Shown one piece after another: positions 1-64,000 of a DNA stretch of 64,000 bases. Both the position numbers and the translations under genes were made by a program. The notes under the pieces were generated by a model. The model did no database searches and was not told the DNA's origin. It was given only the letters and a program-made list of their open reading frames with translations. How positions within the stretch are numbered: position 1 is the stretch's first letter; each line of letters begins with the position of its first letter. The stretch is from assembly GCF_000365025.1 (NCBI RefSeq), contig NZ_KB823011.1:496001-560000 (forward strand), in the 5' to 3' direction. The DNA comes from Robiginitomaculum antarcticum DSM 21748. GTDB taxonomy: Bacteria > Pseudomonadota > Alphaproteobacteria > Caulobacterales > Maricaulaceae.

Positions 1-1272
1 GTCGGGATGTAGCGCTGAAACATCACCCGTGCGGAACCATCCATCGTCGGTGAAAGCATCGCTACCCGCGCCTTTAAAATAACCTTTGGCGACCCAAGGC
101 CCGCGCACATGTAAATGCCCGCTGGTCTCGCCGTCTTCGGGGAGAATTTTACCTTCATCATCAACAATGCGCATTTCCACACCGAAAATGCGCCGTCCGG
201 CCAGTAGCTTATGAGGGACCGTGGATTCATAGTCAGGATAATCCGTCATCGGGTCGGGCGCATATGTACTGCCCAGCGGACTGGTCTCCGTCATACCCCA
301 GCCTTGCTGCATGGGTATGCCCAGTTCTTGCTCGTAAGCGCGCAACAGTGATTCGGGCAGGGCCGAGCCGCCGACCAATGCCTTTTCAACAGTAGGCATA
401 GACTGCTTGGTCTCGCGCAAATAGTTGAGAATACCTAGCCAGACAGTCGGCACGCCCGCCATGAGCGTGACTTTTTCCTGATTAATCATTTTGGTCAGGT
501 TTTTACCATCCAGACCGGGCCCGGGCATGACAAGCTTTGCGCCAACCATAGCGGCTGAATAAACGAGCCCCCACGCGCTAACGTGGAACATGGGCACGAC
601 GGCGAGGATCACTGCGTCTGCACGCGCGCCGATCACATCGGGAAATGAACCGGCCATGGCGTGAAGAATAGTCGAGCGATGAGAGTACAGGACGCCCTTG
701 GGATCGCCTGTCGTTCCGGATGTATAACACAATGTACACGCCGTCTTCTCGTCAAACCGTGGCCACGTAATCGTGTCAGACGCGTGTTCTATAAAGCTCT
801 CATAATCTTGAACTTCCGCCTTGTAGTCGGGCATTCCGGCTCTGTCGGATAGGCAGATGAATTTCTCGACCGATTTACAGTGGGTATGAATGCCGTCGAT
901 AATCGGACCGAATGTCGTATCGAACATTATATATTTGTCTTCGGCATGGCTGATCATCCACGCAATTTGATCGGGCTTGAGACGGGGATTAATCGTGTGA
1001 ACAATTGCGCCGATGGAGCTGACCGCATAATAAATCTCGACATGACGGTAATTATTCCACGCAATCGTTGCAATCCGGTCTCCGGGTTTAACACCGGCGG
1101 AGAGCAGGGCATTTGCCAGTTTGCGAACGCGTTTGGCGCAGTCCGCCCATGTATAGCGGTGCTCCGTTCCATCCGTGTTCAATGTGTAGATTTCGCGGCG
1201 ATTATGCACCTTTGCCGCGTGTTCAATCAAATCTGAAATCATCAGATCGTGATCCATCATCAAGCCTTGCAT
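1..1272 (-). CDS. Fatty acyl-CoA synthetase (AMP-binding), N-terminal 424 codons
   Basis: The reverse strand is open from an ATG at 1272 to the left edge, 424 codons without a stop, so the C-terminus is outside the window. The product is an adenylate-forming acyl-CoA ligase: it activates a fatty acid with ATP and joins it to CoA. The P-loop-like motif YTSGTTGDPKG lies near residues 181-191, and the later motifs GWGMTETSP and GWFRTGD are present. The N-terminus (MQGLMMDHDLMISDLIEHAA) resembles the medium/long-chain AlkK-like group by eye. It is divergent from the dehydratase gene at 1361 with about 88 bases between them. Family assignment is firm; chain-length preference is unknown. Confidence 0.93.
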   Translation of the reverse strand, partial: MQGLMMDHDLMISDLIEHAAKVHNRREIYTLNTDGTEHRYTWADCAKRVRKLANALLSAGVKPGDRIATIAWNNYRHVEIYYAVSSIGAIVHTINPRLKPDQIAWMISHAEDKYIMFDTTFGPIIDGIHTHCKSVEKFICLSDRAGMPDYKAEVQDYESFIEHASDTITWPRFDEKTACTLCYTSGTTGDPKGVLYSHRSTILHAMAGSFPDVIGARADAVILAVVPMFHVSAWGLVYSAAMVGAKLVMPGPGLDGKNLTKMINQEKVTLMAGVPTVWLGILNYLRETKQSMPTVEKALVGGSALPESLLRAYEQELGIPMQQGWGMTETSPLGSTYAPDPMTDYPDYESTVPHKLLAGRRIFGVEMRIVDDEGKILPEDGETSGHLHVRGPWVAKGYFKGAGSDAFTDDGWFRTGDVSALHPD

Positions 1273-1360
1273 TATATATTCCCTTATGTGTTTTTATTGT
1301 TGCGCTCTTGTGTCAATTTACATCTATCAGGTCAATCAAAACGCCGCGCAGGGAGACAAT

Positions 1361-2338
1361 ATGAGCATAAATTATCATGATGTTGCGGACGCTTCGCAGC
1401 GTCTGAGGGGCAAAACAAAACTTACGCCGGTGCTTCAAAGCAAAGTGCTCTCGCAGATCGCCGGATACAATATTTTTTCCAAGGCCGAATGCCTTCAACA
1501 TACAGGGTCATTTAAATATCGCGGCGCTTATAACCGCCTCTCGGCGATGAGCGCAGATGAGCGCGCGAACGGTGTCGTGGCATTCTCATCAGGAAATCAC
1601 GCGCAAGGCGTAGCGCGCGCCGCTAAAGAATTGGGGATTGACGCAATTATCGTGATGCCGAGCGATGCGCCTAAAGTGAAAGTCGATGGCGTCCTTGCCG
1701 ATGGCGCGCGTATCCACAGCTACGATCGAATGACCGAGTCGCGTGAAAAGATTGCCGCAGATATATCCGCCCGCGACGGGCGGATCGTTGTTCCATCCTT
1801 TGACGACCTTTACATTATTGCCGGTCAAGGCACGGCCGGAATTGAACTCGCCAAACAATGCGAAGAGATGCATATAACGCTGGACGCGTTGATTATTTGT
1901 TTGGGCGGGGGCGGGCTTTGCGCGGGCATCAGTACGGCGTTCAAGCACTTGTCTCCGCACACCAAAATATTCGGCGCGGAGCCGGCAGATTATAACGATC
2001 ATCAAATGAGCCTGTCTTACGGCAACCGGGTTACACTTATCAGTCCACCGCCAACTTTGTGCGATGCGCTTATGACGCCTCAACCCGGGGCTTTAACATG
2101 GCCGATAAATTCGAAAAACCTGTCCGGCGTATGTACAGTCACAGACGAAGAATGCCTGATGACGATGAAACTTGCAAAGCAGCGCCTAGGCGTCACATTG
2201 GAACCAGGCGGCTCTGTTGCACTCACCGCGGCGCTTTCCGGTCGATTTAATAGCTTTGGCGATTTCGCAAATGTCGGCGTGATTTTGTCGGGGGGCAATG
2301 TTGACCCTGATGTCATGGCCCGCGCTATGGCGATGTAG
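1361..2338 (+). CDS. Threonine/serine dehydratase-like PLP enzyme
   Basis: A 325-residue fold-type II PLP enzyme, probably a catabolic-type threonine ammonia-lyase or serine racemase-like protein that deaminates threonine/serine. The PLP lysine is K52 in GSFKYRGA; SGNHAQGVA and the glycine-rich phosphate loop GGGGLCAG follow. The open frame runs upstream to 1286, but I take the ATG at 1361 because GGGAG lies about 6 bases upstream and homologues begin close to this point. There is no C-terminal ACT regulatory domain, so it is not the long, isoleucine-feedback-inhibited IlvA. It ends 22 bases before the convergent transglycosylase gene. Substrate (Thr, Ser, or racemisation of Ser) cannot be settled from sequence. 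Confidence 0.87.
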   Translation: MSINYHDVADASQRLRGKTKLTPVLQSKVLSQIAGYNIFSKAECLQHTGSFKYRGAYNRLSAMSADERANGVVAFSSGNHAQGVARAAKELGIDAIIVMPSDAPKVKVDGVLADGARIHSYDRMTESREKIAADISARDGRIVVPSFDDLYIIAGQGTAGIELAKQCEEMHITLDALIICLGGGGLCAGISTAFKHLSPHTKIFGAEPADYNDHQMSLSYGNRVTLISPPPTLCDALMTPQPGALTWPINSKNLSGVCTVTDEECLMTMKLAKQRLGVTLEPGGSVALTAALSGRFNSFGDFANVGVILSGGNVDPDVMARAMAM

Positions 2339-2360
2339 CGCGCTATTTTAGAAGGGCACT

Positions 2361-4433
2361 CTAGAAAGACCGGGCCAAATCCTGCCGCAAGGTCAGCACA
2401 GATTGATTGTTATTCAGCCTTGCGCGATAAACCTGCTGGTTTTCCATGACCCGCTGAATGTAATTTCGCGTCTCTGAAAAGGGCAGGCTTTCGACCCAGT
2501 CTACTGGATCAATGCTACCGGATCGCGGATCGCCATATTTTTCGACCCATTGAGAAACCCGTGTCGGTCCCGCATTATAGGCTGCGGCGACCATAATATA
2601 ATTGCCGTTATATTTTTCGAGTAGATCTTTGAGGTGTAAGGCGCCCAGCATGGCCGAATAATCCTGGTCTGTAATCAGCCGGCTTTGAGAATAGGGGACG
2701 CGGTGACGCCGCGCCGTCGCATTAGCCGTTGAGTCGATCATCTGCATCATACCATACGCTCTGGCGTGACTGATGGCGGTCGTCGCAAATTCGCTCTCTT
2801 GCCGCGCAATAGCCAGCACGAAAGGCAAATCATATCCCGGACCTAGACGTCTCATGACATCGGGAATTGGATAAGAGCTTTCCGTCATTAAGGCATCGAC
2901 CCGCCCGCCCTGTTTTCCTGCGCGAACAGACGGAGAATAAAAATGATAATCTTTAGCCAGATCCGCCAAAAGCGTCAGTTCACCGGATTGTGAAACATCG
3001 CCGTCAAGCTGATAGGAAAATTGACGGAAAACCAACTCATTTCCAGTCTCCCCAATCATACGAAGCGCGCGGACAATAGGCTTGGCTTCAAACTGTGCGC
3101 GCATATGATCTGCACCCGGTTCCGGTGGCAAAGACAGAGTGCTTCGGCCTGTTCCTGACGCTTGGATGGCCAGTTGACCATAAAAAGTATTGGGATGGCT
3201 CGCCGCTTCTGCATATCGCGCCTGCGCTGCGGGTAGACCCAAAGCTGACTCAGCACGTCCTTGCCAATAGGCAGCGCGGCCAACAGATACAGGCGTCGAC
3301 ACGCCGCCACGCAGCCGGTCAAAATGCATCTTGGCGCGTTGCGGTTGGTTTAATTTACGAAGGGATAGCCATCCGGCGAGAAACTCAGCTTCGGCAAAAG
3401 CCAGGCCCTCTTTAAGCCCGTGGGGCGTGATCATTTGATAGGCTTCAGCAAACCGGTTTTCAGAGATGAGCCAATAGGCCATAATTTTACGCTCGGTCCA
3501 CAACCGGTCTTTGCCTTGGTCTGTCGATGCAGGGGCGGAGATCTCCAGATATACCGGAAGAGCATAATCTTTGGTTTTACGTTTTCGCCGCCACCGCGCG
3601 CGCTCGAACAGAAGCCCTGTATCTCTGGCCTGTGCAGGTGATAGCGCGTCAATAGCTCTGTCCATTCCGGACCGATTAGCCCCGACGCGAATACGGGCAT
3701 CGGCCAGTTTGCGGTCGGACGTGTTCATAAAGGGCAAGAGAGCCTCGGCGCTGCTATAATAGCGCGAGCCTAGCCAGATCAGATGATCGGCACGCGCGGC
3801 ATGATCATCACGCGTAAGCTTGCCCCCATATTGCGCGAAAAGCTCTTTTTGACGGTCTCTTGTTAATCTGCTGTCACGCCAGGCCTTGCGTAACCAGATT
3901 AGGCCATTTCGTTCGTCACCGACGCCGAAATAAGCGCGGGCCAGAGCTGCGCGACCTTCGCCGGACGCAGGGTCTTGAAACTCGGCCGGTAAAGACTGGA
4001 ACCATTGCAATGTGCGCTGCGGAGACATCGGATCTTCGAAAAGCATCCGCTCCGCGCGCGCTCTGATTGTGATCATTCTCGGCCAATCGGGATGGCGAGA
4101 CATTAATCCCGTGATTTCGGCTAGTGACACCTCATTGGTGCGCACAGCCAGACGCCATATTAGGACATCACGGGCAATGGGGTCTTTGATGCGCCCGCGA
4201 TATCTTGCCACGTCATCCCAACCGTTTTGATCTGCAGCGCGCATGCCCATCCGAAAATTTTGTGCATCGGTTTGTGACAATATTTGAGAATTGCCTTCCG
4301 GCACAGGTTTCACCCGCGGGACAGGAATGCTTTGTGCCAGGGCCGTAGCGTTGATCGGGCCAAAAACCGCCATAATGCCAAGGCATATGAGAAGAATTGG
4401 GCAGACTATGTGAGAAAATTTTAAAAATCGCAT
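2361..4433 (-). CDS. slt: Soluble lytic murein transglycosylase
   Basis: A 690-residue periplasmic enzyme that cleaves peptidoglycan to 1,6-anhydromuropeptides. The N-terminus is a signal peptide ending near ATALAQS. A long helical superhelix typical of the Slt70 family follows, then the C-terminal goose-type lysozyme-like domain: catalytic Glu in ARQESEF, then ARAYGMMQMIDSTA and VAAAYNAGP, and a Tyr/Arg-rich end (ETRNYIQRVMENQQVYRARL). Length is close to the family norm. It is convergent with the dehydratase gene and divergent from dapA, so it is probably transcribed alone. Family call is firm; the Slt symbol is by similarity. Confidence 0.93.
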   Translation of the reverse strand: MRFLKFSHIVCPILLICLGIMAVFGPINATALAQSIPVPRVKPVPEGNSQILSQTDAQNFRMGMRAADQNGWDDVARYRGRIKDPIARDVLIWRLAVRTNEVSLAEITGLMSRHPDWPRMITIRARAERMLFEDPMSPQRTLQWFQSLPAEFQDPASGEGRAALARAYFGVGDERNGLIWLRKAWRDSRLTRDRQKELFAQYGGKLTRDDHAARADHLIWLGSRYYSSAEALLPFMNTSDRKLADARIRVGANRSGMDRAIDALSPAQARDTGLLFERARWRRKRKTKDYALPVYLEISAPASTDQGKDRLWTERKIMAYWLISENRFAEAYQMITPHGLKEGLAFAEAEFLAGWLSLRKLNQPQRAKMHFDRLRGGVSTPVSVGRAAYWQGRAESALGLPAAQARYAEAASHPNTFYGQLAIQASGTGRSTLSLPPEPGADHMRAQFEAKPIVRALRMIGETGNELVFRQFSYQLDGDVSQSGELTLLADLAKDYHFYSPSVRAGKQGGRVDALMTESSYPIPDVMRRLGPGYDLPFVLAIARQESEFATTAISHARAYGMMQMIDSTANATARRHRVPYSQSRLITDQDYSAMLGALHLKDLLEKYNGNYIMVAAAYNAGPTRVSQWVEKYGDPRSGSIDPVDWVESLPFSETRNYIQRVMENQQVYRARLNNNQSVLTLRQDLARSF

Positions 4434-4523
4434 GAGGCAATTCTAATGGATGGCTTGCACGGGGCAACTAAAGAAAGCTAAGACGCTGCACAAATATAGG
4501 GGAAACCCGCAATCGAGGTACTC

Positions 4524-5414
4524 ATGACAACACAAAAGCCCATTCACGGTTCTATGACTGCGCTGGTCACGCCGTTTAAAGACGGAAAAGTCGACGAGAC
4601 AGCTTTTGGCGACTTTGTGAACTGGCAGATCGAATCAGGGACGCATGGACTAGTGCCTTGCGGCACAACGGGCGAGTCTGCGACATTATCAGATGACGAG
4701 CATAAACGTGTTATAAAGCTTTGCGTCGAGGCGGCCGCAGGGCGCGTGCCCGTTATTGCCGGCGCGGGATCCAATGAAACAACAGTCTCGATCCGCTATG
4801 CCAGTCACGCCAAAGACCTTGGCGCGGACGCCGCTCTTATTGTGACGCCCTATTATAATAAACCCAGTCAGGAAGGTATATTTCAGCATTTTAAAGCCAT
4901 TTCAGACGCTGTCGATATACCCATTATTGTTTACAATATCCCGGGACGCAGTGTAGTGGACATTTCCAACGAAACAATGGCGCGGTTATCTACTCTCCCC
5001 ACTGTTATTGGCTGCAAAGATGCGACAGGCGATATTAGCCGCGTTACCACTTTAATTGACCGCTGCGGCGAGGATTTTATTCAACTCTCCGGTGATGATC
5101 CGACGTCACTGGCCCATAGCGTTTACGGCGGTAAAGGCTGCATTTCTGTCGGCTCCAATGTCGCGCCTGATAAATACGCAGCCTTTCACAACGCTATGTT
5201 ATCCGGTGATTACGCTCTGGCGCGTAAGCTTCACGAAAAACTTGATCGTCTGCACAAAGATCTGTTTTTAGATCCAAGTCCGGCTCCGGCGAAATACGCT
5301 CTGACAGAACTGGGCCGCATGGGGCCGGATGTTCGCCTGCCGATGACGCCGTGTCGCGATGAAACGAAGGCGGCGGTTATTGCGGCGATGAAACGCGCAG
5401 GCATAACGATCTAA
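4524..5414 (+). CDS. dapA: 4-hydroxy-tetrahydrodipicolinate synthase
   Basis: This 296-residue cytoplasmic TIM-barrel lyase condenses pyruvate with aspartate semialdehyde, the first committed step to diaminopimelate and lysine. The Schiff-base lysine is K165 in GCKDATGD, the catalytic tyrosine Y137 in VYNIPGR, and the active-site threonines lie in CGTTGES (residues 46-52). A Shine-Dalgarno-like GAGG precedes the ATG at 4524. smpB begins two bases after the stop, an order common in alphaproteobacteria, so the two are probably co-transcribed. I found no lysine riboswitch-like structure in the 90 bases upstream. Confidence 0.97.
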
Positions 5415-5415
5415 T

Positions 5416-5898
5416 ATGGCGGTTAAGAAGAAAAAATCCGACGATAATAACAAATTGATCGCGCAGAATCGCCGCGCGCGGTTTGAATTTGAAATCGAAG
5501 ATACGTTCGAAGCGGGTATTAGTCTTGTCGGCACCGAGGTTAAAGCGCTGCGGGAGGGTAAGGCCAATATCGCCGAGGGCTATGTCGGCGTCGAAAATGG
5601 CGAGATAATGCTCATCAACGCGAATATTCCTCTCTATGCTCCGGCAAGCCAGTTTAATCACCTGCCGACACGACCGCGTAAATTGCTATTAAAGAAACGC
5701 GAGATTGCAAAGCTGATTATCGAGCAACAGCGTAAAGGCCGCACGATCGTCCCTCTGAAGATGTACTTTAACGATAAGGGTTTTGTAAAACTGCTTGTCG
5801 GCGTCGGTATTGGCAAGTCTCATTCAGATAAACGAGACAATGTTAAGACGCGCGAATGGAACCGCCAAAAAGCGCGTATCATGCGCGAACAGGGATGA
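5416..5898 (+). CDS. smpB: SsrA-binding protein SmpB
   Basis: A 160-residue basic RNA-binding protein that delivers alanyl-tmRNA to stalled ribosomes for trans-translation. The beta-barrel core shows [20 protein letters not shown] and [16 protein letters not shown]; the lysine/arginine-rich C-terminal tail ([17 protein letters not shown]) is the part that folds into the mRNA channel in known SmpB. Its start lies one base after the dapA stop. I did not find an ssrA gene in this window. Confidence 0.97.
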
Positions 5899-6021
5899 TT
5901 CGCTTTCGGACTTGCAGCGGCTCTAACAAATCCACATATAAGCCCTAGCGAAAGCGCGGCGTTTAAGCTATCGAGCGCGCTTTAATTCACAGCTTGGGCC
6001 TATGGCCCATAGGATCCGGCC

Positions 6022-6474
6022 ATGACCACCGTACTTCTGATTATTCAGGTTTTAATTTGTATCGTTCTGATTGGACTGATTCTCATTCAGCGCTCCGAAG
6101 GCGGCGCCTTGGGAATAGGCGGCGGCGGAGGCGGAGGCGGCGGTTTGATGAGTGGTCGCAGCTCTGCTAATGCGGTAACCAAAGCAACAACGATTTTAGG
6201 AACGCTATTTATCCTCAATTGCGTGCTACTATCGATCTTCTTTGCTGTTGAAAATAGCAATACCTCGGCTTTGGCTGAGGATAACACGGAAACAGGTATT
6301 GTGCAGACGGACAACTCCGATAATACTCAAAACCCGAATGCTGACGTTGTGCCTGCTGATGACCTGCAATCGGAAACTCCTGATAGTGAGACCGATGTTG
6401 TTGTCGAGCCGACACCCCAGGAGGGTGATGACGCCGCGACAGAAACAAAACCGGACGCCGGCGACGACGAATAG
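6022..6474 (+). CDS. secG: Preprotein translocase subunit SecG
   Basis: A small inner-membrane partner of SecYE. There are two hydrophobic helices, about residues 3-22 and 54-77, separated by [10 protein letters not shown] and a run of nine glycines (about residues 33-41), then [13 protein letters not shown] as in other SecG proteins. The 150-residue length is explained by an acidic, Thr/Asp/Glu-rich C-terminal tail of about 70 residues, common in alphaproteobacterial SecG. It is followed 36 bases later by pyrG; secG-pyrG adjacency is a known conserved pair. The glycine stretch is a GGN-repeat tract in the DNA. Confidence 0.95.
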
Positions 6475-6509
6475 GCGTCGTGCCGGATCCGCAAAACATC
6501 GGGACGGCT

Positions 6510-8141
6510 ATGCCACGATATATTTTCATTACAGGCGGCGTTGTTTCTTCGCTTGGCAAAGGCTTGGCCTCGGCTGCGCTCGGCGCGGTATTACAGGCCC
6601 GCGGCTATAAAGTTCGCCTTCGCAAGCTTGACCCATATCTAAACGTCGATCCCGGCACGATGTCACCCTATCAGCACGGGGAAGTTTACGTCACAGATGA
6701 TGGCGCTGAGACCGATCTGGACCTGGGTCATTACGAGCGCTTTACCGGCGTATCAGCCACGCAGGGCGATAATATTACGACGGGCCGAATTTACAAAAAT
6801 ATTATCGAAAAAGAGCGCCGCGGCGATTATCTCGGCGCAACGGTTCAAGTCATTCCGCACGTGACGCACGAGATTAAATCCTTTGTTCTGTCCGATGCCG
6901 GTGATGTGGATTTTGTGCTCTGCGAAGTTGGCGGCACGGTCGGCGATATTGAAGGCCTGCCGTTTTTCGAAGCGTTGCGCCAACTTTCCCAAGAGCTGCC
7001 GCCGCGCCAGACCTGCTTCATGCATGTCACCTTACTGCCCTTTATTGCCGCAGCCGGTGAGATGAAGACCAAACCGACGCAACATAGCGTCAAAGAGCTG
7101 CGCTCTATCGGCATACAACCCGATATTTTGCTGTGCCGTGCTGACCGTCCGATTAGCGATAGTGACCGCGCAAAAATTGGCCGCTTCTGCAATGTGCGCG
7201 AATCAGCTGTCATTCAGGGTCTAGACGCCAAATCTATTTATGACGTGCCGCTGGCCTATCATGCCGAAGGTTTGGACAGCGCTGTGCTTGCGCATTTCGG
7301 CATTGAGGACGCGCCGGATGCTAATCTGGCCCGGTGGGAAGGGATTTCCAAAGCGCTGGCGGAGCCGGACGGCGAGGTGAATATTGGCGTGGTTGGAAAA
7401 TACACTATCCTGCCTGACGCCTACAAATCTTTGACCGAAGCTCTGGTTCATGGCGGCATCGCCAATGAGGTCAAAATTAATATTACATGGCTTGAATCCG
7501 ACATGTTCGAGGGTGATGACGCGCTGACGCATCTTGAAGGTCTAAACGGTATTCTTGTTCCCGGGGGTTTCGGTTACCGTGGCTCGGAAGGGAAAATCCG
7601 TGCAGCGCAATTTGCCCGTGAGCATAATGTCCCGTATTTTGGGATTTGTCTGGGCATGCAAATGGCGGTCATTGAAGCTGCGCGTAATATGGCCGGGATT
7701 GAAACTGCTAAATCCTCAGAATTCGAAGAAATCGACGGTGAGAATGTCGTCGGCCTAATGACAGAATGGACACGCGGCAATGAGCGTCTGAAGCGTGAAG
7801 GCAAGAGTGATCTGGGCGGCACCATGCGTCTGGGCGCCTATCCGGCAACGCTCACAGAAGGGTCATTGGTGGCACAGATTTACGGCACTCGGAATATAGA
7901 GGAACGTCACCGTCACCGTTATGAGGTCAATGTGGACTATAAAGATCGTCTGGAGGCGGCGGGACTAAAATTCTCCGGTCTTTCGCCAGACGGAGTTTTA
8001 CCTGAAATTGTCGAAATTCCAGATCATCCATGGTATGTTGGTGTTCAATATCATCCGGAGCTAAAATCGCGTCCCTTTAAACCGCATCCTTTGTTTGCCG
8101 GATTTATCAAAGCGGCTAAAACACAAAGCCGCTTGGTTTAG
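6510..8141 (+). CDS. pyrG: CTP synthase
   Basis: A 543-residue cytoplasmic enzyme converting UTP to CTP using ATP and glutamine. The N-terminal synthetase domain opens with [19 protein letters not shown] (P-loop). The C-terminal class I glutamine amidotransferase domain has the nucleophile C380 in FGICLGMQ and the His/Glu pair in [11 protein letters not shown]. The frame is open from a GTG at 6480, but I take the ATG at 6510 because the conserved N-terminus begins there and the resulting length matches the family. It follows secG and precedes a CorA-family gene. Confidence 0.97.
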
Positions 8142-8158
8142 CGGTACAGGAATATGTT

Positions 8159-9076
8159 ATGACCCAGATTTTACGAACAGCATTTGGTGATAACAAACAC
8201 TTTCTCGAAATAGAACACTGTCTGTCTTTGAGCGCGGAAGATGTCGCCGAACTGACATCGATTGCCGGCGCGCAGGATGTCAGAACGTTAAGGATGGCGA
8301 GCCCGCGTCCGAAATGTATGGTCAACGATAAAGATATCCTGATTGTGCTGCGCGGAATCAACTTCAATGAAGGTTCACAGCCCGATGATATGGTGTCTGT
8401 CCGTATCTGGATGGACGACACAACTTTTATCGCCAGCGAACGCCGGCCAGTCAAATCTGTAGATGCGGCCGCATCACGTATAGACAAAATGCATACCACA
8501 CCGGATTTACTGCTTGCCATAATTGAGGAATTGCAGCTGCGAATCGAGGCGCATATTAACGAACTGGATGAACAGGTTGATAGCGCCGAAGATGAAGCTT
8601 TGGGTGACCCAAATAAAAAGCGCAGACTTGAAATTATGGAATTTCGCCGCAGCATCATATCCCTACGCCGTTACCTGTTGCCGCAGCGCGAAACATTATT
8701 GACATTAAGCCGCGCCAAGGTTGATTTTTTTACAGAAGACCAGCAACAAAGCTTTCTGGACCAATATTATCGGGCGGCCCGTATTTGTGATGCGCTAGAC
8801 GCTCTGCGTGAGCGGTTAAGCCTCATCCAGGAAGAAATTACAGCTGTAATTTCCGATCGCATGAACCAAAATATGTATGTCCTGTCGATCATTTCGCTCG
8901 TCTTCTTACCACTCGGATTTTTAACGGGCCTGTTCGGGATTAATGTGGGCGGCATGCCAATGGTCGCCGATGGGGGGAGTAGCTTAGAGCCTATGGGGTT
9001 CTGGATCGTTGTCGGGCTGTGTATCGTCTGCGCGATCGGGATCGGCATAGTTATGCGTATCAAAAATTGGATCTAG
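8159..9076 (+). CDS. zntB: CorA-family zinc transporter, ZntB-like
   Basis: A 305-residue CorA-superfamily inner-membrane protein with a large cytoplasmic alpha/beta domain, a long helix rich in acidic residues, and two C-terminal membrane helices (about residues 240-262 and 278-298). The loop motif is GIN (TGLFGINVGGMP) rather than the GMN of Mg-transporting CorA; GIN followed by VGG is typical of ZntB. It sits 17 bases after pyrG, so read-through is likely. Zinc as substrate is inferred from the motif, not shown. Confidence 0.85.
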   Translation: MTQILRTAFGDNKHFLEIEHCLSLSAEDVAELTSIAGAQDVRTLRMASPRPKCMVNDKDILIVLRGINFNEGSQPDDMVSVRIWMDDTTFIASERRPVKSVDAAASRIDKMHTTPDLLLAIIEELQLRIEAHINELDEQVDSAEDEALGDPNKKRRLEIMEFRRSIISLRRYLLPQRETLLTLSRAKVDFFTEDQQQSFLDQYYRAARICDALDALRERLSLIQEEITAVISDRMNQNMYVLSIISLVFLPLGFLTGLFGINVGGMPMVADGGSSLEPMGFWIVVGLCIVCAIGIGIVMRIKNWI

Positions 9077-9191
9077 CTGCAGCGTGACTGAAGATTTCAT
9101 CCACAGCCTACTTGCAACAGCGGGCGCAATAGCTTAGGACGCGCCGAGTTTGACACGGCAAGTGCCGTATTTAAAATATAGGAGAACCGTT

Positions 9192-9371
9192 ATGGCGGTC
9201 CCAAAGAGTAAAATTTCCAAATCCCGCCGTGGCCAGCGCCGCGCACATGACGCTCTGACAGCAACAAATTATGTTGAAGACAAAGATAGCGGCGAGCTTC
9301 GCCGTCAGCACCATGTTGATCTGAAGTCCGGCATGTATCGCGGACGTCAAATCCTGCAGCCCAAAGATTAG
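9192..9371 (+). CDS. rpmF: 50S ribosomal protein L32
   Basis: A 59-residue basic ribosomal protein starting [20 protein letters not shown], the conserved L32 N-terminus. The frame is open from 9150, but the ATG at 9192 has a good ribosome binding site (GGAGAA) and gives the family N-terminus. The zinc-binding cysteines found in some L32 proteins are absent, as in many alphaproteobacteria. A strong intrinsic terminator follows 19 bases after the stop. Confidence 0.97.
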
Positions 9372-9390
9372 GGTTTGCAAACCGATTAGG

Positions 9391-10734
<1,344 letters not shown>

Positions 10735-10743
10735 CCTTACATT

Positions 10744-10774
10744 TACCATGGGGCGGCACTATCACGCCATGGTA
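10744..10774. promoter_or_regulatory. Hairpin over the ftsB-like gene start
   Basis: TACCATGGGGCG at 10744-10755 can pair with CGCCATGGTA at 10765-10774 with a two-base bulge. No T run follows, so it is not a normal terminator. Both candidate ATG codons of the next gene (10748 and 10769) lie inside the arms, which could hide them in mRNA. Function is inference. Confidence 0.4.
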
Positions 10775-11074
10775 CAGACCTTTCTATTCTTCAAACGGCA
10801 TTTCATCCTGATTTGTGTCGGTCTACTCTATACCTATCTGGCTATTCATATGATCGGCGGACGGCAGGGCATGGTTCAAATCGCAGAGACCCGCGCCGAG
10901 CTATCTGCGCTTCAAAATAAAATTGCGAAGGTCAAAGCGCAGCGCGTAGGTTTAGAACACCACGCGGATCAATTACGCGCTAAACACTTGTCTGAAGACC
11001 GCCTTGATGAGGAAAGTCGTCAGCATTTAGGTTTTTCACATGTGAACGACCTAGTGATTATTCTTGACGATTGA
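10748..11074 (+). CDS. ftsB: FtsB/DivIC-family septum formation initiator
   Basis: A short bitopic membrane protein of about 108 residues: a basic N-terminus, one membrane helix (FILICVGLLYTYLAIHMI), a coiled-coil (ETRAELSALQNKIAKVKAQR and on), and a C-terminal region with LGFSHVNDLVII. This is the layout of FtsB/DivIC divisome proteins, which bind FtsL and FtsQ. The open frame extends back into eno, but the coding signal begins near 10748; ATG at 10769 is an equally possible start and neither has a clear ribosome binding site. The position after eno supports the call. Confidence 0.8.
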   Translation: MGRHYHAMVQTFLFFKRHFILICVGLLYTYLAIHMIGGRQGMVQIAETRAELSALQNKIAKVKAQRVGLEHHADQLRAKHLSEDRLDEESRQHLGFSHVNDLVIILDD

Positions 11075-11110
11075 GCCGTAAAATCCTCTAATATGCTTTA
11101 AGCTATGGTT

Positions 11111-11125
11111 TATGTGCTTCACATA
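11111..11125. promoter_or_regulatory. Palindrome upstream of pdhA
   Basis: TATGTG at 11111-11116 and CACATA at 11120-11125 form a perfect 6-bp inverted repeat with a 3-base centre, 28 bases before pdhA. It could be an operator or a small mRNA hairpin. No regulator can be named. Confidence 0.3.
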
Positions 11126-11152
11126 TGAACTAATATATTTCTGTGAGGGTAA

Positions 11153-12172
11153 ATGGCTGGAAAAACAAAAACAACTTCCAAGAAAAAGGCGGCGCCAAAA
11201 GCGCTGAAAACCACGCAGGATGAGCTTCTTCAGTTTTACAAAGATATGCTGCTGATCCGCCGCTTCGAAGAGAAGGCCGGACAGCTTTATGGCATGGGCC
11301 TGATAGCGGGATTCTGTCACCTATATATCGGCCAGGAAGCCGTTGTAACGGGTATACGCGCCGCGATGAAAGAGGGCGATCAGATGATTACGGGTTACCG
11401 CGATCACGGCCATATGCTCGCTTGTGATATGGAAGCGCGCGGCGTTATGGCTGAACTGACGGGCCGTGAAGGTGGCTATAGCCGCGGCAAAGGCGGCTCT
11501 ATGCATATGTTCTCGACTGAGAAGAAATTCTATGGCGGTCACGGCATTGTCGGCGCGCAGGTTCCGCTCGGTGCGGGTCTGGGCTTTGCCAATAAATATC
11601 TCGATAATGGCGCAGTGAGCATCGCATTTTTCGGTGATGGCGCGTCAAATCAAGGCCAAGTTTATGAGACCTTCAACATGGCTAAATTATGGGATTTGCC
11701 TGTCGTGTTTGTGATTGAAAACAATCAATACGCTATGGGAACATCGGTTGAGCGAAGCTCCGCCGAAACCGAGCTTTTTAAACGCGGTATAAGTTTTGAG
11801 ATCGAAGGCGTACAGGTTGACGGCATGAATGTGCTTGCCGTGCGTGACGCCGCTAAAAAGGCGATTGATCATGCCCGTGCCGGCAAAGGCCCGATGATTC
11901 TCGAAATGAAAACCTATCGTTATCGTGGTCACTCTATGTCGGATCCGGCAAAGTACCGTACACGCGATGAGGTTAATGACATTCGTAGCGCGCGCGACCC
12001 GATCGATGCCGTCAAAGCCCGTCTTGAAAAAGAGGGCTGGGCCGATACTGACGCGCTTAAGGCGATTGATAAAGACATCAAAGCCGTTGTGAATGACAGT
12101 GCGGATTTCGCGCAAAGCTCGCCGGAGCCCGATCCGTCAGAGCTCTACACCGACGTATTGCTGGAGGCCTAA
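11153..12172 (+). CDS. pdhA: Pyruvate dehydrogenase E1 component, alpha subunit
   Basis: A 339-residue thiamine-diphosphate enzyme subunit that, with the beta subunit, decarboxylates pyruvate and acetylates the E2 lipoyl group. The ThDP/Mg motif runs GDGASNQGQVYETFNMA and ends in VIENN; the phosphorylation-loop-like region RYRGHSMSDPAKYR is conserved. A lysine/threonine-rich N-terminus of about 20 residues precedes the domain. GAGGG lies 8 bases before the ATG. It starts the pdh operon and is followed three bases later by a MAPEG gene rather than directly by pdhB. Confidence 0.97.
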   Translation: MAGKTKTTSKKKAAPKALKTTQDELLQFYKDMLLIRRFEEKAGQLYGMGLIAGFCHLYIGQEAVVTGIRAAMKEGDQMITGYRDHGHMLACDMEARGVMAELTGREGGYSRGKGGSMHMFSTEKKFYGGHGIVGAQVPLGAGLGFANKYLDNGAVSIAFFGDGASNQGQVYETFNMAKLWDLPVVFVIENNQYAMGTSVERSSAETELFKRGISFEIEGVQVDGMNVLAVRDAAKKAIDHARAGKGPMILEMKTYRYRGHSMSDPAKYRTRDEVNDIRSARDPIDAVKARLEKEGWADTDALKAIDKDIKAVVNDSADFAQSSPEPDPSELYTDVLLEA

Positions 12173-12175
12173 ACC

Positions 12176-12562
12176 ATGACTGTAATTTCTTATCTGATAC
12201 TCAGCGTTATTCTCTTTATTGTGATGATCGTCGTGCAGGCGCTGCTCGGTACAAAACAATATGGTCTTGGCACGCTCGCCGGTCCGCGTGACAGCATGGC
12301 CGAGCCTAACGTGATGTCCGGACGGGCCAAACGGGCCAATCAGAATATGGTCGAAGCCATGGTCTTATTTGTGCCGCTGGCCGCCGTCGCGATGCACGCA
12401 GGCGTTGCCGGGGCGACGCTGGGCGCTGCGATATTCTTCTGGGCCCGCCTCGCTTATGCACCGCTTTACTGGTTTGGTATCCCGTGGGCGCGCACGCTCG
12501 CTTGGGCCGTGTCTGTGGTCGGTCTGCTCTTGATGATCCTCGCGCTTATGCCCCTGATCTAG
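12176..12562 (+). CDS. MAPEG-family membrane protein
   Basis: A 128-residue protein with four hydrophobic helices (about residues 3-24, 55-75, 77-97 and 104-126) and the MAPEG-like segment MSGRAKRANQNMVEAMVLF, followed by WARLAYAPLYWFG. MAPEG proteins include glutathione-dependent transferases and peroxidases, but many bacterial members have no known activity. It lies three bases after pdhA and nine before pdhB, so it is part of the pdh transcript. What it does there is unknown. Confidence 0.85.
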   Translation: MTVISYLILSVILFIVMIVVQALLGTKQYGLGTLAGPRDSMAEPNVMSGRAKRANQNMVEAMVLFVPLAAVAMHAGVAGATLGAAIFFWARLAYAPLYWFGIPWARTLAWAVSVVGLLLMILALMPLI

Positions 12563-12571
12563 GACGAATTC

Positions 12572-13990
12572 ATGCCAATCAACATTCAAATGCCTGCTCT
12601 GTCTCCGACGATGGAAGAGGGCACACTATCAAAATGGCTTGTCAAAAAGGGGGACAGCGTCACCTCTGGCGATATTCTGGCCGAGATTGAGACCGACAAA
12701 GCGACAATGGAAGTCGAATCTATTGACGAGGGCGTTGTCGGCGAAATCGTTGTCGCTGAAGGCGCTCAAAACGTCAAAGTTGGCGCGGTTATCCTGCGCC
12801 TTCTCGAAGACGGCGAGGATGAAAGCGCACTGACCGATGATTCCGGCGATGACACCTCTGCGGACGAAGAGATCGAAGATAAGGGCGAAGATAAACCCGG
12901 AACAGCCGGCCCGGCGCATCCCGAAAATGAGGATGCCAATCGCGATGAACCCCCCTCTGTGCCGAAGACCAAGCCGCAAAATGACCCTGATATACCAACT
13001 AATGTCGCGATGAAAGAAACGACTATTCGTGACGCCCTGCGGGACGCTATGGCCGAAGAGATGCGCCGCGACGATAAAGTCTTTATTATGGGCGAAGAGG
13101 TCGCTGAATATCAGGGCGCTTATAAAGTCACACGCGAACTGCTTCAAGAATTCGGCAGCCGGCGGGTCGTCGACACGCCGATTACGGAGCACGGCTTTGC
13201 CGGTATTGGTGTCGGCGCGGCCATGGGCGGTCTTCGCCCGATTGTCGAATTCATGACATGGAACTTTGCGATGCAAGCCATTGATCATATTATCAATTCT
13301 GCGGCAAAAACGCTCTATATGTCCGGCGGTCAAATGCGCTGTCCTATCGTGTTTCGTGGTCCGAACGGTGCAGCCAGCCGCGTCGGCGCGCAGCACAGCC
13401 ATGATTATAGTAGTTGGTATGCCAATGTGCCGGGTCTGAAAGTCGTCGCGCCCTATGACGCTGCTGATGCCAAGGGTCTCCTAAAAGCCGCTATTCGCGA
13501 CCCGAACCCCGTCGTCTTCCTTGAACATGAACTGATGTATGGCGAAAGCTTTGACGTGCCGGATATGGATGATTTTCTTATCCCCATCGGCAAGGCTAAA
13601 ATCCGCCGCGAAGGCAGTGACGTGACCATTGTTGCGCATAGCCGCATGGTTGGCCGCGCACTGGAAGCGGCCGAAAAGCTTGCCGAAGAGGGCATTGACG
13701 CCGAAGTCATCGACCTGCGAACGCTCCGCCCCCTGGATACAGATACAGTCGTAGCCTCGGTCAAGAAAACGAACCGCCTTGTTTGTGCTGAAGAAGGCTG
13801 GGGACAGAGCGGTATAGGCGCCGAAGTCGCTGCCCGCGTCGTCAACGAGGCCTTCGACTATCTCGACGCCCCGCCCGCCCGCGTCTTCCAAAAAGACGTC
13901 CCGCTGCCATATGCGGCGAATTTAGAAGCTTTGTCATTACCGAATTCCGATGATGTGGTTAAGGCGGCTAAGACAGTGTGCTACAAATAA
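12572..13990 (+). CDS. pdhB: Pyruvate dehydrogenase E1 component, beta subunit, with lipoyl domain
   Basis: A 472-residue subunit. Residues 1-85 form a biotinyl/lipoyl domain with the modified lysine K43 in [12 protein letters not shown]. An acidic, proline-rich linker follows to about residue 145, then the transketolase-like E1-beta body ([52 protein letters not shown]). A lipoylated E1-beta is characteristic of alphaproteobacteria. Its lipoyl domain closely matches that of pdhC, with the same residue numbering around K43. A small unknown gene starts on the base after its stop. Confidence 0.97.
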
Positions 13991-14356
13991 ATGAATGGAT
14001 CGCTGAAATTTTTTTTTCTGCTCTTACCTTGGTTTGGCATGATAGGTTTTGCTTTTTTATACATTGATGTAACTGTTGATCAGGCTACTGCAGAACATTA
14101 CGGCGGGCAAAGTTTCGATCAAAAAACAGAAGCAAATCGAAAGCTAGAAATATATGTTTCTAAACGCCGCTCATATGAAACTGACAAAGAAGCTTTTGAA
14201 AAGTTGGGTTATATAGCTGTAGAACAGTATGACGGAAAATATCGTCCTTGGATTAATACGGAACTTGGTCTCGTGAAGTTTGATGAGATGGGTTTCATCG
14301 AAAAAATATGTGAACCCATATCATTATTAAATGATCCTGATTGCCCGCCTTCTTAG
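13991..14356 (+). CDS. Small membrane-anchored protein of unknown function
   Basis: I do not recognise this 121-residue protein. It starts on the base after the pdhB stop and ends 14 bases before pdhC. The N-terminus is a hydrophobic helix (FFFLLLPWFGMIGFAFLYI), probably a membrane anchor; the rest is soluble, rich in Lys, Glu and Tyr, with two cysteines near the end (about residues 107 and 116). The DNA is visibly more AT-rich than the flanking pdh genes and uses codons such as AAA, ATA and TTA more often. No ribosome binding site distinct from the pdhB 3' end is seen, so translation is probably coupled. Likely a recent insertion into the operon. Confidence 0.7.
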   Translation: MNGSLKFFFLLLPWFGMIGFAFLYIDVTVDQATAEHYGGQSFDQKTEANRKLEIYVSKRRSYETDKEAFEKLGYIAVEQYDGKYRPWINTELGLVKFDEMGFIEKICEPISLLNDPDCPPS

Positions 14357-14370
14357 TGAGTTAAATAGTT

Positions 14371-15783
14371 ATGCCCATTGAAATTCTAATGCCCGCCTTG
14401 TCTCCCACGATGGAAGAAGGGACCTTGTCCAAATGGCTCAAAAAAGAGGGTGATACGGTGAGTTCCGGTGACCTTTTGGCCGAGATTGAGACGGATAAGG
14501 CGACGATGGAAATCGAAGCCGTCGAAGAGGGTACTCTGGCTAAAATCCTCGTGGCCGAAGGCTCTGCGGGCGTGAAAGTTAATGCGCCGATTGCGATCCT
14601 GCTCGAAGAAGATGAAGATGAGAGCGCCTTGGACGGGTTTGAGACGGGCAATAGCGGGCCTAAGTCGAATGCCGAACCTGCCGCTCGTCCCGACGAAAGT
14701 CGGGATCCATCACCAGAAGAGTCTTCGAAAGAAAATGGTGCAGAAAAAGAGCGGGCCGAAAAGTCGTTATCAAATGCTGAATCTAACTCTCAACCGAAGG
14801 ATAAGGAGATGGACCCCGTTGTTCAACGGGGTGAGCGGGATAGTGATGACCGCCTCAAAGCGTCACCTCTGGCCAAACGTATGGCCAAGGATGCGGGGTA
14901 TGACTTATCCGCGATTAAAGGCTCCGGCCCGCACGGACGTATTGTTAAACGTGATATTGAAAGCTTTGATGGCGCGAAATATGCACCCAAATCAGCAGAT
15001 AAACCCGCTCCCAAAGCGGATGCAGACGCCGGTACAGATGTCGGGCCGGTACGCGGGGGTGGAGCGAATTACCTTGAAAAGCTCGGTATTAACCCGGGCA
15101 GCTATGACCTTATTCCGCTAGACGGCATGCGCAAAGTCATTGCCAAGCGCTTGGTGGGCTCCAATCTCGATGTGCCGGACTTCCCGCTGGTCATTGATTG
15201 CGAGATTGATGCTTTGCTCTCCATGCGCAAAGAATTGAACACACAAGCGCCCGAAGGCGTCAAAATCAGCGTCAATGACATGCTGATCCGGGCATCGGCT
15301 CTGGCTCTAAAACATTATCCCGAAGCCAATGCCAGCTATACGCCTGACGGCATTGCTTACCATCATAGCGCGGATGTCGCCGTGGCTGTGGCCATTGATG
15401 GCGGCCTGATTACGCCGATTGTGCGCGGCGCCGACAATAAAGGCCTGTCGACCATCTCATCTGAGATGAAAGATCTGGCCTCTAGGGCACGCGAGCGGAA
15501 ACTAAAACCCCAAGAATATCAGGGTGGTACGTTCAGTATTTCAAACCTTGGTATGTTCGGAATCAAAGAATTCGGCTCGATTATCAATGAACCACACGGG
15601 ATGATTATGTCGGTCGGTGCAGGGGAGCCGCGCGCGGTCGTTAAAGATGGCGAACTGGCTGTCGCCACTGTTATGACCGTGACATTGACGTGTGATCACC
15701 GCGTTGTCGACGGCGCTATCGGCGCGCAATGGCTTTTAGTGTTTAAGCGCTATATCGAGCAACCGATCACGATGATGCTGTAA
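14371..15783 (+). CDS. pdhC: Dihydrolipoamide acetyltransferase (pyruvate dehydrogenase E2)
   Basis: This 470-residue core protein of the pyruvate dehydrogenase complex accepts the acetyl group on lipoate and passes it to CoA. Domains in order: one lipoyl domain (K43 in [12 protein letters not shown]), a long charged linker (about 90-165), the E1/E3-binding domain ([32 protein letters not shown]), a second linker, and the catalytic domain with the motif [12 protein letters not shown] near the C-terminus. The first linker contains two DNA hairpins, one resembling a dispersed palindromic repeat read in frame as [10 protein letters not shown]. It ends the pdhA-pdhC operon; a hairpin follows. Confidence 0.97.
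14688..14705. repeat. Palindromic repeat element inside pdhC linker
   Basis: TCCCGAC at 14688-14694 and GTCGGGA at 14699-14705 flank a GAAA loop: a perfect 7-bp stem, followed by TCCA. The form (a TCCCG arm, GAAA, a CGGGA arm, TCCA) is that of small dispersed palindromic repeats seen in many proteobacterial genomes. It is translated in frame in E2 as [11 protein letters not shown] saw no second copy in this window. Confidence 0.55.
14813..14832. repeat. Second hairpin in the pdhC linker
   Basis: ACCCCGTT at 14813-14820 and AACGGGGT at 14825-14832 form a perfect 8-bp stem around GTTC. It lies at the end of the same linker, just before the subunit-binding domain. Confidence 0.45.
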
Positions 15784-15788
15784 AAGGC

Positions 15789-15807
15789 CTTCGCCTGTAA
15801 GGCGAAG
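15789..15807 (+). terminator. Possible terminator after pdhC
   Basis: CTTCGCC at 15789-15795 and GGCGAAG at 15801-15807 form a perfect 7-bp stem with loop TGTAA, six bases past the pdhC stop. The downstream sequence is T-rich only weakly, so termination may be incomplete. Confidence 0.5.
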
Positions 15808-15873
15808 AGTCTCTTACTTGCCATTATGACCGTATAAGTTAGCCTGTCCTGACTGAGCTAACGGAGACAGGCC

Positions 15874-16572
15874 ATGTTCAAGGCCATATTCGCAACATTA
15901 TTGACGGCCACCATTACCGCGCTGGTCGTGTTCGTTGCTATGCATCCCGAAAAAGCGACGCAATATGCGCAGCGGGGGCAGGAAATGTTGACCGACACCA
16001 AACGTAAAGTAACCGCGAGCAGTAAGTCGACTATAGACGGTATGGTTACGCCTGAACCCGCAGATGATGATAGTTCGCCTCAGGACAATGATGATAACGG
16101 CGACGCACCTGCGCCTACGCCCCAGGACCAGATAGAAGTGCTGCCCAAAGAGACGCTGGAGGGTTCCGTAGAACCGGATACCGTTTCACAACAGCCTGAA
16201 AGTGACCCTATCGAAGATGTTGTTGTCGGTACAGGCGTTGCGCCGCAGCTCCCCAAGAAGACTATTCCCGAGCGCCTTATCGATGAAGCGGGTAAAATTT
16301 CAGATCCGCGACTTCGTGACCAAGCTTATTTGTCGATTGTTGATTACGGCTTAGCGATTGGGGATATTGACGGGGCATTGCCGCTGGCGGATGAGATTGA
16401 AAGTGAAGATTACCGCGTCACGGCGCAAAGTAAAATCGCCATTGGCTATGCCCGCGTCGGCCGTAATGACGAAGCTTTTGACATGATCGGGACAATTGAA
16501 GACGCAGAATTTGCCGATGTAGTTCGTATGCAGGTGATTGAGACAATTTCGGGCCGCCCAGAGCCGAATTAA
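15874..16572 (+). CDS. Membrane-anchored protein with helical repeat C-terminus, function unknown
   Basis: A 232-residue protein. Residues 5-25 are one hydrophobic helix (ATLLTATITALVVFVAM), then a short basic stretch, an acidic Pro/Asp-rich linker (about 55-125), and a C-terminal helical region (about 130-225) with paired helices such as DQAYLSIVDYGLAIGDIDGA and AQSKIAIGYARVGRNDEAFD, which look like two or three TPR-type repeats. AACGGAG precedes the ATG. It lies between pdhC and lpdA, apparently as its own unit. No specific function can be named; a periplasmic scaffold is possible. Confidence 0.65.
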   Translation: MFKAIFATLLTATITALVVFVAMHPEKATQYAQRGQEMLTDTKRKVTASSKSTIDGMVTPEPADDDSSPQDNDDNGDAPAPTPQDQIEVLPKETLEGSVEPDTVSQQPESDPIEDVVVGTGVAPQLPKKTIPERLIDEAGKISDPRLRDQAYLSIVDYGLAIGDIDGALPLADEIESEDYRVTAQSKIAIGYARVGRNDEAFDMIGTIEDAEFADVVRMQVIETISGRPEPN

Positions 16573-16650
16573 ATGAAAATATCGCCATTGCCTCTAGGGT
16601 TTGAGCGGCTTTTTTGCTAGCAGGATTGCGCAGTTACTCAGGATCATATC

Positions 16651-18042
16651 ATGGCCAATCAAAGCTTCGACGTTATCATTATCGGGTCCGGCCCGGGCGG
16701 CTATGTCACCGCAATACGCGCGGCGCAGCTGGGTATGAAAGTCGCAATCGTTGAAAAAGATGCCTTAGGCGGCGTATGTCTGAATTGGGGCTGCATTCCG
16801 ACAAAAGCGCTACTGCGCTCGGCTGAAGTTTATCATAATATGCAGCACGCCAAAGCTTACGGACTGACGGCTGATGCGGGATATGACCTCAAAGCCATCG
16901 TCAAACGTTCGCGAGATATCGCCAAGCAGCTCTCGTCGGGCGTGGCCTATCTGATGAAAAAGCACAAAATCGACGTCATTAAGGGCTTTGCAAAATTAGA
17001 AAAAGGCAAAGACGCGCCTAAAGTGATTGTCGGTGACGATACGCTCACGGCTAAGCATGTCATTCTGGCCACAGGCGCTCGGGCGCGCACTATTTCGAAA
17101 GCTGGATTGGAGCCGGACGGTAAATTCATCTGGACTGCCAAAGAAGCGATGGTGCCGGATACCATGCCGAAGAATTTACTCGTGATAGGTTCCGGCGCAA
17201 TTGGGATGGAATTCGCCAGCTTTTTTAGCGCCTTTGGCGCGCAGACCACTGTGGTTGAAATGGTTGACCGTATCCTGCCGGCCGAAGATGCTGAGATTTC
17301 GGCGCTGGCCCAAAAAGCATTTGAGAAACGTGGCGTGAAATTTCTGACGGGCGCTAAAGTTAATAGCGTCAAAACGGGTAAGTCCGTTACGGCAGAGATT
17401 GAAGCCGGCGGCAAAACGCAAACTCTTGAGTTTGACCGCGTGATTCTGGCGATAGGCATTGTTGGCAATGTCGAAGATATGGGGTTTGAGACGGTCGGCG
17501 TAAAAGTCGAGCGGACTCACGTCACCGTTGATGAATACTCGCGCACCGGCGTGCCGGGCCTATATGCGATTGGTGACCTGACAGGGCCGCCATGGCTGGC
17601 CCACAAAGCCAGTCATGAAGGCGTGATTTGTATTGAAAAGATTGCGGGTCAAAATCCGCATCCGCTGGATATTAACCGCATACCGGGCTGTACCTATTGC
17701 CATCCCCAAATCGCCAGCGTTGGTTTTACCGAAGCCCAGGCGAAAGAGGCAGGACATGACGTCAAAATCGGGCGCTTCCCCTTCCTTGGCAATGGCAAAG
17801 CGATAGCCCTTGGAGAGCCTGAGGGACTGGTAAAAACCATATTTGACGCCAAAACCGGCGAACTCCTTGGCGCGCATATGATCGGCGCAGAAGTGACGGA
17901 GCTTATTCAGGGCTTCGCCATAGCCCAGACCCTTGAGACAACAGAAGAACAGTTAATGGAGACGGTATTTCCGCACCCGACATTGTCTGAAATGATGCAT
18001 GAGTCTGTTCTAGATGCCTATGATCGGGTCATTCACATTTAG
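16651..18042 (+). CDS. lpdA: Dihydrolipoyl dehydrogenase (E3)
   Basis: A 463-residue FAD enzyme that reoxidises dihydrolipoate on the E2 (and lipoyl-E1-beta) arms with NAD. The N-terminal FAD motif is GSGPGGYVTAIRAAQLG; the redox disulfide is C43/C48 in GGVCLNWGCIPTKALL; the NAD domain has VIGSGAIGMEFASFF; the catalytic His-Glu pair is in HPHPTLSEMM near the C-terminus. Its position after pdhA-pdhB-pdhC points to the pyruvate dehydrogenase complex. The convergent acyltransferase gene ends one base past its stop. Confidence 0.97.
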   Translation: MANQSFDVIIIGSGPGGYVTAIRAAQLGMKVAIVEKDALGGVCLNWGCIPTKALLRSAEVYHNMQHAKAYGLTADAGYDLKAIVKRSRDIAKQLSSGVAYLMKKHKIDVIKGFAKLEKGKDAPKVIVGDDTLTAKHVILATGARARTISKAGLEPDGKFIWTAKEAMVPDTMPKNLLVIGSGAIGMEFASFFSAFGAQTTVVEMVDRILPAEDAEISALAQKAFEKRGVKFLTGAKVNSVKTGKSVTAEIEAGGKTQTLEFDRVILAIGIVGNVEDMGFETVGVKVERTHVTVDEYSRTGVPGLYAIGDLTGPPWLAHKASHEGVICIEKIAGQNPHPLDINRIPGCTYCHPQIASVGFTEAQAKEAGHDVKIGRFPFLGNGKAIALGEPEGLVKTIFDAKTGELLGAHMIGAEVTELIQGFAIAQTLETTEEQLMETVFPHPTLSEMMHESVLDAYDRVIHI

Positions 18043-18043
18043 A

Positions 18044-19123
18044 CTATTTGGCGGGTGCAGCCTCTGGCGGGCGGCGTGAGAGCCAAGCGCTGAAACGCGG
18101 TTTTAGGGCTAATGCAGGCTTCTCTATCCATATCCAGGACGCATAGGCGATTAGCAGTGTTATGAGTGTGGCCGTAATCATAAGTGTCCATAATCCAATG
18201 TCGGGAAGTATGGCTTTGATCGTCTGTAAAACCGCCCAATGATAGATATATATCCCATAAGACGTATCCGTAGCGCCTTTTAGCTTATCTAGTTTTGGCA
18301 CCTTCATATAGGCGAGCGTAAAGACAGCCGCGCCTATTGTAACGTTCATCAGGATTTCAACTTCGGGCGTAGATTTCAATAACCACGTCATCAGTCCGAA
18401 CACCAAAACCATAGGCCAGTAAAGACGAATGAAGTCTTGATAGGCATAGAGCGCTGCACCCAGACCATATGCAACACTGAAACGTAATATGGATTGAACT
18501 GTTGCTGGAAAGGCGTCAAATATACCCAGTCTATGCGCTGCAATCCACCCAATAACGCTCAGTACAAAGGGCGCGGCAATCATCCATTTTTTGTGCATCA
18601 ACCCTGTCGCGAACATGATTGCCGTTGCCATATAAGCCAGCAGTTCATAGCGCAAAGTCCAAAGCGTTGCTGAGGATAATTGCTCTGCATTAGATGTGAA
18701 GACGCCCGGCAGGATCATGTCTGTATCATAAAAACTCAAAACAAAGGCAGGTTGTGCCAGAACTTGAGGATCCATAAAATAATCAGCTAAAGGTAGGGTA
18801 GTCATGATTGCGCCCAAGACAAATGCCACGATGACAACATGCACAAAAAGAGCAGGATAAATCCGCAATACACGCGCGGCGCCGAATTCACGCAAATCAC
18901 CCCGATAGAGCATGCTTCCTGTCACTAAAAACCCGGATGCTATAAAAAAGGCATTTACCGCCAAATAGCTGGGCGTGTAATGTAAGAATACTTTCGGCTC
19001 AAAATCAGATGCTCCGTAATAGACAACAAAGGCATGTCCAAATACGACCATTAGCGCCATAATAATACGTAGCGGCGTGAAGAAGTTATCATGCCCTTTG
19101 GAGATTGTGACAGCGCGAAACAT
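18044..19123 (-). CDS. Acyltransferase family 3 membrane protein
   Basis: A 359-residue polytopic protein with about ten hydrophobic helices, of the acyltransferase-3/OafA-like family that adds acyl groups to sugars or other envelope molecules. Hallmarks are intact: a histidine in the first helix (VVFGHAFVV), the RVLRIYP motif after the third helix, and LWTLRYELLAY. The C-terminus is short and cytoplasmic, without an SGNH domain. It is the second gene of a two-gene unit, starting one base after the stop of the gene at 19125-20222, which is a divergent paralogue. Substrate is unknown. Confidence 0.85.
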   Translation of the reverse strand: MFRAVTISKGHDNFFTPLRIIMALMVVFGHAFVVYYGASDFEPKVFLHYTPSYLAVNAFFIASGFLVTGSMLYRGDLREFGAARVLRIYPALFVHVVIVAFVLGAIMTTLPLADYFMDPQVLAQPAFVLSFYDTDMILPGVFTSNAEQLSSATLWTLRYELLAYMATAIMFATGLMHKKWMIAAPFVLSVIGWIAAHRLGIFDAFPATVQSILRFSVAYGLGAALYAYQDFIRLYWPMVLVFGLMTWLLKSTPEVEILMNVTIGAAVFTLAYMKVPKLDKLKGATDTSYGIYIYHWAVLQTIKAILPDIGLWTLMITATLITLLIAYASWIWIEKPALALKPRFSAWLSRRPPEAAPAK

Positions 19124-19124
19124 A

Positions 19125-20222
19125 TTAAACCTTCACAGTTTGTGATTGGGTGCGCCGATAAGTCTTAATAGATGACAGCAAGGCCGTCATAATCACGGAT
19201 AAGATAAAAGTGACGGGTAGGGTTATCGTAATTAATTGCCAAGAAGATAGATTTGGGCTGGCCAGCAAAATAAGCTGAGCCGCAGGCCAATGGATCAGGA
19301 ATATCCAAATCGAAATATCTGTAATAGATTTCGATTTAAGGGCGGTAGTATCGATATAAAGCGAAAGAGCACCCGCCAGCATAGCAAAGGCAATTGCGGC
19401 TATAACTTCTATTAACGGCGTCCATGGAAGCACATAAAATTGAAAAGCCGTCAATGCGATTAGGGTAAAGCCCGCAATAACTAATTGTCTGAATTTCGGT
19501 GTTTTGATTGATTGGCAATAGGCAAAAGCGCCTGCGCCGAGCATAAACATTGTACCCAACCGCAGTGGCGCTTGAATGAATTCAGGGGTTTGAACCCAGT
19601 TGCTTATATAATTTTGTAGACCCAGCATGTATAGGATGAGTACCGCCAAACTGGCCGAAATGACAAAGCCGCTACGTTTAAATATTCCAATTTGCCACGC
19701 CAAGGCCGTGCCGATATAGGCTATTGCGCCCCACCGTAATGTCCATATTGCGCCCTGTATCGACCCCATATATTTTGCATCATCCATAAGTCCCGGTAAA
19801 ATCGCTCCGGGGTCTAAAAACGTTATCAATCTCAATACATAGAGGCTGAGGCGCACGGCTGTGTCTATCGGAGTTGCGGCCGGACTACCTAGCAAGGGGT
19901 AAATGATTGCCACAACAGCAAATGCAAACATAGCAACAGGAAGAAGATTGTTCTTGGTTCTGCTTTTCAACATGAGCCATGCAGAGCCATGAGTATAGAG
20001 GGTTTTAAGGGCGAAAAAGCCGGCGAGGATAAAGAGCACATTCATACCGTGCCAACTGGGATCAAGGCCGAATATACGGCCATATTCTTCTGTGCCAGGG
20101 CCGCGCGCCATAGTAGAGATATAGCCAAAGGCAACTAGCGATACCACGCCCATACGCACTATCGCCACGCCAGCACTTCGCGGGGACTGTTTCAAGTCTG
20201 TTTTTGCGACACTACTCTGCAT
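19125..20222 (-). CDS. Degenerate acyltransferase-3-like membrane protein
   Basis: A 365-residue polytopic protein with the same helix pattern as the downstream neighbour and local similarity such as DPGAILPGLMDD...IWTLRWG against DTDMILPGVFTS...LWTLRYE. The family's key residues are missing: the first-helix His position reads VAFGYISTM, the R-x-x-R-I-Y-P region reads KSRTKNNLLP, and the Glu of LRYE is Gly in LRWGAI. It is a full-length, uninterrupted frame, so it looks like a maintained paralogue that may act as a non-catalytic partner. It is divergent from lipA. Confidence 0.75.
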   Translation of the reverse strand: MQSSVAKTDLKQSPRSAGVAIVRMGVVSLVAFGYISTMARGPGTEEYGRIFGLDPSWHGMNVLFILAGFFALKTLYTHGSAWLMLKSRTKNNLLPVAMFAFAVVAIIYPLLGSPAATPIDTAVRLSLYVLRLITFLDPGAILPGLMDDAKYMGSIQGAIWTLRWGAIAYIGTALAWQIGIFKRSGFVISASLAVLILYMLGLQNYISNWVQTPEFIQAPLRLGTMFMLGAGAFAYCQSIKTPKFRQLVIAGFTLIALTAFQFYVLPWTPLIEVIAAIAFAMLAGALSLYIDTTALKSKSITDISIWIFLIHWPAAQLILLASPNLSSWQLITITLPVTFILSVIMTALLSSIKTYRRTQSQTVKV

Positions 20223-20303
20223 CTTTGCCCTTCAAATTCGCACTCGAAACAGTTAGGTAGCCTAAAGCTGTTAAAATCAGGTCAAAGGCCCATATAAGAC
20301 ATT

Positions 20304-21269
20304 ATGACCGTATTATTCGATGCAAAATCCCCGCCACACAAAGTGACCACACTGCGTCACCCTGAGAAGCAAAAGCGTGCAGACACGCCGGTGTTGCGTA
20401 AGCCAAGCTGGATTAGAGTTAAAGCGCCCACCTCCAAGGGCTATGCAGAGACCCGCAAAATCGTCAAAGATAAGGGTTTGGTCACAGTCTGCGAAGAAGC
20501 GGCCTGTCCTAATATCGGTGAGTGCTGGGAGAAATCCCACGCCACATTCATGATTTTGGGCGAAATCTGTACGCGGGCCTGCGCATTTTGTAATGTTAGA
20601 ACCGGCCTTCCAACAGGTATTGACGAAGCCGAGCCAGAAAAAATCGGGCAGGCCGTGGTCGAAATGAAGCTCCAGCACGTCGTGATCACGTCTGTGGACC
20701 GTGACGATCTTCCCGATGGCGGCGCTCAGCATTTTGTCAATGTTATCAAAGCGATACGGTTGGCCTCTCCGGCAACAACAATTGAAATACTCACGCCGGA
20801 TTTCCTGCGCAAAGCTGGTGCATTAGAAGCCGTCATTGACGCCAAAGCCGATGTCTTTAACCATAACCTTGAGACGGTTCCTCGCCTTTATCTCTCTATC
20901 CGTCCCGGCGCGCGGTATTATCATTCCATGCGTCTTTTGGAACGTGTCAAGGAACGCGATCCTAACCAATTTACGAAATCCGGTCTAATGGTTGGTCTTG
21001 GCGAGACCAAGTCTGAAGTGATGCAGGTTATGGATGATATGCGCTCTGCCGGTATCGATTTTCTGACAATCGGGCAATATCTGCAACCGACCCGTAAACA
21101 TGCCGCCGTTGAACGCTTTGTTACACCTGATGAATTTAAAGCCTATGAAACGATTGCGCGCGCGAAAGGGTTCTTAATGGTTTCGGCTACACCGCTGACA
21201 CGCTCCAGTTATCACGCCGATAGCGATTTTGCGCAGCTTCGCGCGGCTCGGAGGGCTTTGAATGCCTAA
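20304..21269 (+). CDS. lipA: Lipoyl synthase
   Basis: A 321-residue radical-SAM enzyme that inserts two sulfurs into octanoyl groups on lipoyl domains. The auxiliary iron-sulfur cluster ligands are C63, C68 and C74 ([12 protein letters not shown]); the radical-SAM cluster ligands are C89, C93 and C96 (CTRACAFC). The C-terminal RSSYHAD motif, which supplies the serine ligand to the auxiliary cluster, is present. It serves the lipoyl domains of the pdhB and pdhC products encoded nearby. Its 3' end overlaps the next gene by 8 bases. Confidence 0.97.
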
Positions 21270-21786
21270 AGCCCATTTGCAGGAAATTATGCCCTACCGT
21301 CCTGACGACCTTCTCGGCATGGTAACAAATGTGGAGCAATATCCTTCGTTTCTCAATTTTGTATCAAGCATGCGGGTGCTCGGCCCCCGCGAACGCATTG
21401 GAGATATTGAAACATTCGAGGCGCAAATGAACGTCGCCTATAAAATGGTTTCAGAATCTGTGCGTTGTAGCGTGACAATTGATTATGCAAAGCGCAGCGT
21501 TATCGTCCGAAATAGCGATAAACCAGGGCCGCTGAAAACATTGATTAATGACTGGAAATTTACCGAACTCTCAGACGGACGAACCGTAATCGACTTCATG
21601 GTGAACGTGACTCTCAAATCCTTCCCGCTTAACTTACTGGCCGCGCAAAAATTCGGCTCCGTCACCGATAAAATCATGGATATTTTCAAATTGCGGGCCG
21701 CGCAAATTTTGCGGCCGGTTAAGGAAGACCCGAAAATAGACCTGGCAGCAGAGTTTAAAGATTTAAACTTAAAGCGCCTCGTTTAG
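21262..21786 (+). CDS. COQ10/RatA-like START-domain protein
   Basis: A 174-residue protein of the polyketide cyclase/START group, related to yeast Coq10 and bacterial RatA. It starts with [20 protein letters not shown] and shows [11 protein letters not shown], typical of the family. Coq10-type proteins bind ubiquinone; RatA was reported to block ribosome subunit joining in E. coli, but the alphaproteobacterial members are more likely quinone-related. It overlaps lipA by 8 bases (a common alphaproteobacterial pairing) and its end overlaps the convergent pncC gene by 18 bases. Confidence 0.85.
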
Positions 21787-22272
21787 GGTTTTTAGCGCGG
21801 CGAGACAGGTTAAGTCCCGCACCTTATTGCGGCCAATATCGCCAAATTCATACAGATGGGCGGTGGCAGATACGTCATCTCCGACATGTTTCGCAATGCC
21901 GATCCATACTGTTCCGACAGGTTTTGCCCGAGTACCGCCGCCCGGTCCGGCGACGCCCGTCACAGAAACCGCAACATCTAAGCTCAGCGCCTTTACTACG
22001 CCGGTTGCCATCGCTTCTGCTGTCTGCGCGCTGACTGCGCCATGGTCGCGTAAGGTTGAGGCTAGAACGCCAAGAAGCTTCATTTTGACTGAATTATCAT
22101 AGGCAACAATTGAACCCCTAAACGCGCGAGATGAGCCCGGTATGGCGGTTAGCGCCGCACCAATAAGGCCACCTGTGCAGCTTTCTGCCGTTCCAATTTT
22201 GATGCCTGCAGCATTGGCTTTCTCTAACACTGCGGCAGCTTGGTCGGAGATATCTTCGAGAATCGGGTTCAT
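21769..22272 (-). CDS. pncC: CinA-family nicotinamide-nucleotide amidase
   Basis: A 167-residue stand-alone CinA C-terminal domain, which deamidates nicotinamide mononucleotide in pyridine nucleotide recycling. The signature GTAESCTGGLIGAALT and the later VTGVAGPGGGTRAKPVGTVW are complete. It follows ispDF with an ATGA overlap at 22269-22272, so translation is coupled, an arrangement known from other alphaproteobacteria. Confidence 0.92.
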   Translation of the reverse strand: MNPILEDISDQAAAVLEKANAAGIKIGTAESCTGGLIGAALTAIPGSSRAFRGSIVAYDNSVKMKLLGVLASTLRDHGAVSAQTAEAMATGVVKALSLDVAVSVTGVAGPGGGTRAKPVGTVWIGIAKHVGDDVSATAHLYEFGDIGRNKVRDLTCLAALKTLNEAL

Positions 22273-23411
22273 TGAGGTATTTTTAGCGTTGCAATGGCCT
22301 GTGCCGCCAGACCTTCTTTACGTCCTGTAAAACCGAGAGCCTCGGTTGTCGTCGCTTTAATACTAACCCGTTCAAGGGGCAGGGCGCAAAGCTGCGCGAT
22401 ACGGCCTCTCATGGCGGCGCGGTGTGGCTTAATCTTAGGCTGTTCACAGATCAGGGTGAGATCGACATGTTGAAGCTCTGCGCCGCGCTCGCTTATCTTG
22501 TCTATCGCATATGACAGAAATTCGGCACTATCTTGGTCTTTGTGCGCGTCATCCGTAGGCGGGAAATGATCGCCAATATCGCCGAGCCCAAGCGCCCCGA
22601 ATATGGCGTCAGTCAGAGCGTGCAGCCCTGCATCCGCATCTGAATGCCCTTTCAGGCGGTAGCCGCAATCAATCGCAATACCGCATAGCATCATCGTCCC
22701 GCCCGCTTCGAACTGATGTACATCGAAGCCTTGGCCTACGGCCATATAATTATCAGTTTGCAGCATATGTTCGGCCCGCTCGAAATCACCTGGATACGTT
22801 ATTTTGAAATTGCGTTCTTCGCCCTCAACGAACTTTAACGAAAGTCCGTGTGTTTTGGCTATAGCGATATCGTCTGCGGCCTGATGCCCCGCCGGTAGAG
22901 CGTCAAATGCGGCCATAATCTTGTCATAGTGAAAGGCCTGTGGCGTTTGCATACGTAAAACAGTTGTTCGGTCAAATGCCTCGCCGGATTTTGTTTTCAG
23001 TGCATCCGTTACAGGAAGGGCAGGCGCCGCGGCGTCATGCGTATCCAACGCTTCAGATAGTTGCTGTAATAGGCCTGAAGAGACGAAAGGACGGGCAGCG
23101 TCATGGATGAAAACATGTTCAATGTCATACTCTCGCAGGGCTTGCAGTCCTGCACGCACAGAATCTGTGCGAGATGCCCCGCCTGTTGTACATCGAATAT
23201 CGATGGATGATCGCGTAATTACGTCCGATACCAATTCATCATTCTCAGAAATAACAAAAATAATTTTATTAAACACCAATGCTTTAGCGCATGATTCTAA
23301 TGTATGCTGTAAAACGGTTTTTCCAGCAATAACACGATATTGCTTGGGCACGTCCTGCTGTGCCCGTGTTCCGCGCCCCGCAGCGACCAATATAAGTGCA
23401 GTGTCAGCCAT
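22269..23411 (-). CDS. ispDF: Bifunctional MEP-pathway enzyme IspD-IspF
   Basis: A 380-residue fusion. Residues 1 to about 220 are 2-C-methylerythritol 4-phosphate cytidylyltransferase (VAAGRGTRA nucleotide-binding loop, FIHDAARPFV). The rest is 2-C-methylerythritol 2,4-cyclodiphosphate synthase (GQGFDVHQF, LKGHSDADAGLHALTDA, with the zinc ligands Asp/His, and IKATTTEALGFTGR). The fusion is typical of alphaproteobacteria. It supplies isoprenoid precursors, including those used by the carotenoid genes in this window. It is divergent from dusB. Confidence 0.97.
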   Translation of the reverse strand: MADTALILVAAGRGTRAQQDVPKQYRVIAGKTVLQHTLESCAKALVFNKIIFVISENDELVSDVITRSSIDIRCTTGGASRTDSVRAGLQALREYDIEHVFIHDAARPFVSSGLLQQLSEALDTHDAAAPALPVTDALKTKSGEAFDRTTVLRMQTPQAFHYDKIMAAFDALPAGHQAADDIAIAKTHGLSLKFVEGEERNFKITYPGDFERAEHMLQTDNYMAVGQGFDVHQFEAGGTMMLCGIAIDCGYRLKGHSDADAGLHALTDAIFGALGLGDIGDHFPPTDDAHKDQDSAEFLSYAIDKISERGAELQHVDLTLICEQPKIKPHRAAMRGRIAQLCALPLERVSIKATTTEALGFTGRKEGLAAQAIATLKIPQ

Positions 23412-23471
23412 GTCACTCCTATATGAGCGATGAATTATTGTTCAGCGCAGCTATGCGCGGTAAGGGCAAGC

Positions 23472-24479
23472 ATGAACAATTCGTTTCACATCGGCAAGTG
23501 TAAGATTGACACGCGCATATTCGTCGCGCCTATGTCGGGTGTGACCGATCTGCCGTTTCGAAAGATACTCCGTGATCTGGGCGCTGGCGCGATTGTATCC
23601 GAAATGGTGGCCAGTGAAGAGCTCTCCAAAGGCAATATGGAAAGTCTCCAACGCGCATCCGGCGTAGGGGAGATGTCGCCATTAATTATCCAGCTTGCAG
23701 GGCGCGAAGCTAAATGGATGGCGGAAGGCGCGCGCATGGGTGTGCGCGGCGGAGCCGATATTGTCGATATCAATATGGGATGCCCGGCCCGAAAGGTGAC
23801 GAGAGGTGCATCAGGGTCTGCGCTGATGAAGGATCCTGACCATGCGCTAGAGCTGATTAAAGCCACTGTCGAGGCGGTTGATGTGCCTGTTACATTGAAA
23901 ACACGGCTGGGCTGGGACGATGATATGCTTAACGCCCCTGAAATTTGCGCCCGCGCGCAGGACGTTGGCGTGCAAGCTTTCGTAATACACGGGCGAACGC
24001 GTTGCCAGTTCTACAAAGGCAAAGCCGATTGGGCGGCCGTGCGTAAAACGCGGGAGGCAGTGAGCAAACCTTTACTTGTAAACGGCGATATCCTCACACC
24101 TGAAGACGCCCGTCAGGCTATTGCGCAATCGGGCGCGGACGGAGTCATGATTGGACGGGCTTTGGTTGGCGCGCCATGGCTCATTGCAGACTTCCAATCC
24201 GCATTTGGTGAGCGGCATCAGTCGCCTCTATCACGAGAGGCGCAACGCGACATTGTTCTACGGCACTATGCATATGCGCTGGAGTTTCACGGAGAAGCGC
24301 TGGGCAGCCGTATGATGCGCAAACATCTGGCCGCCTATATTGACCGTTCTGATGTTGATATTTCCTCTGACGACAGAATCAGGGCTCGCGGACTGGCCTG
24401 TACACTAAGTGAACCTCAAGACGTTATTACCCACCTTACCCGCTTTTATGACGGCCGATTTGTCCGCAAGGCAGCGTGA
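23472..24479 (+). CDS. dusB: tRNA-dihydrouridine synthase B
   Basis: A 335-residue FMN-dependent TIM-barrel enzyme that reduces uridine to dihydrouridine in tRNA. Visible: [15 protein letters not shown] (FMN phosphate region), the catalytic cysteine C104 in [24 protein letters not shown], and [13 protein letters not shown]. The frame is open from 23430, but I take the ATG at 23472, preceded by TAAGGG. It leads the conserved dusB-ntrB-ntrC cluster (the nifR3 arrangement of alphaproteobacteria), with ntrB starting in its stop codon. Confidence 0.95.
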
Positions 24480-25546
24480 TGGTCGAGCTTAAAGACATTC
24501 ATCAACTGGCTTTGATGGACGACCTGCCGATAGCAATTGTAATCATTACGCAGTCCGACCATAAGATTCAGTGGCTTAACAATCATGCCGAGCTGTGGCT
24601 GCAGCGCAGTCGGCAATCGCTTCTCAACAAATCATTATCCGAACTGACCGAAAATCCCGAGCTTCTGGCTCTGCCGATCTCGCGGGTTAGCGCAACCGGC
24701 GGCCCCGTGATCGCTGAGGATATTGCTCTGCGACGCGCTGACGAGGCCAATACGCTCTGTCACCTAACGGCGTTTCCTGTTGGAAATAATGTGGCGCTGA
24801 TTATTCGCGAAGAGCCAGCCGGACGCGTTACAGGGCGCAGCTTGCAGGATTCCGACGCTGTCGAGGCGCTTGGCCGAATGCTCGCCCATGAGCTTAAAAA
24901 TCCGCTGGCCGGCATTAAAGGAGCGGCGCAACTGCTTGCATCTGAAGCAAAATCTGACGAGGCCAAAGAACTTATAGCGTTGATAACCACGGAAACAGAC
25001 CGCATCCGGCGGTTAGCCGACCGGATGGAGGCGTTTGGCTCGATTTCCATGGAAAGTCTGGAAGCTGTCAATATCCATACAGTCTTGCGTCAGACTCGTC
25101 TTCTGGCACAATCCATGAATGGGGAAATAGCGTTTAACGAGAATTATGATCCATCATTGCCTGATGTATCAGGCAATCGCGACGCATTGATGCAGGTTAC
25201 GCTCAACATTATAAAAAACGCGCTGGAAGCGATTGTGCAGCATAAAACAGGTAATGAGATTACTCTGCAAACAGCCTACAGAGCCGGAATGTCGCGCAGC
25301 GAAACAGGCCGTAAACTTGCTCTGCCTGTTGAAATCAGAATCACGGATAACGGTCCTGGCATCCCCGGGCATATCCGTAGCCAGCTCTTCCATCCGTTTG
25401 TAACTGACAAGCCAGCCGGCCGCGGTCTGGGGCTAACATTAGTATCAAAAATTATTCACGCACATGGCGGAATTATCGAGGTCAGTTCCAAACCCGGGAA
25501 GACTGTCTTCTCAATCTTACTTCCAGCATATCAAAACCGAGGTTAA
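24479..25546 (+). CDS. ntrB: Nitrogen regulation sensor kinase NtrB
   Basis: A 355-residue cytoplasmic histidine kinase/phosphatase that controls NtrC in response to PII. An N-terminal PAS-like domain (about 1-115) is followed by the phospho-acceptor H137 in LAHELKNPLAGIKGAAQLL and the ATPase domain (N box LMQVTLNIIKNALEA; ITDNGPGIP; GRGLGLTLV). Its ATG overlaps the dusB stop (TGATG); a GTG three bases earlier is an alternative. ntrC begins two bases after its end. Confidence 0.95.
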   Translation: MVELKDIHQLALMDDLPIAIVIITQSDHKIQWLNNHAELWLQRSRQSLLNKSLSELTENPELLALPISRVSATGGPVIAEDIALRRADEANTLCHLTAFPVGNNVALIIREEPAGRVTGRSLQDSDAVEALGRMLAHELKNPLAGIKGAAQLLASEAKSDEAKELIALITTETDRIRRLADRMEAFGSISMESLEAVNIHTVLRQTRLLAQSMNGEIAFNENYDPSLPDVSGNRDALMQVTLNIIKNALEAIVQHKTGNEITLQTAYRAGMSRSETGRKLALPVEIRITDNGPGIPGHIRSQLFHPFVTDKPAGRGLGLTLVSKIIHAHGGIIEVSSKPGKTVFSILLPAYQNRG

Positions 25547-25547
25547 T

Positions 25548-26879
25548 ATGGCCGCCCAAATTCTACTTGCCGATGACGATGATACTATCCGTCTGGTCCT
25601 CAGTAAATCACTCACGCGCGCAGGCTATAATGTACGCTCAACTGATAATCCGCATACGCTCCTCAAATGGGCGGAAGCCGGAGAGGGGGATATAATATTG
25701 TCGGATGTTCTAATGCGGGGTGAAGAGATTTTTACCCATCTGCCGGCGCTTCGCCGCGCGCGTCCGAATATGCCGATTATCATTATCTCAGCCAATAATA
25801 CGGTATCCACAGCGCTCAAGACCGGAGAGCATGATGTTTTTGAATATGTTCCTAAACCCTTTGATCTTGATGATGTGACCAGCGCGGTTAGCCGCGCTGC
25901 GGGTAGCCTGACACCAACGCGAGCGCGCGCGATAAAGAAGACTGACAGCTCGCCGATGATAGGTCGTAGCGCGGCAATGCAGCCCGTTTACCGTGCGGTG
26001 TCGCGTTATGCATCCGGTAATCTTCCTGTCCTTATCCAAGGCGATGTAGGAACCGGTAAAGATCTGGTCGCACGGCTCATCCATGAGGGCGGAACCCGTA
26101 AAAACCGCCCGTTCATTCGCGAGACGGTCTTTGATAATATCTCATTGACGCTCCAGAAAGTGAGCGGAGGCGACATATATATCGACGAAGTTTCGAGCTT
26201 AAGCCATGATCAACAAAACGGACTTCTACAGTTGATGATAGAGAGCGAAAACATTCCTTCGGCTGATCGACCGCGTATCATCTCGGCGACCCGCAAAGAT
26301 CTCCATCGTCTGGCGGAGCAGGAAAACTTTAGGGATGATTTGCTCTTTCGATTGAATGTCGCTGAAATAAGAATCCCGCGTTTATCGGAACGCGAGCGCG
26401 ATACTTATGAACTTGCTGACGCATTTCTTGATAATGCTGATGCGTCAAGCAATCAGAGCCGCCGCTTTGCTGCAGACGCGCTGGACATGCTTTACCGACA
26501 TGAGTGGCGTGGCAATGTGCGGGAGCTTGAAAATCTGGTCCGGCGGCTGGCTGTACTATATTCGGATGATGTCATCACGGCAGAAATGGTCGCCTTGGAA
26601 TTTTCGAAAAAAATTGCCATGCATCCGCGCGATGAAGATACAGCGAATATGGAAAAACTTATTCGTGAAGCCGCTAAACGCCTCTTAAACAAAGCTGGGC
26701 AACCGCAATTTAAGGATCGGGAAGAGACCGTCTTCCAGACCGCCCTACAATGGGTTGAAACCCCATTGATTGAAGAAGCGATAAGGCTAACTGGGGGTAA
26801 CAGGGCCAGAGCGGCAGAAATTCTGGGTATTCACCGCAATACGCTCCGGACGAAGCTCAAAACACTCAACATTGAATAG
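25548..26879 (+). CDS. ntrC: Nitrogen response regulator NtrC lacking the GAFTGA loop
   Basis: A 443-residue response regulator. The receiver domain (1-120) has phospho-acceptor D53 and K103. The AAA+ domain has Walker A GDVGTGKD (165-172), Walker B DIYIDE (209-214), sensor I RIISATRKDL, the arginine-finger region FRDDLLFRLNV and HEWRGNVRELENL. Between Walker A and Walker B about 25 residues of the usual family sequence are gone, including the ESELFGHEKGAFTGA loop that contacts sigma-54. The C-terminal Fis-type helix-turn-helix (about 405-443) is intact. Rhodobacter capsulatus NtrC also lacks GAFTGA and works with the housekeeping sigma factor; the same is inferred here. Confidence 0.93.
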   Translation: MAAQILLADDDDTIRLVLSKSLTRAGYNVRSTDNPHTLLKWAEAGEGDIILSDVLMRGEEIFTHLPALRRARPNMPIIIISANNTVSTALKTGEHDVFEYVPKPFDLDDVTSAVSRAAGSLTPTRARAIKKTDSSPMIGRSAAMQPVYRAVSRYASGNLPVLIQGDVGTGKDLVARLIHEGGTRKNRPFIRETVFDNISLTLQKVSGGDIYIDEVSSLSHDQQNGLLQLMIESENIPSADRPRIISATRKDLHRLAEQENFRDDLLFRLNVAEIRIPRLSERERDTYELADAFLDNADASSNQSRRFAADALDMLYRHEWRGNVRELENLVRRLAVLYSDDVITAEMVALEFSKKIAMHPRDEDTANMEKLIREAAKRLLNKAGQPQFKDREETVFQTALQWVETPLIEEAIRLTGGNRARAAEILGIHRNTLRTKLKTLNIE

Positions 26880-26889
26880 TGTTGATCTT

Positions 26890-26921
26890 TTGCAACACTG
26901 GGGTATCATTGCAACAGTTTG
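26890..26921. promoter_or_regulatory. Repeats upstream of ntrY
   Basis: TTGCAACA occurs at 26890-26897 and again at 26909-26916, 19 bases apart, in the 73-base gap between ntrC and ntrY. The second copy runs into CAACAGTTTG (26912-26921), a CAA-N4-TTG arrangement like the site reported for NtrX in Brucella. A role in ntrY/ntrX autoregulation is inference. Confidence 0.3.
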
Positions 26922-26952
26922 ATAAATTAAAGATGAGGTCGAGCTGTAAATT

Positions 26953-29181
26953 ATGCCGGATAGAGGCAAATTAAATCTTCCGACTGCGCCGTTTATGACT
27001 GCGCCTAATGTCGTTGTGCATTCTTTATTATTTGGAATATTCTTTCTACTTTCCGTGGGATTTATTAGTACGGGCGCATTTTTTGCTTTTACCGGCACTC
27101 AGTTTAAGACATTTAGCGCCGGAGACATCCTCAACGCAAATTTTGTGATAATAATCGGATTAGCTTATTATCTTGGTTACCGCGTTTGGCGCAATTTATT
27201 TTCTGCTAAAGCAGGTGAGAGCGCGCCGCAACTTCACCGTCGGTTTCTTCTTATATTCTCACTGGCGGCTTTGCTGCCGGCCATTGTGATAGGATCATTT
27301 TTTGCCTCTGTCATGAACCGCGACATCAACTCGGTATGGGACGAAACAATTGAGATTGGCATGGCAGAAGCCAATTTGCTGACATCTAGCTTCATGCTGC
27401 AGCAAGACCGGCAAATGCGCCAAGAAATGAATGCTATGGCCGGCGACCTCAACCAAAACAGTGCTCTTCTTGCGAACAGAATTACTTTTACGTCTTATCT
27501 CATTGCCCAGGCTGTATTCCGTGAGCTGCCCAGTGTTTACATCGTCAATCGCAAAGGCGAAATACTCGCGCGCGCCGAAAGCGCGGCAGCCCCCCCATTT
27601 CGTTTGCCAAGTCCGGAAATGTGGCGGTCTGCAGAAGATACATTTCTGACGATGGATACACACATTAATATCGACTTCCTGACTGTTCTTGTAAGGCTTG
27701 ACGGGTTTGAAGACGCATATCTCTATGTCGGCAAATATGTCGAGAAGGGCACTTTCAATTCCATTGTACGCTTGGTTGAGCTTAATGAGCGCTTCCAAGC
27801 GTCCACAACGCGCCAAGATGAAGTTAATAAACTTTTTAGTTCAGTATATGTCCAATCCGCTCTTCTGCTTCTTATGGCTGCAGTGTGGCTTGGCCTCGTT
27901 CTGGCGGGTCGTATCGTGACGCCATTGGGTAATATCGTTCAGGCAGCTGAGAAAGTACGATCCGGCGATCTTTCAGCACGCGTAACCACGCAGGGTAGCT
28001 GGGACGAGATTGCCGATCTCGCTAGCGCTTTTAATCGTATGACTCGTCAGTTAGGGGCGCAGCGCGATGACCTTATCCGAGAGCATGATACATCAGAACA
28101 GCGTCGTATATTCAGTGAAGCTGTTCTATCTGGCGTATCTGCGGGCATAATCGGCCTATCTCAAGACGGGCGTATAACACTTATGAATCAATCTGCTGTT
28201 AATTTGCTTGGCAATATTGAGAGCAGCCGCATCGGCCAGCCTATAGGTGTTGCTATTCCCGCCTTTAAAGCTGCCTTTAAACGTGCCCAAGAAAGCGTTG
28301 GACGCGAAATCGCCGACCAAGTCGATTATGAAGGCGAAATTGGAACGCGTAATTTCGACCTGCGTATTTCCAGCTATCACGGCGAGACTGTAGACACAGG
28401 ATGGGTTATAACTTTTGATGATATGACGCGCCTTGTGGCTGCGCAGCGCCACAGTGCTTGGCGAGAAGTTGCGCGACGCGTCGCACATGAGATCAAAAAC
28501 CCACTGACACCGATCCAGCTCTCTGCAGAACGGCTCGAGCGTAAATATCTAAAACAGATTACTTCTGAGCCCGAAACCTTTGTTAATTTGACACAAACGA
28601 TAACCCGGCAGGTTGATAGTTTAGAACGCATGGTTGAGGCTTTTTCTAACTTTGCCCGCACGCCTGCGCTCACAATTGAACCCGTTAATTTTGAACAGCT
28701 TTTAGACCGGACATTGTTTGCGCAGCGCGTTGCCTTTCCCGATATTGAATTTATAAATCAAAACGAGTTTGGCCGCGCGCCTATAATCGACGCAGATGAG
28801 CGCCTCTTGGGCCAGGCCCTAACCAACCTTCTGAAAAATGCAGGCGAATCAGTAACAGCGCGTGTGGATGCAGATGGTTTGGATCAACTTGACGGGCAAA
28901 TTAAGGTCCTTCTTCGAGAATTTAAAGGCGCGCTACGCATCGATATCATTGATAATGGAACGGGGTGGCCGCTAACAAATGTAGATAAGCTTTTTGAGCC
29001 TTACGTAACGACTCGCGAGAGCGGAACCGGGCTGGGCCTGGCTATTGTTAAGCGCATTATTGAAGATCATGGTGGAACACTGAATCTAAAAGACCGTCCG
29101 GACAGCATTTCCGGCGCCTATGTCTGCATCGAAATCCCTATGGGCACAGGACAACTTTCAAACAGAATTGCGGCTGAATGA
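26953..29181 (+). CDS. ntrY: Sensor kinase NtrY
   Basis: A 742-residue membrane histidine kinase. There are several N-terminal hydrophobic helices (roughly 20-45, 55-75 and 98-120), a periplasmic domain, another helix near 295-318, a HAMP domain (RIVTPLGNIVQAAEKVRSGD), a PAS domain, and the kinase core with phospho-acceptor H512 in RRVAHEIKNPLTPIQ, IIDNGTGWP and GTGLGLAIVKRI. NtrY partners NtrX in nitrogen, redox and envelope signalling in alphaproteobacteria. Its stop overlaps the ntrX start by 4 bases. Confidence 0.95.
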   Translation: MPDRGKLNLPTAPFMTAPNVVVHSLLFGIFFLLSVGFISTGAFFAFTGTQFKTFSAGDILNANFVIIIGLAYYLGYRVWRNLFSAKAGESAPQLHRRFLLIFSLAALLPAIVIGSFFASVMNRDINSVWDETIEIGMAEANLLTSSFMLQQDRQMRQEMNAMAGDLNQNSALLANRITFTSYLIAQAVFRELPSVYIVNRKGEILARAESAAAPPFRLPSPEMWRSAEDTFLTMDTHINIDFLTVLVRLDGFEDAYLYVGKYVEKGTFNSIVRLVELNERFQASTTRQDEVNKLFSSVYVQSALLLLMAAVWLGLVLAGRIVTPLGNIVQAAEKVRSGDLSARVTTQGSWDEIADLASAFNRMTRQLGAQRDDLIREHDTSEQRRIFSEAVLSGVSAGIIGLSQDGRITLMNQSAVNLLGNIESSRIGQPIGVAIPAFKAAFKRAQESVGREIADQVDYEGEIGTRNFDLRISSYHGETVDTGWVITFDDMTRLVAAQRHSAWREVARRVAHEIKNPLTPIQLSAERLERKYLKQITSEPETFVNLTQTITRQVDSLERMVEAFSNFARTPALTIEPVNFEQLLDRTLFAQRVAFPDIEFINQNEFGRAPIIDADERLLGQALTNLLKNAGESVTARVDADGLDQLDGQIKVLLREFKGALRIDIIDNGTGWPLTNVDKLFEPYVTTRESGTGLGLAIVKRIIEDHGGTLNLKDRPDSISGAYVCIEIPMGTGQLSNRIAAE

Positions 29182-30569
29182 TGAAAAATATGAAATCTGA
29201 AATTCTTATCGTTGAAGACGAAGCGGATATCCGCAGCCTAATTGCGGGAATATTAGAGGATGAAGGACTTTCGGCCAAACAAGCCGCCAGTAGTGAAGAG
29301 GCTATTTTGGCTTTCCGGGCCCGTAAACCCTCCCTTATTATTCTGGATGTTTGGCTCAAAGGCTCGGGCATGGACGGGATAGAATTATTAGATAAATTCA
29401 AGGCGAGTGATCCAGACATTCCGGTTATTGTCATTTCCGGACATGGCACTGTTGAAACAGCTGTTTCCGCAATTCGTAAGGGGGCCTATGACTATATCGT
29501 CAAGCCGTTTAAAAGTGAAAAGCTCATTGTCACGGCGCACCGTGCGTTGGAAGCCGCTCAGCTCAAACAAGAAAATGCCGAGCTTAAGGGAAGATCAGCA
29601 AATGATGACGATATTATCGGTGAAAGTCAGGCCATCAGCTTTGTGCGGCAGAAGATAAGCCGTATCGCACCGACCAATAGCCGCGTTCTTATCACCGGAC
29701 CATCCGGGGCAGGTAAAGAGTTATTCGCCCGTATGATACACAGTCAAAGCCGACGCTCAAACGGTCCGTTCAAAGCAGTCAATGCCGCGTCTATGGTGCC
29801 GGACCGGGTTGAAGAGGTGCTGTTCGGCGTGGAAGATCAAGATACGCACGCCGTACAATCAGGGCTGTTGGAACGCGCGCATTTGGGAACTTTATATTTA
29901 GATGAAGTTGCTGATATGCCATTGGAAACACAGGGGAAATTATTAAGGCTTTTGGTCGAGCAGAGATTTGTCAGATTAGGCGGATCTGAAGATGTCCAAG
30001 TTGATGTCAGGCTCATCACTTCGACCTCTCGCAATCTGGAAGACGAAACCCGTCTAGGGCGCTTCCGAGAGGATCTTTACCACCGTTTGAATGTCATGCC
30101 GCTCGCTGCGCCGGCATTATCTTCACGGCGGGAAGACATTCCGCAACTGGTAAAATACTTTATCGAACGGCTTTCAACATCGACTGGCCTGCCGCCGCGT
30201 CAGATCGGGGATGATGCAATGGCAGCTTTACAGGCTCATGACTGGCCAGGAAATGTGAGGCAACTGCGCAATAATGTCGAACGGCTTTTGATTTTAGCCA
30301 CCGGAGATCCCGGCACACCTATTACGCTTGAAACTCTACCCCCAGAAGTGTCAGTCGTGCGCCGAAAGAACGGCAAAGACAACTCAGAACGTATGATCGC
30401 CTTGCCGCTTCGGGATGCGCGCGAACATTTTGAGCGGGAATATTTGATCGCGCAAATCGAAAGATTTGGCGGGAATATATCGCGCACAGCAGAATTTGTT
30501 GGTATGGAGCGCTCAGCCCTTCACCGCAAACTCAAATCTCTGGGTGTGCCGCCATCGGGGCGGGAGTAG
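29178..30569 (+). CDS. ntrX: Response regulator NtrX
   Basis: A 463-residue AAA+ response regulator. The receiver has acceptor D57 in IILDVWL, with KPFKSEKL downstream. The AAA+ domain has GPSGAGKELFARMIH, LYLDEVADMPLETQGKLLRLL, FREDLYHRLNVMPL and HDWPGNVRQLRNNVERL. The GAFTGA loop is absent (LFGVEDQDTHAVQSGLLERA lies in its place). A Fis-type helix-turn-helix ends the protein (NISRTAEFVGMERSALHRKL). I keep the ATG at 29178, which overlaps the ntrY stop as ATGA; 29181 and 29190 are also possible starts. trkA follows after 3 bases. Confidence 0.95.
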   Translation: MMKNMKSEILIVEDEADIRSLIAGILEDEGLSAKQAASSEEAILAFRARKPSLIILDVWLKGSGMDGIELLDKFKASDPDIPVIVISGHGTVETAVSAIRKGAYDYIVKPFKSEKLIVTAHRALEAAQLKQENAELKGRSANDDDIIGESQAISFVRQKISRIAPTNSRVLITGPSGAGKELFARMIHSQSRRSNGPFKAVNAASMVPDRVEEVLFGVEDQDTHAVQSGLLERAHLGTLYLDEVADMPLETQGKLLRLLVEQRFVRLGGSEDVQVDVRLITSTSRNLEDETRLGRFREDLYHRLNVMPLAAPALSSRREDIPQLVKYFIERLSTSTGLPPRQIGDDAMAALQAHDWPGNVRQLRNNVERLLILATGDPGTPITLETLPPEVSVVRRKNGKDNSERMIALPLRDAREHFEREYLIAQIERFGGNISRTAEFVGMERSALHRKLKSLGVPPSGRE

Positions 30570-30572
30570 AAT

Positions 30573-31946
30573 ATGGATGTCATCATTTGCGGAGCAGGCC
30601 GCGTGGGTTACGGGATCGCGCAAAAGCTTGCTTCTGAAAGTAATTCAGTCACGGTTGTCGATCTTTCTCAGGATTTGATCCGTCAGATCACGATCGAATT
30701 AGATGTACGCGGGGTGGTGGGTCATGGCTCACATCCGGATATCCTTAAACGCGCCGGCGTTGAAAATGCTGATATGATTATTGCGGTGACGTATTCTGAC
30801 GAGGTAAATATGGTTGCCTGTCAGGTCGCACATTCTATATTCGACGTGCCGGTCAAAGTCGCTCGCGTTCGGGCTCAGAGCTACCTGATGAGCGAGTATA
30901 ACGACCTCTATAGCCGCGAAAATCTGCCTATTGATGTTATTATATCGCCCGAAGTGGAAGTCGGAGAGTCGATATTACGTCGACTTGCGACGCCCGGCGC
31001 GCTCAATGTTGTTCCATTCGGTGATGGTCTCATCAACCTTGTCACTCTGCGCATTGAGGAAAATACACCCATCATTAATACGCCCATACGCCAAATTCCG
31101 GATTTGTTTTCAGGATTGCATGCCTGCGTCGTGGGCATATCTCGTGATGGTCAGGTTTTTGCGCCGCAACCTGATGACCCGCTTGTTCCGGGCGACGAAG
31201 CTTATGTTGTGACAAAGGCCGAGCATACGGCGCGCCTTCTTGATATTGTTGGCGGAGAAGGGCGGCAGGCCCGTCACATCGTTATTATCGGGGCGGGGAA
31301 TGTGGGGGCCTATGTCGCCGCGAGACTGGAAAAAACGCCCGGCATTCGGGTGCGGGTTATCGAGCTTGATAAAACCGTTGCTGAAAATGCGGCTGACACT
31401 TTAAAGCGCACAGTAATTCTTAATGGCGACGCGATGGATGCCAGCGTTCAGGAAGAGGCGGGCGTGATGGACGCTGAGTGCGTCTTGTCTGTCACTAATG
31501 ACGACAAAACGAATATCTTGGCAGGCGTCCTGGCTAAAAAGCTCGGCGCGAAACAGGCCTATAGCCTGATCAACGACCTGTCTTTGCAAAGCATGAAACA
31601 GACTTTGGGAATTGATATGGTTATAGACCCGCGGGGCAGTACGGTGAGCTCAATTCTGCGACACGTCCGACGCGGCCGTATTGTCGATCTTTTTTCTGTT
31701 GAAGAGGGATTGGCCGAGGTCATGGAAGGCGAGGTTTTGGAAACATCGCCTCTGTCCGGGAAAGCGCTTAATGCCGTCGATATTCCGGAAGGAATCGCCA
31801 TTGGCGCAATTTTACGGCAAGGTCAGGTTTTCGAGCCATCTCCTGAACTTGTCCTGAAAATCGGAGACCGTATCGTCCTATTAGCAGAGAAAGACAGCCT
31901 GTCCGAAGTCGAGCGTCTTTTCCGAGTGTCCATGAGCGCATTTTAA
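30573..31946 (+). CDS. trkA: Trk potassium uptake regulator TrkA
   Basis: A 457-residue cytoplasmic ring subunit that gates the TrkH potassium channel in response to nucleotides. Two RCK-N/RCK-C repeats are visible: NAD-binding GAGRVGYGIAQKLA near the start and GAGNVGAYVAARLE near residue 238, each followed by an RCK-C domain. Its place behind ntrX is conserved in alphaproteobacteria. trkH begins 9 bases downstream, giving a complete Trk system. Confidence 0.96.
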   Translation: MDVIICGAGRVGYGIAQKLASESNSVTVVDLSQDLIRQITIELDVRGVVGHGSHPDILKRAGVENADMIIAVTYSDEVNMVACQVAHSIFDVPVKVARVRAQSYLMSEYNDLYSRENLPIDVIISPEVEVGESILRRLATPGALNVVPFGDGLINLVTLRIEENTPIINTPIRQIPDLFSGLHACVVGISRDGQVFAPQPDDPLVPGDEAYVVTKAEHTARLLDIVGGEGRQARHIVIIGAGNVGAYVAARLEKTPGIRVRVIELDKTVAENAADTLKRTVILNGDAMDASVQEEAGVMDAECVLSVTNDDKTNILAGVLAKKLGAKQAYSLINDLSLQSMKQTLGIDMVIDPRGSTVSSILRHVRRGRIVDLFSVEEGLAEVMEGEVLETSPLSGKALNAVDIPEGIAIGAILRQGQVFEPSPELVLKIGDRIVLLAEKDSLSEVERLFRVSMSAF

Positions 31947-31955
31947 AGCATTATT

Positions 31956-33395
31956 ATGGCTATTACTCGCCTCATATTCTGGCTCGGAAACAGCTTTATT
32001 CTATGTGCCTTTATTTTGGCTATTGCCGTTTTTGGCGCGGTTGTCATGGCCGAATTTCCTATTGCAGTAATTTTTGCAGGCTCGGCTTTCTTCTCTGCGC
32101 TTATCGGCGGAATTTTACGTTTGATTACGCAAGATACAGGTTCGCATGAGACGCAGGTTGATGCGCTGGTGTTTTTACTTTTATTCTGGGTTTCGACGCC
32201 GTTACTCCTCTCGATCCCGTTCTGGTTATCAGGGGCAACAGGGTCCGGTGTACAAGCCTATTTTGAAGCTGTATCGGCCTTTACAACAACTGGCGCGACG
32301 ACACTAACGCCTGAAGACTTGCCGCGAAGCCTAATAATCTATCAATGTTTAGTACAGTTTATCGGCGGCGTTATTACTGCAACATTTGCCGTGGCGATCC
32401 TGGCGGCTATAAATTTGGGCGGCACAGGCGTTCATATCTCCAAGTTATTTACGCTGCAGCGCGGTGATATTTTCAGCCGCCTGTTCAAAGTTGGGAGAAC
32501 TGTTGGTGCTGTCTATCTCTCTATAAGCGCAATTTGCTTTCTTCTTATGGCAATGGGCGGAACATCGATATTCAACGCATTTTGTCTCTCGCTCACATCG
32601 ATATCAACAGGTGGAATAACACCACAATCCGGGCCGCTCTCATCTTATGTTGGGCGGTTTGCCACAGGCGTAATGGCGATAACCTGTATACTTGGCGCAG
32701 CCAATATTGGGGTGCTGTCTGACATTCTAAAACGCACCTCCCCGAATAACCGCTCAATACGCCATTTTTTTTCTAATATAGAACATCGCGGATTGATTGC
32801 GATTATGATTCTACTGATTGCGTTTGGGCTTATGTTTTCCGGTCTGGGTGAAGCATTCAATATAATTGTTGAATCAGCTTTTATGGTTAGCTCTGCCGGT
32901 TTCGACTATGAGGTCATTGGCATTGATATGCTACCGCCCGCATTTTTGATCATGATTGCGCTGATTGGCGGCTCGGCCTTGTCCACGGCAGGCGGACTTA
33001 AAATTATTCGACTAATTTTACTTTTCTCCCACGCGGCGACTGATCTTGACCGAATGAGCCATCCGTCACGCGTGAAATTAGTTCAATTTAAAGGCCAGAA
33101 ACTACCCGACTCGCTATTTCTTTCAATTTGGATGTATTTCTTTGGCTATACGCTTGTTTTTGTGGGGGGTATCGTTGCGCTGGCTGCAGCGGGTATAACA
33201 TTTGAATATGCTGTCGCACTTAGTGCTGCAGGTCTATCCAATATCGGCCCGCTTCTGAGCGCGACTTTTCCAGAATTAAGTTACTCCAATTTAAACGGGT
33301 TACAGCTTTCGGCTATGTCCGTCTTAATGCTGATCGGTCGGGTTGAAGTATTAGCCGCATTAGCGGCTTTTTCGCCCTCGTTATGGCGTAAGTGA
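31956..33395 (+). CDS. trkH: Trk potassium transporter membrane subunit TrkH
   Basis: A 479-residue polytopic membrane protein with the four-fold M1-P-M2 design of Trk/Ktr channels. The selectivity-filter glycines are seen in SAFTTTGATTL, SISTGGITPQSGPL, MVSSAGFDYEV and ALSAAGLSNIGPLL, one per repeat. It is the pore for trkA, nine bases upstream. About 90 bases separate it from hfq. Confidence 0.95.
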   Translation: MAITRLIFWLGNSFILCAFILAIAVFGAVVMAEFPIAVIFAGSAFFSALIGGILRLITQDTGSHETQVDALVFLLLFWVSTPLLLSIPFWLSGATGSGVQAYFEAVSAFTTTGATTLTPEDLPRSLIIYQCLVQFIGGVITATFAVAILAAINLGGTGVHISKLFTLQRGDIFSRLFKVGRTVGAVYLSISAICFLLMAMGGTSIFNAFCLSLTSISTGGITPQSGPLSSYVGRFATGVMAITCILGAANIGVLSDILKRTSPNNRSIRHFFSNIEHRGLIAIMILLIAFGLMFSGLGEAFNIIVESAFMVSSAGFDYEVIGIDMLPPAFLIMIALIGGSALSTAGGLKIIRLILLFSHAATDLDRMSHPSRVKLVQFKGQKLPDSLFLSIWMYFFGYTLVFVGGIVALAAAGITFEYAVALSAAGLSNIGPLLSATFPELSYSNLNGLQLSAMSVLMLIGRVEVLAALAAFSPSLWRK

Positions 33396-33484
33396 GTTTT
33401 TTATCTCATGCGCTAGCTTTGGTCTTGAAACCTACACATACGCGCCATAAGACTTTGCGTTAGAAGGTAGCTGGGATAAACATA

Positions 33485-33730
33485 ATGGATAAACGACAAA
33501 ATCTTCAGGACACATTTCTTAATTCTGTCCGCAAATCCAAAACATCGCTGACGATTTACCTGACCAATGGCGTGAAGCTTCAGGGTGTTGTGACATGGTT
33601 TGATAATTTTTGCGTGCTTTTACGCCGTGATGGTCAAGTTCAATTGGTCTATAAACATGCGATTTCCACAATTATGCCCAATGGCCCTGTGTCACTAATG
33701 AGTGAAGAAGAGAGTGACGAGCTTGAATAA
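33485..33730 (+). CDS. hfq: RNA chaperone Hfq
   Basis: An 81-residue Sm-like protein that forms hexamers and pairs small RNAs with mRNAs. Sm1 ([28 protein letters not shown]) and Sm2 ([13 protein letters not shown], with the YKHAIST poly-U binding residues) are complete; the C-terminal tail is very short and acidic, as in alphaproteobacteria. hflX starts five bases after its stop. Confidence 0.98.
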
Positions 33731-33735
33731 ACACC

Positions 33736-35052
33736 ATGATTGATCTCGAATCGCGCGTACTGCGCGCTTATGTTGTTCAACCCGTTTTGTCGTCGGACCG
33801 GGCTTATGACTCTGACTATAAACTCGAAGAGGCCAGGCGTCTGGCCGAAGCGCTGGAAGTTGAGGTGGCAGGCGCAGATCTTGTCGCATTACGTGAAATT
33901 CGTGCTGGCGAGTATTTTACATCAGGCAAACTGGACGAGATTAAAGCCTATATAAACTCCCATGATATAGACATCTTGATCGTTAATACCAGTATCGCGC
34001 CGATACAACAGCGTAATCTCGAACGTAAATTGAATGTAAAAGTCGTTGACCGCTCGGGTATGATTTTGGAAATTTTTGGCCTGCGCGCTGCGACCAAAGA
34101 AGGTAAACTTCAGGTCGAACTCGCGCGGCAGGCTTATGAGCGCTCTCGCCTCGTGCGTACCTGGACCCATTTAGAACGTCAGCGCGGCGGTCAGGGCTTT
34201 TTGGCGGGGCCGGGCGAAACGCAGATCGAAAGTGACCGGCGTATGCTGGACAAGAGAATATCCAAGCTGAGATCACAGATTGACGATGTGCGCCGCACCC
34301 GTGAATTACAGCGCAAGCAGCGCCAGCGGGCACCTGAGCGGGTCGTGGCTTTGGTGGGTTATACGAACGCTGGCAAGTCGACAATCTTCAATCGCGTAAC
34401 GGACGGCGACGTTCTCGCCAAAGATATGCTCTTCGCCACATTGGATACAACGCACCGCCTTTTGGATTTACCGAGCGGAAGCAAAGCCATTCTCTCTGAC
34501 ACGGTTGGATTTATTTCCGACCTTCCAACCGATCTTATTACTGCGTTTCGTGCAACGTTGGAAGAAGTGCAAGAAGCTGATCTTATCTTACATATCCGTG
34601 ATATTACCGACCCGCTGGCTGATGACCGCCGTGATGTGGTTATGGATATTCTGCGCTCGCTCAATGCCGGGCCTGAACACGGGCAGCCCATTCTTGAAGT
34701 TCTCAATAAAATTGACTTGCTTGACGATGACGAGAGCGAGTCAGAAGTTAATGCCGCGCGCCGTCTTTTGGACGGGGATGATCATACCGGCGCGATTGGT
34801 ATTTCAGCACTAAACGGACAGGGCGTGGATCGGCTGCTGATGCGGATTGAGGAAATGCTCGGCGCCAGTGACGAAATCATTCATTCGATCATTCCACCCG
34901 CGCAATTTGCTGCCCGGGCGTGGCTTCATGAACATGGCGAGATAATATCCGAACAGATGCGTGATAATGGCGTTATGGATATTAAAGTGCGGTTGCGGTC
35001 TTCTGATGCCGGTATCTATCGCAGCAAACACAGTGATTTAATCGCGGGTTAA
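33736..35052 (+). CDS. hflX: GTPase HflX
   Basis: A 438-residue ribosome-associated GTPase that splits or rescues stalled 70S ribosomes under stress. The N-terminal HflX domain includes GPGETQIESDRRMLDKRI. The G domain has G1 GYTNAGKST, G3 DTVGFISDLP and G4 NKID. It forms the conserved hfq-hflX pair. The stop overlaps the convergent mazG stop at 35049-35052. Confidence 0.96.
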   Translation: MIDLESRVLRAYVVQPVLSSDRAYDSDYKLEEARRLAEALEVEVAGADLVALREIRAGEYFTSGKLDEIKAYINSHDIDILIVNTSIAPIQQRNLERKLNVKVVDRSGMILEIFGLRAATKEGKLQVELARQAYERSRLVRTWTHLERQRGGQGFLAGPGETQIESDRRMLDKRISKLRSQIDDVRRTRELQRKQRQRAPERVVALVGYTNAGKSTIFNRVTDGDVLAKDMLFATLDTTHRLLDLPSGSKAILSDTVGFISDLPTDLITAFRATLEEVQEADLILHIRDITDPLADDRRDVVMDILRSLNAGPEHGQPILEVLNKIDLLDDDESESEVNAARRLLDGDDHTGAIGISALNGQGVDRLLMRIEEMLGASDEIIHSIIPPAQFAARAWLHEHGEIISEQMRDNGVMDIKVRLRSSDAGIYRSKHSDLIAG

Positions 35053-35855
35053 AGCTTTTCGATGCGCTTGGCATCCTGCCAGAGTGTTTCCATGTCATCC
35101 AGTGTCATCTCGGACAATGTTTCGCCGGCGTGCGTTTCGACATGCGTAAATCGCCGTGTGAATTTTTTATTCGCCGCGCGCAATGCGTCTTCAGCGTCCA
35201 CGCCCAAATGACGCGCCATATTTACAGCGGCAAACAGGAAGTCGCCGACTTCTTCGGCGATGTGAGCTGGATTAGAGTTTGATTTCGCTTCGGCAATCTC
35301 GTCGGCTTCTTCTTTGAGTTTGTCGATAACAGGCGCAATATCCGGCCAGTCAAAGCCCACTCGTGCAGCCCGTTTTTGTAGCTTTTGCGCCCGCAGCAGG
35401 GCTGGCAGTCCCAGCGCAACGCCATCAAGAGCACTCACGGAATCACCGGCCTGCGCGCGCTCGCTCGCTTTTTGCTCTTCCCACGCTAGGGTTTGCGCGT
35501 CAGCATCTGCTACGCTTATATTCCCAAATACATGCGGATGACGCCGCACCATTTTCTCGACGAGGCCATTGGCGACATCGTCGAGGTCAAAATATCCGTC
35601 TTCCTGCGCCATTTGCGCATAAAACAAAACTTGAAGAAGAAGATCGCCCAACTCGTCTTTGAGCTCAGCCATATCTTCATTCTCTATCGCTTGAACAACT
35701 TCATATGCCTCTTCGATAGTGTAACGGCCAATGGATTTGTAATCCTGCGCAACATCCCATGGACAGCCGCTTTCTTTATTTCGTAGCTGCGCCATTAATG
35801 TGCGCGCGCGTATAAGCGCGGTAGAACCCAGCTCGGTAACGTCGAAATCACTCAT
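35049..35855 (-). CDS. mazG: Nucleoside triphosphate pyrophosphohydrolase MazG
   Basis: A 268-residue protein with two MazG domains. The first has the metal-binding motif EEAYEVVQAIENEDMAELKD followed by ELGDLL; the second has EEADEIAEA and EEVGDFLFA. It hydrolyses NTPs, possibly clearing aberrant nucleotides or lowering ppGpp indirectly. Its ATG overlaps the ccmD stop (ATGA at 35852-35855), so it appears to be the last gene of the ccmABCD-mazG unit, while its location beside hflX is a known alphaproteobacterial arrangement. Confidence 0.95.
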   Translation of the reverse strand: MSDFDVTELGSTALIRARTLMAQLRNKESGCPWDVAQDYKSIGRYTIEEAYEVVQAIENEDMAELKDELGDLLLQVLFYAQMAQEDGYFDLDDVANGLVEKMVRRHPHVFGNISVADADAQTLAWEEQKASERAQAGDSVSALDGVALGLPALLRAQKLQKRAARVGFDWPDIAPVIDKLKEEADEIAEAKSNSNPAHIAEEVGDFLFAAVNMARHLGVDAEDALRAANKKFTRRFTHVETHAGETLSEMTLDDMETLWQDAKRIEKL

Positions 35856-35953
35856 TTACGACGTCCGTACAGCCACAAACCAACAAGCACGAGCGCGGTC
35901 AGGCCATAAGCTGTCCACACCACAAAGTCATATTTACCAAAATCGGGTATCAT
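35852..35953 (-). CDS. ccmD: Heme exporter protein CcmD
   Basis: A 33-residue single-helix membrane protein, short enough to be missed by routine gene finders. It reads MIPDFGKYDFVVWTAYGLTA and then a hydrophobic stretch ending in the basic GRRK. The Tyr-rich N-terminus and basic end match CcmD, which holds holo-CcmE on the CcmABC complex. The ATG overlaps the ccmC stop and its stop overlaps the mazG ATG, each by 4 bases, so all are translationally coupled. Confidence 0.92.
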   Translation of the reverse strand: MIPDFGKYDFVVWTAYGLTALVLVGLWLYGRRK

Positions 35954-36702
35954 GGCTCCATCCGTGTCAGGGTCGCAGTCGCTGGCGCGTTGATTTTAGC
36001 TGCGCTGTCTTTGCGCTTAATTGCAATATCGCGCAGCACGGCGCGTAAGACGACCCAAGCAAAAAAGAAACTCACGCCGAAAAACATCAGCATAAGCGGG
36101 AGAAGCATTGATAGTGGAAAGTTGGAACTCTCCGTCGTTAAAATACTGGCTTTTTGGTGCATGACGTCATCCCACCAATCGACGCTAAATTTGATGATGG
36201 GCAGGTTAATTGCCCCGACCATAGCGAGTATCCCGGCAATGCGTGCAGCGAGTTTTTTGTTATCCATCGACGACCAAATCGCGATATATCCCAGATAGAT
36301 AAATAAAAGAACTAATGTCGATGTATTGCGGCCATCCCATACCCACCATGTCATCCAGCTTTGCGACCCCCATAAGCTCCCTGTGATCAGCGCAAGCGCG
36401 GTAAAGACGGTGCCTGGCAGGGCGCAATTATAGGCGACACGATCCGCCAAAGGATGGCGCCAGATAAAACTTATAAAGCTCATCACGGCAATAGCACTAT
36501 AGCCCGCCATTGCGACCCACGCGCTGGGCACATGAACATACATAATACGTACGCCTTGACCAAAGCCCTGCGCTTCGGGCGAGGCGTAGAGACCAAAATA
36601 AAATCCGGTCACAATCAGCACAAGCGCTAACCAGCCGCAAATGGGCACAGCTGTGCCGGCGAAGCGTTCAAAACGTTTGGGGTTAGAGAGCCAGTTTATC
36701 AT
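35950..36702 (-). CDS. ccmC: Heme handling protein CcmC
   Basis: A 250-residue inner-membrane protein with six helices that loads heme onto CcmE during cytochrome c maturation. The tryptophan-rich heme-binding segment WGSQSWMTWWVWDGRNT is complete, and the flanking histidines HVPSAW and MHQKAS lie in the expected periplasmic loops. It overlaps ccmB and ccmD by 4 bases each. Confidence 0.96.
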   Translation of the reverse strand: MINWLSNPKRFERFAGTAVPICGWLALVLIVTGFYFGLYASPEAQGFGQGVRIMYVHVPSAWVAMAGYSAIAVMSFISFIWRHPLADRVAYNCALPGTVFTALALITGSLWGSQSWMTWWVWDGRNTSTLVLLFIYLGYIAIWSSMDNKKLAARIAGILAMVGAINLPIIKFSVDWWDDVMHQKASILTTESSNFPLSMLLPLMLMFFGVSFFFAWVVLRAVLRDIAIKRKDSAAKINAPATATLTRMEP

Positions 36703-37355
36703 CCATCTTCCATTGTGGCTTGCAATATCGCCGCAACTGCCGGAATGGCCGCCGCGACAGAAATAAGGCTGACCCCCATTAACGCCAGTCCGTCAGCATT
36801 GAAACCGTAACGTTCATAGGCCTGTGAAAAACTTAAACCAAACATCAGCGTTGGAACGAGAAAGGGCAGACTGATCAGAATAATGACCATGCCGCCCTGA
36901 GACAGTCTCAGTGTTGCGGCGCCGGCTAGCAGAGCATAAGCAAGAATTGCAGGACTGCCTAGCACCAAGCTTAACGTCAGACCAAGCGCGGCCTGCGCTG
37001 ACTGCCCGAACGCAATGGCAACCGGAAACGCCGCGATTAAAAGAGGTACAATGATCGTCAGAGCCATAGCCAGCGCTTTGCTGAGCGCAAAGCCCGCAAA
37101 GCTTCGCCCTGAAAGACGTAACTGTTCTAGATAGCCGTCGGGTAGGCTGGCCTGCCATGATCCTCCGGTGGCAAGTAGTACCGACAGAATGAGCGCAATC
37201 CAGAGCAGGGCGGGCGCAATGGGCGCCATAACCGCGCGTGATCCGCCCAGCGCAATGGCGCAAATCGATGCAAAAAGTGCGAAGAAAACAAGCGCAAAGA
37301 CCCAGCTTCCCGCAAGGCGGCGAGTCAGCAGAAGTTCACGGGACAACAGGCTCAT
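36699..37355 (-). CDS. ccmB: Heme exporter permease CcmB
   Basis: A 218-residue membrane protein with six helices, the permease half of the CcmAB ABC transporter that helps release holo-CcmE. It starts MSLLSRELLLTRRLAGSW, and LPDGYLEQLRLSGRS is characteristic of the family. It overlaps ccmA and ccmC by 4 bases each. Confidence 0.94.
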   Translation of the reverse strand: MSLLSRELLLTRRLAGSWVFALVFFALFASICAIALGGSRAVMAPIAPALLWIALILSVLLATGGSWQASLPDGYLEQLRLSGRSFAGFALSKALAMALTIIVPLLIAAFPVAIAFGQSAQAALGLTLSLVLGSPAILAYALLAGAATLRLSQGGMVIILISLPFLVPTLMFGLSFSQAYERYGFNADGLALMGVSLISVAAAIPAVAAILQATMEDG

Positions 37356-37990
37356 CTGGCTGCACTCAAATTCAAAATAGATGCGCCCGCGCTGATGCGA
37401 CTTGGGACGTGGTGAGTCGCAATCATGGCGGCGCCGCCAGAATTAATATGATTCGTTACCGCCGCCATTAATGCCTCTCTGGCTTCTGCGTCCAGAGCGC
37501 TAAGCGGTTCGTCTAATAGCCATATGGGTTTGTCTGAGCCGATCTGGCGGGCAATGGCGGCGCGGCGGCGCTGTCCTGCTGATAAGGTCTTTATGGGTCG
37601 ATCACGCAGTTGCTGCAGTTGAAATGCGGCGGGCAGGGCGTCCCACATATCATCGCTTTGCATCCAGACCTGCATTTCTTCCGCCGAAGTAAGCGCCGGG
37701 TGCAAGCCGTCTTCGTGTGACAACAAAGAGACAAGCTGCGATGCTGGCACGTCCTCACTATCTTGATTGAACCCCACAGACCCGGTTTCAGGCCGCAATA
37801 TGCCGGCGGCCAATCGAAGAACGGAGCTTTTGCCGACACCGTTTTCACCTGTAACCCATATGAAATCGCCCGGCTTAAGCGTCATAGACAAGCCAGACAG
37901 AATTATCCGTCCCCCGCGCGCAATCGCGCAATTGTCGAGTGTCAGCTTATAGGTCAGATTGCATCCTTTCTTCTGTCTCTTAAACTGCAT
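37352..37990 (-). CDS. ccmA: Heme exporter ATPase CcmA
   Basis: A 212-residue ABC ATPase. Walker A is GENGVGKSS, the signature is LSAGQRRRAAIAR (the LSAGQ form typical of CcmA), and Walker B is IWLLDEPLSALD, with the switch His in THH. It drives CcmB. The ATG at 37990 gives a slightly basic 10-residue extension (MQFKRQKKG); a start a few codons later cannot be excluded. It is divergent from ccmE with 60 bases between. Confidence 0.95.
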   Translation of the reverse strand: MQFKRQKKGCNLTYKLTLDNCAIARGGRIILSGLSMTLKPGDFIWVTGENGVGKSSVLRLAAGILRPETGSVGFNQDSEDVPASQLVSLLSHEDGLHPALTSAEEMQVWMQSDDMWDALPAAFQLQQLRDRPIKTLSAGQRRRAAIARQIGSDKPIWLLDEPLSALDAEAREALMAAVTNHINSGGAAMIATHHVPSRISAGASILNLSAAR

Positions 37991-38050
37991 GGCAAAATTG
38001 CCAAGGCGGTAATTTGTACTTACATGTTTTTGAAATCAAAAGAGGTAAAC

Positions 38051-38482
38051 ATGGCTCCGCCAAAGCGTAACAGACGTCTCGTTGTATTTTTTGGATGCGC
38101 CGTGCTGGCGATTGCCGGCGTCATCCTTCTAATCACCGCTTTGCGCAGCAATACGCAGTTCTTCCACAGCCCCAGCGCCGTTACCCGCGCAGACTTTATC
38201 CCTAAATCAGAGATTTTTAGAATCGGCGGCATGGTTGTTCCTGGAACATTAAAGAGCGAAAGCGGAACGCATCATAGTTTTAGCGTCGCAGATTTTGAGG
38301 CAGAGCCGGACGACAAACCGCTATCGGTACAGTATTCAGGCGTGCTGCCTGATCTGTTTGGTGAAGGCGAGGGGGTTGTGGTTTCAGGCTCTTTAGATGG
38401 GCGTGGCGCCTTTGTCGCTGATAAGGTTCTAGCCAAACATGACAATGAATATGTACCGAAACTTCCTCAGAACGGAACTTAG
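38051..38482 (+). CDS. ccmE: Cytochrome c-type biogenesis heme chaperone CcmE
   Basis: A 143-residue periplasmic heme chaperone with one N-terminal membrane helix (LVVFFGCAVLAIAGVILLI) and an OB-fold. The covalent heme histidine and the following tyrosine are in LAKHDNEYVP, matching the family HDENY pattern with the same His-to-Tyr spacing. The frame is open much further upstream, but the ATG at 38051 is preceded by AGAGGT and gives the family N-terminus. It stands alone on the plus strand; no ccmF, ccmG or ccmH follows here. Confidence 0.95.
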   Translation: MAPPKRNRRLVVFFGCAVLAIAGVILLITALRSNTQFFHSPSAVTRADFIPKSEIFRIGGMVVPGTLKSESGTHHSFSVADFEAEPDDKPLSVQYSGVLPDLFGEGEGVVVSGSLDGRGAFVADKVLAKHDNEYVPKLPQNGT

Positions 38483-38624
38483 CGCAATGAGCGGAAATAA
38501 AATATGAAGCGGCCATAAACCGTTGTGAGGCAAATTCAGAGCCCGTCTTGTCAGTTGTCTGACATTGAGGGCGCATAGACACTTGGATACAGTTTAGACA
38601 TCACCCACATTTAATCCGGCGTGT

Positions 38625-39071
38625 TTAACGCTCTAAGTTTAGGGCCGCTTCGCCCAATTTCGTCAGTATCGCATCCAAGGCGCTATGCTCTGTTTCAGAC
38701 AAACGATCCAGTAATTTCGTCTCATAAGCCCGAGCCAGCGGCATGACTTCCGCGTATATTTCACGGCCGCGCTGGGTCAGAACAATATTGTGCAGCCGTT
38801 TATCATAATCTGAAGGAATGCGGAGTACGAACCCTTTATCGACCAAGCCTTTAACCGCCCGGGAGACCGACATTTTATCCATGAGTGTAATCTGGCAAAT
38901 CTCCGACGACGAGCGCGGCTCGTCCTGCGCCGCGACCACCATGACGCGCCATTCATTCAGCCTAAGACCGAAGCGCTGCCCGTATTCACGTGCAATCAAT
39001 CCGCTTACCCGCCGTGACAAAATGGATAACTGGTAGGGCAGAAAGGATTTTAAATCGAAATTTGATGACAT
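38625..39071 (-). CDS. MarR-family transcriptional regulator
   Basis: A 148-residue winged-helix regulator: dimerisation helix at the N-terminus, a helix-turn-helix (SSSEICQITLMDKMSVSRAV), then a wing with DYDKRLHNIVLTQRG, where the D-x-R motif is standard. AGGAG lies 8 bases before the ATG. It faces the crtY start across 101 bases that contain a 10-bp inverted repeat, so it is a likely regulator of crtYIB and of itself. The ligand is unknown. Confidence 0.88.
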   Translation of the reverse strand: MSSNFDLKSFLPYQLSILSRRVSGLIAREYGQRFGLRLNEWRVMVVAAQDEPRSSSEICQITLMDKMSVSRAVKGLVDKGFVLRIPSDYDKRLHNIVLTQRGREIYAEVMPLARAYETKLLDRLSETEHSALDAILTKLGEAALNLER

Positions 39072-39114
39072 GCACGCTCTCCTGACGTGATTACAAACTA
39101 TTAAACCGCGCCAA

Positions 39115-39146
39115 ACTGTCCAGCGTAAATGGCAGTGCTGGACAGT
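39115..39146. promoter_or_regulatory. Inverted repeat between marR-type gene and crtY
   Basis: ACTGTCCAGC at 39115-39124 and GCTGGACAGT at 39137-39146 are perfect inverted repeats separated by 12 bases, centre to centre 22 bp, about two helix turns. It lies 26 bases before crtY and 43 before the divergent MarR gene. It is probably an operator for the MarR protein; a 10-bp RNA stem in the crtY leader is the alternative. Confidence 0.5.
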
Positions 39147-39172
39147 GGCGGCGGGACTGCTATCACCACGTC

Positions 39173-40399
39173 ATGAATACGCAGTCGGATATGATTATTG
39201 TTGGCGCCGGGCTTTCGGGTCTTTTGACGGCGTGGCGGTGCTTTGATGCTAATCCCGAGATAGAAATTTTAGTCATTGAGGCCAGCGGCCGTATCGCCGG
39301 CGACCATACATGGTCATTCAACCTAACCGATATTCCTGAACATCTGAATGACTGGATTTCGCCATTTATAGCTTACCAATGGAGTTGCTATGATGTGAAA
39401 TTTCCCAAACGGGAGCGCACATTAGAAATACCATACTGCACGGGGAACAGCGATACGCTCCGCGCCTGTGTTCAGCCTCATATTAATAGCGGGCGATTGA
39501 AAGTTCTGCTCAATACAAAAGTTACTAAAATCGACTCAACATCTGTGATGACAGAAACAGGCCGGCGCTATGGTGCAAAATGCGTATTAGATGCGCGCGG
39601 CTTTAAGCCCAATGACAATGTTTTTCTTGGCTATCAGAAATTCGTCGGCCACGTCATCAAGACGGTAGAGCCACATGGTATTGAGCGCCCCATTATCATG
39701 GACGCCACAGTTAAGCAGTTCGGCGGATACCGTTTTGTCTATTGCCTGCCGTTTACCGATACCGAAATGCTGGTTGAGGATACATATTACACAGACGGGC
39801 CGGAGCTGCGACGCCAAGAGATTGATGCGCGGATCAAAGACTATATCCGCGATAATCTGGGTATGTATGACTATGAAGTTATTCAACGCGAGAAGGGGGT
39901 CTTGCCCATAACTCTTGCAGTGGATGAAAACGCTTTTGACAATGATAGGGATTGGTCAAAAAGAGAAATAGGAATACGCGGTGGATTTTACCACGCGATT
40001 TCCGGGTACAGTCTTCCAGATGCACTAATAATTGCTGATATTATTTCAGAAGAAATTTCAGAAGGTTTCGAAGATTATCCAGAAAACCCATTCAAAAATA
40101 TTGATACAATATTTCCAGCTGTTCAAATAGGGCATTTTGAAAATGAACGCTTTCTTCGTCTCCTCAATCGAATGTTGTTTCGCGCGGCAAAGCCTGAGGG
40201 TCGATACAAAATTCTGCAAAGATTCTATGGCCTTAGTGATGGTCTTATAAAGCGTTTTTATGCCAATGAACTTAAAAGGCGCGACAAAGTGCGAATTCTC
40301 ATCGGAAAGCCGCCTGTGCCCGTATCTAAAGCGCTGTATAATTTCAGCGAGAAAGCCTTTATCAAGCGCGAGCGCGCAGCACGGACACAAAATCAATGA
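39173..40399 (+). CDS. crtY: Lycopene beta-cyclase CrtY
   Basis: A 408-residue FAD-dependent membrane-associated enzyme that turns lycopene into beta-carotene. Motifs: dinucleotide-binding MIIVGAGLSGLLTAW, GDHTWSFN, VLDARGF, YQKFVGHVIK, and VEDTYYTDG. The ribosome binding site is weak. Its 3' end overlaps crtI by 4 bases. The stretch 40021-40140 is much more AT-rich than its surroundings (about 36 of 120 bases are G or C by hand count), yet the frame is intact. Confidence 0.95.
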   Translation: MNTQSDMIIVGAGLSGLLTAWRCFDANPEIEILVIEASGRIAGDHTWSFNLTDIPEHLNDWISPFIAYQWSCYDVKFPKRERTLEIPYCTGNSDTLRACVQPHINSGRLKVLLNTKVTKIDSTSVMTETGRRYGAKCVLDARGFKPNDNVFLGYQKFVGHVIKTVEPHGIERPIIMDATVKQFGGYRFVYCLPFTDTEMLVEDTYYTDGPELRRQEIDARIKDYIRDNLGMYDYEVIQREKGVLPITLAVDENAFDNDRDWSKREIGIRGGFYHAISGYSLPDALIIADIISEEISEGFEDYPENPFKNIDTIFPAVQIGHFENERFLRLLNRMLFRAAKPEGRYKILQRFYGLSDGLIKRFYANELKRRDKVRILIGKPPVPVSKALYNFSEKAFIKRERAARTQNQ

Positions 40400-41937
40400 A
40401 CGCTATGACTAAAATTACACCAAAGTCTAAATCAGAGATAAAGCCAACAGCGGTAGTCGTCGGCGCAGGGTTTGGCGGGATTGCGCTTGCAATACGGTTG
40501 CAAGTCATGGGGTTCCAGACGACATTACTGGATAACCGCGACAAACCTGGTGGCCGCGCTTATGTTTATGAAATTGACGGCTATAAATTTGACGGCGGGC
40601 CAACCGTCATCACTGATCCGGATTGCTTAAAAGAGCTGTTTCAACTGGCCGGTAAGTCCATGTACGATTACGTCACCTTGCTGCCCGTCGATCCGTTTTA
40701 CCGCCTGCAATGGGAAGATGGTGACGTTCTGGATTACGCCGCCAGTCAAGAGGAATTAGAGGCGCAGATAGCAGATAAAAACCCTGATGATGTAGTGGGT
40801 TACCGCCGTTTCCTAGACTATTCCAAGGAGCTTTACCGCGAGGGATATGAAAAGCTGGGCACGACCGCATTCCTGCATATTAGCCAGATGCTCGCTGCCG
40901 CTCCACAGCTTGTGCGACTTCGCGCCGATCGCAGCGTCTATACTCAGGTCAGCAAATTCGTAAAAAACGAGAAGATCCGGCAACTTCTATCTTTTCAATC
41001 GCTACTCGTAGGCGGCAATCCTTTTGCAACGAGCGCTATTTACGCCCTGATTCACGCACTCGAACGCAAGGGCGGCGTTTGGTTCGCTAAGGGTGGCACA
41101 GGCGCTTTGGTTGAAGGGCTTGTCAGTTTATTCAAAGACATAGGCGGACAAGTGCAGCTGAATTCTGAAGTCACAGATATCCATACGGCTGGCGACCGTG
41201 TTACGGGCGTAACCATTGAAGGCGGCCAGACATTGCCGGCAGATTTAGTCGCGTCTAACGCTGATGTCGTACATACATATTCCAAACTTTTGCGCGGCCA
41301 CAAACGTGGGCAGAGCTATGGTAAATCGCTCGCGAAAAAGCGCCACTCTATGTCACTTTTCGTCATTTATTTTGGTCTCAACACCACTCATCCGGATATG
41401 AAACATCATATCATTTTGTTCGGACAGCGTTATAAAGAGCTGATTGCCGAGATATTTGGCAAGGGCGGAGAACTGCCGGATGATTTCTCGCTGTATCTCC
41501 ATGCGCCCTGCGTCACCGATCCCGATATGGCGCCCGAAGGAAAGTCTGCCTATTACGTTCTCGCGCCGGTCCCGCATTTAGGTCACGTTGATATTGATTG
41601 GGACGAAGTCGGCCCGGTATATACGCAAAAAATTCTAGATTATCTTGAAGAGCACGCCATACCGAACCTCAATCGTGATGTTGACGTACTGCATACGCTG
41701 ACGCCATTTGGATTTCGTGACATTATGAATGCCCATCACGGTAGCGCGTTTTCTGTCGAGCCTATACTCACACAATCGGCTTGGTTCAGGCCTCATAACC
41801 GTGATGACGTGATTGGCAATATGTATATTACCGGCGCAGGGACTCATCCCGGCGCGGGCGTTCCGGGCGTTGTCGGCGCGGCGAAAGCCACAGCCGGCGT
41901 CATTGCCGATGATTTCAGAGCCCAATTGAAAGGTTAG
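40396..41937 (+). CDS. crtI: Phytoene desaturase CrtI
   Basis: A 513-residue FAD-dependent desaturase converting phytoene to lycopene (or neurosporene). N-terminal FAD motif VVGAGFGGIALAIRLQ with DKPGGRAYVYE and FDGGPTVIT; C-terminal motif YITGAGTHPGAGVPGVVGAA. It overlaps crtY by 4 bases and is followed 2 bases later by a DUF1993 gene. The number of desaturation steps cannot be told from sequence; the presence of crtY argues for a four-step, lycopene-producing enzyme. Confidence 0.97.
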   Translation: MNAMTKITPKSKSEIKPTAVVVGAGFGGIALAIRLQVMGFQTTLLDNRDKPGGRAYVYEIDGYKFDGGPTVITDPDCLKELFQLAGKSMYDYVTLLPVDPFYRLQWEDGDVLDYAASQEELEAQIADKNPDDVVGYRRFLDYSKELYREGYEKLGTTAFLHISQMLAAAPQLVRLRADRSVYTQVSKFVKNEKIRQLLSFQSLLVGGNPFATSAIYALIHALERKGGVWFAKGGTGALVEGLVSLFKDIGGQVQLNSEVTDIHTAGDRVTGVTIEGGQTLPADLVASNADVVHTYSKLLRGHKRGQSYGKSLAKKRHSMSLFVIYFGLNTTHPDMKHHIILFGQRYKELIAEIFGKGGELPDDFSLYLHAPCVTDPDMAPEGKSAYYVLAPVPHLGHVDIDWDEVGPVYTQKILDYLEEHAIPNLNRDVDVLHTLTPFGFRDIMNAHHGSAFSVEPILTQSAWFRPHNRDDVIGNMYITGAGTHPGAGVPGVVGAAKATAGVIADDFRAQLKG

Positions 41938-41939
41938 TT

Positions 41940-42449
41940 ATGTCTACTTTATCTATGTCCAATGCCGTCGGCGCGCTGCCACGTCTCCTTGATAATCTTG
42001 AGCACATTTTGCGCATAGGTGAGGCCAATGCAAAAGAGCGCGGTATTGATCCATCCATATTTCTAAACGCCCGCCTTGCCCCCGATATGCATCACCTGAT
42101 CAAACAGGTTCAGATCGCAAGCTCGCTGACTAAAATGGCGCCGTACCGCATAACGGGCATGGAGCCGCCCGCCTATGAAGAAACTGAGACTACATTTAAT
42201 GATCTCTATGTTTTAATTGCCAAAGCCAAAGCCGACTGCATGGCGGTGCCGGCTTCTGATCTTGACGGCAAAGAAGGCCGCAAGTTCGTTCTTAAAATGG
42301 GCCCGCGGGATATGGACTTTACCGGCATTAGTTATTTGTCGGGCTTCACACTCCCAAACATCCATTTCCACATCACGACAGCCTATAATATTTTGCGGCA
42401 TAATGGCGTGCCTCTGGGTAAAGCCGATTATTTCGGTGGAATGACGTAA
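41940..42449 (+). CDS. DUF1993-type protein in the carotenoid operon
   Basis: A 169-residue soluble protein that I recognise as DUF1993-like, a DinB/YfiT-type helical-bundle fold: LPRLLDNLEHILRIGEANAK, LAPDMHHLIKQVQIASS, and FHITTAYNILRHNGVPLGKADYFGG at the end. Several histidines (M-H-H and FH-x-T) sit where related proteins bind metal. No activity is known for the family. It lies 2 bases after crtI and 7 before crtB, inside the carotenoid operon. Whether it acts on carotenoids or is a passenger is unknown. Confidence 0.85.
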   Translation: MSTLSMSNAVGALPRLLDNLEHILRIGEANAKERGIDPSIFLNARLAPDMHHLIKQVQIASSLTKMAPYRITGMEPPAYEETETTFNDLYVLIAKAKADCMAVPASDLDGKEGRKFVLKMGPRDMDFTGISYLSGFTLPNIHFHITTAYNILRHNGVPLGKADYFGGMT

Positions 42450-42456
42450 ATACGGC

Positions 42457-43383
42457 ATGGACGCTGTCACTGCACATGGTCATTCTGCGATAAAGCAAGG
42501 CAGCAAAAGTTTTGCGCTCGCCAGTCGGGCTTTGCCGCCCGCGTTGCGCGATGATGCATCCATGCTTTATGCGTGGTGCCGCTATTGCGACGATGTGATT
42601 GACGGCCAGATTATGGGCCATGAGCAAATCGCGGATTACAAACTAGGGCAGGGCGAGCGTTTGGAGCGTCTGCGTGCCGAAACGGCGGCCGCGTTAAACG
42701 GCGAGCCAACAGACAATCCGATATATGCAGGACTAGCGCGCGTTTTTAAAACGCATGACATTAACCATAAACATGCTTTTGAGCTTCTCAAAGGGTTTGA
42801 GATGGACGCGCAAGACCGGGTATATAAAACGGTCAATGATATTTTGGATTATAGCTACCATGTCGCCGGCGTAGTCGGCGTGATGATGGCCAATATTATG
42901 GGCGTGCGAGATGACGCCACGCTTGACCGCGCCAGTGATCTGGGACTGGCCTTCCAACTTACTAATATCGCCCGCGACTTAGTTGATGATGCCCGTGCAG
43001 ACCGTGTTTTTATCCCGCAGGATCTGCTAAACGCCGCAGGCGCACCGCTTACGGCTCATGAGCTGGCGAAGCCTGAGAACTGGCCTGCCGCGCATAAGGC
43101 AGCGATGGCGCAGCTTGATATTGCCGAAGCCTATTATGACAGCGCAAAAGCAGGGGTTAAAGAACTGCCGTTTCGCTGTGCCTGGGCGATCAGCGCTGCG
43201 CTATCCGTGTATCGCGAGATCGGACAAAGACTGCGCGAAGGCGGGCCTCAGGCTTGGGAGGGCCGTGTTAGCGCCAGCAAACCGCGAAAAATTACATTGG
43301 CCCTCGGTGCCGTTGGCCCTGCTTTAACGCGAAAAAAAGCAATAGAGACATCTAGGGAAATGTTTTATCAACGTCCGCTTTAG
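42457..43383 (+). CDS. crtB: Phytoene synthase CrtB
   Basis: A 308-residue squalene/phytoene synthase family enzyme that joins two geranylgeranyl diphosphates. The first aspartate-rich motif is in YAWCRYCDDVIDG and the second in NIARDLVDDARADRVFIPQD; the SKSFALASR start region is typical. It ends the crtY-crtI-DUF1993-crtB unit, and its last 32 bases overlap the convergent small membrane gene. Confidence 0.96.
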   Translation: MDAVTAHGHSAIKQGSKSFALASRALPPALRDDASMLYAWCRYCDDVIDGQIMGHEQIADYKLGQGERLERLRAETAAALNGEPTDNPIYAGLARVFKTHDINHKHAFELLKGFEMDAQDRVYKTVNDILDYSYHVAGVVGVMMANIMGVRDDATLDRASDLGLAFQLTNIARDLVDDARADRVFIPQDLLNAAGAPLTAHELAKPENWPAAHKAAMAQLDIAEAYYDSAKAGVKELPFRCAWAISAALSVYREIGQRLREGGPQAWEGRVSASKPRKITLALGAVGPALTRKKAIETSREMFYQRPL

Positions 43384-43672
43384 CTTCATTTCTAATGTAG
43401 AAAATACGCTTCACGACATGAATGATTAAAATAATCAGCCCGAGCACAATAACGGCATATAGAGCGTTCATAACCGACACATACAGCGCCTGACTTGTCG
43501 CGAGTTCCGTCGGAACGTCGCTGGCGATCATGGCATTGCGTATTTTACCGAAATTTGAACCGACGTGAATAATAAAAAAGAGTTGCAGAGCTGTGATCGT
43601 CGCCATGATCGGTCGAGCGCTCCACAGCACGACAATCGATAAGGTGAGCACAAAAGCCAGCGGGATAATCAT
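43352..43672 (-). CDS. Small three-helix membrane protein after crtZ, function unknown
   Basis: A 106-residue hydrophobic protein with helices at about residues 3-18, 22-37 and 68-92, and a charged C-terminal tail (RNEAKADVDKTFP). Its ATG overlaps the crtZ stop (ATGA at 43669-43672) and it is the last gene of the crtE-to-crtZ unit; its 3' end overlaps convergent crtB by 32 bases. I do not recognise the family. The tight coupling suggests it works with CrtZ or CrtW in the membrane. Confidence 0.72.
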   Translation of the reverse strand: MIIPLAFVLTLSIVVLWSARPIMATITALQLFFIIHVGSNFGKIRNAMIASDVPTELATSQALYVSVMNALYAVIVLGLIILIIHVVKRIFYIRNEAKADVDKTFP

Positions 43673-44133
43673 GCCGCTTTTTTGGCTTTCAGTTGCGCTT
43701 TCAGCACGTCCGGTTTTTCAGCCCAAAGAAAGCCAAAACTGACCGCGCCGTGTTTAGTGGTGACGTGATGATGCATGCGGTGGGCGAGTATGAGACGGTA
43801 AAGATAGCCGCGTTTGACGGTGATCCGAAAGGGCCAGCGTTGATGGACTAATCCATCATGGACGAAGCCATAAAGAATACCATAAATCGTAAAGCCAAGA
43901 GCGATATACCAGAGTGGCATCCAGTACAGGCTGCCTAATACAAATAGCGCTGCCGCAATCACGCTGAACCACACAGCGTAGAGGTCATTGGTCTCAAAAT
44001 AGCCTTCCGTATGTTTATGGTGGCTTTCATGCCAGCCCCAGCCCGGGCCGTGCATATAAAATTTGTGAAACAGCAGTGCGAAGACTTCCATCCCGATAAC
44101 GCTTACCACGACAATGACGATATTTCCGATCAT
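43669..44133 (-). CDS. crtZ: Beta-carotene hydroxylase CrtZ
   Basis: A 154-residue di-iron membrane hydroxylase that adds 3-hydroxyl groups to beta-ionone rings. The four histidine motifs are complete: HKFYMH, HESHHK, HDGLVH and HRMHHH. The frame is open to 44184, but the ATG at 44133 overlaps the crtW stop as ATGA and yields the usual length. With CrtW it gives astaxanthin from beta-carotene. The C-terminus is Lys/Ala-rich. Confidence 0.95.
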   Translation of the reverse strand: MIGNIVIVVVSVIGMEVFALLFHKFYMHGPGWGWHESHHKHTEGYFETNDLYAVWFSVIAAALFVLGSLYWMPLWYIALGFTIYGILYGFVHDGLVHQRWPFRITVKRGYLYRLILAHRMHHHVTTKHGAVSFGFLWAEKPDVLKAQLKAKKAA

Positions 44134-44870
44134 TTCGTATGCGCCTTTCGTGTCTCCGCGCGGCGGCGTGGTAGTCGCCACCACGGCTCATAGGGATAAA
44201 GATGATGTTCATGGTGATACCCGAAGTGAAAACACGACAGCAGCGATCCAAGCCAGTTATAATCATTTGAGCGCGCATTATGGTGGTCGGCAAATGCCTC
44301 GCCATGACGGTGCGGTAGATAGGTACCAAAATAGAAAAGCTGCAGCGCGGAAAGAAGCGCGGGCAGGGCCCAAAACAGCAATATATTTGAATAGGCCGCG
44401 CCAAATACAAGCATATATATCAATGCCATAGCTGTAATAATCGCCATTTGCGCCCAGCCAAAATAGGTCAGGAACCAGCGTAGGAACCACGGCGCAAAAT
44501 TATGCGGGTTATCGGCGTTAAAATCGGGATCATCCGCTGTGCCCGGATTATCATGATGAGCATGATGGGCGCGGCGCATTTTCGGCCAGTGGAATCCCGC
44601 ATAAACCAGCAAAATCGCCTGTCCAACACCGTGGTTGGCTTTGGGGTGATGGGGGAAAAGCGAGCCATGCATGGAATCATGGGCAACGATAAACATTCCG
44701 GCATAAAGCCAAACCTGTAGCGCAATTGCGCTAATGTTAAACAATGGATGAGCCGCGCGCCAGTCAAATCCGAAAATCAAAAATATATGAAGTGCAAGCC
44801 ATCCTCCACACACCAAACCCGCCAGCACAAGGCCGGGCCAGTAAGTCGGTATATGAGTTGTATGAGACAA
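44130..44870 (-). CDS. crtW: Beta-carotene ketolase CrtW
   Basis: A 246-residue membrane di-iron ketolase that adds 4-oxo groups to beta-ionone rings. Histidine motifs: HDSMHGS, RRAHHAHHDNPGT and FHFGYHHEHHLYP. The longest frame begins at ATG 44939, but that would overlap the permease gene by 67 bases. A TTG at 44870 lies just past the permease stop, has GAGG 8 bases upstream, and gives a protein beginning MSHTTHIPTYWPGL, of normal CrtW length. I prefer the TTG start. Its stop overlaps crtZ by 4 bases. Confidence 0.93.
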   Translation of the reverse strand: MSHTTHIPTYWPGLVLAGLVCGGWLALHIFLIFGFDWRAAHPLFNISAIALQVWLYAGMFIVAHDSMHGSLFPHHPKANHGVGQAILLVYAGFHWPKMRRAHHAHHDNPGTADDPDFNADNPHNFAPWFLRWFLTYFGWAQMAIITAMALIYMLVFGAAYSNILLFWALPALLSALQLFYFGTYLPHRHGEAFADHHNARSNDYNWLGSLLSCFHFGYHHEHHLYPYEPWWRLPRRRAETRKAHTK

Positions 44871-44872
44871 TT

Positions 44873-46084
44873 CTAAAACCTCATCAGGCGGTGGGACAGT
44901 ACGCTGGCGCTTATCAGCGCAATGACCGTTATGGCGCAAAGTATAGCAAGAGCAGGCGCAACCGCCAATATGTTAGAACCGCGCGCGAGCGAGGCGTAAT
45001 AGGCCTCTATCGCCCATGCATTTGGGGTAAAATTCCCTAGAGTTTGAAGCCATGTCGGCATCATGAACCGAGGTATCATAGATCCGCCTATGGCCGAGAA
45101 TAATAGCACAAGAAATGTCGCTAAGGTATTCATTTGTATCGTATTCTTTGCTATCGTGCTCACCAGTAGAGCGAGTGCGGCGCAGGCGCCTGAGACGATT
45201 AGGCTGATGATCGCCAGCAGCAAGACGGCGTCAAACACAGGTACGCCAAAACCAATTGCCGCGACAATAAGAATAACCCAGGCCTGTACAAATCCTTGGG
45301 CAGTGAGATAGAAAAACTTACCGGTCATCATCGCCATAGCCCCGCTCGGACCAAGTAAAAGGCGATCCGTAATGCCGCTACCGCGCTCTTCCAGCGATAT
45401 TGCAGCGCCGTGCATGGCCGAAAACAGCAGGAACATAGCTATAGTTGCTCCGGCGTAATAAGCGATAGACGGGTCGTCTATAATGCCTGTCTCGCCGGAC
45501 GCTCTGGCGCTATGTGTCGTTATTAGGCCGAGCGGCCCGTCAGTTACATTCAGCGCGCCACCTTCGGCTTGAATAAGCACGATATTGACGCGGGTCTGTT
45601 GTTTGTCAGTCAACGGCCCTGTCGCGCGACCGGAAAACATTAGGCTTTCCCGTATTAGAAGGTCAGGCCGCGTCTCGGATAGAAAGGCGCGCAGTTGGCC
45701 GCGCAATACATCACCGGCGATCTTACGGCTCGGCTCAGTTACAATTATAATCGGGGCGCTTTGCGTATCGGCTATATCGCCGCGCAGGATAATACCCGCA
45801 TCGTAACGCCCCATGCGCACATCATCGAAGACCGTGTCTGGATCCGCGGCCCATTGCGTCTGAAACGGCGCGTCACGGGCAATCTGGGCGGCCAGATTTT
45901 GCGTCGCCATAGAGGGACTGTCCACCGCCATAATAATGCGTAAATCCAGATCGCCGCCGGCGGCATTGTCAAAAATGGTCGCAAATATTGCAAAGATAAA
46001 TCCGGGCAATAAAAACGCCATAGCCATAGCGCCTTTGTCGCGCCAGAGACGCAGAAACAAAGTATAAAAAACGGCACGGATCAT
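44873..46084 (-). CDS. ABC-2 type transporter permease inside the carotenoid operon
   Basis: A 403-residue membrane protein of the ABC-2/YhhJ-like type: one N-terminal helix (AMAMAFLLPGFIFAIFATIF), a periplasmic domain of roughly 140 residues, then five or six helices with QMNTLATFLVLLFSAIGGSM and LQTLGNFTPNAWAIEAY, a motif frequent in this family. The frame is open to 46111, but the ATG at 46084 overlaps the ATPase stop as ATGA. Together with the ATPase it forms a putative exporter. The substrate is unknown; a carotenoid, a lipid or an unrelated toxic compound are possible. Confidence 0.88.
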   Translation of the reverse strand: MIRAVFYTLFLRLWRDKGAMAMAFLLPGFIFAIFATIFDNAAGGDLDLRIIMAVDSPSMATQNLAAQIARDAPFQTQWAADPDTVFDDVRMGRYDAGIILRGDIADTQSAPIIIVTEPSRKIAGDVLRGQLRAFLSETRPDLLIRESLMFSGRATGPLTDKQQTRVNIVLIQAEGGALNVTDGPLGLITTHSARASGETGIIDDPSIAYYAGATIAMFLLFSAMHGAAISLEERGSGITDRLLLGPSGAMAMMTGKFFYLTAQGFVQAWVILIVAAIGFGVPVFDAVLLLAIISLIVSGACAALALLVSTIAKNTIQMNTLATFLVLLFSAIGGSMIPRFMMPTWLQTLGNFTPNAWAIEAYYASLARGSNILAVAPALAILCAITVIALISASVLSHRLMRF

Positions 46085-47013
46085 GCGGCGGCCTTTGGGT
46101 CTGGACGACATAATTTATACATTAGGCTGCCTAATCCCGGTTCGCGTACGGCAATCTCCCGAACTTGGACGCCTGCCGCTTTGATCTGCGCGCTAATCGC
46201 TGGCAGCTCATCATCGGGTATCATTTTTCTAAGCTGACGCGGATGATCCGTGGTTTCAAATCCAAGCGCCGTTAGCGCCGTGACAGCGCCTATGTCGGGG
46301 ATAGCTTGAAGTGTGATGACACATTCTTTTTGGGATCCGAAAGTCTGTGACAGCAACGCTGACGGTGCGCCATAGCCGCATAAGTTTCCGTCGTTAAGTA
46401 GCAGGATTTTATCGCAATAATGCTCTGCGGCTTCTAGCTCGTGCGTGATGAGTAGTATTGTCATGCCCGATGCGGCAAGATCTTTGGCCGTTTTGTGAAT
46501 GGCGTCGCGGGCAGGGCTATCAACGCCTGCTGTCGGCTCGTCGAGGATTAAAAGCTTTGGCTCATGCAAGATTGCGGCGGCAAAATTTATGCGGCGTTTC
46601 ATGCCGCCGGAAAGCTCCGCTGCTTTGGTCTCGGCGCGGTTGGCCATGCCCACCCGTATTAAGGCCTCGCCAACACGCTTTGCAATCAGTTTGCGGGGCA
46701 GGCCGCAATATCCGGCAAAAACGCGCAGGTTTTCGGCGGCTGTCAAATGAGGATAGAGACCAATAGATTGCGGCACAAATCCAATAAATTTTCGGCTATC
46801 GACACCGCGTCGAATTTGCGTTCCGGCCACGCTAACATGACCCGAACTAGGCGAGATCAGTCCGCAAATTGTTTTAATTAAAGTGGTTTTTCCTGAGCCA
46901 TTTGGCCCGATTAATCCGATAAGCCCGCCTTGCTCAGCAGAAAAAGTCAGATTGTGTAAAACTGCGGTTTGCCCGTAATGAACGGTGACGCCGTCAATAT
47001 CGAGCGCGGTCAT
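46081..47013 (-). CDS. ABC transporter ATPase inside the carotenoid operon
   Basis: A 310-residue ABC ATPase: Walker A GPNGSGKTT, signature LSGGMKRRINFAAA, Walker B LLILDEPTAGVD, switch His in LLITHELEAAE. A C-terminal extension of about 85 residues follows the nucleotide-binding domain, as in CcmA/NatA/DrrA-like exporter ATPases. Its ATG shares a base with the crtE stop (TGATG), and its own stop overlaps the permease start, so crtE, ATPase and permease are translationally coupled. Confidence 0.92.
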   Translation of the reverse strand: MTALDIDGVTVHYGQTAVLHNLTFSAEQGGLIGLIGPNGSGKTTLIKTICGLISPSSGHVSVAGTQIRRGVDSRKFIGFVPQSIGLYPHLTAAENLRVFAGYCGLPRKLIAKRVGEALIRVGMANRAETKAAELSGGMKRRINFAAAILHEPKLLILDEPTAGVDSPARDAIHKTAKDLAASGMTILLITHELEAAEHYCDKILLLNDGNLCGYGAPSALLSQTFGSQKECVITLQAIPDIGAVTALTALGFETTDHPRQLRKMIPDDELPAISAQIKAAGVQVREIAVREPGLGSLMYKLCRPDPKAAA

Positions 47014-47918
47014 CAGCCCGTATCCGGCATTTTGAATTGCGCGGCGATCGTAGCGCGGATGAGCGAATTTTGCGCAACGCCCAAAGCGGTTAGGGCTTCA
47101 TCCGCTGATCGCAAATATCCGCGCAGACGCGTCTTGGCACCCACATGACCATCAAGCGCCAAAAGCGTGGCTTTGCCAATATCGCGATCAATGGTTTTTC
47201 CCGCTTGGACCTCGGTCATAAGTTGATCTTTGAGGTCATCGAGGAGCTGAAACGCCAAACCGATTTGCGATGAAAACTCCTGACAGTGATTGGTTTGGTC
47301 CTCATCCAAGTCGCAAATGTTCGCGGCAGCTAATATGCTGTAGTCAAATAAAGCGCCGGTTTTCAGGGCGTTGACTTGCTCAACATGAGCTGCATCAGCC
47401 GCCGTATTAATGTTTTCCAGATCTGCAACCTGTCCTGCAATCAGGCCATGTGACCCGACCGCGCGCGATAAAAGCTCTGTCAACTTTACCCGTGATTGCG
47501 CGCTAATCTGGTCAGTCCGCGCAATCACGCCATAGGCTCGGTTAAGAAGAGCAACCGCAGCCAGAATAGCTGTACTCTCGTCAAATTGTAAATGCGTCGT
47601 TGCAATGCCACGTCTGAGGTCGGCGTCATCCATACAGGGAAGATCATCCAGAATGAGCGAGGCCGTATGAACCATTTCCGCAGCGCAGCCTGCGTCCATT
47701 GCGGCATCTATATCACCGTCAAACTCAGCCGTGAGCAAGATGCAGAGCAGGGGTCGAAAGCGTTTCCCGGGCGCAAGCAGGCTGTGCGCGATGGCCGCAT
47801 TTAGGCGCGGGGCAAAATCGGACCCAATCGACAGATCCGTAAGACGCGTGTTCACGCGCGCCCGTATATCGGTAATCATATATTCGGGCTGAGCCGTTTG
47901 GTTTGCTGTGGCAGTCAT
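47013..47918 (-). CDS. crtE: Polyprenyl diphosphate synthase, probably GGPP synthase CrtE
   Basis: A 301-residue trans-prenyltransferase. The first aspartate-rich motif is at residues 91-98 (DDLPCMDD) and the second is in AFQLLDDLKDQ; GKRFRPLL and GLIAGQVADL are typical. By context it makes geranylgeranyl diphosphate for CrtB, though farnesyl diphosphate synthases share these motifs and chain length cannot be read with certainty. It is the first gene of the minus-strand carotenoid unit, preceded by a structured leader and divergent from dps. Confidence 0.9.
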   Translation of the reverse strand: MTATANQTAQPEYMITDIRARVNTRLTDLSIGSDFAPRLNAAIAHSLLAPGKRFRPLLCILLTAEFDGDIDAAMDAGCAAEMVHTASLILDDLPCMDDADLRRGIATTHLQFDESTAILAAVALLNRAYGVIARTDQISAQSRVKLTELLSRAVGSHGLIAGQVADLENINTAADAAHVEQVNALKTGALFDYSILAAANICDLDEDQTNHCQEFSSQIGLAFQLLDDLKDQLMTEVQAGKTIDRDIGKATLLALDGHVGAKTRLRGYLRSADEALTALGVAQNSLIRATIAAQFKMPDTG

Positions 47919-47948
47919 ACTGCGACCCTAAAAGACTTGGCGTTTCGA

Positions 47949-48007
47949 GCAAGTGGGCAATGTGTCTAAATGTCGAATTTATCTTCGACGGGATGGAGCC
48001 CACTTGC
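47949..48007. promoter_or_regulatory. Nested inverted repeats upstream of crtE
   Basis: Outer arms GCAAGTGGGC (47949-47958) and GCCCACTTGC (47998-48007) are a perfect 10-bp inverted repeat. Inside them GTCGAA (47972-47977) and TTCGAC (47984-47989) form a second stem. The element lies 31-89 bases before the crtE start codon, so it would be a two-tier stem-loop in the crtE leader if transcription starts upstream. No T run is present on either strand, so it is not a simple terminator. Confidence 0.5.
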
Positions 48008-48012
48008 GCCGT

Positions 48013-48047
48013 AAGCTTACATTTGCGGGTAGAAGCTTAATTTTGCG
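48013..48047. repeat. Direct repeats in the crtE-dps intergenic region
   Basis: AAGCTTACATTTGCG at 48013-48027 and AAGCTTAATTTTGCG at 48033-48047 match at 13 of 15 positions and are exactly 20 bp apart, about two helix turns. The first overlaps a 10-bp palindrome, GTAAGCTTAC (48011-48020). This looks like a tandem binding site for a regulator of crtE, dps or both. Confidence 0.45.
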
Positions 48048-48173
48048 ACAGCGCTCAGACTTTAAAGGTTTTTATACCTGCGACGATATTACTGGTTAGG
48101 AGACGGAACATTGGGCCATAACCTTCGTTAAATACAGTATACCCACTAAAATAGAGTTTTGAGAGGACATCCC

Positions 48174-48650
48174 ATGCCACAACATTACGTCAATAATATG
48201 GATAAAAATACGCGCACAAAGTCACTCGATATTCTGATGCCGACACTCAGCTGCGCTATCGACCTTCAGGTCGCTATTAAGCAAGCGCATTGGACAATAA
48301 AAGGTCCAAGTTTTATCGGCCTTCATGAATTACTCGATCAAGTCGCAGCGCGCGCATATGAGCATTCTGACCTGATCGCAGAACGCATCGTGATTTTGGG
48401 CGGGCAACCCCGGGGAACTCTGCAAACAGTTACTAAAGATACGAAGCTGGACGCTTATCCGGTCGAGGCTACAGATCAAAAAGTGCACGTTGAAGAGCTG
48501 ACCAAACGTATCATGGTCTTCGGCGCGATGTGTCGTAAGGCGATTTCCGAAGCAGGGGATAATGGCGACGAGGACACAGCTGACTTATTTACTGGCATTA
48601 GCCGCAATCTCGATAAAGATGCATGGTTCATTGGCGCTCATAACGATTAG
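48174..48650 (+). CDS. dps: Dps-family DNA-protecting ferritin-like protein
   Basis: A 158-residue ferritin-like protein that stores iron, detoxifies peroxide and binds DNA in stress. Ferroxidase-region residues are seen in KQAHWTIKGPSFIGLHELLD and in EHSDLIAERIVILGGQP. The start is taken at ATG 48174 (GAGAGGA upstream) instead of 48159. It is divergent from crtE, so pigment and peroxide defence may share regulation. A strong terminator follows. Confidence 0.93.
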   Translation: MPQHYVNNMDKNTRTKSLDILMPTLSCAIDLQVAIKQAHWTIKGPSFIGLHELLDQVAARAYEHSDLIAERIVILGGQPRGTLQTVTKDTKLDAYPVEATDQKVHVEELTKRIMVFGAMCRKAISEAGDNGDEDTADLFTGISRNLDKDAWFIGAHND

Positions 48651-48674
48651 AATCCAAACCTATTGTAAAACAGG

Positions 48675-48702
48675 AGCGCGCTGTGAAGCGCGCTTTTTTT
48701 TT
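48675..48702 (+). terminator. Intrinsic terminator after dps
   Basis: AGCGCGC at 48675-48681 pairs with GCGCGCT at 48688-48694 across loop TGTGAA, followed directly by a run of nine T (48694-48702). The 188 bases beyond it to 48890 are AT-rich and show no gene. Confidence 0.92.
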
Positions 48703-48890
48703 GCCATAAATTTCATGCGGGTGGAGGGCAGCATGTTATTTAGGATACTAAACTTGTAGTTTGGGATTTAAAGGCACATTAATACAAAAGTTGCATAATC
48801 ATTATTATGAGAAATAAAAACTAATATTAGGCTAACTTATAGATACAACATACTGAACAATAGCGTCTTTACCAATTTAAGAGTGTTGGT

Positions 48891-49721
48891 TCAACCTGAG
48901 TCTAAACTCGATATAATCTGTTGCCCGTCATAAGCCGGCTCGTGCAGTCCCGGTAATTCATCAGCCAGAACGCTATAATCCATGTCGATATGGAGGTTTG
49001 TCAGGATGGCATGTTTGACCTCTAGACGCGCGATCCAGCTTAGAGCTTTATCGGAATGGGCATGTGTAGGATGTTTATGGTAGCGCAGCGCATCAACTAT
49101 GAAGTGCGGCACGCCATGCAAGATGTCATAAGCCGTGTCCGACAGCTCATGCGCGTCCGGCGCGTAGCCGAATGGGCCAATACGGAAGCCGACCGCATTG
49201 GCATCGCCATGACTAACGTCGAAAACTGTTAAGTCCAGAGGACCGCCCGGGCCTGTAATTATGGTTATATCTCCGTTACTTAGATAGGGTTTTTTATCTA
49301 AAATTGGCGGATGGTTACGCCCTTTTGGGATCTGAAAAATATACTCAAATTTATCAAAAAGCTCACGCCCTGTCGGTGCATTCATATAGACCGGGATAAG
49401 GCGTCGCATGCTGTAAGCAATGGCGCGCAAATCATCAATGCCGTGTGTCTGATCTGCATGTTCATGTGTATAGAAAATTGCGTCAATATGGCGAATGTCA
49501 GTTCGCAAAATCTGCTCGCGCAAATCAGGCGATGTATCAATTAGGATGATAGTACGCTGATCTTCAGGCGGCGGCGTATTGCCCCCTTCCCAGCGCTCGA
49601 TGAGCAGCGAACAGCGAGTCCGTCGGTTTTTAGGCTCTTCAGTATCGCATACGCCCCAATCGCCATTGATGCGGGGCACGCCGCCTGAACTGCCGCAGCC
49701 GAGTATAGTCGCGCGGTACAT
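48891..49721 (-). CDS. Metallo-beta-lactamase-fold hydrolase (PhnP-like)
   Basis: A 276-residue hydrolase starting MYRATILGCGSSGGVPRING, the usual start for this group. Metal ligands appear in YTHEHADQTHGIDD, FDVSHGDA and a late H pair (HKHPTHAHSDKAL). Relatives include the cyclic phosphodiesterase PhnP, but no phn genes are nearby, so the substrate is unknown. I take the ATG at 49721; 49733, overlapping tatD, is the alternative. The order tmk-holB-tatD-this gene is a conserved alphaproteobacterial run. Confidence 0.9.
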   Translation of the reverse strand: MYRATILGCGSSGGVPRINGDWGVCDTEEPKNRRTRCSLLIERWEGGNTPPPEDQRTIILIDTSPDLREQILRTDIRHIDAIFYTHEHADQTHGIDDLRAIAYSMRRLIPVYMNAPTGRELFDKFEYIFQIPKGRNHPPILDKKPYLSNGDITIITGPGGPLDLTVFDVSHGDANAVGFRIGPFGYAPDAHELSDTAYDILHGVPHFIVDALRYHKHPTHAHSDKALSWIARLEVKHAILTNLHIDMDYSVLADELPGLHEPAYDGQQIISSLDSG

Positions 49722-49725
49722 CGCC

Positions 49726-50523
49726 CTACTCATGAGAGGCCTTAGCTGGACGTTGGGCTTTTGAAAACAGTCTGAAAAAGGCATCCGTCGTGCGCGCCTG
49801 CGTCTCAGCCAGGCTCCAGCCTTTAATTTCGGCTAATTTCTTTCCGGTCTCGACCACCATATGCGGCTCGCAGCGGCGGCCGCGATATGGCATGGGGGCC
49901 AAATAGGGACAGTCCGTTTCAATCAATATACGGTCTTCGGGCAGCCCCGGAACCAGAGCGCGAATGTCTTTGGCCGAGTTAAAGGTCAATATGCCCGATA
50001 GCGAAATATAACCGCCAAGCGCCGCGCTGCGGCGGGCAAGCTCTGCCCCGCCTGTATAACAATGCAGCAAATGCGGAAAAACACCCTTGTCGTGTTCCTC
50101 CTCTAAAATTTGCGCCATTTGCGCGTCTGCATTCCGGCTGTGTATAATTAAGGGCAATTGGCTCTCGCGTGAAGCCGAAATATGGGCTCTGAAATTGGCG
50201 TATTGCACGTCCTCATCACTGTAATTGTAGTGAAAATCCAGCCCCGTTTCGCCAATGCCAATGACTTCGGGATGATGGATATGAGCAAGCAAATCGGCGG
50301 CCATAATATCGGGATTGTCTTTGGCTTCGTGCGGATGAGTGCCGACGCTGCAATATATATCTTTATGGCTTTGCGCCACAGCAAGAACCTGATCAAACTC
50401 AGATAGCTTACAGCAAATCGTCAACATTGTGCGCACATCCGCGTGACGCGCCTTCGCGATTACTTCCGGCAGATCTTCGGCGAATTTCTCGCCATGAAGA
50501 TTGACATGACTATCAACCCACAT
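49726..50523 (-). CDS. tatD: TatD-family metal-dependent hydrolase
   Basis: A 265-residue TIM-barrel nuclease-like hydrolase. Family blocks present: VGTHPHEAKD, GIGETGLDFHYNYSD, HSRNADAQM, HCYTGG and IETDCPYLAP. The N-terminal metal motif, usually H-x-H (SHCHL), reads DSHVNLHG, so the second His is Asn. It overlaps holB by one base and the next hydrolase gene starts next to its stop. Probably active in DNA repair or tRNA/DNA processing, by family. Confidence 0.92.
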   Translation of the reverse strand: MWVDSHVNLHGEKFAEDLPEVIAKARHADVRTMLTICCKLSEFDQVLAVAQSHKDIYCSVGTHPHEAKDNPDIMAADLLAHIHHPEVIGIGETGLDFHYNYSDEDVQYANFRAHISASRESQLPLIIHSRNADAQMAQILEEEHDKGVFPHLLHCYTGGAELARRSAALGGYISLSGILTFNSAKDIRALVPGLPEDRILIETDCPYLAPMPYRGRRCEPHMVVETGKKLAEIKGWSLAETQARTTDAFFRLFSKAQRPAKASHE

Positions 50524-51590
50524 CAGGCAGCCTCCCCGCGCAAAGCCGAAAAGACCGTCAACATTGTCACATTTTTATCCATATTCACGCTGTCTTCTGC
50601 CCTGCGAAGCTCTGTCAAACGGTCCCGCAGATCCAGCCAGAACTCTGTTGGTCTCGGAAGCTGCATCGGGCCAAAAGCACTGTTCCACTCCCCCGTTGCG
50701 GAATAGCGGGACTGCTCACCAATAATATCTACCAAACTGTCCCAGAATAAATCACGATCTGTCGCAGCGCCGTGCGCAGCCAATGCCCCCGCAATGCGGT
50801 GATCTTGAGCGCTGCTGCGAAGAAACTGCGGCGATAAAATATCGGCGAGCGGCCGCAGGACTTTGGCTTCGCTCTGCGCGAGAGCAAAGGCCTTACCCGG
50901 CGCGCCGCGTGATAAGGCGGCGGCAATATCAGCCGTTTTCTCGGTCACGTCACGCTTTAGCAACCAGTTTTTGATCTCGGGCTTCGGAACGGCGCGCAAA
51001 CTCAGATTCATGCATCTTGATCGAATGGTCGGTAAAAGCCGCCCCGGCTCGCTGGATAATAATATCAAAAGCGCGTTTGAAGGCGGCTCTTCGAGCGTCT
51101 TGAGAAGGGCATTTGCCGCGCTAATATTCAAATCATCGGCACTGTCGATCAGGCAAACTCTCCATCCGCCTTCAGAAGGCTTATGAGCAAAAAAATCCGA
51201 CAAACGACGTAGTTCTGATACCACAATTTCGCTGCGAAGTTTTTTCAGTTTAAAATCATAGGGTGGACGCAGGAGCAGGAAATCGCCATGTCCCAGTGAC
51301 GCCACACGGCTGGCTGTCGGGTCATCTGCGGGAACGTCAAGACGGCCTACATGTGATTCAGTTCCGCCTAACACCTTGCGGACAATCCGGTACGCTAATG
51401 TGGCTTTGCCGACGCCTTTGGGGCCTGTAATCAACAAAGCGTGGTGCATATGCCCCGAGGCAATCTGCGCTGCAACACGCTGCTCAGCGGCCCCATGCCC
51501 TAACAAGTCATAGACATGTCGCGGATGAGCACATCCACTGGCGCGATCGGCCTCCGGATATTCAGTTTCTGTGTTCGCCGCGCGCGCCAA
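50523..51590 (-). CDS. holB: DNA polymerase III delta-prime subunit
   Basis: A 355-residue clamp-loader subunit. After a short N-terminal extension come HVYDLLGHGAAEQRVAAQIA, the P-loop GPKGVGKATLAYRI, and the sensor block TLEEPPSNALLILLSSEPGR with SRC-type RSRCMNLSLR. The zinc cysteines typical of many tau/delta-prime proteins are not obvious. It lies 8 bases after tmk, and the tmk-holB pair is widely conserved. Confidence 0.94.
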   Translation of the reverse strand: MARAANTETEYPEADRASGCAHPRHVYDLLGHGAAEQRVAAQIASGHMHHALLITGPKGVGKATLAYRIVRKVLGGTESHVGRLDVPADDPTASRVASLGHGDFLLLRPPYDFKLKKLRSEIVVSELRRLSDFFAHKPSEGGWRVCLIDSADDLNISAANALLKTLEEPPSNALLILLSSEPGRLLPTIRSRCMNLSLRAVPKPEIKNWLLKRDVTEKTADIAAALSRGAPGKAFALAQSEAKVLRPLADILSPQFLRSSAQDHRIAGALAAHGAATDRDLFWDSLVDIIGEQSRYSATGEWNSAFGPMQLPRPTEFWLDLRDRLTELRRAEDSVNMDKNVTMLTVFSALRGEAA

Positions 51591-51598
51591 TATCCGCT

Positions 51599-52237
51599 CT
51601 AAATCTTCAGGCCGTCAAATTTATCTGACATACCTGATTTAATTTGCGCAAAAATCTCATCACGCGAGCTGGCGGCATCCAGTTTTACAAATCTGTCCGG
51701 GTCTGATTGTGCAATCGACAAAAATGCGTCGCGGATTGTTTTGTGGAAATCCAGCGCTTCTTTATCGAAACGGCTGAGCTGCTCGCCCCGCGTTTCGACT
51801 CGCTTTAGGGCCAGCACCGGGTCTATATCGAACAGGAATGTCACATCAGGACCAAAATCGCCCATAACGGCTTGGTGCACGCTCATGATGCGCTCGATAT
51901 CAACACCGCGTGCATAGCCTTGATAAGCCAGTGTGCTATCGGCAAAACGGTCGCTAACCACCCAGACGCCCCGCTCCAATGCGGGCTCAATTAATTTTTC
52001 AACATGGTCAACTCGAGCCGCATACATCAGCAACAGCTCGGTCATGCCTGACCAGCGATCGTCTATGCCCGTCAAAACCAGCTCCCGGATTGCTTCTGCA
52101 CCGAATGTACCGCCCGGCTCTCGCGTCAGCAGCGTTTCAATACCTTGAGCTTCAAGCGCAGCGCATAAACGTTTGGCCTGAGTAGTTTTTCCCGCGCCTT
52201 CTCCGCCCTCAAACGTAATAAATTTTCCCCGGCTCAT
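51599..52237 (-). CDS. tmk: Thymidylate kinase
   Basis: A 212-residue kinase that phosphorylates dTMP to dTDP. P-loop FEGGEGAGKTTQAKRL, the DR motif in VVSDRFADSTLAYQGYARG, and LTREPGGT are complete. The start codon lies on the base next to the carboxypeptidase stop, so both are probably read from one transcript. Confidence 0.96.
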   Translation of the reverse strand: MSRGKFITFEGGEGAGKTTQAKRLCAALEAQGIETLLTREPGGTFGAEAIRELVLTGIDDRWSGMTELLLMYAARVDHVEKLIEPALERGVWVVSDRFADSTLAYQGYARGVDIERIMSVHQAVMGDFGPDVTFLFDIDPVLALKRVETRGEQLSRFDKEALDFHKTIRDAFLSIAQSDPDRFVKLDAASSRDEIFAQIKSGMSDKFDGLKI

Positions 52238-53395
52238 TTATGATCCTCCAAACAAGCGGCCAAATCCTGACCATATTCGCCCGGTTAAGCCCTTGCGCTC
52301 AACGGCATTTGCGGCGACCAAATCAAATGTTTTATCCGCTTGGCCCGGTACTGTAACCGTAAGAGTTCCGATTTTCTGTCCCTGCGCAATCGGTGCTGCG
52401 ACAGGGCCGTCATAATTAACCCGTACCTTCATCTCGCTGCGCAGCGACTTATGCATGCCAATATTTGCAGGATCTTTAACGGTTAGCGCGACTGTATCTG
52501 ACTTACCCATGAACACATTTGCGCGCGCAGCCTCATCGCCGGGAGCGAATAATTTATAAGCTTTGAACTCGGTGAAACCGGCGCGCATCAGGCGTTCGGA
52601 TTCAACTCTGCGCGAACTGACTGTCGGCAATCCATTCACAACAATAATGATCCGTGTGTCGCCCTGCTTGGCAGACCCGACGAGACCTTTGCCGGACTCT
52701 TCAGTTGCACCGGTTTTCAGACCGTCCGCGCCGTCAAAACGCCCTAGAAGAGGATTGCGGTTCCTCTGTGTATGGTTGTTCCACGTAAATTCCCGTTCGG
52801 CATATAGCGGGTAGAATTCCGGGTATTCATTAATCATGTAGCGGGCCAGTTGAGCTAAATCGTAAGCACTCATAACATGTTCGGGATGCGGCCATCCGGT
52901 TGAATTGCGAAATTGCGCGGTTTTTAAACCGAGGGCTTGCGCGCGCTCAGTCATCATGCGCGCAAATGCGTCTTCTGATCCGGCAATCCCTTGCGCCAGA
53001 ACAATGCAGGCGTCATTGCCGCTTTGAATAATTACGCCGCGAAGGAGGTTCTCGACGCTGACAATAGTGTTTGGCTCAAGAAACATGGTCGAGCTACCCG
53101 ACGAGATACCACCGCGGCGCCAGGCATCGGCGCTGACAGTAAACTCTGTATCCAGAGAGAGCGAACCGTCGCGAATACGGTCAAAGACCAGCGACGCTGT
53201 CATAATCTTGGTCATGGACGCCGGAGCCATGGGCTTACGGGCATCTTTTTCGTATAAAACGATGCCCGTCTCGCCGTCCATAATCAGGGCATGGGGGGCA
53301 GATGTTTCAAATCCGGATGATTGGGCATTAGCTAAACCCGACCCTAGGGCTCCAGCAATAAGTACAAAAAAGATACGGTATAAAAAAGTGGACAT
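52238..53395 (-). CDS. dacC: D-alanyl-D-alanine carboxypeptidase (PBP5/6-like)
   Basis: A 385-residue periplasmic serine peptidase that trims the terminal D-Ala of peptidoglycan stem peptides. A signal peptide (FFVLIAGALGSGLANAQ) is followed by the active-site S60-x-x-K63 (ASMTKIM), SGN in QSGNDAC, and KTG in LKTGATEESG; the C-terminal beta-rich domain and an amphipathic-type end (RIWSGFGRLFGG) match PBP5/6. The longer frame to 53620 overlaps rlpA and its terminator, so I use the ATG at 53395, where the signal peptide begins. The dacC/dacA symbol is by similarity. Confidence 0.94.
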   Translation of the reverse strand: MSTFLYRIFFVLIAGALGSGLANAQSSGFETSAPHALIMDGETGIVLYEKDARKPMAPASMTKIMTASLVFDRIRDGSLSLDTEFTVSADAWRRGGISSGSSTMFLEPNTIVSVENLLRGVIIQSGNDACIVLAQGIAGSEDAFARMMTERAQALGLKTAQFRNSTGWPHPEHVMSAYDLAQLARYMINEYPEFYPLYAEREFTWNNHTQRNRNPLLGRFDGADGLKTGATEESGKGLVGSAKQGDTRIIIVVNGLPTVSSRRVESERLMRAGFTEFKAYKLFAPGDEAARANVFMGKSDTVALTVKDPANIGMHKSLRSEMKVRVNYDGPVAAPIAQGQKIGTLTVTVPGQADKTFDLVAANAVERKGLTGRIWSGFGRLFGGS

Positions 53396-53419
53396 AAGAA
53401 CCTGTAGCCAAGAATCACA

Positions 53420-53443
53420 AAACGCGGTCGAATGACCGCGTTT
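53420..53443 (-). terminator. Intrinsic terminator after rlpA
   Basis: AAACGCGGTC at 53420-53429 and GACCGCGTTT at 53434-53443 form a perfect 10-bp stem with a 4-base loop. Read on the minus strand the stem ends in TTTT, 47 bases past the rlpA stop. It separates rlpA from the carboxypeptidase gene. Confidence 0.8.
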
Positions 53444-53489
53444 ATGACTACCCGTAGCGGAGGCTATGGGTAAAGGCTTGGTATCAAAT

Positions 53490-54851
53490 TTAATACATCT
53501 CAATGATGCGGGCATCCGTATAACCCAGAGTGGCAACACCGTTTTGCGCGGCGTCTGCATCAGCTTGTGAAGCAAATGGACCAACAAGGACGCGGTAAAG
53601 CGGCCGACCATTACGTTCAATTTCGGAGACTGAGAATGTTCCGATAGCGCTCAAGCTGTGGCGAATCGACTCTGCACGGTCCATTGATGAGAAAGCTGCG
53701 GCCTGAATGTACCGTGCGGATGCCGGCATTTCAGAAGAGGTTGTAGCTTCGCCGCGGTGAACAGCGGGAATGAACCGTGCGCCGTGATCTGTGTCAGCGC
53801 TAGCCATATGGATAGGTCCGGTAATCGTCAGAGTCATGACGCCGCCTTCAGGAGCCGTAAAGTCTTGCGCCGGACGGTTTTCATCTTTGGTCTCTGCGGG
53901 ACGAAGCGGCGCAATATCAGAACTCATCGGGGCGCTCGGGGCAGAAAAGTCAAAAGCTTCGGGAACTTTGGACTGAACATTTTCGCCACTAACATTCTGC
54001 GGAGTCGGCATTGCCATAGGTGTATGGGGAATGACGGAAAGCGGTTTGTATGTTGGGACACCCAGATTTGCGGTCATTGGGGCCTTAGGCTGAACTTTAG
54101 GCATTGGCGCAGGCGTCGCGATTACCGGCTTAGAGTTATCACGCTGGACATACTGACTGGCCATTGGATCGGCTGGCCCGGCATATTGAACGCGAACTTT
54201 AGCCAGTCCGGTAATCCCTAATACCTTAGCCGCGCCCATTGAAAGATCTATTTCACGCCCTTCGACAAATGGACCGCGGTCATTCAGGCGCACAGTTATA
54301 GTTTTGCCATTTTCGAGATTGGTCACATGAACAAGGGAATTGAGCGGCAAGGTTTTATGAGCCGCGGTCAAACCGTTCATGTCAAAGGTTTCGCCATTAG
54401 CTGTTAATTTGCCGTAATAGCTGGGACCGTACCATGAGGCAGTGCCCGTTTCGTCGTAATTCGGGTTGTGCTTAGGCGTATAGCTTTTCCCGGCAATGCG
54501 GTAAGGACGGCCAACTTTTTGATGCATGTAAAGATCTTTGTCGACTTTGCGGGCATGGAACTTATCTTGTGGAAAAACAGGTGATTTAAAATCTTCGGGG
54601 CGAACAACCGGACGCGGCGTTATCGCTCTGGGTGAGACGTAATTATGCTGGCTTATATAAGGGCGGTTTTGAGCAACTGTGCGGGGCGCGGCACTATAAG
54701 TCGATACGCTGGCCCCGGCATTGGCACCCATATAACGGATTGGTGCAGCTTTATTATTATCAGCGGCTGCGTATCCTGTTAAGTTTACAGTTAAGCTTGC
54801 CAAAACCAAGTACCCTATGCCTCTAATATTAGTCGCATTCATCTCATTCAC
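53490..54851 (-). CDS. rlpA: RlpA-type septal lytic transglycosylase with SPOR domain
   Basis: A 453-residue envelope protein. An N-terminal signal-like hydrophobic segment (YLVLASLTVNLTGYAAA) lacks a lipobox cysteine, so unlike E. coli RlpA it does not look lipidated. The double-psi beta-barrel domain covers about residues 130-225 (TASWYGPSYYGKLTANGETF, HKTLPLNSLVHVTN, VRLNDRGPFVEGREIDLS, with the catalytic-type Glu and Asp). A proline-rich linker follows, then a C-terminal SPOR domain (about 375-453) that binds denuded septal glycans. Confidence 0.93.
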   Translation of the reverse strand: MNEMNATNIRGIGYLVLASLTVNLTGYAAADNNKAAPIRYMGANAGASVSTYSAAPRTVAQNRPYISQHNYVSPRAITPRPVVRPEDFKSPVFPQDKFHARKVDKDLYMHQKVGRPYRIAGKSYTPKHNPNYDETGTASWYGPSYYGKLTANGETFDMNGLTAAHKTLPLNSLVHVTNLENGKTITVRLNDRGPFVEGREIDLSMGAAKVLGITGLAKVRVQYAGPADPMASQYVQRDNSKPVIATPAPMPKVQPKAPMTANLGVPTYKPLSVIPHTPMAMPTPQNVSGENVQSKVPEAFDFSAPSAPMSSDIAPLRPAETKDENRPAQDFTAPEGGVMTLTITGPIHMASADTDHGARFIPAVHRGEATTSSEMPASARYIQAAAFSSMDRAESIRHSLSAIGTFSVSEIERNGRPLYRVLVGPFASQADADAAQNGVATLGYTDARIIEMY

Positions 54852-54980
54852 CTTTTTATTTTGTCGCCCGTATTTTTACGGGTCAACGGAAATATCTATA
54901 AACAAACATTTTTAATACCACGTTAGATAACACCCTTAATATCTAATTATCGTGCATAGTGACTGCTTTGTTAACGACTC

Positions 54981-55012
54981 TTGCAGCTTCAATTAAGTCC
55001 TTGAAACTGCAA
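54981..55012. promoter_or_regulatory. Inverted repeat upstream of rlpA
   Basis: TTGCAGCTTCAA (54981-54992) and TTGAAACTGCAA (55001-55012) are inverted repeats matching at 11 of 12 positions with an 8-base spacer; the one mismatch becomes a G-U pair on the minus strand. It sits about 130 bases before rlpA and 88 before tRNA-Ser. An operator or leader hairpin is possible. Confidence 0.35.
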
Positions 55013-55099
55013 TTATGCCTATGCCAGTGGAGAAAATACATATGAGTGTATCTTCGGGCTTGCAGGGCGCGCCGCTTGTTGTTAACTCGCGCGCTTAGC

Positions 55100-55187
55100 G
55101 GAAGGGTGGCAGAGTGGTCGAATGCACCGGTCTTGAAAACCGGCGATGCGCAAGTATCCGTGGGTTCGAATCCCACCCCTTCCGCCA
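55100..55187 (+). tRNA. tRNA-Ser: tRNA-Ser (anticodon UGA)
   Basis: An 88-base serine tRNA with a 7-bp acceptor stem (GGAAGGG with CCCTTCC), discriminator G, encoded CCA, anticodon stem CCGGT/ACCGG with loop CTTGAAA, the T loop GGTTCGAATCC, and the long variable arm expected of class II tRNAs. The UGA anticodon reads UCA and related codons. It is not flanked by an integrase gene. Confidence 0.97.
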
Positions 55188-55277
55188 TTTATGTAATTTC
55201 TGTTTTATCTGAATATTTTGCTTGCCTTTCCCATAAGACTTACTGTACCAGCATGCTAACACAGTAAGGCGGCCATA

Positions 55278-55613
55278 ATGACCGATGTCAAATCTATAAA
55301 TGAAACGCGCCAGACAGACGAGGCTATGCGCCTTACGTTTCTGGCGGAGGCGCTGGTCACAATAGAGCAGCCGACAGAAATGCGGCGTTTTTTGGTGGAT
55401 TTGTGCACGCCGGCAGAGTTGCGCGCGCTGTCAGAGCGCTGGCATGTCGCTAAAATACTTCATCGGGGCGAGCTGTCCTACCGGGATATAAATGCCCGCA
55501 CAGGCGTATCAACCACAACAATCGGGCGAGTTGCCCGTTTCCTCAAAGAAGAGCCCCATAAGGGCTATCGCGTCGTATTAGACCGTCTGGACGCACAGAA
55601 AGACACATTATGA
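55278..55613 (+). CDS. TrpR/YerC-family regulator leading the his operon
   Basis: A 111-residue protein of the TrpR-like YerC/YecD family: FLVDLCTPAELRALSERWHV, then a helix-turn-helix region (LSYRDINARTGVSTTTIGRVARFL). The stop overlaps the hisG start by 4 bases (ATGA). YerC/YecD proteins are annotated beside his genes in several bacteria, and this position suggests repression of the operon with histidine or a precursor as co-effector; that is inference. GGCGG only weakly resembles a ribosome binding site. Confidence 0.85.
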   Translation: MTDVKSINETRQTDEAMRLTFLAEALVTIEQPTEMRRFLVDLCTPAELRALSERWHVAKILHRGELSYRDINARTGVSTTTIGRVARFLKEEPHKGYRVVLDRLDAQKDTL

Positions 55614-56494
55614 CAGAACGTTTACGCATTGCCGTACAGAAAAAAGGCCGGCTCGCCGATGATAGCTTTGCCCTACTTAAAAAATGCGGCCTGCGCTTTT
55701 CTGTGCGCGGCGGCGGTCTTCTGACCCGGGTCAAGAACCTGCCTATTGATCTCTTACTTGTACGCGATGATGATATCCCGGCTTTTGTTTCCACAGGGGC
55801 CAGTGATCTGGGCATAGCGGGCGAAAACATTTTGGTCGAAGAACAACTGACCACAGAGGGCGGTCTGGACGCGGACGTCGACCGCCGCCTTGGCTTTTCA
55901 CGCTGCAGCCTATGCCTCGCCTCAGAGACAGACGGCGCGATTAGGCGCCCGTCTGATCTGGCGGGCACAAAAATCGCGACCACCTATCCCGGCGTTTTAC
56001 GAAAATTCTTAAAGGATCAGAACATCAACGCTAAGATTGTCGAAATGAAAGGCGCAGTGGAGCTTGCGCCCAGCATACATATCGCAGAATCGATTTGTGA
56101 TCTGGTGTCGTCCGGCGCGACTTTGGAAGCCAATGGCCTTTCGGCGTTTGAGACCATCTTGAATAGCGAAGCCGTACTGATAAAGTCTGCGCGCAAATTA
56201 TCTCCGGCCAAACAGGATATATATGATAAGCTCGTGCGACGCATAGATGGCGTGACGGCGTCATCAGATAGTAAGTATATTATGCTCAATGCTCCAAAAT
56301 CGGCGCTCGCCGATATAACAGCCATTCTCCCGGGCGCGGATGCGCCGACAGTTATACCGCTCGCGGGACAGGATGATATGGTAGCCGTTCAGGCTGTGTG
56401 CACAGAGAACGTATTCTGGGAAACGCTTGAACAGCTTAAAGCCAAAGGCGCGCGCTCAATCCTTGTGCTCCCCATAGAGAAGATGATGGCCTGA
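55610..56494 (+). CDS. hisG: ATP phosphoribosyltransferase, long form HisG
   Basis: A 294-residue enzyme that joins ATP and PRPP, the first and feedback-regulated step of histidine synthesis. It is the long form: catalytic domains I-II (IAVQKKGRLADDSFALLKKC, ESICDLVSSGATLEANGL) and a C-terminal PII-like regulatory domain ending GARSILVLPIEKMM. Long HisG works without HisZ. Alphaproteobacteria usually have the short HisG with HisZ, so this form, like the rest of the operon, points to transfer from a gamma-proteobacterium- or Bacteroidetes-like source. Confidence 0.96.
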   Translation: MTERLRIAVQKKGRLADDSFALLKKCGLRFSVRGGGLLTRVKNLPIDLLLVRDDDIPAFVSTGASDLGIAGENILVEEQLTTEGGLDADVDRRLGFSRCSLCLASETDGAIRRPSDLAGTKIATTYPGVLRKFLKDQNINAKIVEMKGAVELAPSIHIAESICDLVSSGATLEANGLSAFETILNSEAVLIKSARKLSPAKQDIYDKLVRRIDGVTASSDSKYIMLNAPKSALADITAILPGADAPTVIPLAGQDDMVAVQAVCTENVFWETLEQLKAKGARSILVLPIEKMMA

Positions 56495-56495
56495 T

Positions 56496-57791
56496 ATGCG
56501 ACTGCTTGACTGGACATCTTTAACCGCAAATGAGCGCATTACCGCCCTCACCCGCCCCGCTGCGGGCGAAGACGAGCAGCAGATTAAAGCCGTTCGCGAG
56601 ATTCTAGCTGATGTAAAAGCGCGCGGTGACGATGCCGTCGCTGAATATACAGTGAAGTTTGACGGGGTTAGTGCGGCCGCATTTCACGTCTCTCAATCTG
56701 ATATCGACGCAGCGCTCGGCACTCTCTCTATAGAGGACCGCAAAGCAATCGATATGGCGATGGCAAATATAGAGGCTTTTCACGCCCTACAAAAGCCGGA
56801 CGACATAGAGATGTCGACTATGCCGGGCGTCATTTGCCGCCGCGTGGCAAAGCCTCTGGGCAGCGTTGGTCTTTATATACCCGGAGGCACAGCCCCGCTG
56901 GTTTCCACCGTGATGATGCTCGCCCTGCCCGCCCGCATTGCAGGCGTATCCCGCCGGGTAATCGTCTCTCCGCCGCAAGCGGATGGTCACGTCAATAAAA
57001 CTGTCTTGGCCGTCGCGGCCCTTTGCGGCGTGACAGAAATTTATTGTGCAGGCGGCGTGCAGGCTATCGGCGCATTGGCTTATGGGACGCAAAGCTGCGC
57101 GCGCGTGGCGAAAATTTTCGGCCCGGGCAATAGCTGGGTTGCGGCCGCTAAGGCCCAAGTCGCCCTGCCCGCCTCCGGCCCCGCTATTGATTTACCCGCC
57201 GGACCCAGCGAAGCTATGGTCGTTGCCGACGACAATGCCAATCCTGCCTTCATCGCCTCTGACCTGTTGAGCCAAGCCGAACATGATAGTGAGGCGCAAG
57301 TCATTGCCGTGCTCAGTTCGCGCGCCTTAGCCGATGAGGTCAACGCGCAGATTGAGCAGCAACTTATTGACCTGCCGCGCGCGGATATAGCGAGAGCCGC
57401 GCTGAAATCCGGCGCGCTCATTATCGCAGATGGTGATAATCGTCTGGACATCATCAATGCTTACGCGCCGGAGCATTTAATTGTGCAGACCCGCGACGCA
57501 CAGGATTTAGCGGCGCGCGTCGACAATGCCGGATCAATCTTCATAGGGCCGTGGACGCCGGAATCGGTCGGCGATTATGCTTCAGGTACAAACCATACCC
57601 TGCCCACGGCAGGCGCGGCGCGCGCTTATTCCGGCGTCAATGTGGAGAGCTTTATGAAATTTACGACTCTGCAAGAGCTATCCCAAGACGGGCTTCGCGC
57701 ATTAGGCCCAACGGTTGAGCGTCTTGCGCAGCTTGAAGGACTGGAAGCCCATAAACGCGCAGTTAGCCTGCGTCTGGCGGCTATGTCATGA
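56496..57791 (+). CDS. hisD: Histidinol dehydrogenase
   Basis: A 431-residue zinc enzyme that oxidises histidinol to histidine in two NAD-dependent steps. The signature block IDLPAGPSEAMVVADDNANP is complete, with the zinc ligands and catalytic residues in LLSQAEHDSEAQ and in YAPEHLIVQ. The start lies 2 bases after hisG, and its stop overlaps hisC-hisB by 4 bases. Confidence 0.97.
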   Translation: MRLLDWTSLTANERITALTRPAAGEDEQQIKAVREILADVKARGDDAVAEYTVKFDGVSAAAFHVSQSDIDAALGTLSIEDRKAIDMAMANIEAFHALQKPDDIEMSTMPGVICRRVAKPLGSVGLYIPGGTAPLVSTVMMLALPARIAGVSRRVIVSPPQADGHVNKTVLAVAALCGVTEIYCAGGVQAIGALAYGTQSCARVAKIFGPGNSWVAAAKAQVALPASGPAIDLPAGPSEAMVVADDNANPAFIASDLLSQAEHDSEAQVIAVLSSRALADEVNAQIEQQLIDLPRADIARAALKSGALIIADGDNRLDIINAYAPEHLIVQTRDAQDLAARVDNAGSIFIGPWTPESVGDYASGTNHTLPTAGAARAYSGVNVESFMKFTTLQELSQDGLRALGPTVERLAQLEGLEAHKRAVSLRLAAMS

Positions 57792-59425
57792 ACGATTGGC
57801 CCAACACCATAGCGCGGCCTACTATTGCAGCGATGTCCACCTATAGCGCGCGCGGCGCGTCGGGCGACGCTTTGCACCTCGACGCCAACGAATCCCCCTA
57901 CGCCCCGCCGCCGATGAAAGGTGCGGACAATTATAACCGCTATCCTGCGCAGCAGCCTCCTGCTCTGATGGCGCGTCTTGCCGGGTTATATGGTGTGGAC
58001 GAGGCCCGCATCATGCTGGGCCGCGGCGCGGACGAAGCCATAGATATATTACTGCGTACATTTTGCGATGCTGGCAAAGACGCCGTCTTGATCTGCCCGC
58101 CGACATTCGGTTATTTTAAAACAGCAGCGCAAATTCAGGGCGCAAATATCATTGAAGTCCCTCTTAATGACGATTTTACGTGGGATAAAGATGCAATGTT
58201 AGCCGCTGCACCCAAAGCCAAGCTGATCTTCTTATGCTCTCCTAATAATCCAACAGGCAACATTATAGAGGCAGACCTGTTAGAGAAGCTATGTAATACC
58301 TGTCCTGATAGCCTGATCGTAGTGGATGAAGCTTATCAGGAGTTTTCGAGCGCTGATGGATATGTCGGCCGATTAGGCGAATTTCGTAATCTCGTCATCA
58401 CCCGTACATTATCCAAAGCTTATGGCCTCGCAGGCGTACGCGCGGGCGTGGCGCTGGCTGATCCTGCTGTCATCGCCCTGATGCGCAAAGTCCTGCCGCC
58501 TTATCCTGTTCCCCGTCCGGTTGAAAAAGCTGTAACTGCCGCGTTATCTCCTGCAGCCATGAGCCTTCACGCCGCGCGTTTGACCGAAACACTGTCTGAG
58601 CGCGAACGCCTTGAAGGGGTTTTAGCACAGTCAAAATTTGTTTCTGACGTTTTTCCAAGCGAGGCCAATTTCATTGCATTTACCAGCTCTAATGCGGAAG
58701 CCATGCTGCGCGCGCTACAGGCATATAATGTTTGTATTCGCGATTTTCGCTCTAAACTCCCCGGGCTATTTCGCATCAGCATCGGGTCGCCATCAGAGAA
58801 CGATATAGCGCTGGCTGCATTTGGCGTGGGTAAAGCTGAGCAAGTCGTGCCGCGAATCGCTGAAATACAGCGTACGACCAAAGAGACAGACATATCCGTT
58901 CGTGTCGAGCTGGATAAATCCGCGCCAATAGAGATTGATACAGGCCTTGGGTTTTTCGATCATATGCTCGAAGCTTTGGCGAAACATGGCGGATTTTCCC
59001 TGCGCCTGAAATGTGCGGGCGATCTTCATATTGACGCCCATCATACAGTAGAAGACTGTGCTCTGGCATTAGGCGAGGCATTGAAAATGGCGCTTGGTGA
59101 CAAGGCCGGTATTGGCCGCTTTGGATTTGTTATGCCTATGGACGAGACGCAGGCGCGCGTGGCGATTGATTTGTCAGGCCGTCCCTCCATGACTTTTAAG
59201 GGCACATTCCCATCGGATCACGTCGGCGCATTCCCCGCCGAAATGTGCCCGCATTTTTTTGAAAGCCTCGCGCAAACATTAGGCGCAGCCATTCAAATTG
59301 ATGTGGACGGAGATAATACCCACCACATTATCGAGGCGAGCTTTAAGGGCGTTGCCCGCGCGCTTCGCCCTGCATTCTCGCGCAGCTATGGGGACGCCGT
59401 ACCGTCGACTAAGGGCGTTTTGTAA
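57788..59425 (+). CDS. hisCB: HisC-HisB fusion: histidinol-phosphate aminotransferase and IGP dehydratase
   Basis: A single 545-residue frame. Residues 1-350 are the PLP aminotransferase HisC (LDANESPYAP, CSPNNPTGN, PLP lysine K210 in TLSKAYGLAGVRAG). Residues about 360-545 are imidazoleglycerol-phosphate dehydratase (FFDHML, HGGF, AHHTVEDCALALGEAL, PMDETQARV, THHIIEASFKG, ending PSTKGVL). The linker RIAEIQRTTKET joins them with no stop or frameshift. The dehydratase half resembles the C-terminal half of E. coli HisB; the phosphatase half of that protein is absent, so histidinol-phosphate phosphatase must be encoded elsewhere. Confidence 0.96.
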   Translation: MNDWPNTIARPTIAAMSTYSARGASGDALHLDANESPYAPPPMKGADNYNRYPAQQPPALMARLAGLYGVDEARIMLGRGADEAIDILLRTFCDAGKDAVLICPPTFGYFKTAAQIQGANIIEVPLNDDFTWDKDAMLAAAPKAKLIFLCSPNNPTGNIIEADLLEKLCNTCPDSLIVVDEAYQEFSSADGYVGRLGEFRNLVITRTLSKAYGLAGVRAGVALADPAVIALMRKVLPPYPVPRPVEKAVTAALSPAAMSLHAARLTETLSERERLEGVLAQSKFVSDVFPSEANFIAFTSSNAEAMLRALQAYNVCIRDFRSKLPGLFRISIGSPSENDIALAAFGVGKAEQVVPRIAEIQRTTKETDISVRVELDKSAPIEIDTGLGFFDHMLEALAKHGGFSLRLKCAGDLHIDAHHTVEDCALALGEALKMALGDKAGIGRFGFVMPMDETQARVAIDLSGRPSMTFKGTFPSDHVGAFPAEMCPHFFESLAQTLGAAIQIDVDGDNTHHIIEASFKGVARALRPAFSRSYGDAVPSTKGVL

Positions 59426-60036
59426 TGGCGGCGCAAACCGATGTCGTTATCGTTGATACAGGTTGCGCGAATTTGGCGTCCGTTGGCTTTGCCTTTGACC
59501 GCCTCGGCGCGTCATATCAGATCAGCCGTGATGCAGACGTTATATATAGCGCCCCGCGCGTGCTCATCCCCGGCGTCGGCGCTGCGCCCTATGCTATGAA
59601 TATATTGCGGGAAGCCCAACTGGTACCTGTTCTTCAAAACTTGACACAACCCGTTATGGGCATTTGTCTGGGTATGCAGCTAATATTTGACCTCTCCGTA
59701 GAAGGCGGACGCGACGTCGCCTGCCTCGGCATGGTGGACGGGGCGATAGAGGCTCTGAACACGGCTGACTTACCCAGCCCGCATATGGGATGGAACCAGC
59801 TTGGTGATCTGGCCGATGATCCGCTTCTTGTGGGGATTAGCGCAGGAGATTATGCCTATTTCGTGCATAGCTACGCTGCGCCCGTCAGCACATACACGCT
59901 TGCAACGTCCGAATATGGACAAAAGTTTTCTGCGATTGTCCGACAAGGCAATGTATATGGGTGTCAATTTCACCCTGAGCGCTCCAGTGCGACGGGCGCG
60001 CGTATTTTGAAAAACTTTTTGGAGCTTGGCGAATGA
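59425..60036 (+). CDS. hisH: Imidazole glycerol phosphate synthase glutaminase subunit HisH
   Basis: A 203-residue class I glutamine amidotransferase that passes ammonia to HisF. The nucleophile is C81 in MGICLGMQLIF; the His and Glu are in GCQFHPERS. Its ATG shares a base with the hisCB stop (TAATG) and it overlaps hisA by 4 bases. Confidence 0.97.
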   Translation: MAAQTDVVIVDTGCANLASVGFAFDRLGASYQISRDADVIYSAPRVLIPGVGAAPYAMNILREAQLVPVLQNLTQPVMGICLGMQLIFDLSVEGGRDVACLGMVDGAIEALNTADLPSPHMGWNQLGDLADDPLLVGISAGDYAYFVHSYAAPVSTYTLATSEYGQKFSAIVRQGNVYGCQFHPERSSATGARILKNFLELGE

Positions 60037-60770
60037 TCTATCCGGCGATTGACCTCATGGACGGCGGATGTGTGCGCCTGTTCAAAGGCGACTTCGACCT
60101 ACGCACCAATTATGACGGCGCTCCAACTGACGTTGCGGCGTCATTTGCTAAGGCCGGTGCGAAGTGGGTTCACATTGTGGATTTAGACGGCGCGCGGACT
60201 GAAAACGCTGCGCAGACCGATCTAATCATTGAAATTGCGAAATCAACGCCGATCAACGTGCAAACAGGTGGCGGCATTCGCAACGCAGATCAAATTGCAA
60301 AACTTTTAAATGGCGGCGTGTCGCGGGTTGTGCTGGGCTCTATCGCCGTAACCGACCCCCTAACAGTTATGTCTTGGATGGATAAGTTCGGAGCAGATAA
60401 ATTCTGCCTCGCCTTCGATGTCCATATTAACGAGGCGGGAGTTGCCCGTCCGGCCCTGAAAGGCTGGACACAAAGCGCGTCGACAGATCTGCTTTCAATT
60501 ATTAAACGCTATTCAGCATATGATTACGGGGCGCTTCTCGTGACAGATATCGCTAAAGATGGCGTACTGCTTGGCCCGAACGTTGAGCTCTACCGTAATC
60601 TGCTGGCGCGCTTCCCCAATGCACCACTCATAACGTCCGGCGGCGTCGGGAAATTGGACGACGTAAAAGCGCTAAAATCGCTCTCGCCCTATGGTATTAT
60701 TATTGGCAAAGCGCTTTATGAGAACAAATTCACGCTTGAAGAGGCTATCACATGCTCGCCAAGCGAATAA
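60033..60770 (+). CDS. hisA: ProFAR isomerase HisA
   Basis: A 245-residue TIM-barrel isomerase that opens the ribose of ProFAR. The N-terminal catalytic Asp is in [18 protein letters not shown], with QTGGGIRN and [14 protein letters not shown] (second catalytic Asp) and [10 protein letters not shown]. It overlaps hisH by 4 bases and hisF by 19. Confidence 0.97.
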
Positions 60771-61519
60771 TTCCTTGCCTTGATGTGCGCGATGGCCGCG
60801 TTGTTAAAGGCGTGCAGTTTCGCAATCACGAAGATGTCGGCGACATTGAGGATCTAGCGCTGCGATATCGCGACCAAGGCGCTGACGAGCTTGTCTTTTA
60901 TGATATTACGGCGAGTACTGAGCAGCGCGAGGTCAGTCCTTTATGGATATCGCGCGTCTCCAAAGCTTTGGATATTCCATTCTGCGTGGCGGGCGGGATT
61001 AGCTCGGTCGATACCGCTGCACGGCGACTGAATGCGGGCGCAGATAAGATTTCTATCAATAGTCCGGCGCTGATCAATCCTGATCTGATTAATCTGTTAA
61101 GCGGTACATTTGGACGCCAGTGTATTGTCGTCGGCATTGATAGCTTTCACGACGGACAGGCTTACCGTGTGAAGTCCCATACCGGCGATCCCGATAAAAT
61201 GCGCGAAACAGGCCGCGATACTCTGGGATGGATCAAAGAAGCCACTCAGCGCGGTGCAGGCGAGATTGTTTTGAACTGTATGAACCAGGACGGCATGCGC
61301 CAAGGTTACGATATTGCGCAGCTTAAAGCCGCTCGCACCGTTTGCCCCGTCCCGCTAATTGCATCGGGCGGCGCAGGCGCGCCGGAGCATTTCGAAGATA
61401 TATTCATACAAGCTGGTGTTGACGGCGCACTGGCAGCCAGTGTGTTCCATAAATCAGTAATTACTATTCCTGATTTAAAACAATACCTTGGCTCTGAAGG
61501 TATAGAGATACGTTTATGA
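60752..61519 (+). CDS. hisF: Imidazole glycerol phosphate synthase cyclase subunit HisF
   Basis: A 255-residue TIM barrel that uses ammonia from HisH to make imidazole glycerol phosphate and AICAR. Catalytic Asp residues are in [18 protein letters not shown] and [24 protein letters not shown] and [11 protein letters not shown] are also typical. The 19-base overlap with hisA and the 4-base overlap with hisIE show tight packing. Confidence 0.97.
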
Positions 61520-62109
61520 AAATTGATTTTGAAAAAGGCGGTGGCCTCGTCCCTGCAATTGTACAAGACGCTGATAGCGGTCAAGTTTTGATGCTGGGTT
61601 ATATGAATGAGACGGCTGTTGAAAAAACAACATCGACGGGTCTTGTTACGTTCTATTCCCGCTCACGGGAGATGCTCTGGACGAAGGGCGAAACCAGCGG
61701 CAATACGCTGGAGCTCGTCGATATGACCGTCGATTGTGACAATGATACTCTTTTAGTCATGGCACGGCCGAACGGCCCGACGTGTCACAACGGCACTGTC
61801 AGCTGTTTTGCTGAGGCCAAATCGCCGTCTCTGTCGTTTCTAGGCGTGCTGGAAAACGTTATAAAGTCTCGACAAAACGATGATAAAACAACGAGTTACA
61901 CCGCAAAACTCTTATCAGGTCCGCTTCATAAAATTTCTCAAAAGGTCGGCGAAGAAGGCGTGGAAACCGCGCTGGCTGCAGTGGCCGAAGATGACGAGGC
62001 CTTAAAAAACGAGTCGGCAGACCTAATTTATCACCTTATGGTTTTACTTCGCGCCAAAGATATTCACCTGGCTGATATAGTGTCAGTGCTTCAATCGCGT
62101 CACCGCTAG
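61516..62109 (+). CDS. hisIE: Bifunctional HisI-HisE (PRA-CH/PRA-PH)
   Basis: A 197-residue fusion. The first 110 residues are phosphoribosyl-AMP cyclohydrolase ([26 protein letters not shown], metal site DCDNDTLLV and CHNGTVSCF). The rest is phosphoribosyl-ATP pyrophosphatase ([33 protein letters not shown]). The fusion is standard in enterobacteria and Bacteroidetes, whereas alphaproteobacteria usually keep the two separate. It ends the his operon and overlaps convergent tpiA by 4 bases. Confidence 0.97.
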
Positions 62110-62852
62110 CCCGCTAGAATAATCTTGGCAAAATCTTCCATTTTCAGGCTCGCCCCGCCGACTAAAGCGCCGTCTACGCCCTTGGCCGACAGAATCTCTT
62201 TGGCATTGGCCGGTTTAACTGATCCACCATATTGAATACGAAGCTTGCCTGCACTCTTGTCGCCCAATAACTGTCCGTATACCTTACGAATATGACCATG
62301 CATCTGTTCGATATCGTCAAGTGTAGCGGTTTTGCCCGTACCGATCGCCCAGACAGGTTCGTAGGCTATGACTGTATTGAGTGCTGTGGAGGTCGTAGGG
62401 ATCGAGCCTTTAAGCTGCATCTCTACGGTTGCCTCCGCTTCGCCGCTCTCTCGATACGCCAAAGTCTCGCCAACGCAAATTATAGCCGACAAGCCCGCTG
62501 CGATAACAGCGTCAGCCTTAGCTCTAACCACCGCGTCAGTTTCTCCGAATAGAGCGCGGCGTTCTGAATGTCCGCAAATCACGTAATCTGCACCGCAATC
62601 CGCCGCCATTTGCGCGCTGATTTCCCCTGTAAATGCGCCCGACGCACTGGCGTGGCAGTTTTGCGCGCCGGCATTCATACCGAATTTGCCAGCTTCTGTG
62701 GCGATGCGGTCCAAATATACGGCGGGCGGGCAAAATAACACTTGCACATTTTCGGGCATATTATCGCCTAATAGGCTCGCTAGCGCCGCCGGTTTGGTGC
62801 TCCAACTCCCCTCACCGTTCATTTTCCAATTTGCTGCGACGAGTTTCTTCAT
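62106..62852 (-). CDS. tpiA: Triosephosphate isomerase
   Basis: A 248-residue glycolytic TIM barrel. The catalytic residues are K10 in AANWKMNGEG, the His in CGHSERRALFGE, and the Glu in VIAYEPVWAIGTGKTA. It is divergent from the PpiD-like gene, a conserved alphaproteobacterial arrangement, and its 3' end overlaps hisIE. Confidence 0.98.
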   Translation of the reverse strand: MKKLVAANWKMNGEGSWSTKPAALASLLGDNMPENVQVLFCPPAVYLDRIATEAGKFGMNAGAQNCHASASGAFTGEISAQMAADCGADYVICGHSERRALFGETDAVVRAKADAVIAAGLSAIICVGETLAYRESGEAEATVEMQLKGSIPTTSTALNTVIAYEPVWAIGTGKTATLDDIEQMHGHIRKVYGQLLGDKSAGKLRIQYGGSVKPANAKEILSAKGVDGALVGGASLKMEDFAKIILAG

Positions 62853-62875
62853 CTGTCTGCGCCTCTATCATTGCA

Positions 62876-62910
62876 TTTAGCGCCGACCGTGATAGTTAAG
62901 CGCCGACGTT
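62876..62910. repeat. Direct repeats between tpiA and ppiD-like gene
   Basis: TTTAGCGCCGACCGT (62876-62890) and TTAAGCGCCGACGTT (62896-62910) share the 9-base core AGCGCCGAC and are 20 bp apart. They lie in the 92-base divergent promoter region, 24 bases upstream of the tpiA start and 35 before the other gene. Confidence 0.4.
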
Positions 62911-62944
62911 TTAGAACATGATTTCAGACTGAGATAAAGGCGAT

Positions 62945-64000
62945 ATGGCCCAGCAAAGCTCTAATATTTTTCGTAACATCGGACTCGGCATTATTATTGT
63001 CCTTCTGGTGATCGGTTTATCTATTTTTGGATTTACGGATATCTTTCAGCCAAAAGCCAAAGGCTCCGTTGCTCTAGTGGGTAAAAACAAGATCACTGAA
63101 CGGGTATATACAACTGAGTTCAAGCGGCGTCTGGATATTTATAACCGCGAAAACAACACCAGTATGACGGCAGCGGAAGCATATGAACGCGGTTTCAATC
63201 AAACCGTTATGAGTGGACTATTAACCGAAGCCGCTATGGATTTGGATGCTGATATATTAAATATCGGCGTAGCGCGTACAGTTGTACGCGAGTCTCTGTC
63301 AGATATCGAAGTCTTTAGAGACGAAATGACCGGTGAGTTCTCTGAAGAAAAGGTCAACGAATTTTTTGCTGCCAATCGCCGCGATTTCAATCGGGATGAT
63401 TTCGAAGCCAGCACAGTACGCGAATTGCGCCGACAGCAAAGTACGCGCGCGGTTATTTCCGGCATCAAAGCCCCTCTGGCTTATGCCGAACAGCGCTATA
63501 AATTTTTGACCGAGCAGCGCCTCGTTAAGATATTGACGTTGACACGCGATTCTGTTTCTACGCCCGAGGCGCCATCGGATGAAGTGTTACAAACATTTAT
63601 TGCTGAGAACGAAGCCGACTACACGCAGCCTGAATATCGCCGGTTTACGATTTTACGGATAGAAAATTTTGATACTGTATCAGATATTGAGATTGACGAA
63701 GCTGATGTGGTGGCGACTTACGAAGCTGATCTCGCCGATGGTAAGCTCGGTGAGCTCGAAATACGATCCGTGACCTATCTCCCTGTCACTAATAAAACTT
63801 TGGCCGAGGATGTGAAACAACGTCTGGCCGACGGAGAAAGTTTTGCTGATGCGGCAACGGCGGTTGGCGTTTCTCCACCAATTATATATACTGAAGTGCG
63901 TCCTGTGACGATTGCAGATCCGCGGGTTGCCGAAGCTTTATTTGAAGCTGAGACAGGTGAAATTATTTCAGGCGAAGGGACTTTAGGCGGCGCTTATGTT
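62945..64000 (+). CDS. PpiD/SurA-like periplasmic peptidyl-prolyl isomerase, N-terminal part
   Basis: The frame is open for 352 codons from the ATG at 62945 to the right edge. The N-terminus has one membrane helix (IGLGIIIVLLVIGLSIFGF), followed by a SurA-N-type chaperone region (VALVGKNKITERVYTTEFKR, FNQTVMSGLLTEAAMDLDAD) and the start of the parvulin part (KTLAEDVKQRLADGESFADA). This is the PpiD layout: an inner-membrane-anchored folding helper for outer-membrane and periplasmic proteins. The C-terminus is outside the window. GATAAAGG lies upstream of the start. Confidence 0.9.
   Translation, partial: MAQQSSNIFRNIGLGIIIVLLVIGLSIFGFTDIFQPKAKGSVALVGKNKITERVYTTEFKRRLDIYNRENNTSMTAAEAYERGFNQTVMSGLLTEAAMDLDADILNIGVARTVVRESLSDIEVFRDEMTGEFSEEKVNEFFAANRRDFNRDDFEASTVRELRRQQSTRAVISGIKAPLAYAEQRYKFLTEQRLVKILTLTRDSVSTPEAPSDEVLQTFIAENEADYTQPEYRRFTILRIENFDTVSDIEIDEADVVATYEADLADGKLGELEIRSVTYLPVTNKTLAEDVKQRLADGESFADAATAVGVSPPIIYTEVRPVTIADPRVAEALFEAETGEIISGEGTLGGAYV

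Follow-up and report, generated by a model that had tools for sequence, protein, structure and literature searches.

A candidate carotenoid-dedicated ABC-2 exporter encoded beside crtE in Robiginitomaculum antarcticum and other Proteobacteria

Pathway descriptions in the literature that we examined, as far as the accessible text of these papers goes, list enzymes and end at the finished pigment, leaving its placement in the envelope of Gram negative bacteria unexplained. That ABC pumps can in principle move carotenoids is suggested by analogy with yeast, where extra Snq2 raised extracellular beta-carotene 5.8-fold according to the accessible part of PMC10742120, but this is an engineered system with no link to a carotenoid operon. 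For bacteria, one sentence in the accessible part of PMC4962014 states, without functional analysis, that Fulvimarina pelagi has ABC- and MFS-transporter genes adjoining crtZ and crtY, and the same paper mentions, for Sphingomonas astaxanthinifaciens, a gene for a putative carotenoid transporter. The word "transporter" is absent, by a term search, from the main text of two comparative genomics papers as available (PMC2889829 and PMC5989583). The first-pass annotation of the DNA studied here had regarded an ABC exporter in the pathway as undescribed; the passing mention for Fulvimarina qualifies this, and it is the sole mention of ABC transporter genes beside crt genes that we found in the accessible text of the open-access literature. 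A transporter clade beside carotenoid genes is a candidate for the missing transport step. Here we describe an ATPase and permease pair from a window of 64,000 nucleotides (the whole stretch of DNA analysed) of Robiginitomaculum antarcticum DSM 21748, which is probably an ABC-2 exporter of type V fold dedicated to carotenoids.

The best match of the permease profile is the insect transporter ABCH-9C (Tribolium, PDB 8yzp; E about 1e-5), which is also the top structural match of our permease model (Z 23.3 with 339 residues aligned). The rmsd of 13.0, however, reflects a different orientation of the domains in the model, and ABCH-9C furthermore differs in being a single chain with a fused ATPase, in being ceramide-bound and in sharing 18% identity with the permease. 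Our model was built with AlphaFold2 from 37 sequences (mean pLDDT 88.9, pTM 0.81) and shows one N-terminal membrane helix, an alpha/beta domain at about residues 41-204, taken to be periplasmic, and five membrane helices. The predicted fold is that of a type V exporter with an additional domain following the first helix. Full copies of the permease have about 398-412 residues in the window's genus and 362-367 in other family members, the extra residues (about 137-185) lying in this domain.

The model also matches the type V fold of ABCA4 (Z 20.9, 3.8 A over 241 residues) and the NosDFY chain 7o12_E (Z 20.7, 3.5 A over 223 residues). Members of the ABCA family (ABCA4, ABCA1, ABCA3) are eukaryotic and much larger, and the ABCG proteins ABCG2 and ABCG25 match the model about equally, so the match to the ABCA fold is unspecific. 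The top structural matches include exporters of membrane lipids (ABCH-9C with its ceramide, ABCA4), which show the fold only. The ATPase profile is closest to ABCA as well, but the same holds for a control ATPase whose locus has no crt genes, so the ATPase gives no grounds for a special kinship with the retinal-carrying ABCA4. The DrrAB daunorubicin exporter is matched below cut-off by both proteins, the ATPase reaching 206.9 bits against DrrA (TIGR01188, cut-off 312.45) and the permease 44 bits against DrrB (TIGR01247, cut-off 223.05). DrrB, unlike the permease, is not known to have a large outer domain.

In the window the pair lies in a minus-strand unit with the order crtE, ABC ATPase, ABC-2 permease, crtW, crtZ and an open reading frame (ORF) of 106 amino acids, in which neighbours overlap or almost touch. 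The first gene (47013..47918) encodes a crtE-type polyprenyl diphosphate synthase (PF00348), whose NCBIfam scores of 225.5 bits for FPPsyn and 176.3 bits for CrtE are each below their own cut-off. The ATPase (46081..47013; PF00005, 119.7 bits) has a Walker A motif GPNGSGKT, a signature LSGGM and a Walker B motif LILDEP in its translation. The permease (44873..46084, 403 amino acids) exceeds the Pfam gathering scores of both PF12698 (91.8 bits, cut-off 31.6) and PF01061 (66.3 bits, cut-off 26.9), and the window's genome holds one single match to it. It is followed by crtW, a beta-carotene ketolase gene (44130..44870; NF045690 at 209.7 bits, under the 350-bit cut-off), and by crtZ of the beta-carotene hydroxylase type (43669..44184; PF04116), which relatives carry at the same position.

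Facing this unit is a plus-strand set of crtY, crtI, a DUF1993 ORF and crtB (39173..43383; TIGR01789 at 381.8 bits, TIGR02734 at 671 bits, PF09351 and PF00494). The DUF1993 ORF (41940-42449) is separated from crtI and crtB by tiny gaps, and the same order is found in G061 (L246) and G100 (L041). The 106-amino-acid ORF at the end of the minus-strand unit (43352..43672) has hydrophobic stretches and no Pfam or NCBIfam match, and overlaps the end of crtB on the opposite strand; among 30 family loci it recurs only in G100, a member of the same genus (57% identical). A MarR-family regulator gene (38625-39071) adjoins crtY and a ferritin-like gene (48159-48650) begins divergently from crtE, a possible oxidative-stress setting for the pigment genes.

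The gene junctions are as the first-pass annotation had described them: a base shared by crtE and the ATPase gene, a 4-base overlap within the pair and a 2-base gap before the TTG start of crtW. At the first of these (TGATG), base 47013 is both the A of the crtE TGA and the first base of the ATPase ATG. The second (ATGA) uses the permease start at 46084 (MIRAVF...), nine codons inside the longest ORF, which would begin at 46111 and overlap the ATPase gene by 31 bases. The relatives back the inner start, as 29 of 29 other alignment rows begin at the same column, with the caveat that their starts were picked by script near the aligned position. The permease stop codon TAG (44875-44873) is followed by AA and then by the crtW start at 44870. 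The end of crtW overlaps the longest frame of crtZ, which begins with GTG at 44184, and an alternative crtZ start, the ATG at 44133, would shorten the overlap to 4 bases; crtZ and the 106-amino-acid ORF likewise share 4 bases (43672-43669). Compared with a 67%-identical relative, the ATPase has a dN/dS of about 0.09, and dS is saturated for the permease, crtE and crtW in the same comparison. A scan for promoters and terminators found 9 and 10 sites where 6.2 and 6.7 were expected, and was uninformative.

When 137 family genomes were searched (permease matches at E 0.001), 65 of them gave some match. Thirty of these, spread over seven genera, stand apart, with E-values of 5.5e-52 or better and the next match at 8.3e-16. 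In all 30 loci, the window and 29 others, the pair adjoins one or more crt genes, and the order crtE-ATPase-permease-crtW is complete on every contig of sufficient length apart from two cases. G034 has crtZ directly after the pair and also carries crtB; crtW was not found in the genome and crtE was not seen in the fetched stretch. In G099 (L044, 1-840), of the window's own genus, crtE and the pair are followed by a facing glycosyltransferase gene and by neither crtW nor crtZ; crtW was not found in this genome, and crtY lies on a separate contig. Of the 30 pair-bearing genomes, 24 have a CrtY match that passes its cut-off, and these include every one of the 17 genomes with a completeness of 90% or more, G034 and G099 among them. 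The ATPase and permease genes overlap by 4 bases in 25 of 29 related loci, and permease and crtW are spaced by 0 or -1 bases in 21 of the 25 loci with crtW, whereas the distance between crtE and the ATPase gene varies more (-20 to 53 bases across 28 loci); the script-chosen starts bias these values toward short gaps.

The association was examined across the order in 299 genomes scored with the permease profile, and CrtY (TIGR01789 over cut-off) was counted in 299 genomes drawn in the same way, whose identifiers match as far as they were listed. The profile splits the order cleanly, with 35 genomes above 200 bits and the 58 other matching genomes below 90 bits. CrtY is found in 63 of the 299 genomes, and permeases above 200 bits occur in 35 of these 63 and in none of the other 236 (Fisher p about 1e-28, a value that overstates independence because the genomes are kin). 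This agrees with the original proposal that the pair belongs with the carotenoid genes. In all 35 loci, every one of which was inspected, crtE adjoins the ATPase gene. No crt gene was seen near seven of the best-scoring low-scoring loci in the order (L182-L188), near eight from the class and phylum searches (L237-L244) or near L040, that is in 0 of 16 inspected loci of relatives outside the carotenoid-linked clade.

We also scanned 84,980 species, with one genome per species, using the permease alignment; the scan relied on two short peptide patterns and favours close relatives. It returned 63 loci, 62 of them with crt genes. The ATPase gene is directly preceded by crtE in 52 loci, and the permease gene is directly followed by crtW or crtZ in 55. 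Overall 38 loci show crtW and 57 show crtZ, and 20 have crtZ but no crtW; these counts are affected by contigs ending within some of the loci. Carriers include Hellea, Litorimonas, Aquisalinus, Devosia, Nitratireductor, Neorhizobium and Paracoccus albicereus, and also Halomonas, Vreelandella, Microbulbifer, Serpens, Aquisalimonas and Wenzhouxiangella. In Halomonas sulfidaeris (L117) crtE and the permease gene are each split into two ORFs, so this copy of the pair may be broken. The sole exception, L123, is a Phycisphaerales contig of 4.3 kb on which no crt gene was seen. Sparser samples of the class and the phylum gave 4 of 385 and 5 of 398 genomes above 200 bits, the window's genome and G655 being in both, and the class matches G495 and G598 repeat the order crtE-ATPase-permease-crtW-crtZ. 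A strain-specific insertion or chance linkage is ruled out by the conservation beside crt genes in the family, the order and the species-wide scan.

The permease tree has 64 rows, chosen by similarity to the family permeases and labelled by their neighbourhood: 45 from beside carotenoid genes (the G373 permease was entered twice), 18 unlinked ones from 16 loci, and L123. The 45 linked rows are separated from all the others by a branch with support 100/98 that is present in 200 of 200 bootstrap trees, and the window's permease, with crtE and crtW adjoining the pair, lies inside. The 18 unlinked rows fall outside and L123 just outside; some of the unlinked rows are long-branched, L040 most of all, so that their placements outside the clade are unsure. 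The carotenoid-linked clade covers Alpha- and Gammaproteobacteria. Two of the checks that the first-pass annotation had proposed, a survey of crtE-crtW intervals and a permease tree, thus speak for its suggestion: the arrangement reaches from Devosia to Halomonas, far beyond the family, and a carotenoid-linked clade exists. Neither of the outcomes it had named as counting against the suggestion, a pair limited to this strain or nearest relatives lying outside crt clusters, was found.

A different neighbourhood is seen in three genomes of one genus (G655, G884 and G899), where the pair lies between two CrtI-family genes with a glycosyltransferase gene near. In G655 both CrtI-family genes are over the TIGR02734 cut-off, and the glycosyltransferase matches HpnB and CruG below cut-off. 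The three permeases group with that of Microvirga ossetica (Methylobacteriaceae) with support 100/100. On a plasmid of the latter a DUF2141 gene, the ATPase gene and the permease gene face a carotenoid-type set annotated as ispH, an FAD oxidoreductase, a squalene/phytoene synthase family member, a glycosyltransferase, an acyltransferase, a methyltransferase and two crtI. We take this gene set to be a C30-type pathway, and the Microvirga-type loci look like clusters for another type of carotenoid. The DUF2141 gene stands directly before the ATPase gene in these loci (L251, 8578-8991; L232-L234), and weaker DUF2141 matches occur close to crt genes in L207 and L208, two loci that lack the pair. 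DUF2141 genes have also been described beside crtG in Sphingomonadales (PMC5989583, in its accessible part), and the protein is possibly a carotenoid partner outside the inner membrane.

We suggest that the pair forms a complex, presumably of two permeases and two ATPases, in which ATP binding would drive newly made carotenoid out of the cytoplasmic leaflet. The substrate would probably be the finished or nearly finished pigment, because the pair accompanies clusters with differing end products, namely of the zeaxanthin, astaxanthin and Microvirga types. Judging by gene content, astaxanthin cannot be the general substrate, since 20 of the 63 scan loci have crtZ without crtW and the Microvirga-type loci look different again. 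The carotenoid would reach the outer leaflet or beyond, where a long molecule with polar ends could extend across the membrane or be transferred further. More speculatively, the pigment might be handed toward the outer membrane with the permease's outer domain taking part, and in Microvirga-type loci the DUF2141 neighbour might help in this hand-over. That the pair is the first recognised dedicated carotenoid export system of Gram negative bacteria, specific to carotenoids, serving several types of them and starting a pigment route from the inner to the outer membrane, is a reading whose chances we put somewhat below even. If true, it would bear on pigment production, as membrane space limits the build-up of product (PMC11128114, in its accessible part).

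Another possibility is that the pair is a flippase which merely re-orients xanthophylls within the inner membrane, with no route to the outer membrane. The predicted fold is of a type able to flip lipids, and an unsystematic look at the inspected loci recognised no outer-membrane part or periplasmic carrier conserved beside the pair. The permease's outer domain would allow a hand-over, but a flippase fits equally well. We regard this possibility as serious but doubtful, and it overlaps in part with the exporter reading.

The pair might alternatively export a lipid or prenyl compound linked to the pathway, such as surplus prenyl diphosphate or a lipid displaced by pigment. Its frequent position right behind crtE, the absence of any other crt gene after the pair in G099 and the ceramide moved by its closest solved relative would all suit such a role. 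However, crtE was not seen in the Microvirga-type loci (stretches of about 20 kb), so carotenoid making, and not CrtE, is the common factor, which makes export of the CrtE product unlikely as the shared function. G034 likewise has the pair with crtZ and crtB and without crtE in the fetched stretch. Export of such a compound in place of a carotenoid therefore seems unlikely to us. Lastly, a drug or toxin efflux pump that merely travels with crt genes, as its best named ATPase family (DrrA, below cut-off) might suggest, is highly improbable given that all 35 order carriers are CrtY-positive, that one clade spans two proteobacterial classes and that the inspected relatives outside it have no crt neighbours.

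A dedicated carotenoid exporter need not accompany every pathway. In seven relatives (G015, G020, G021, G044, G046, G051 and G059) crtE is directly followed by crtW, with gaps of 29 to 295 bases by script coordinates, and crtZ comes after crtW in six of the seven, the contig of G015 stopping after crtW. The genes downstream are common to pair-bearing relatives, which identifies the site as the same locus minus the pair. The family search found no permease orthologue elsewhere in these seven genomes, the only distant match being in G059 (L040, E 8e-16). The three genes downstream of the empty sites were considered as a replacement transporter and rejected; the first of them is also present in 20 of 29 pair-bearing family loci. 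In the order sample, 28 of the 63 CrtY-positive genomes are without the pair. Together with the seven relatives this indicates that the pair is dispensable for pigment making: the pathway is kept without it and presumably runs without it. Twenty further loci from these 28 genomes have the permease in none; 16 of them carry crtB, crtI and crtY together, and crtY stands without crtB in L194, L195, L199 and L205. An ABC ATPase gene beside crtY in one pair-less genome (L209) was set aside: its product contains a TOBE domain and seems to belong to a different sort of transporter. The close relatives that lack the pair at the same locus are natural comparisons for its function.

Rhodopsin genes were found in 10 of the 137 family genomes, 9 of them over the cut-off. 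They are present in four of the seven clear losses (G015, G020, G021 and G059, and not G044, G046 or G051), against three of 30 pair-bearing genomes (G005, G019 and G060; p=0.015). G103 and G048, in which crtW lies at a contig end, had been left out of the seven; over nine pair-less genomes the figures are five of nine against three of 30 (p=0.009). The losses are probably few independent events, which weakens these statistics, and the greater frequency of rhodopsin where the pair was lost is suggestive only. The pair may be dropped where the cell needs its pigment in the inner membrane, for example near rhodopsin pumps.
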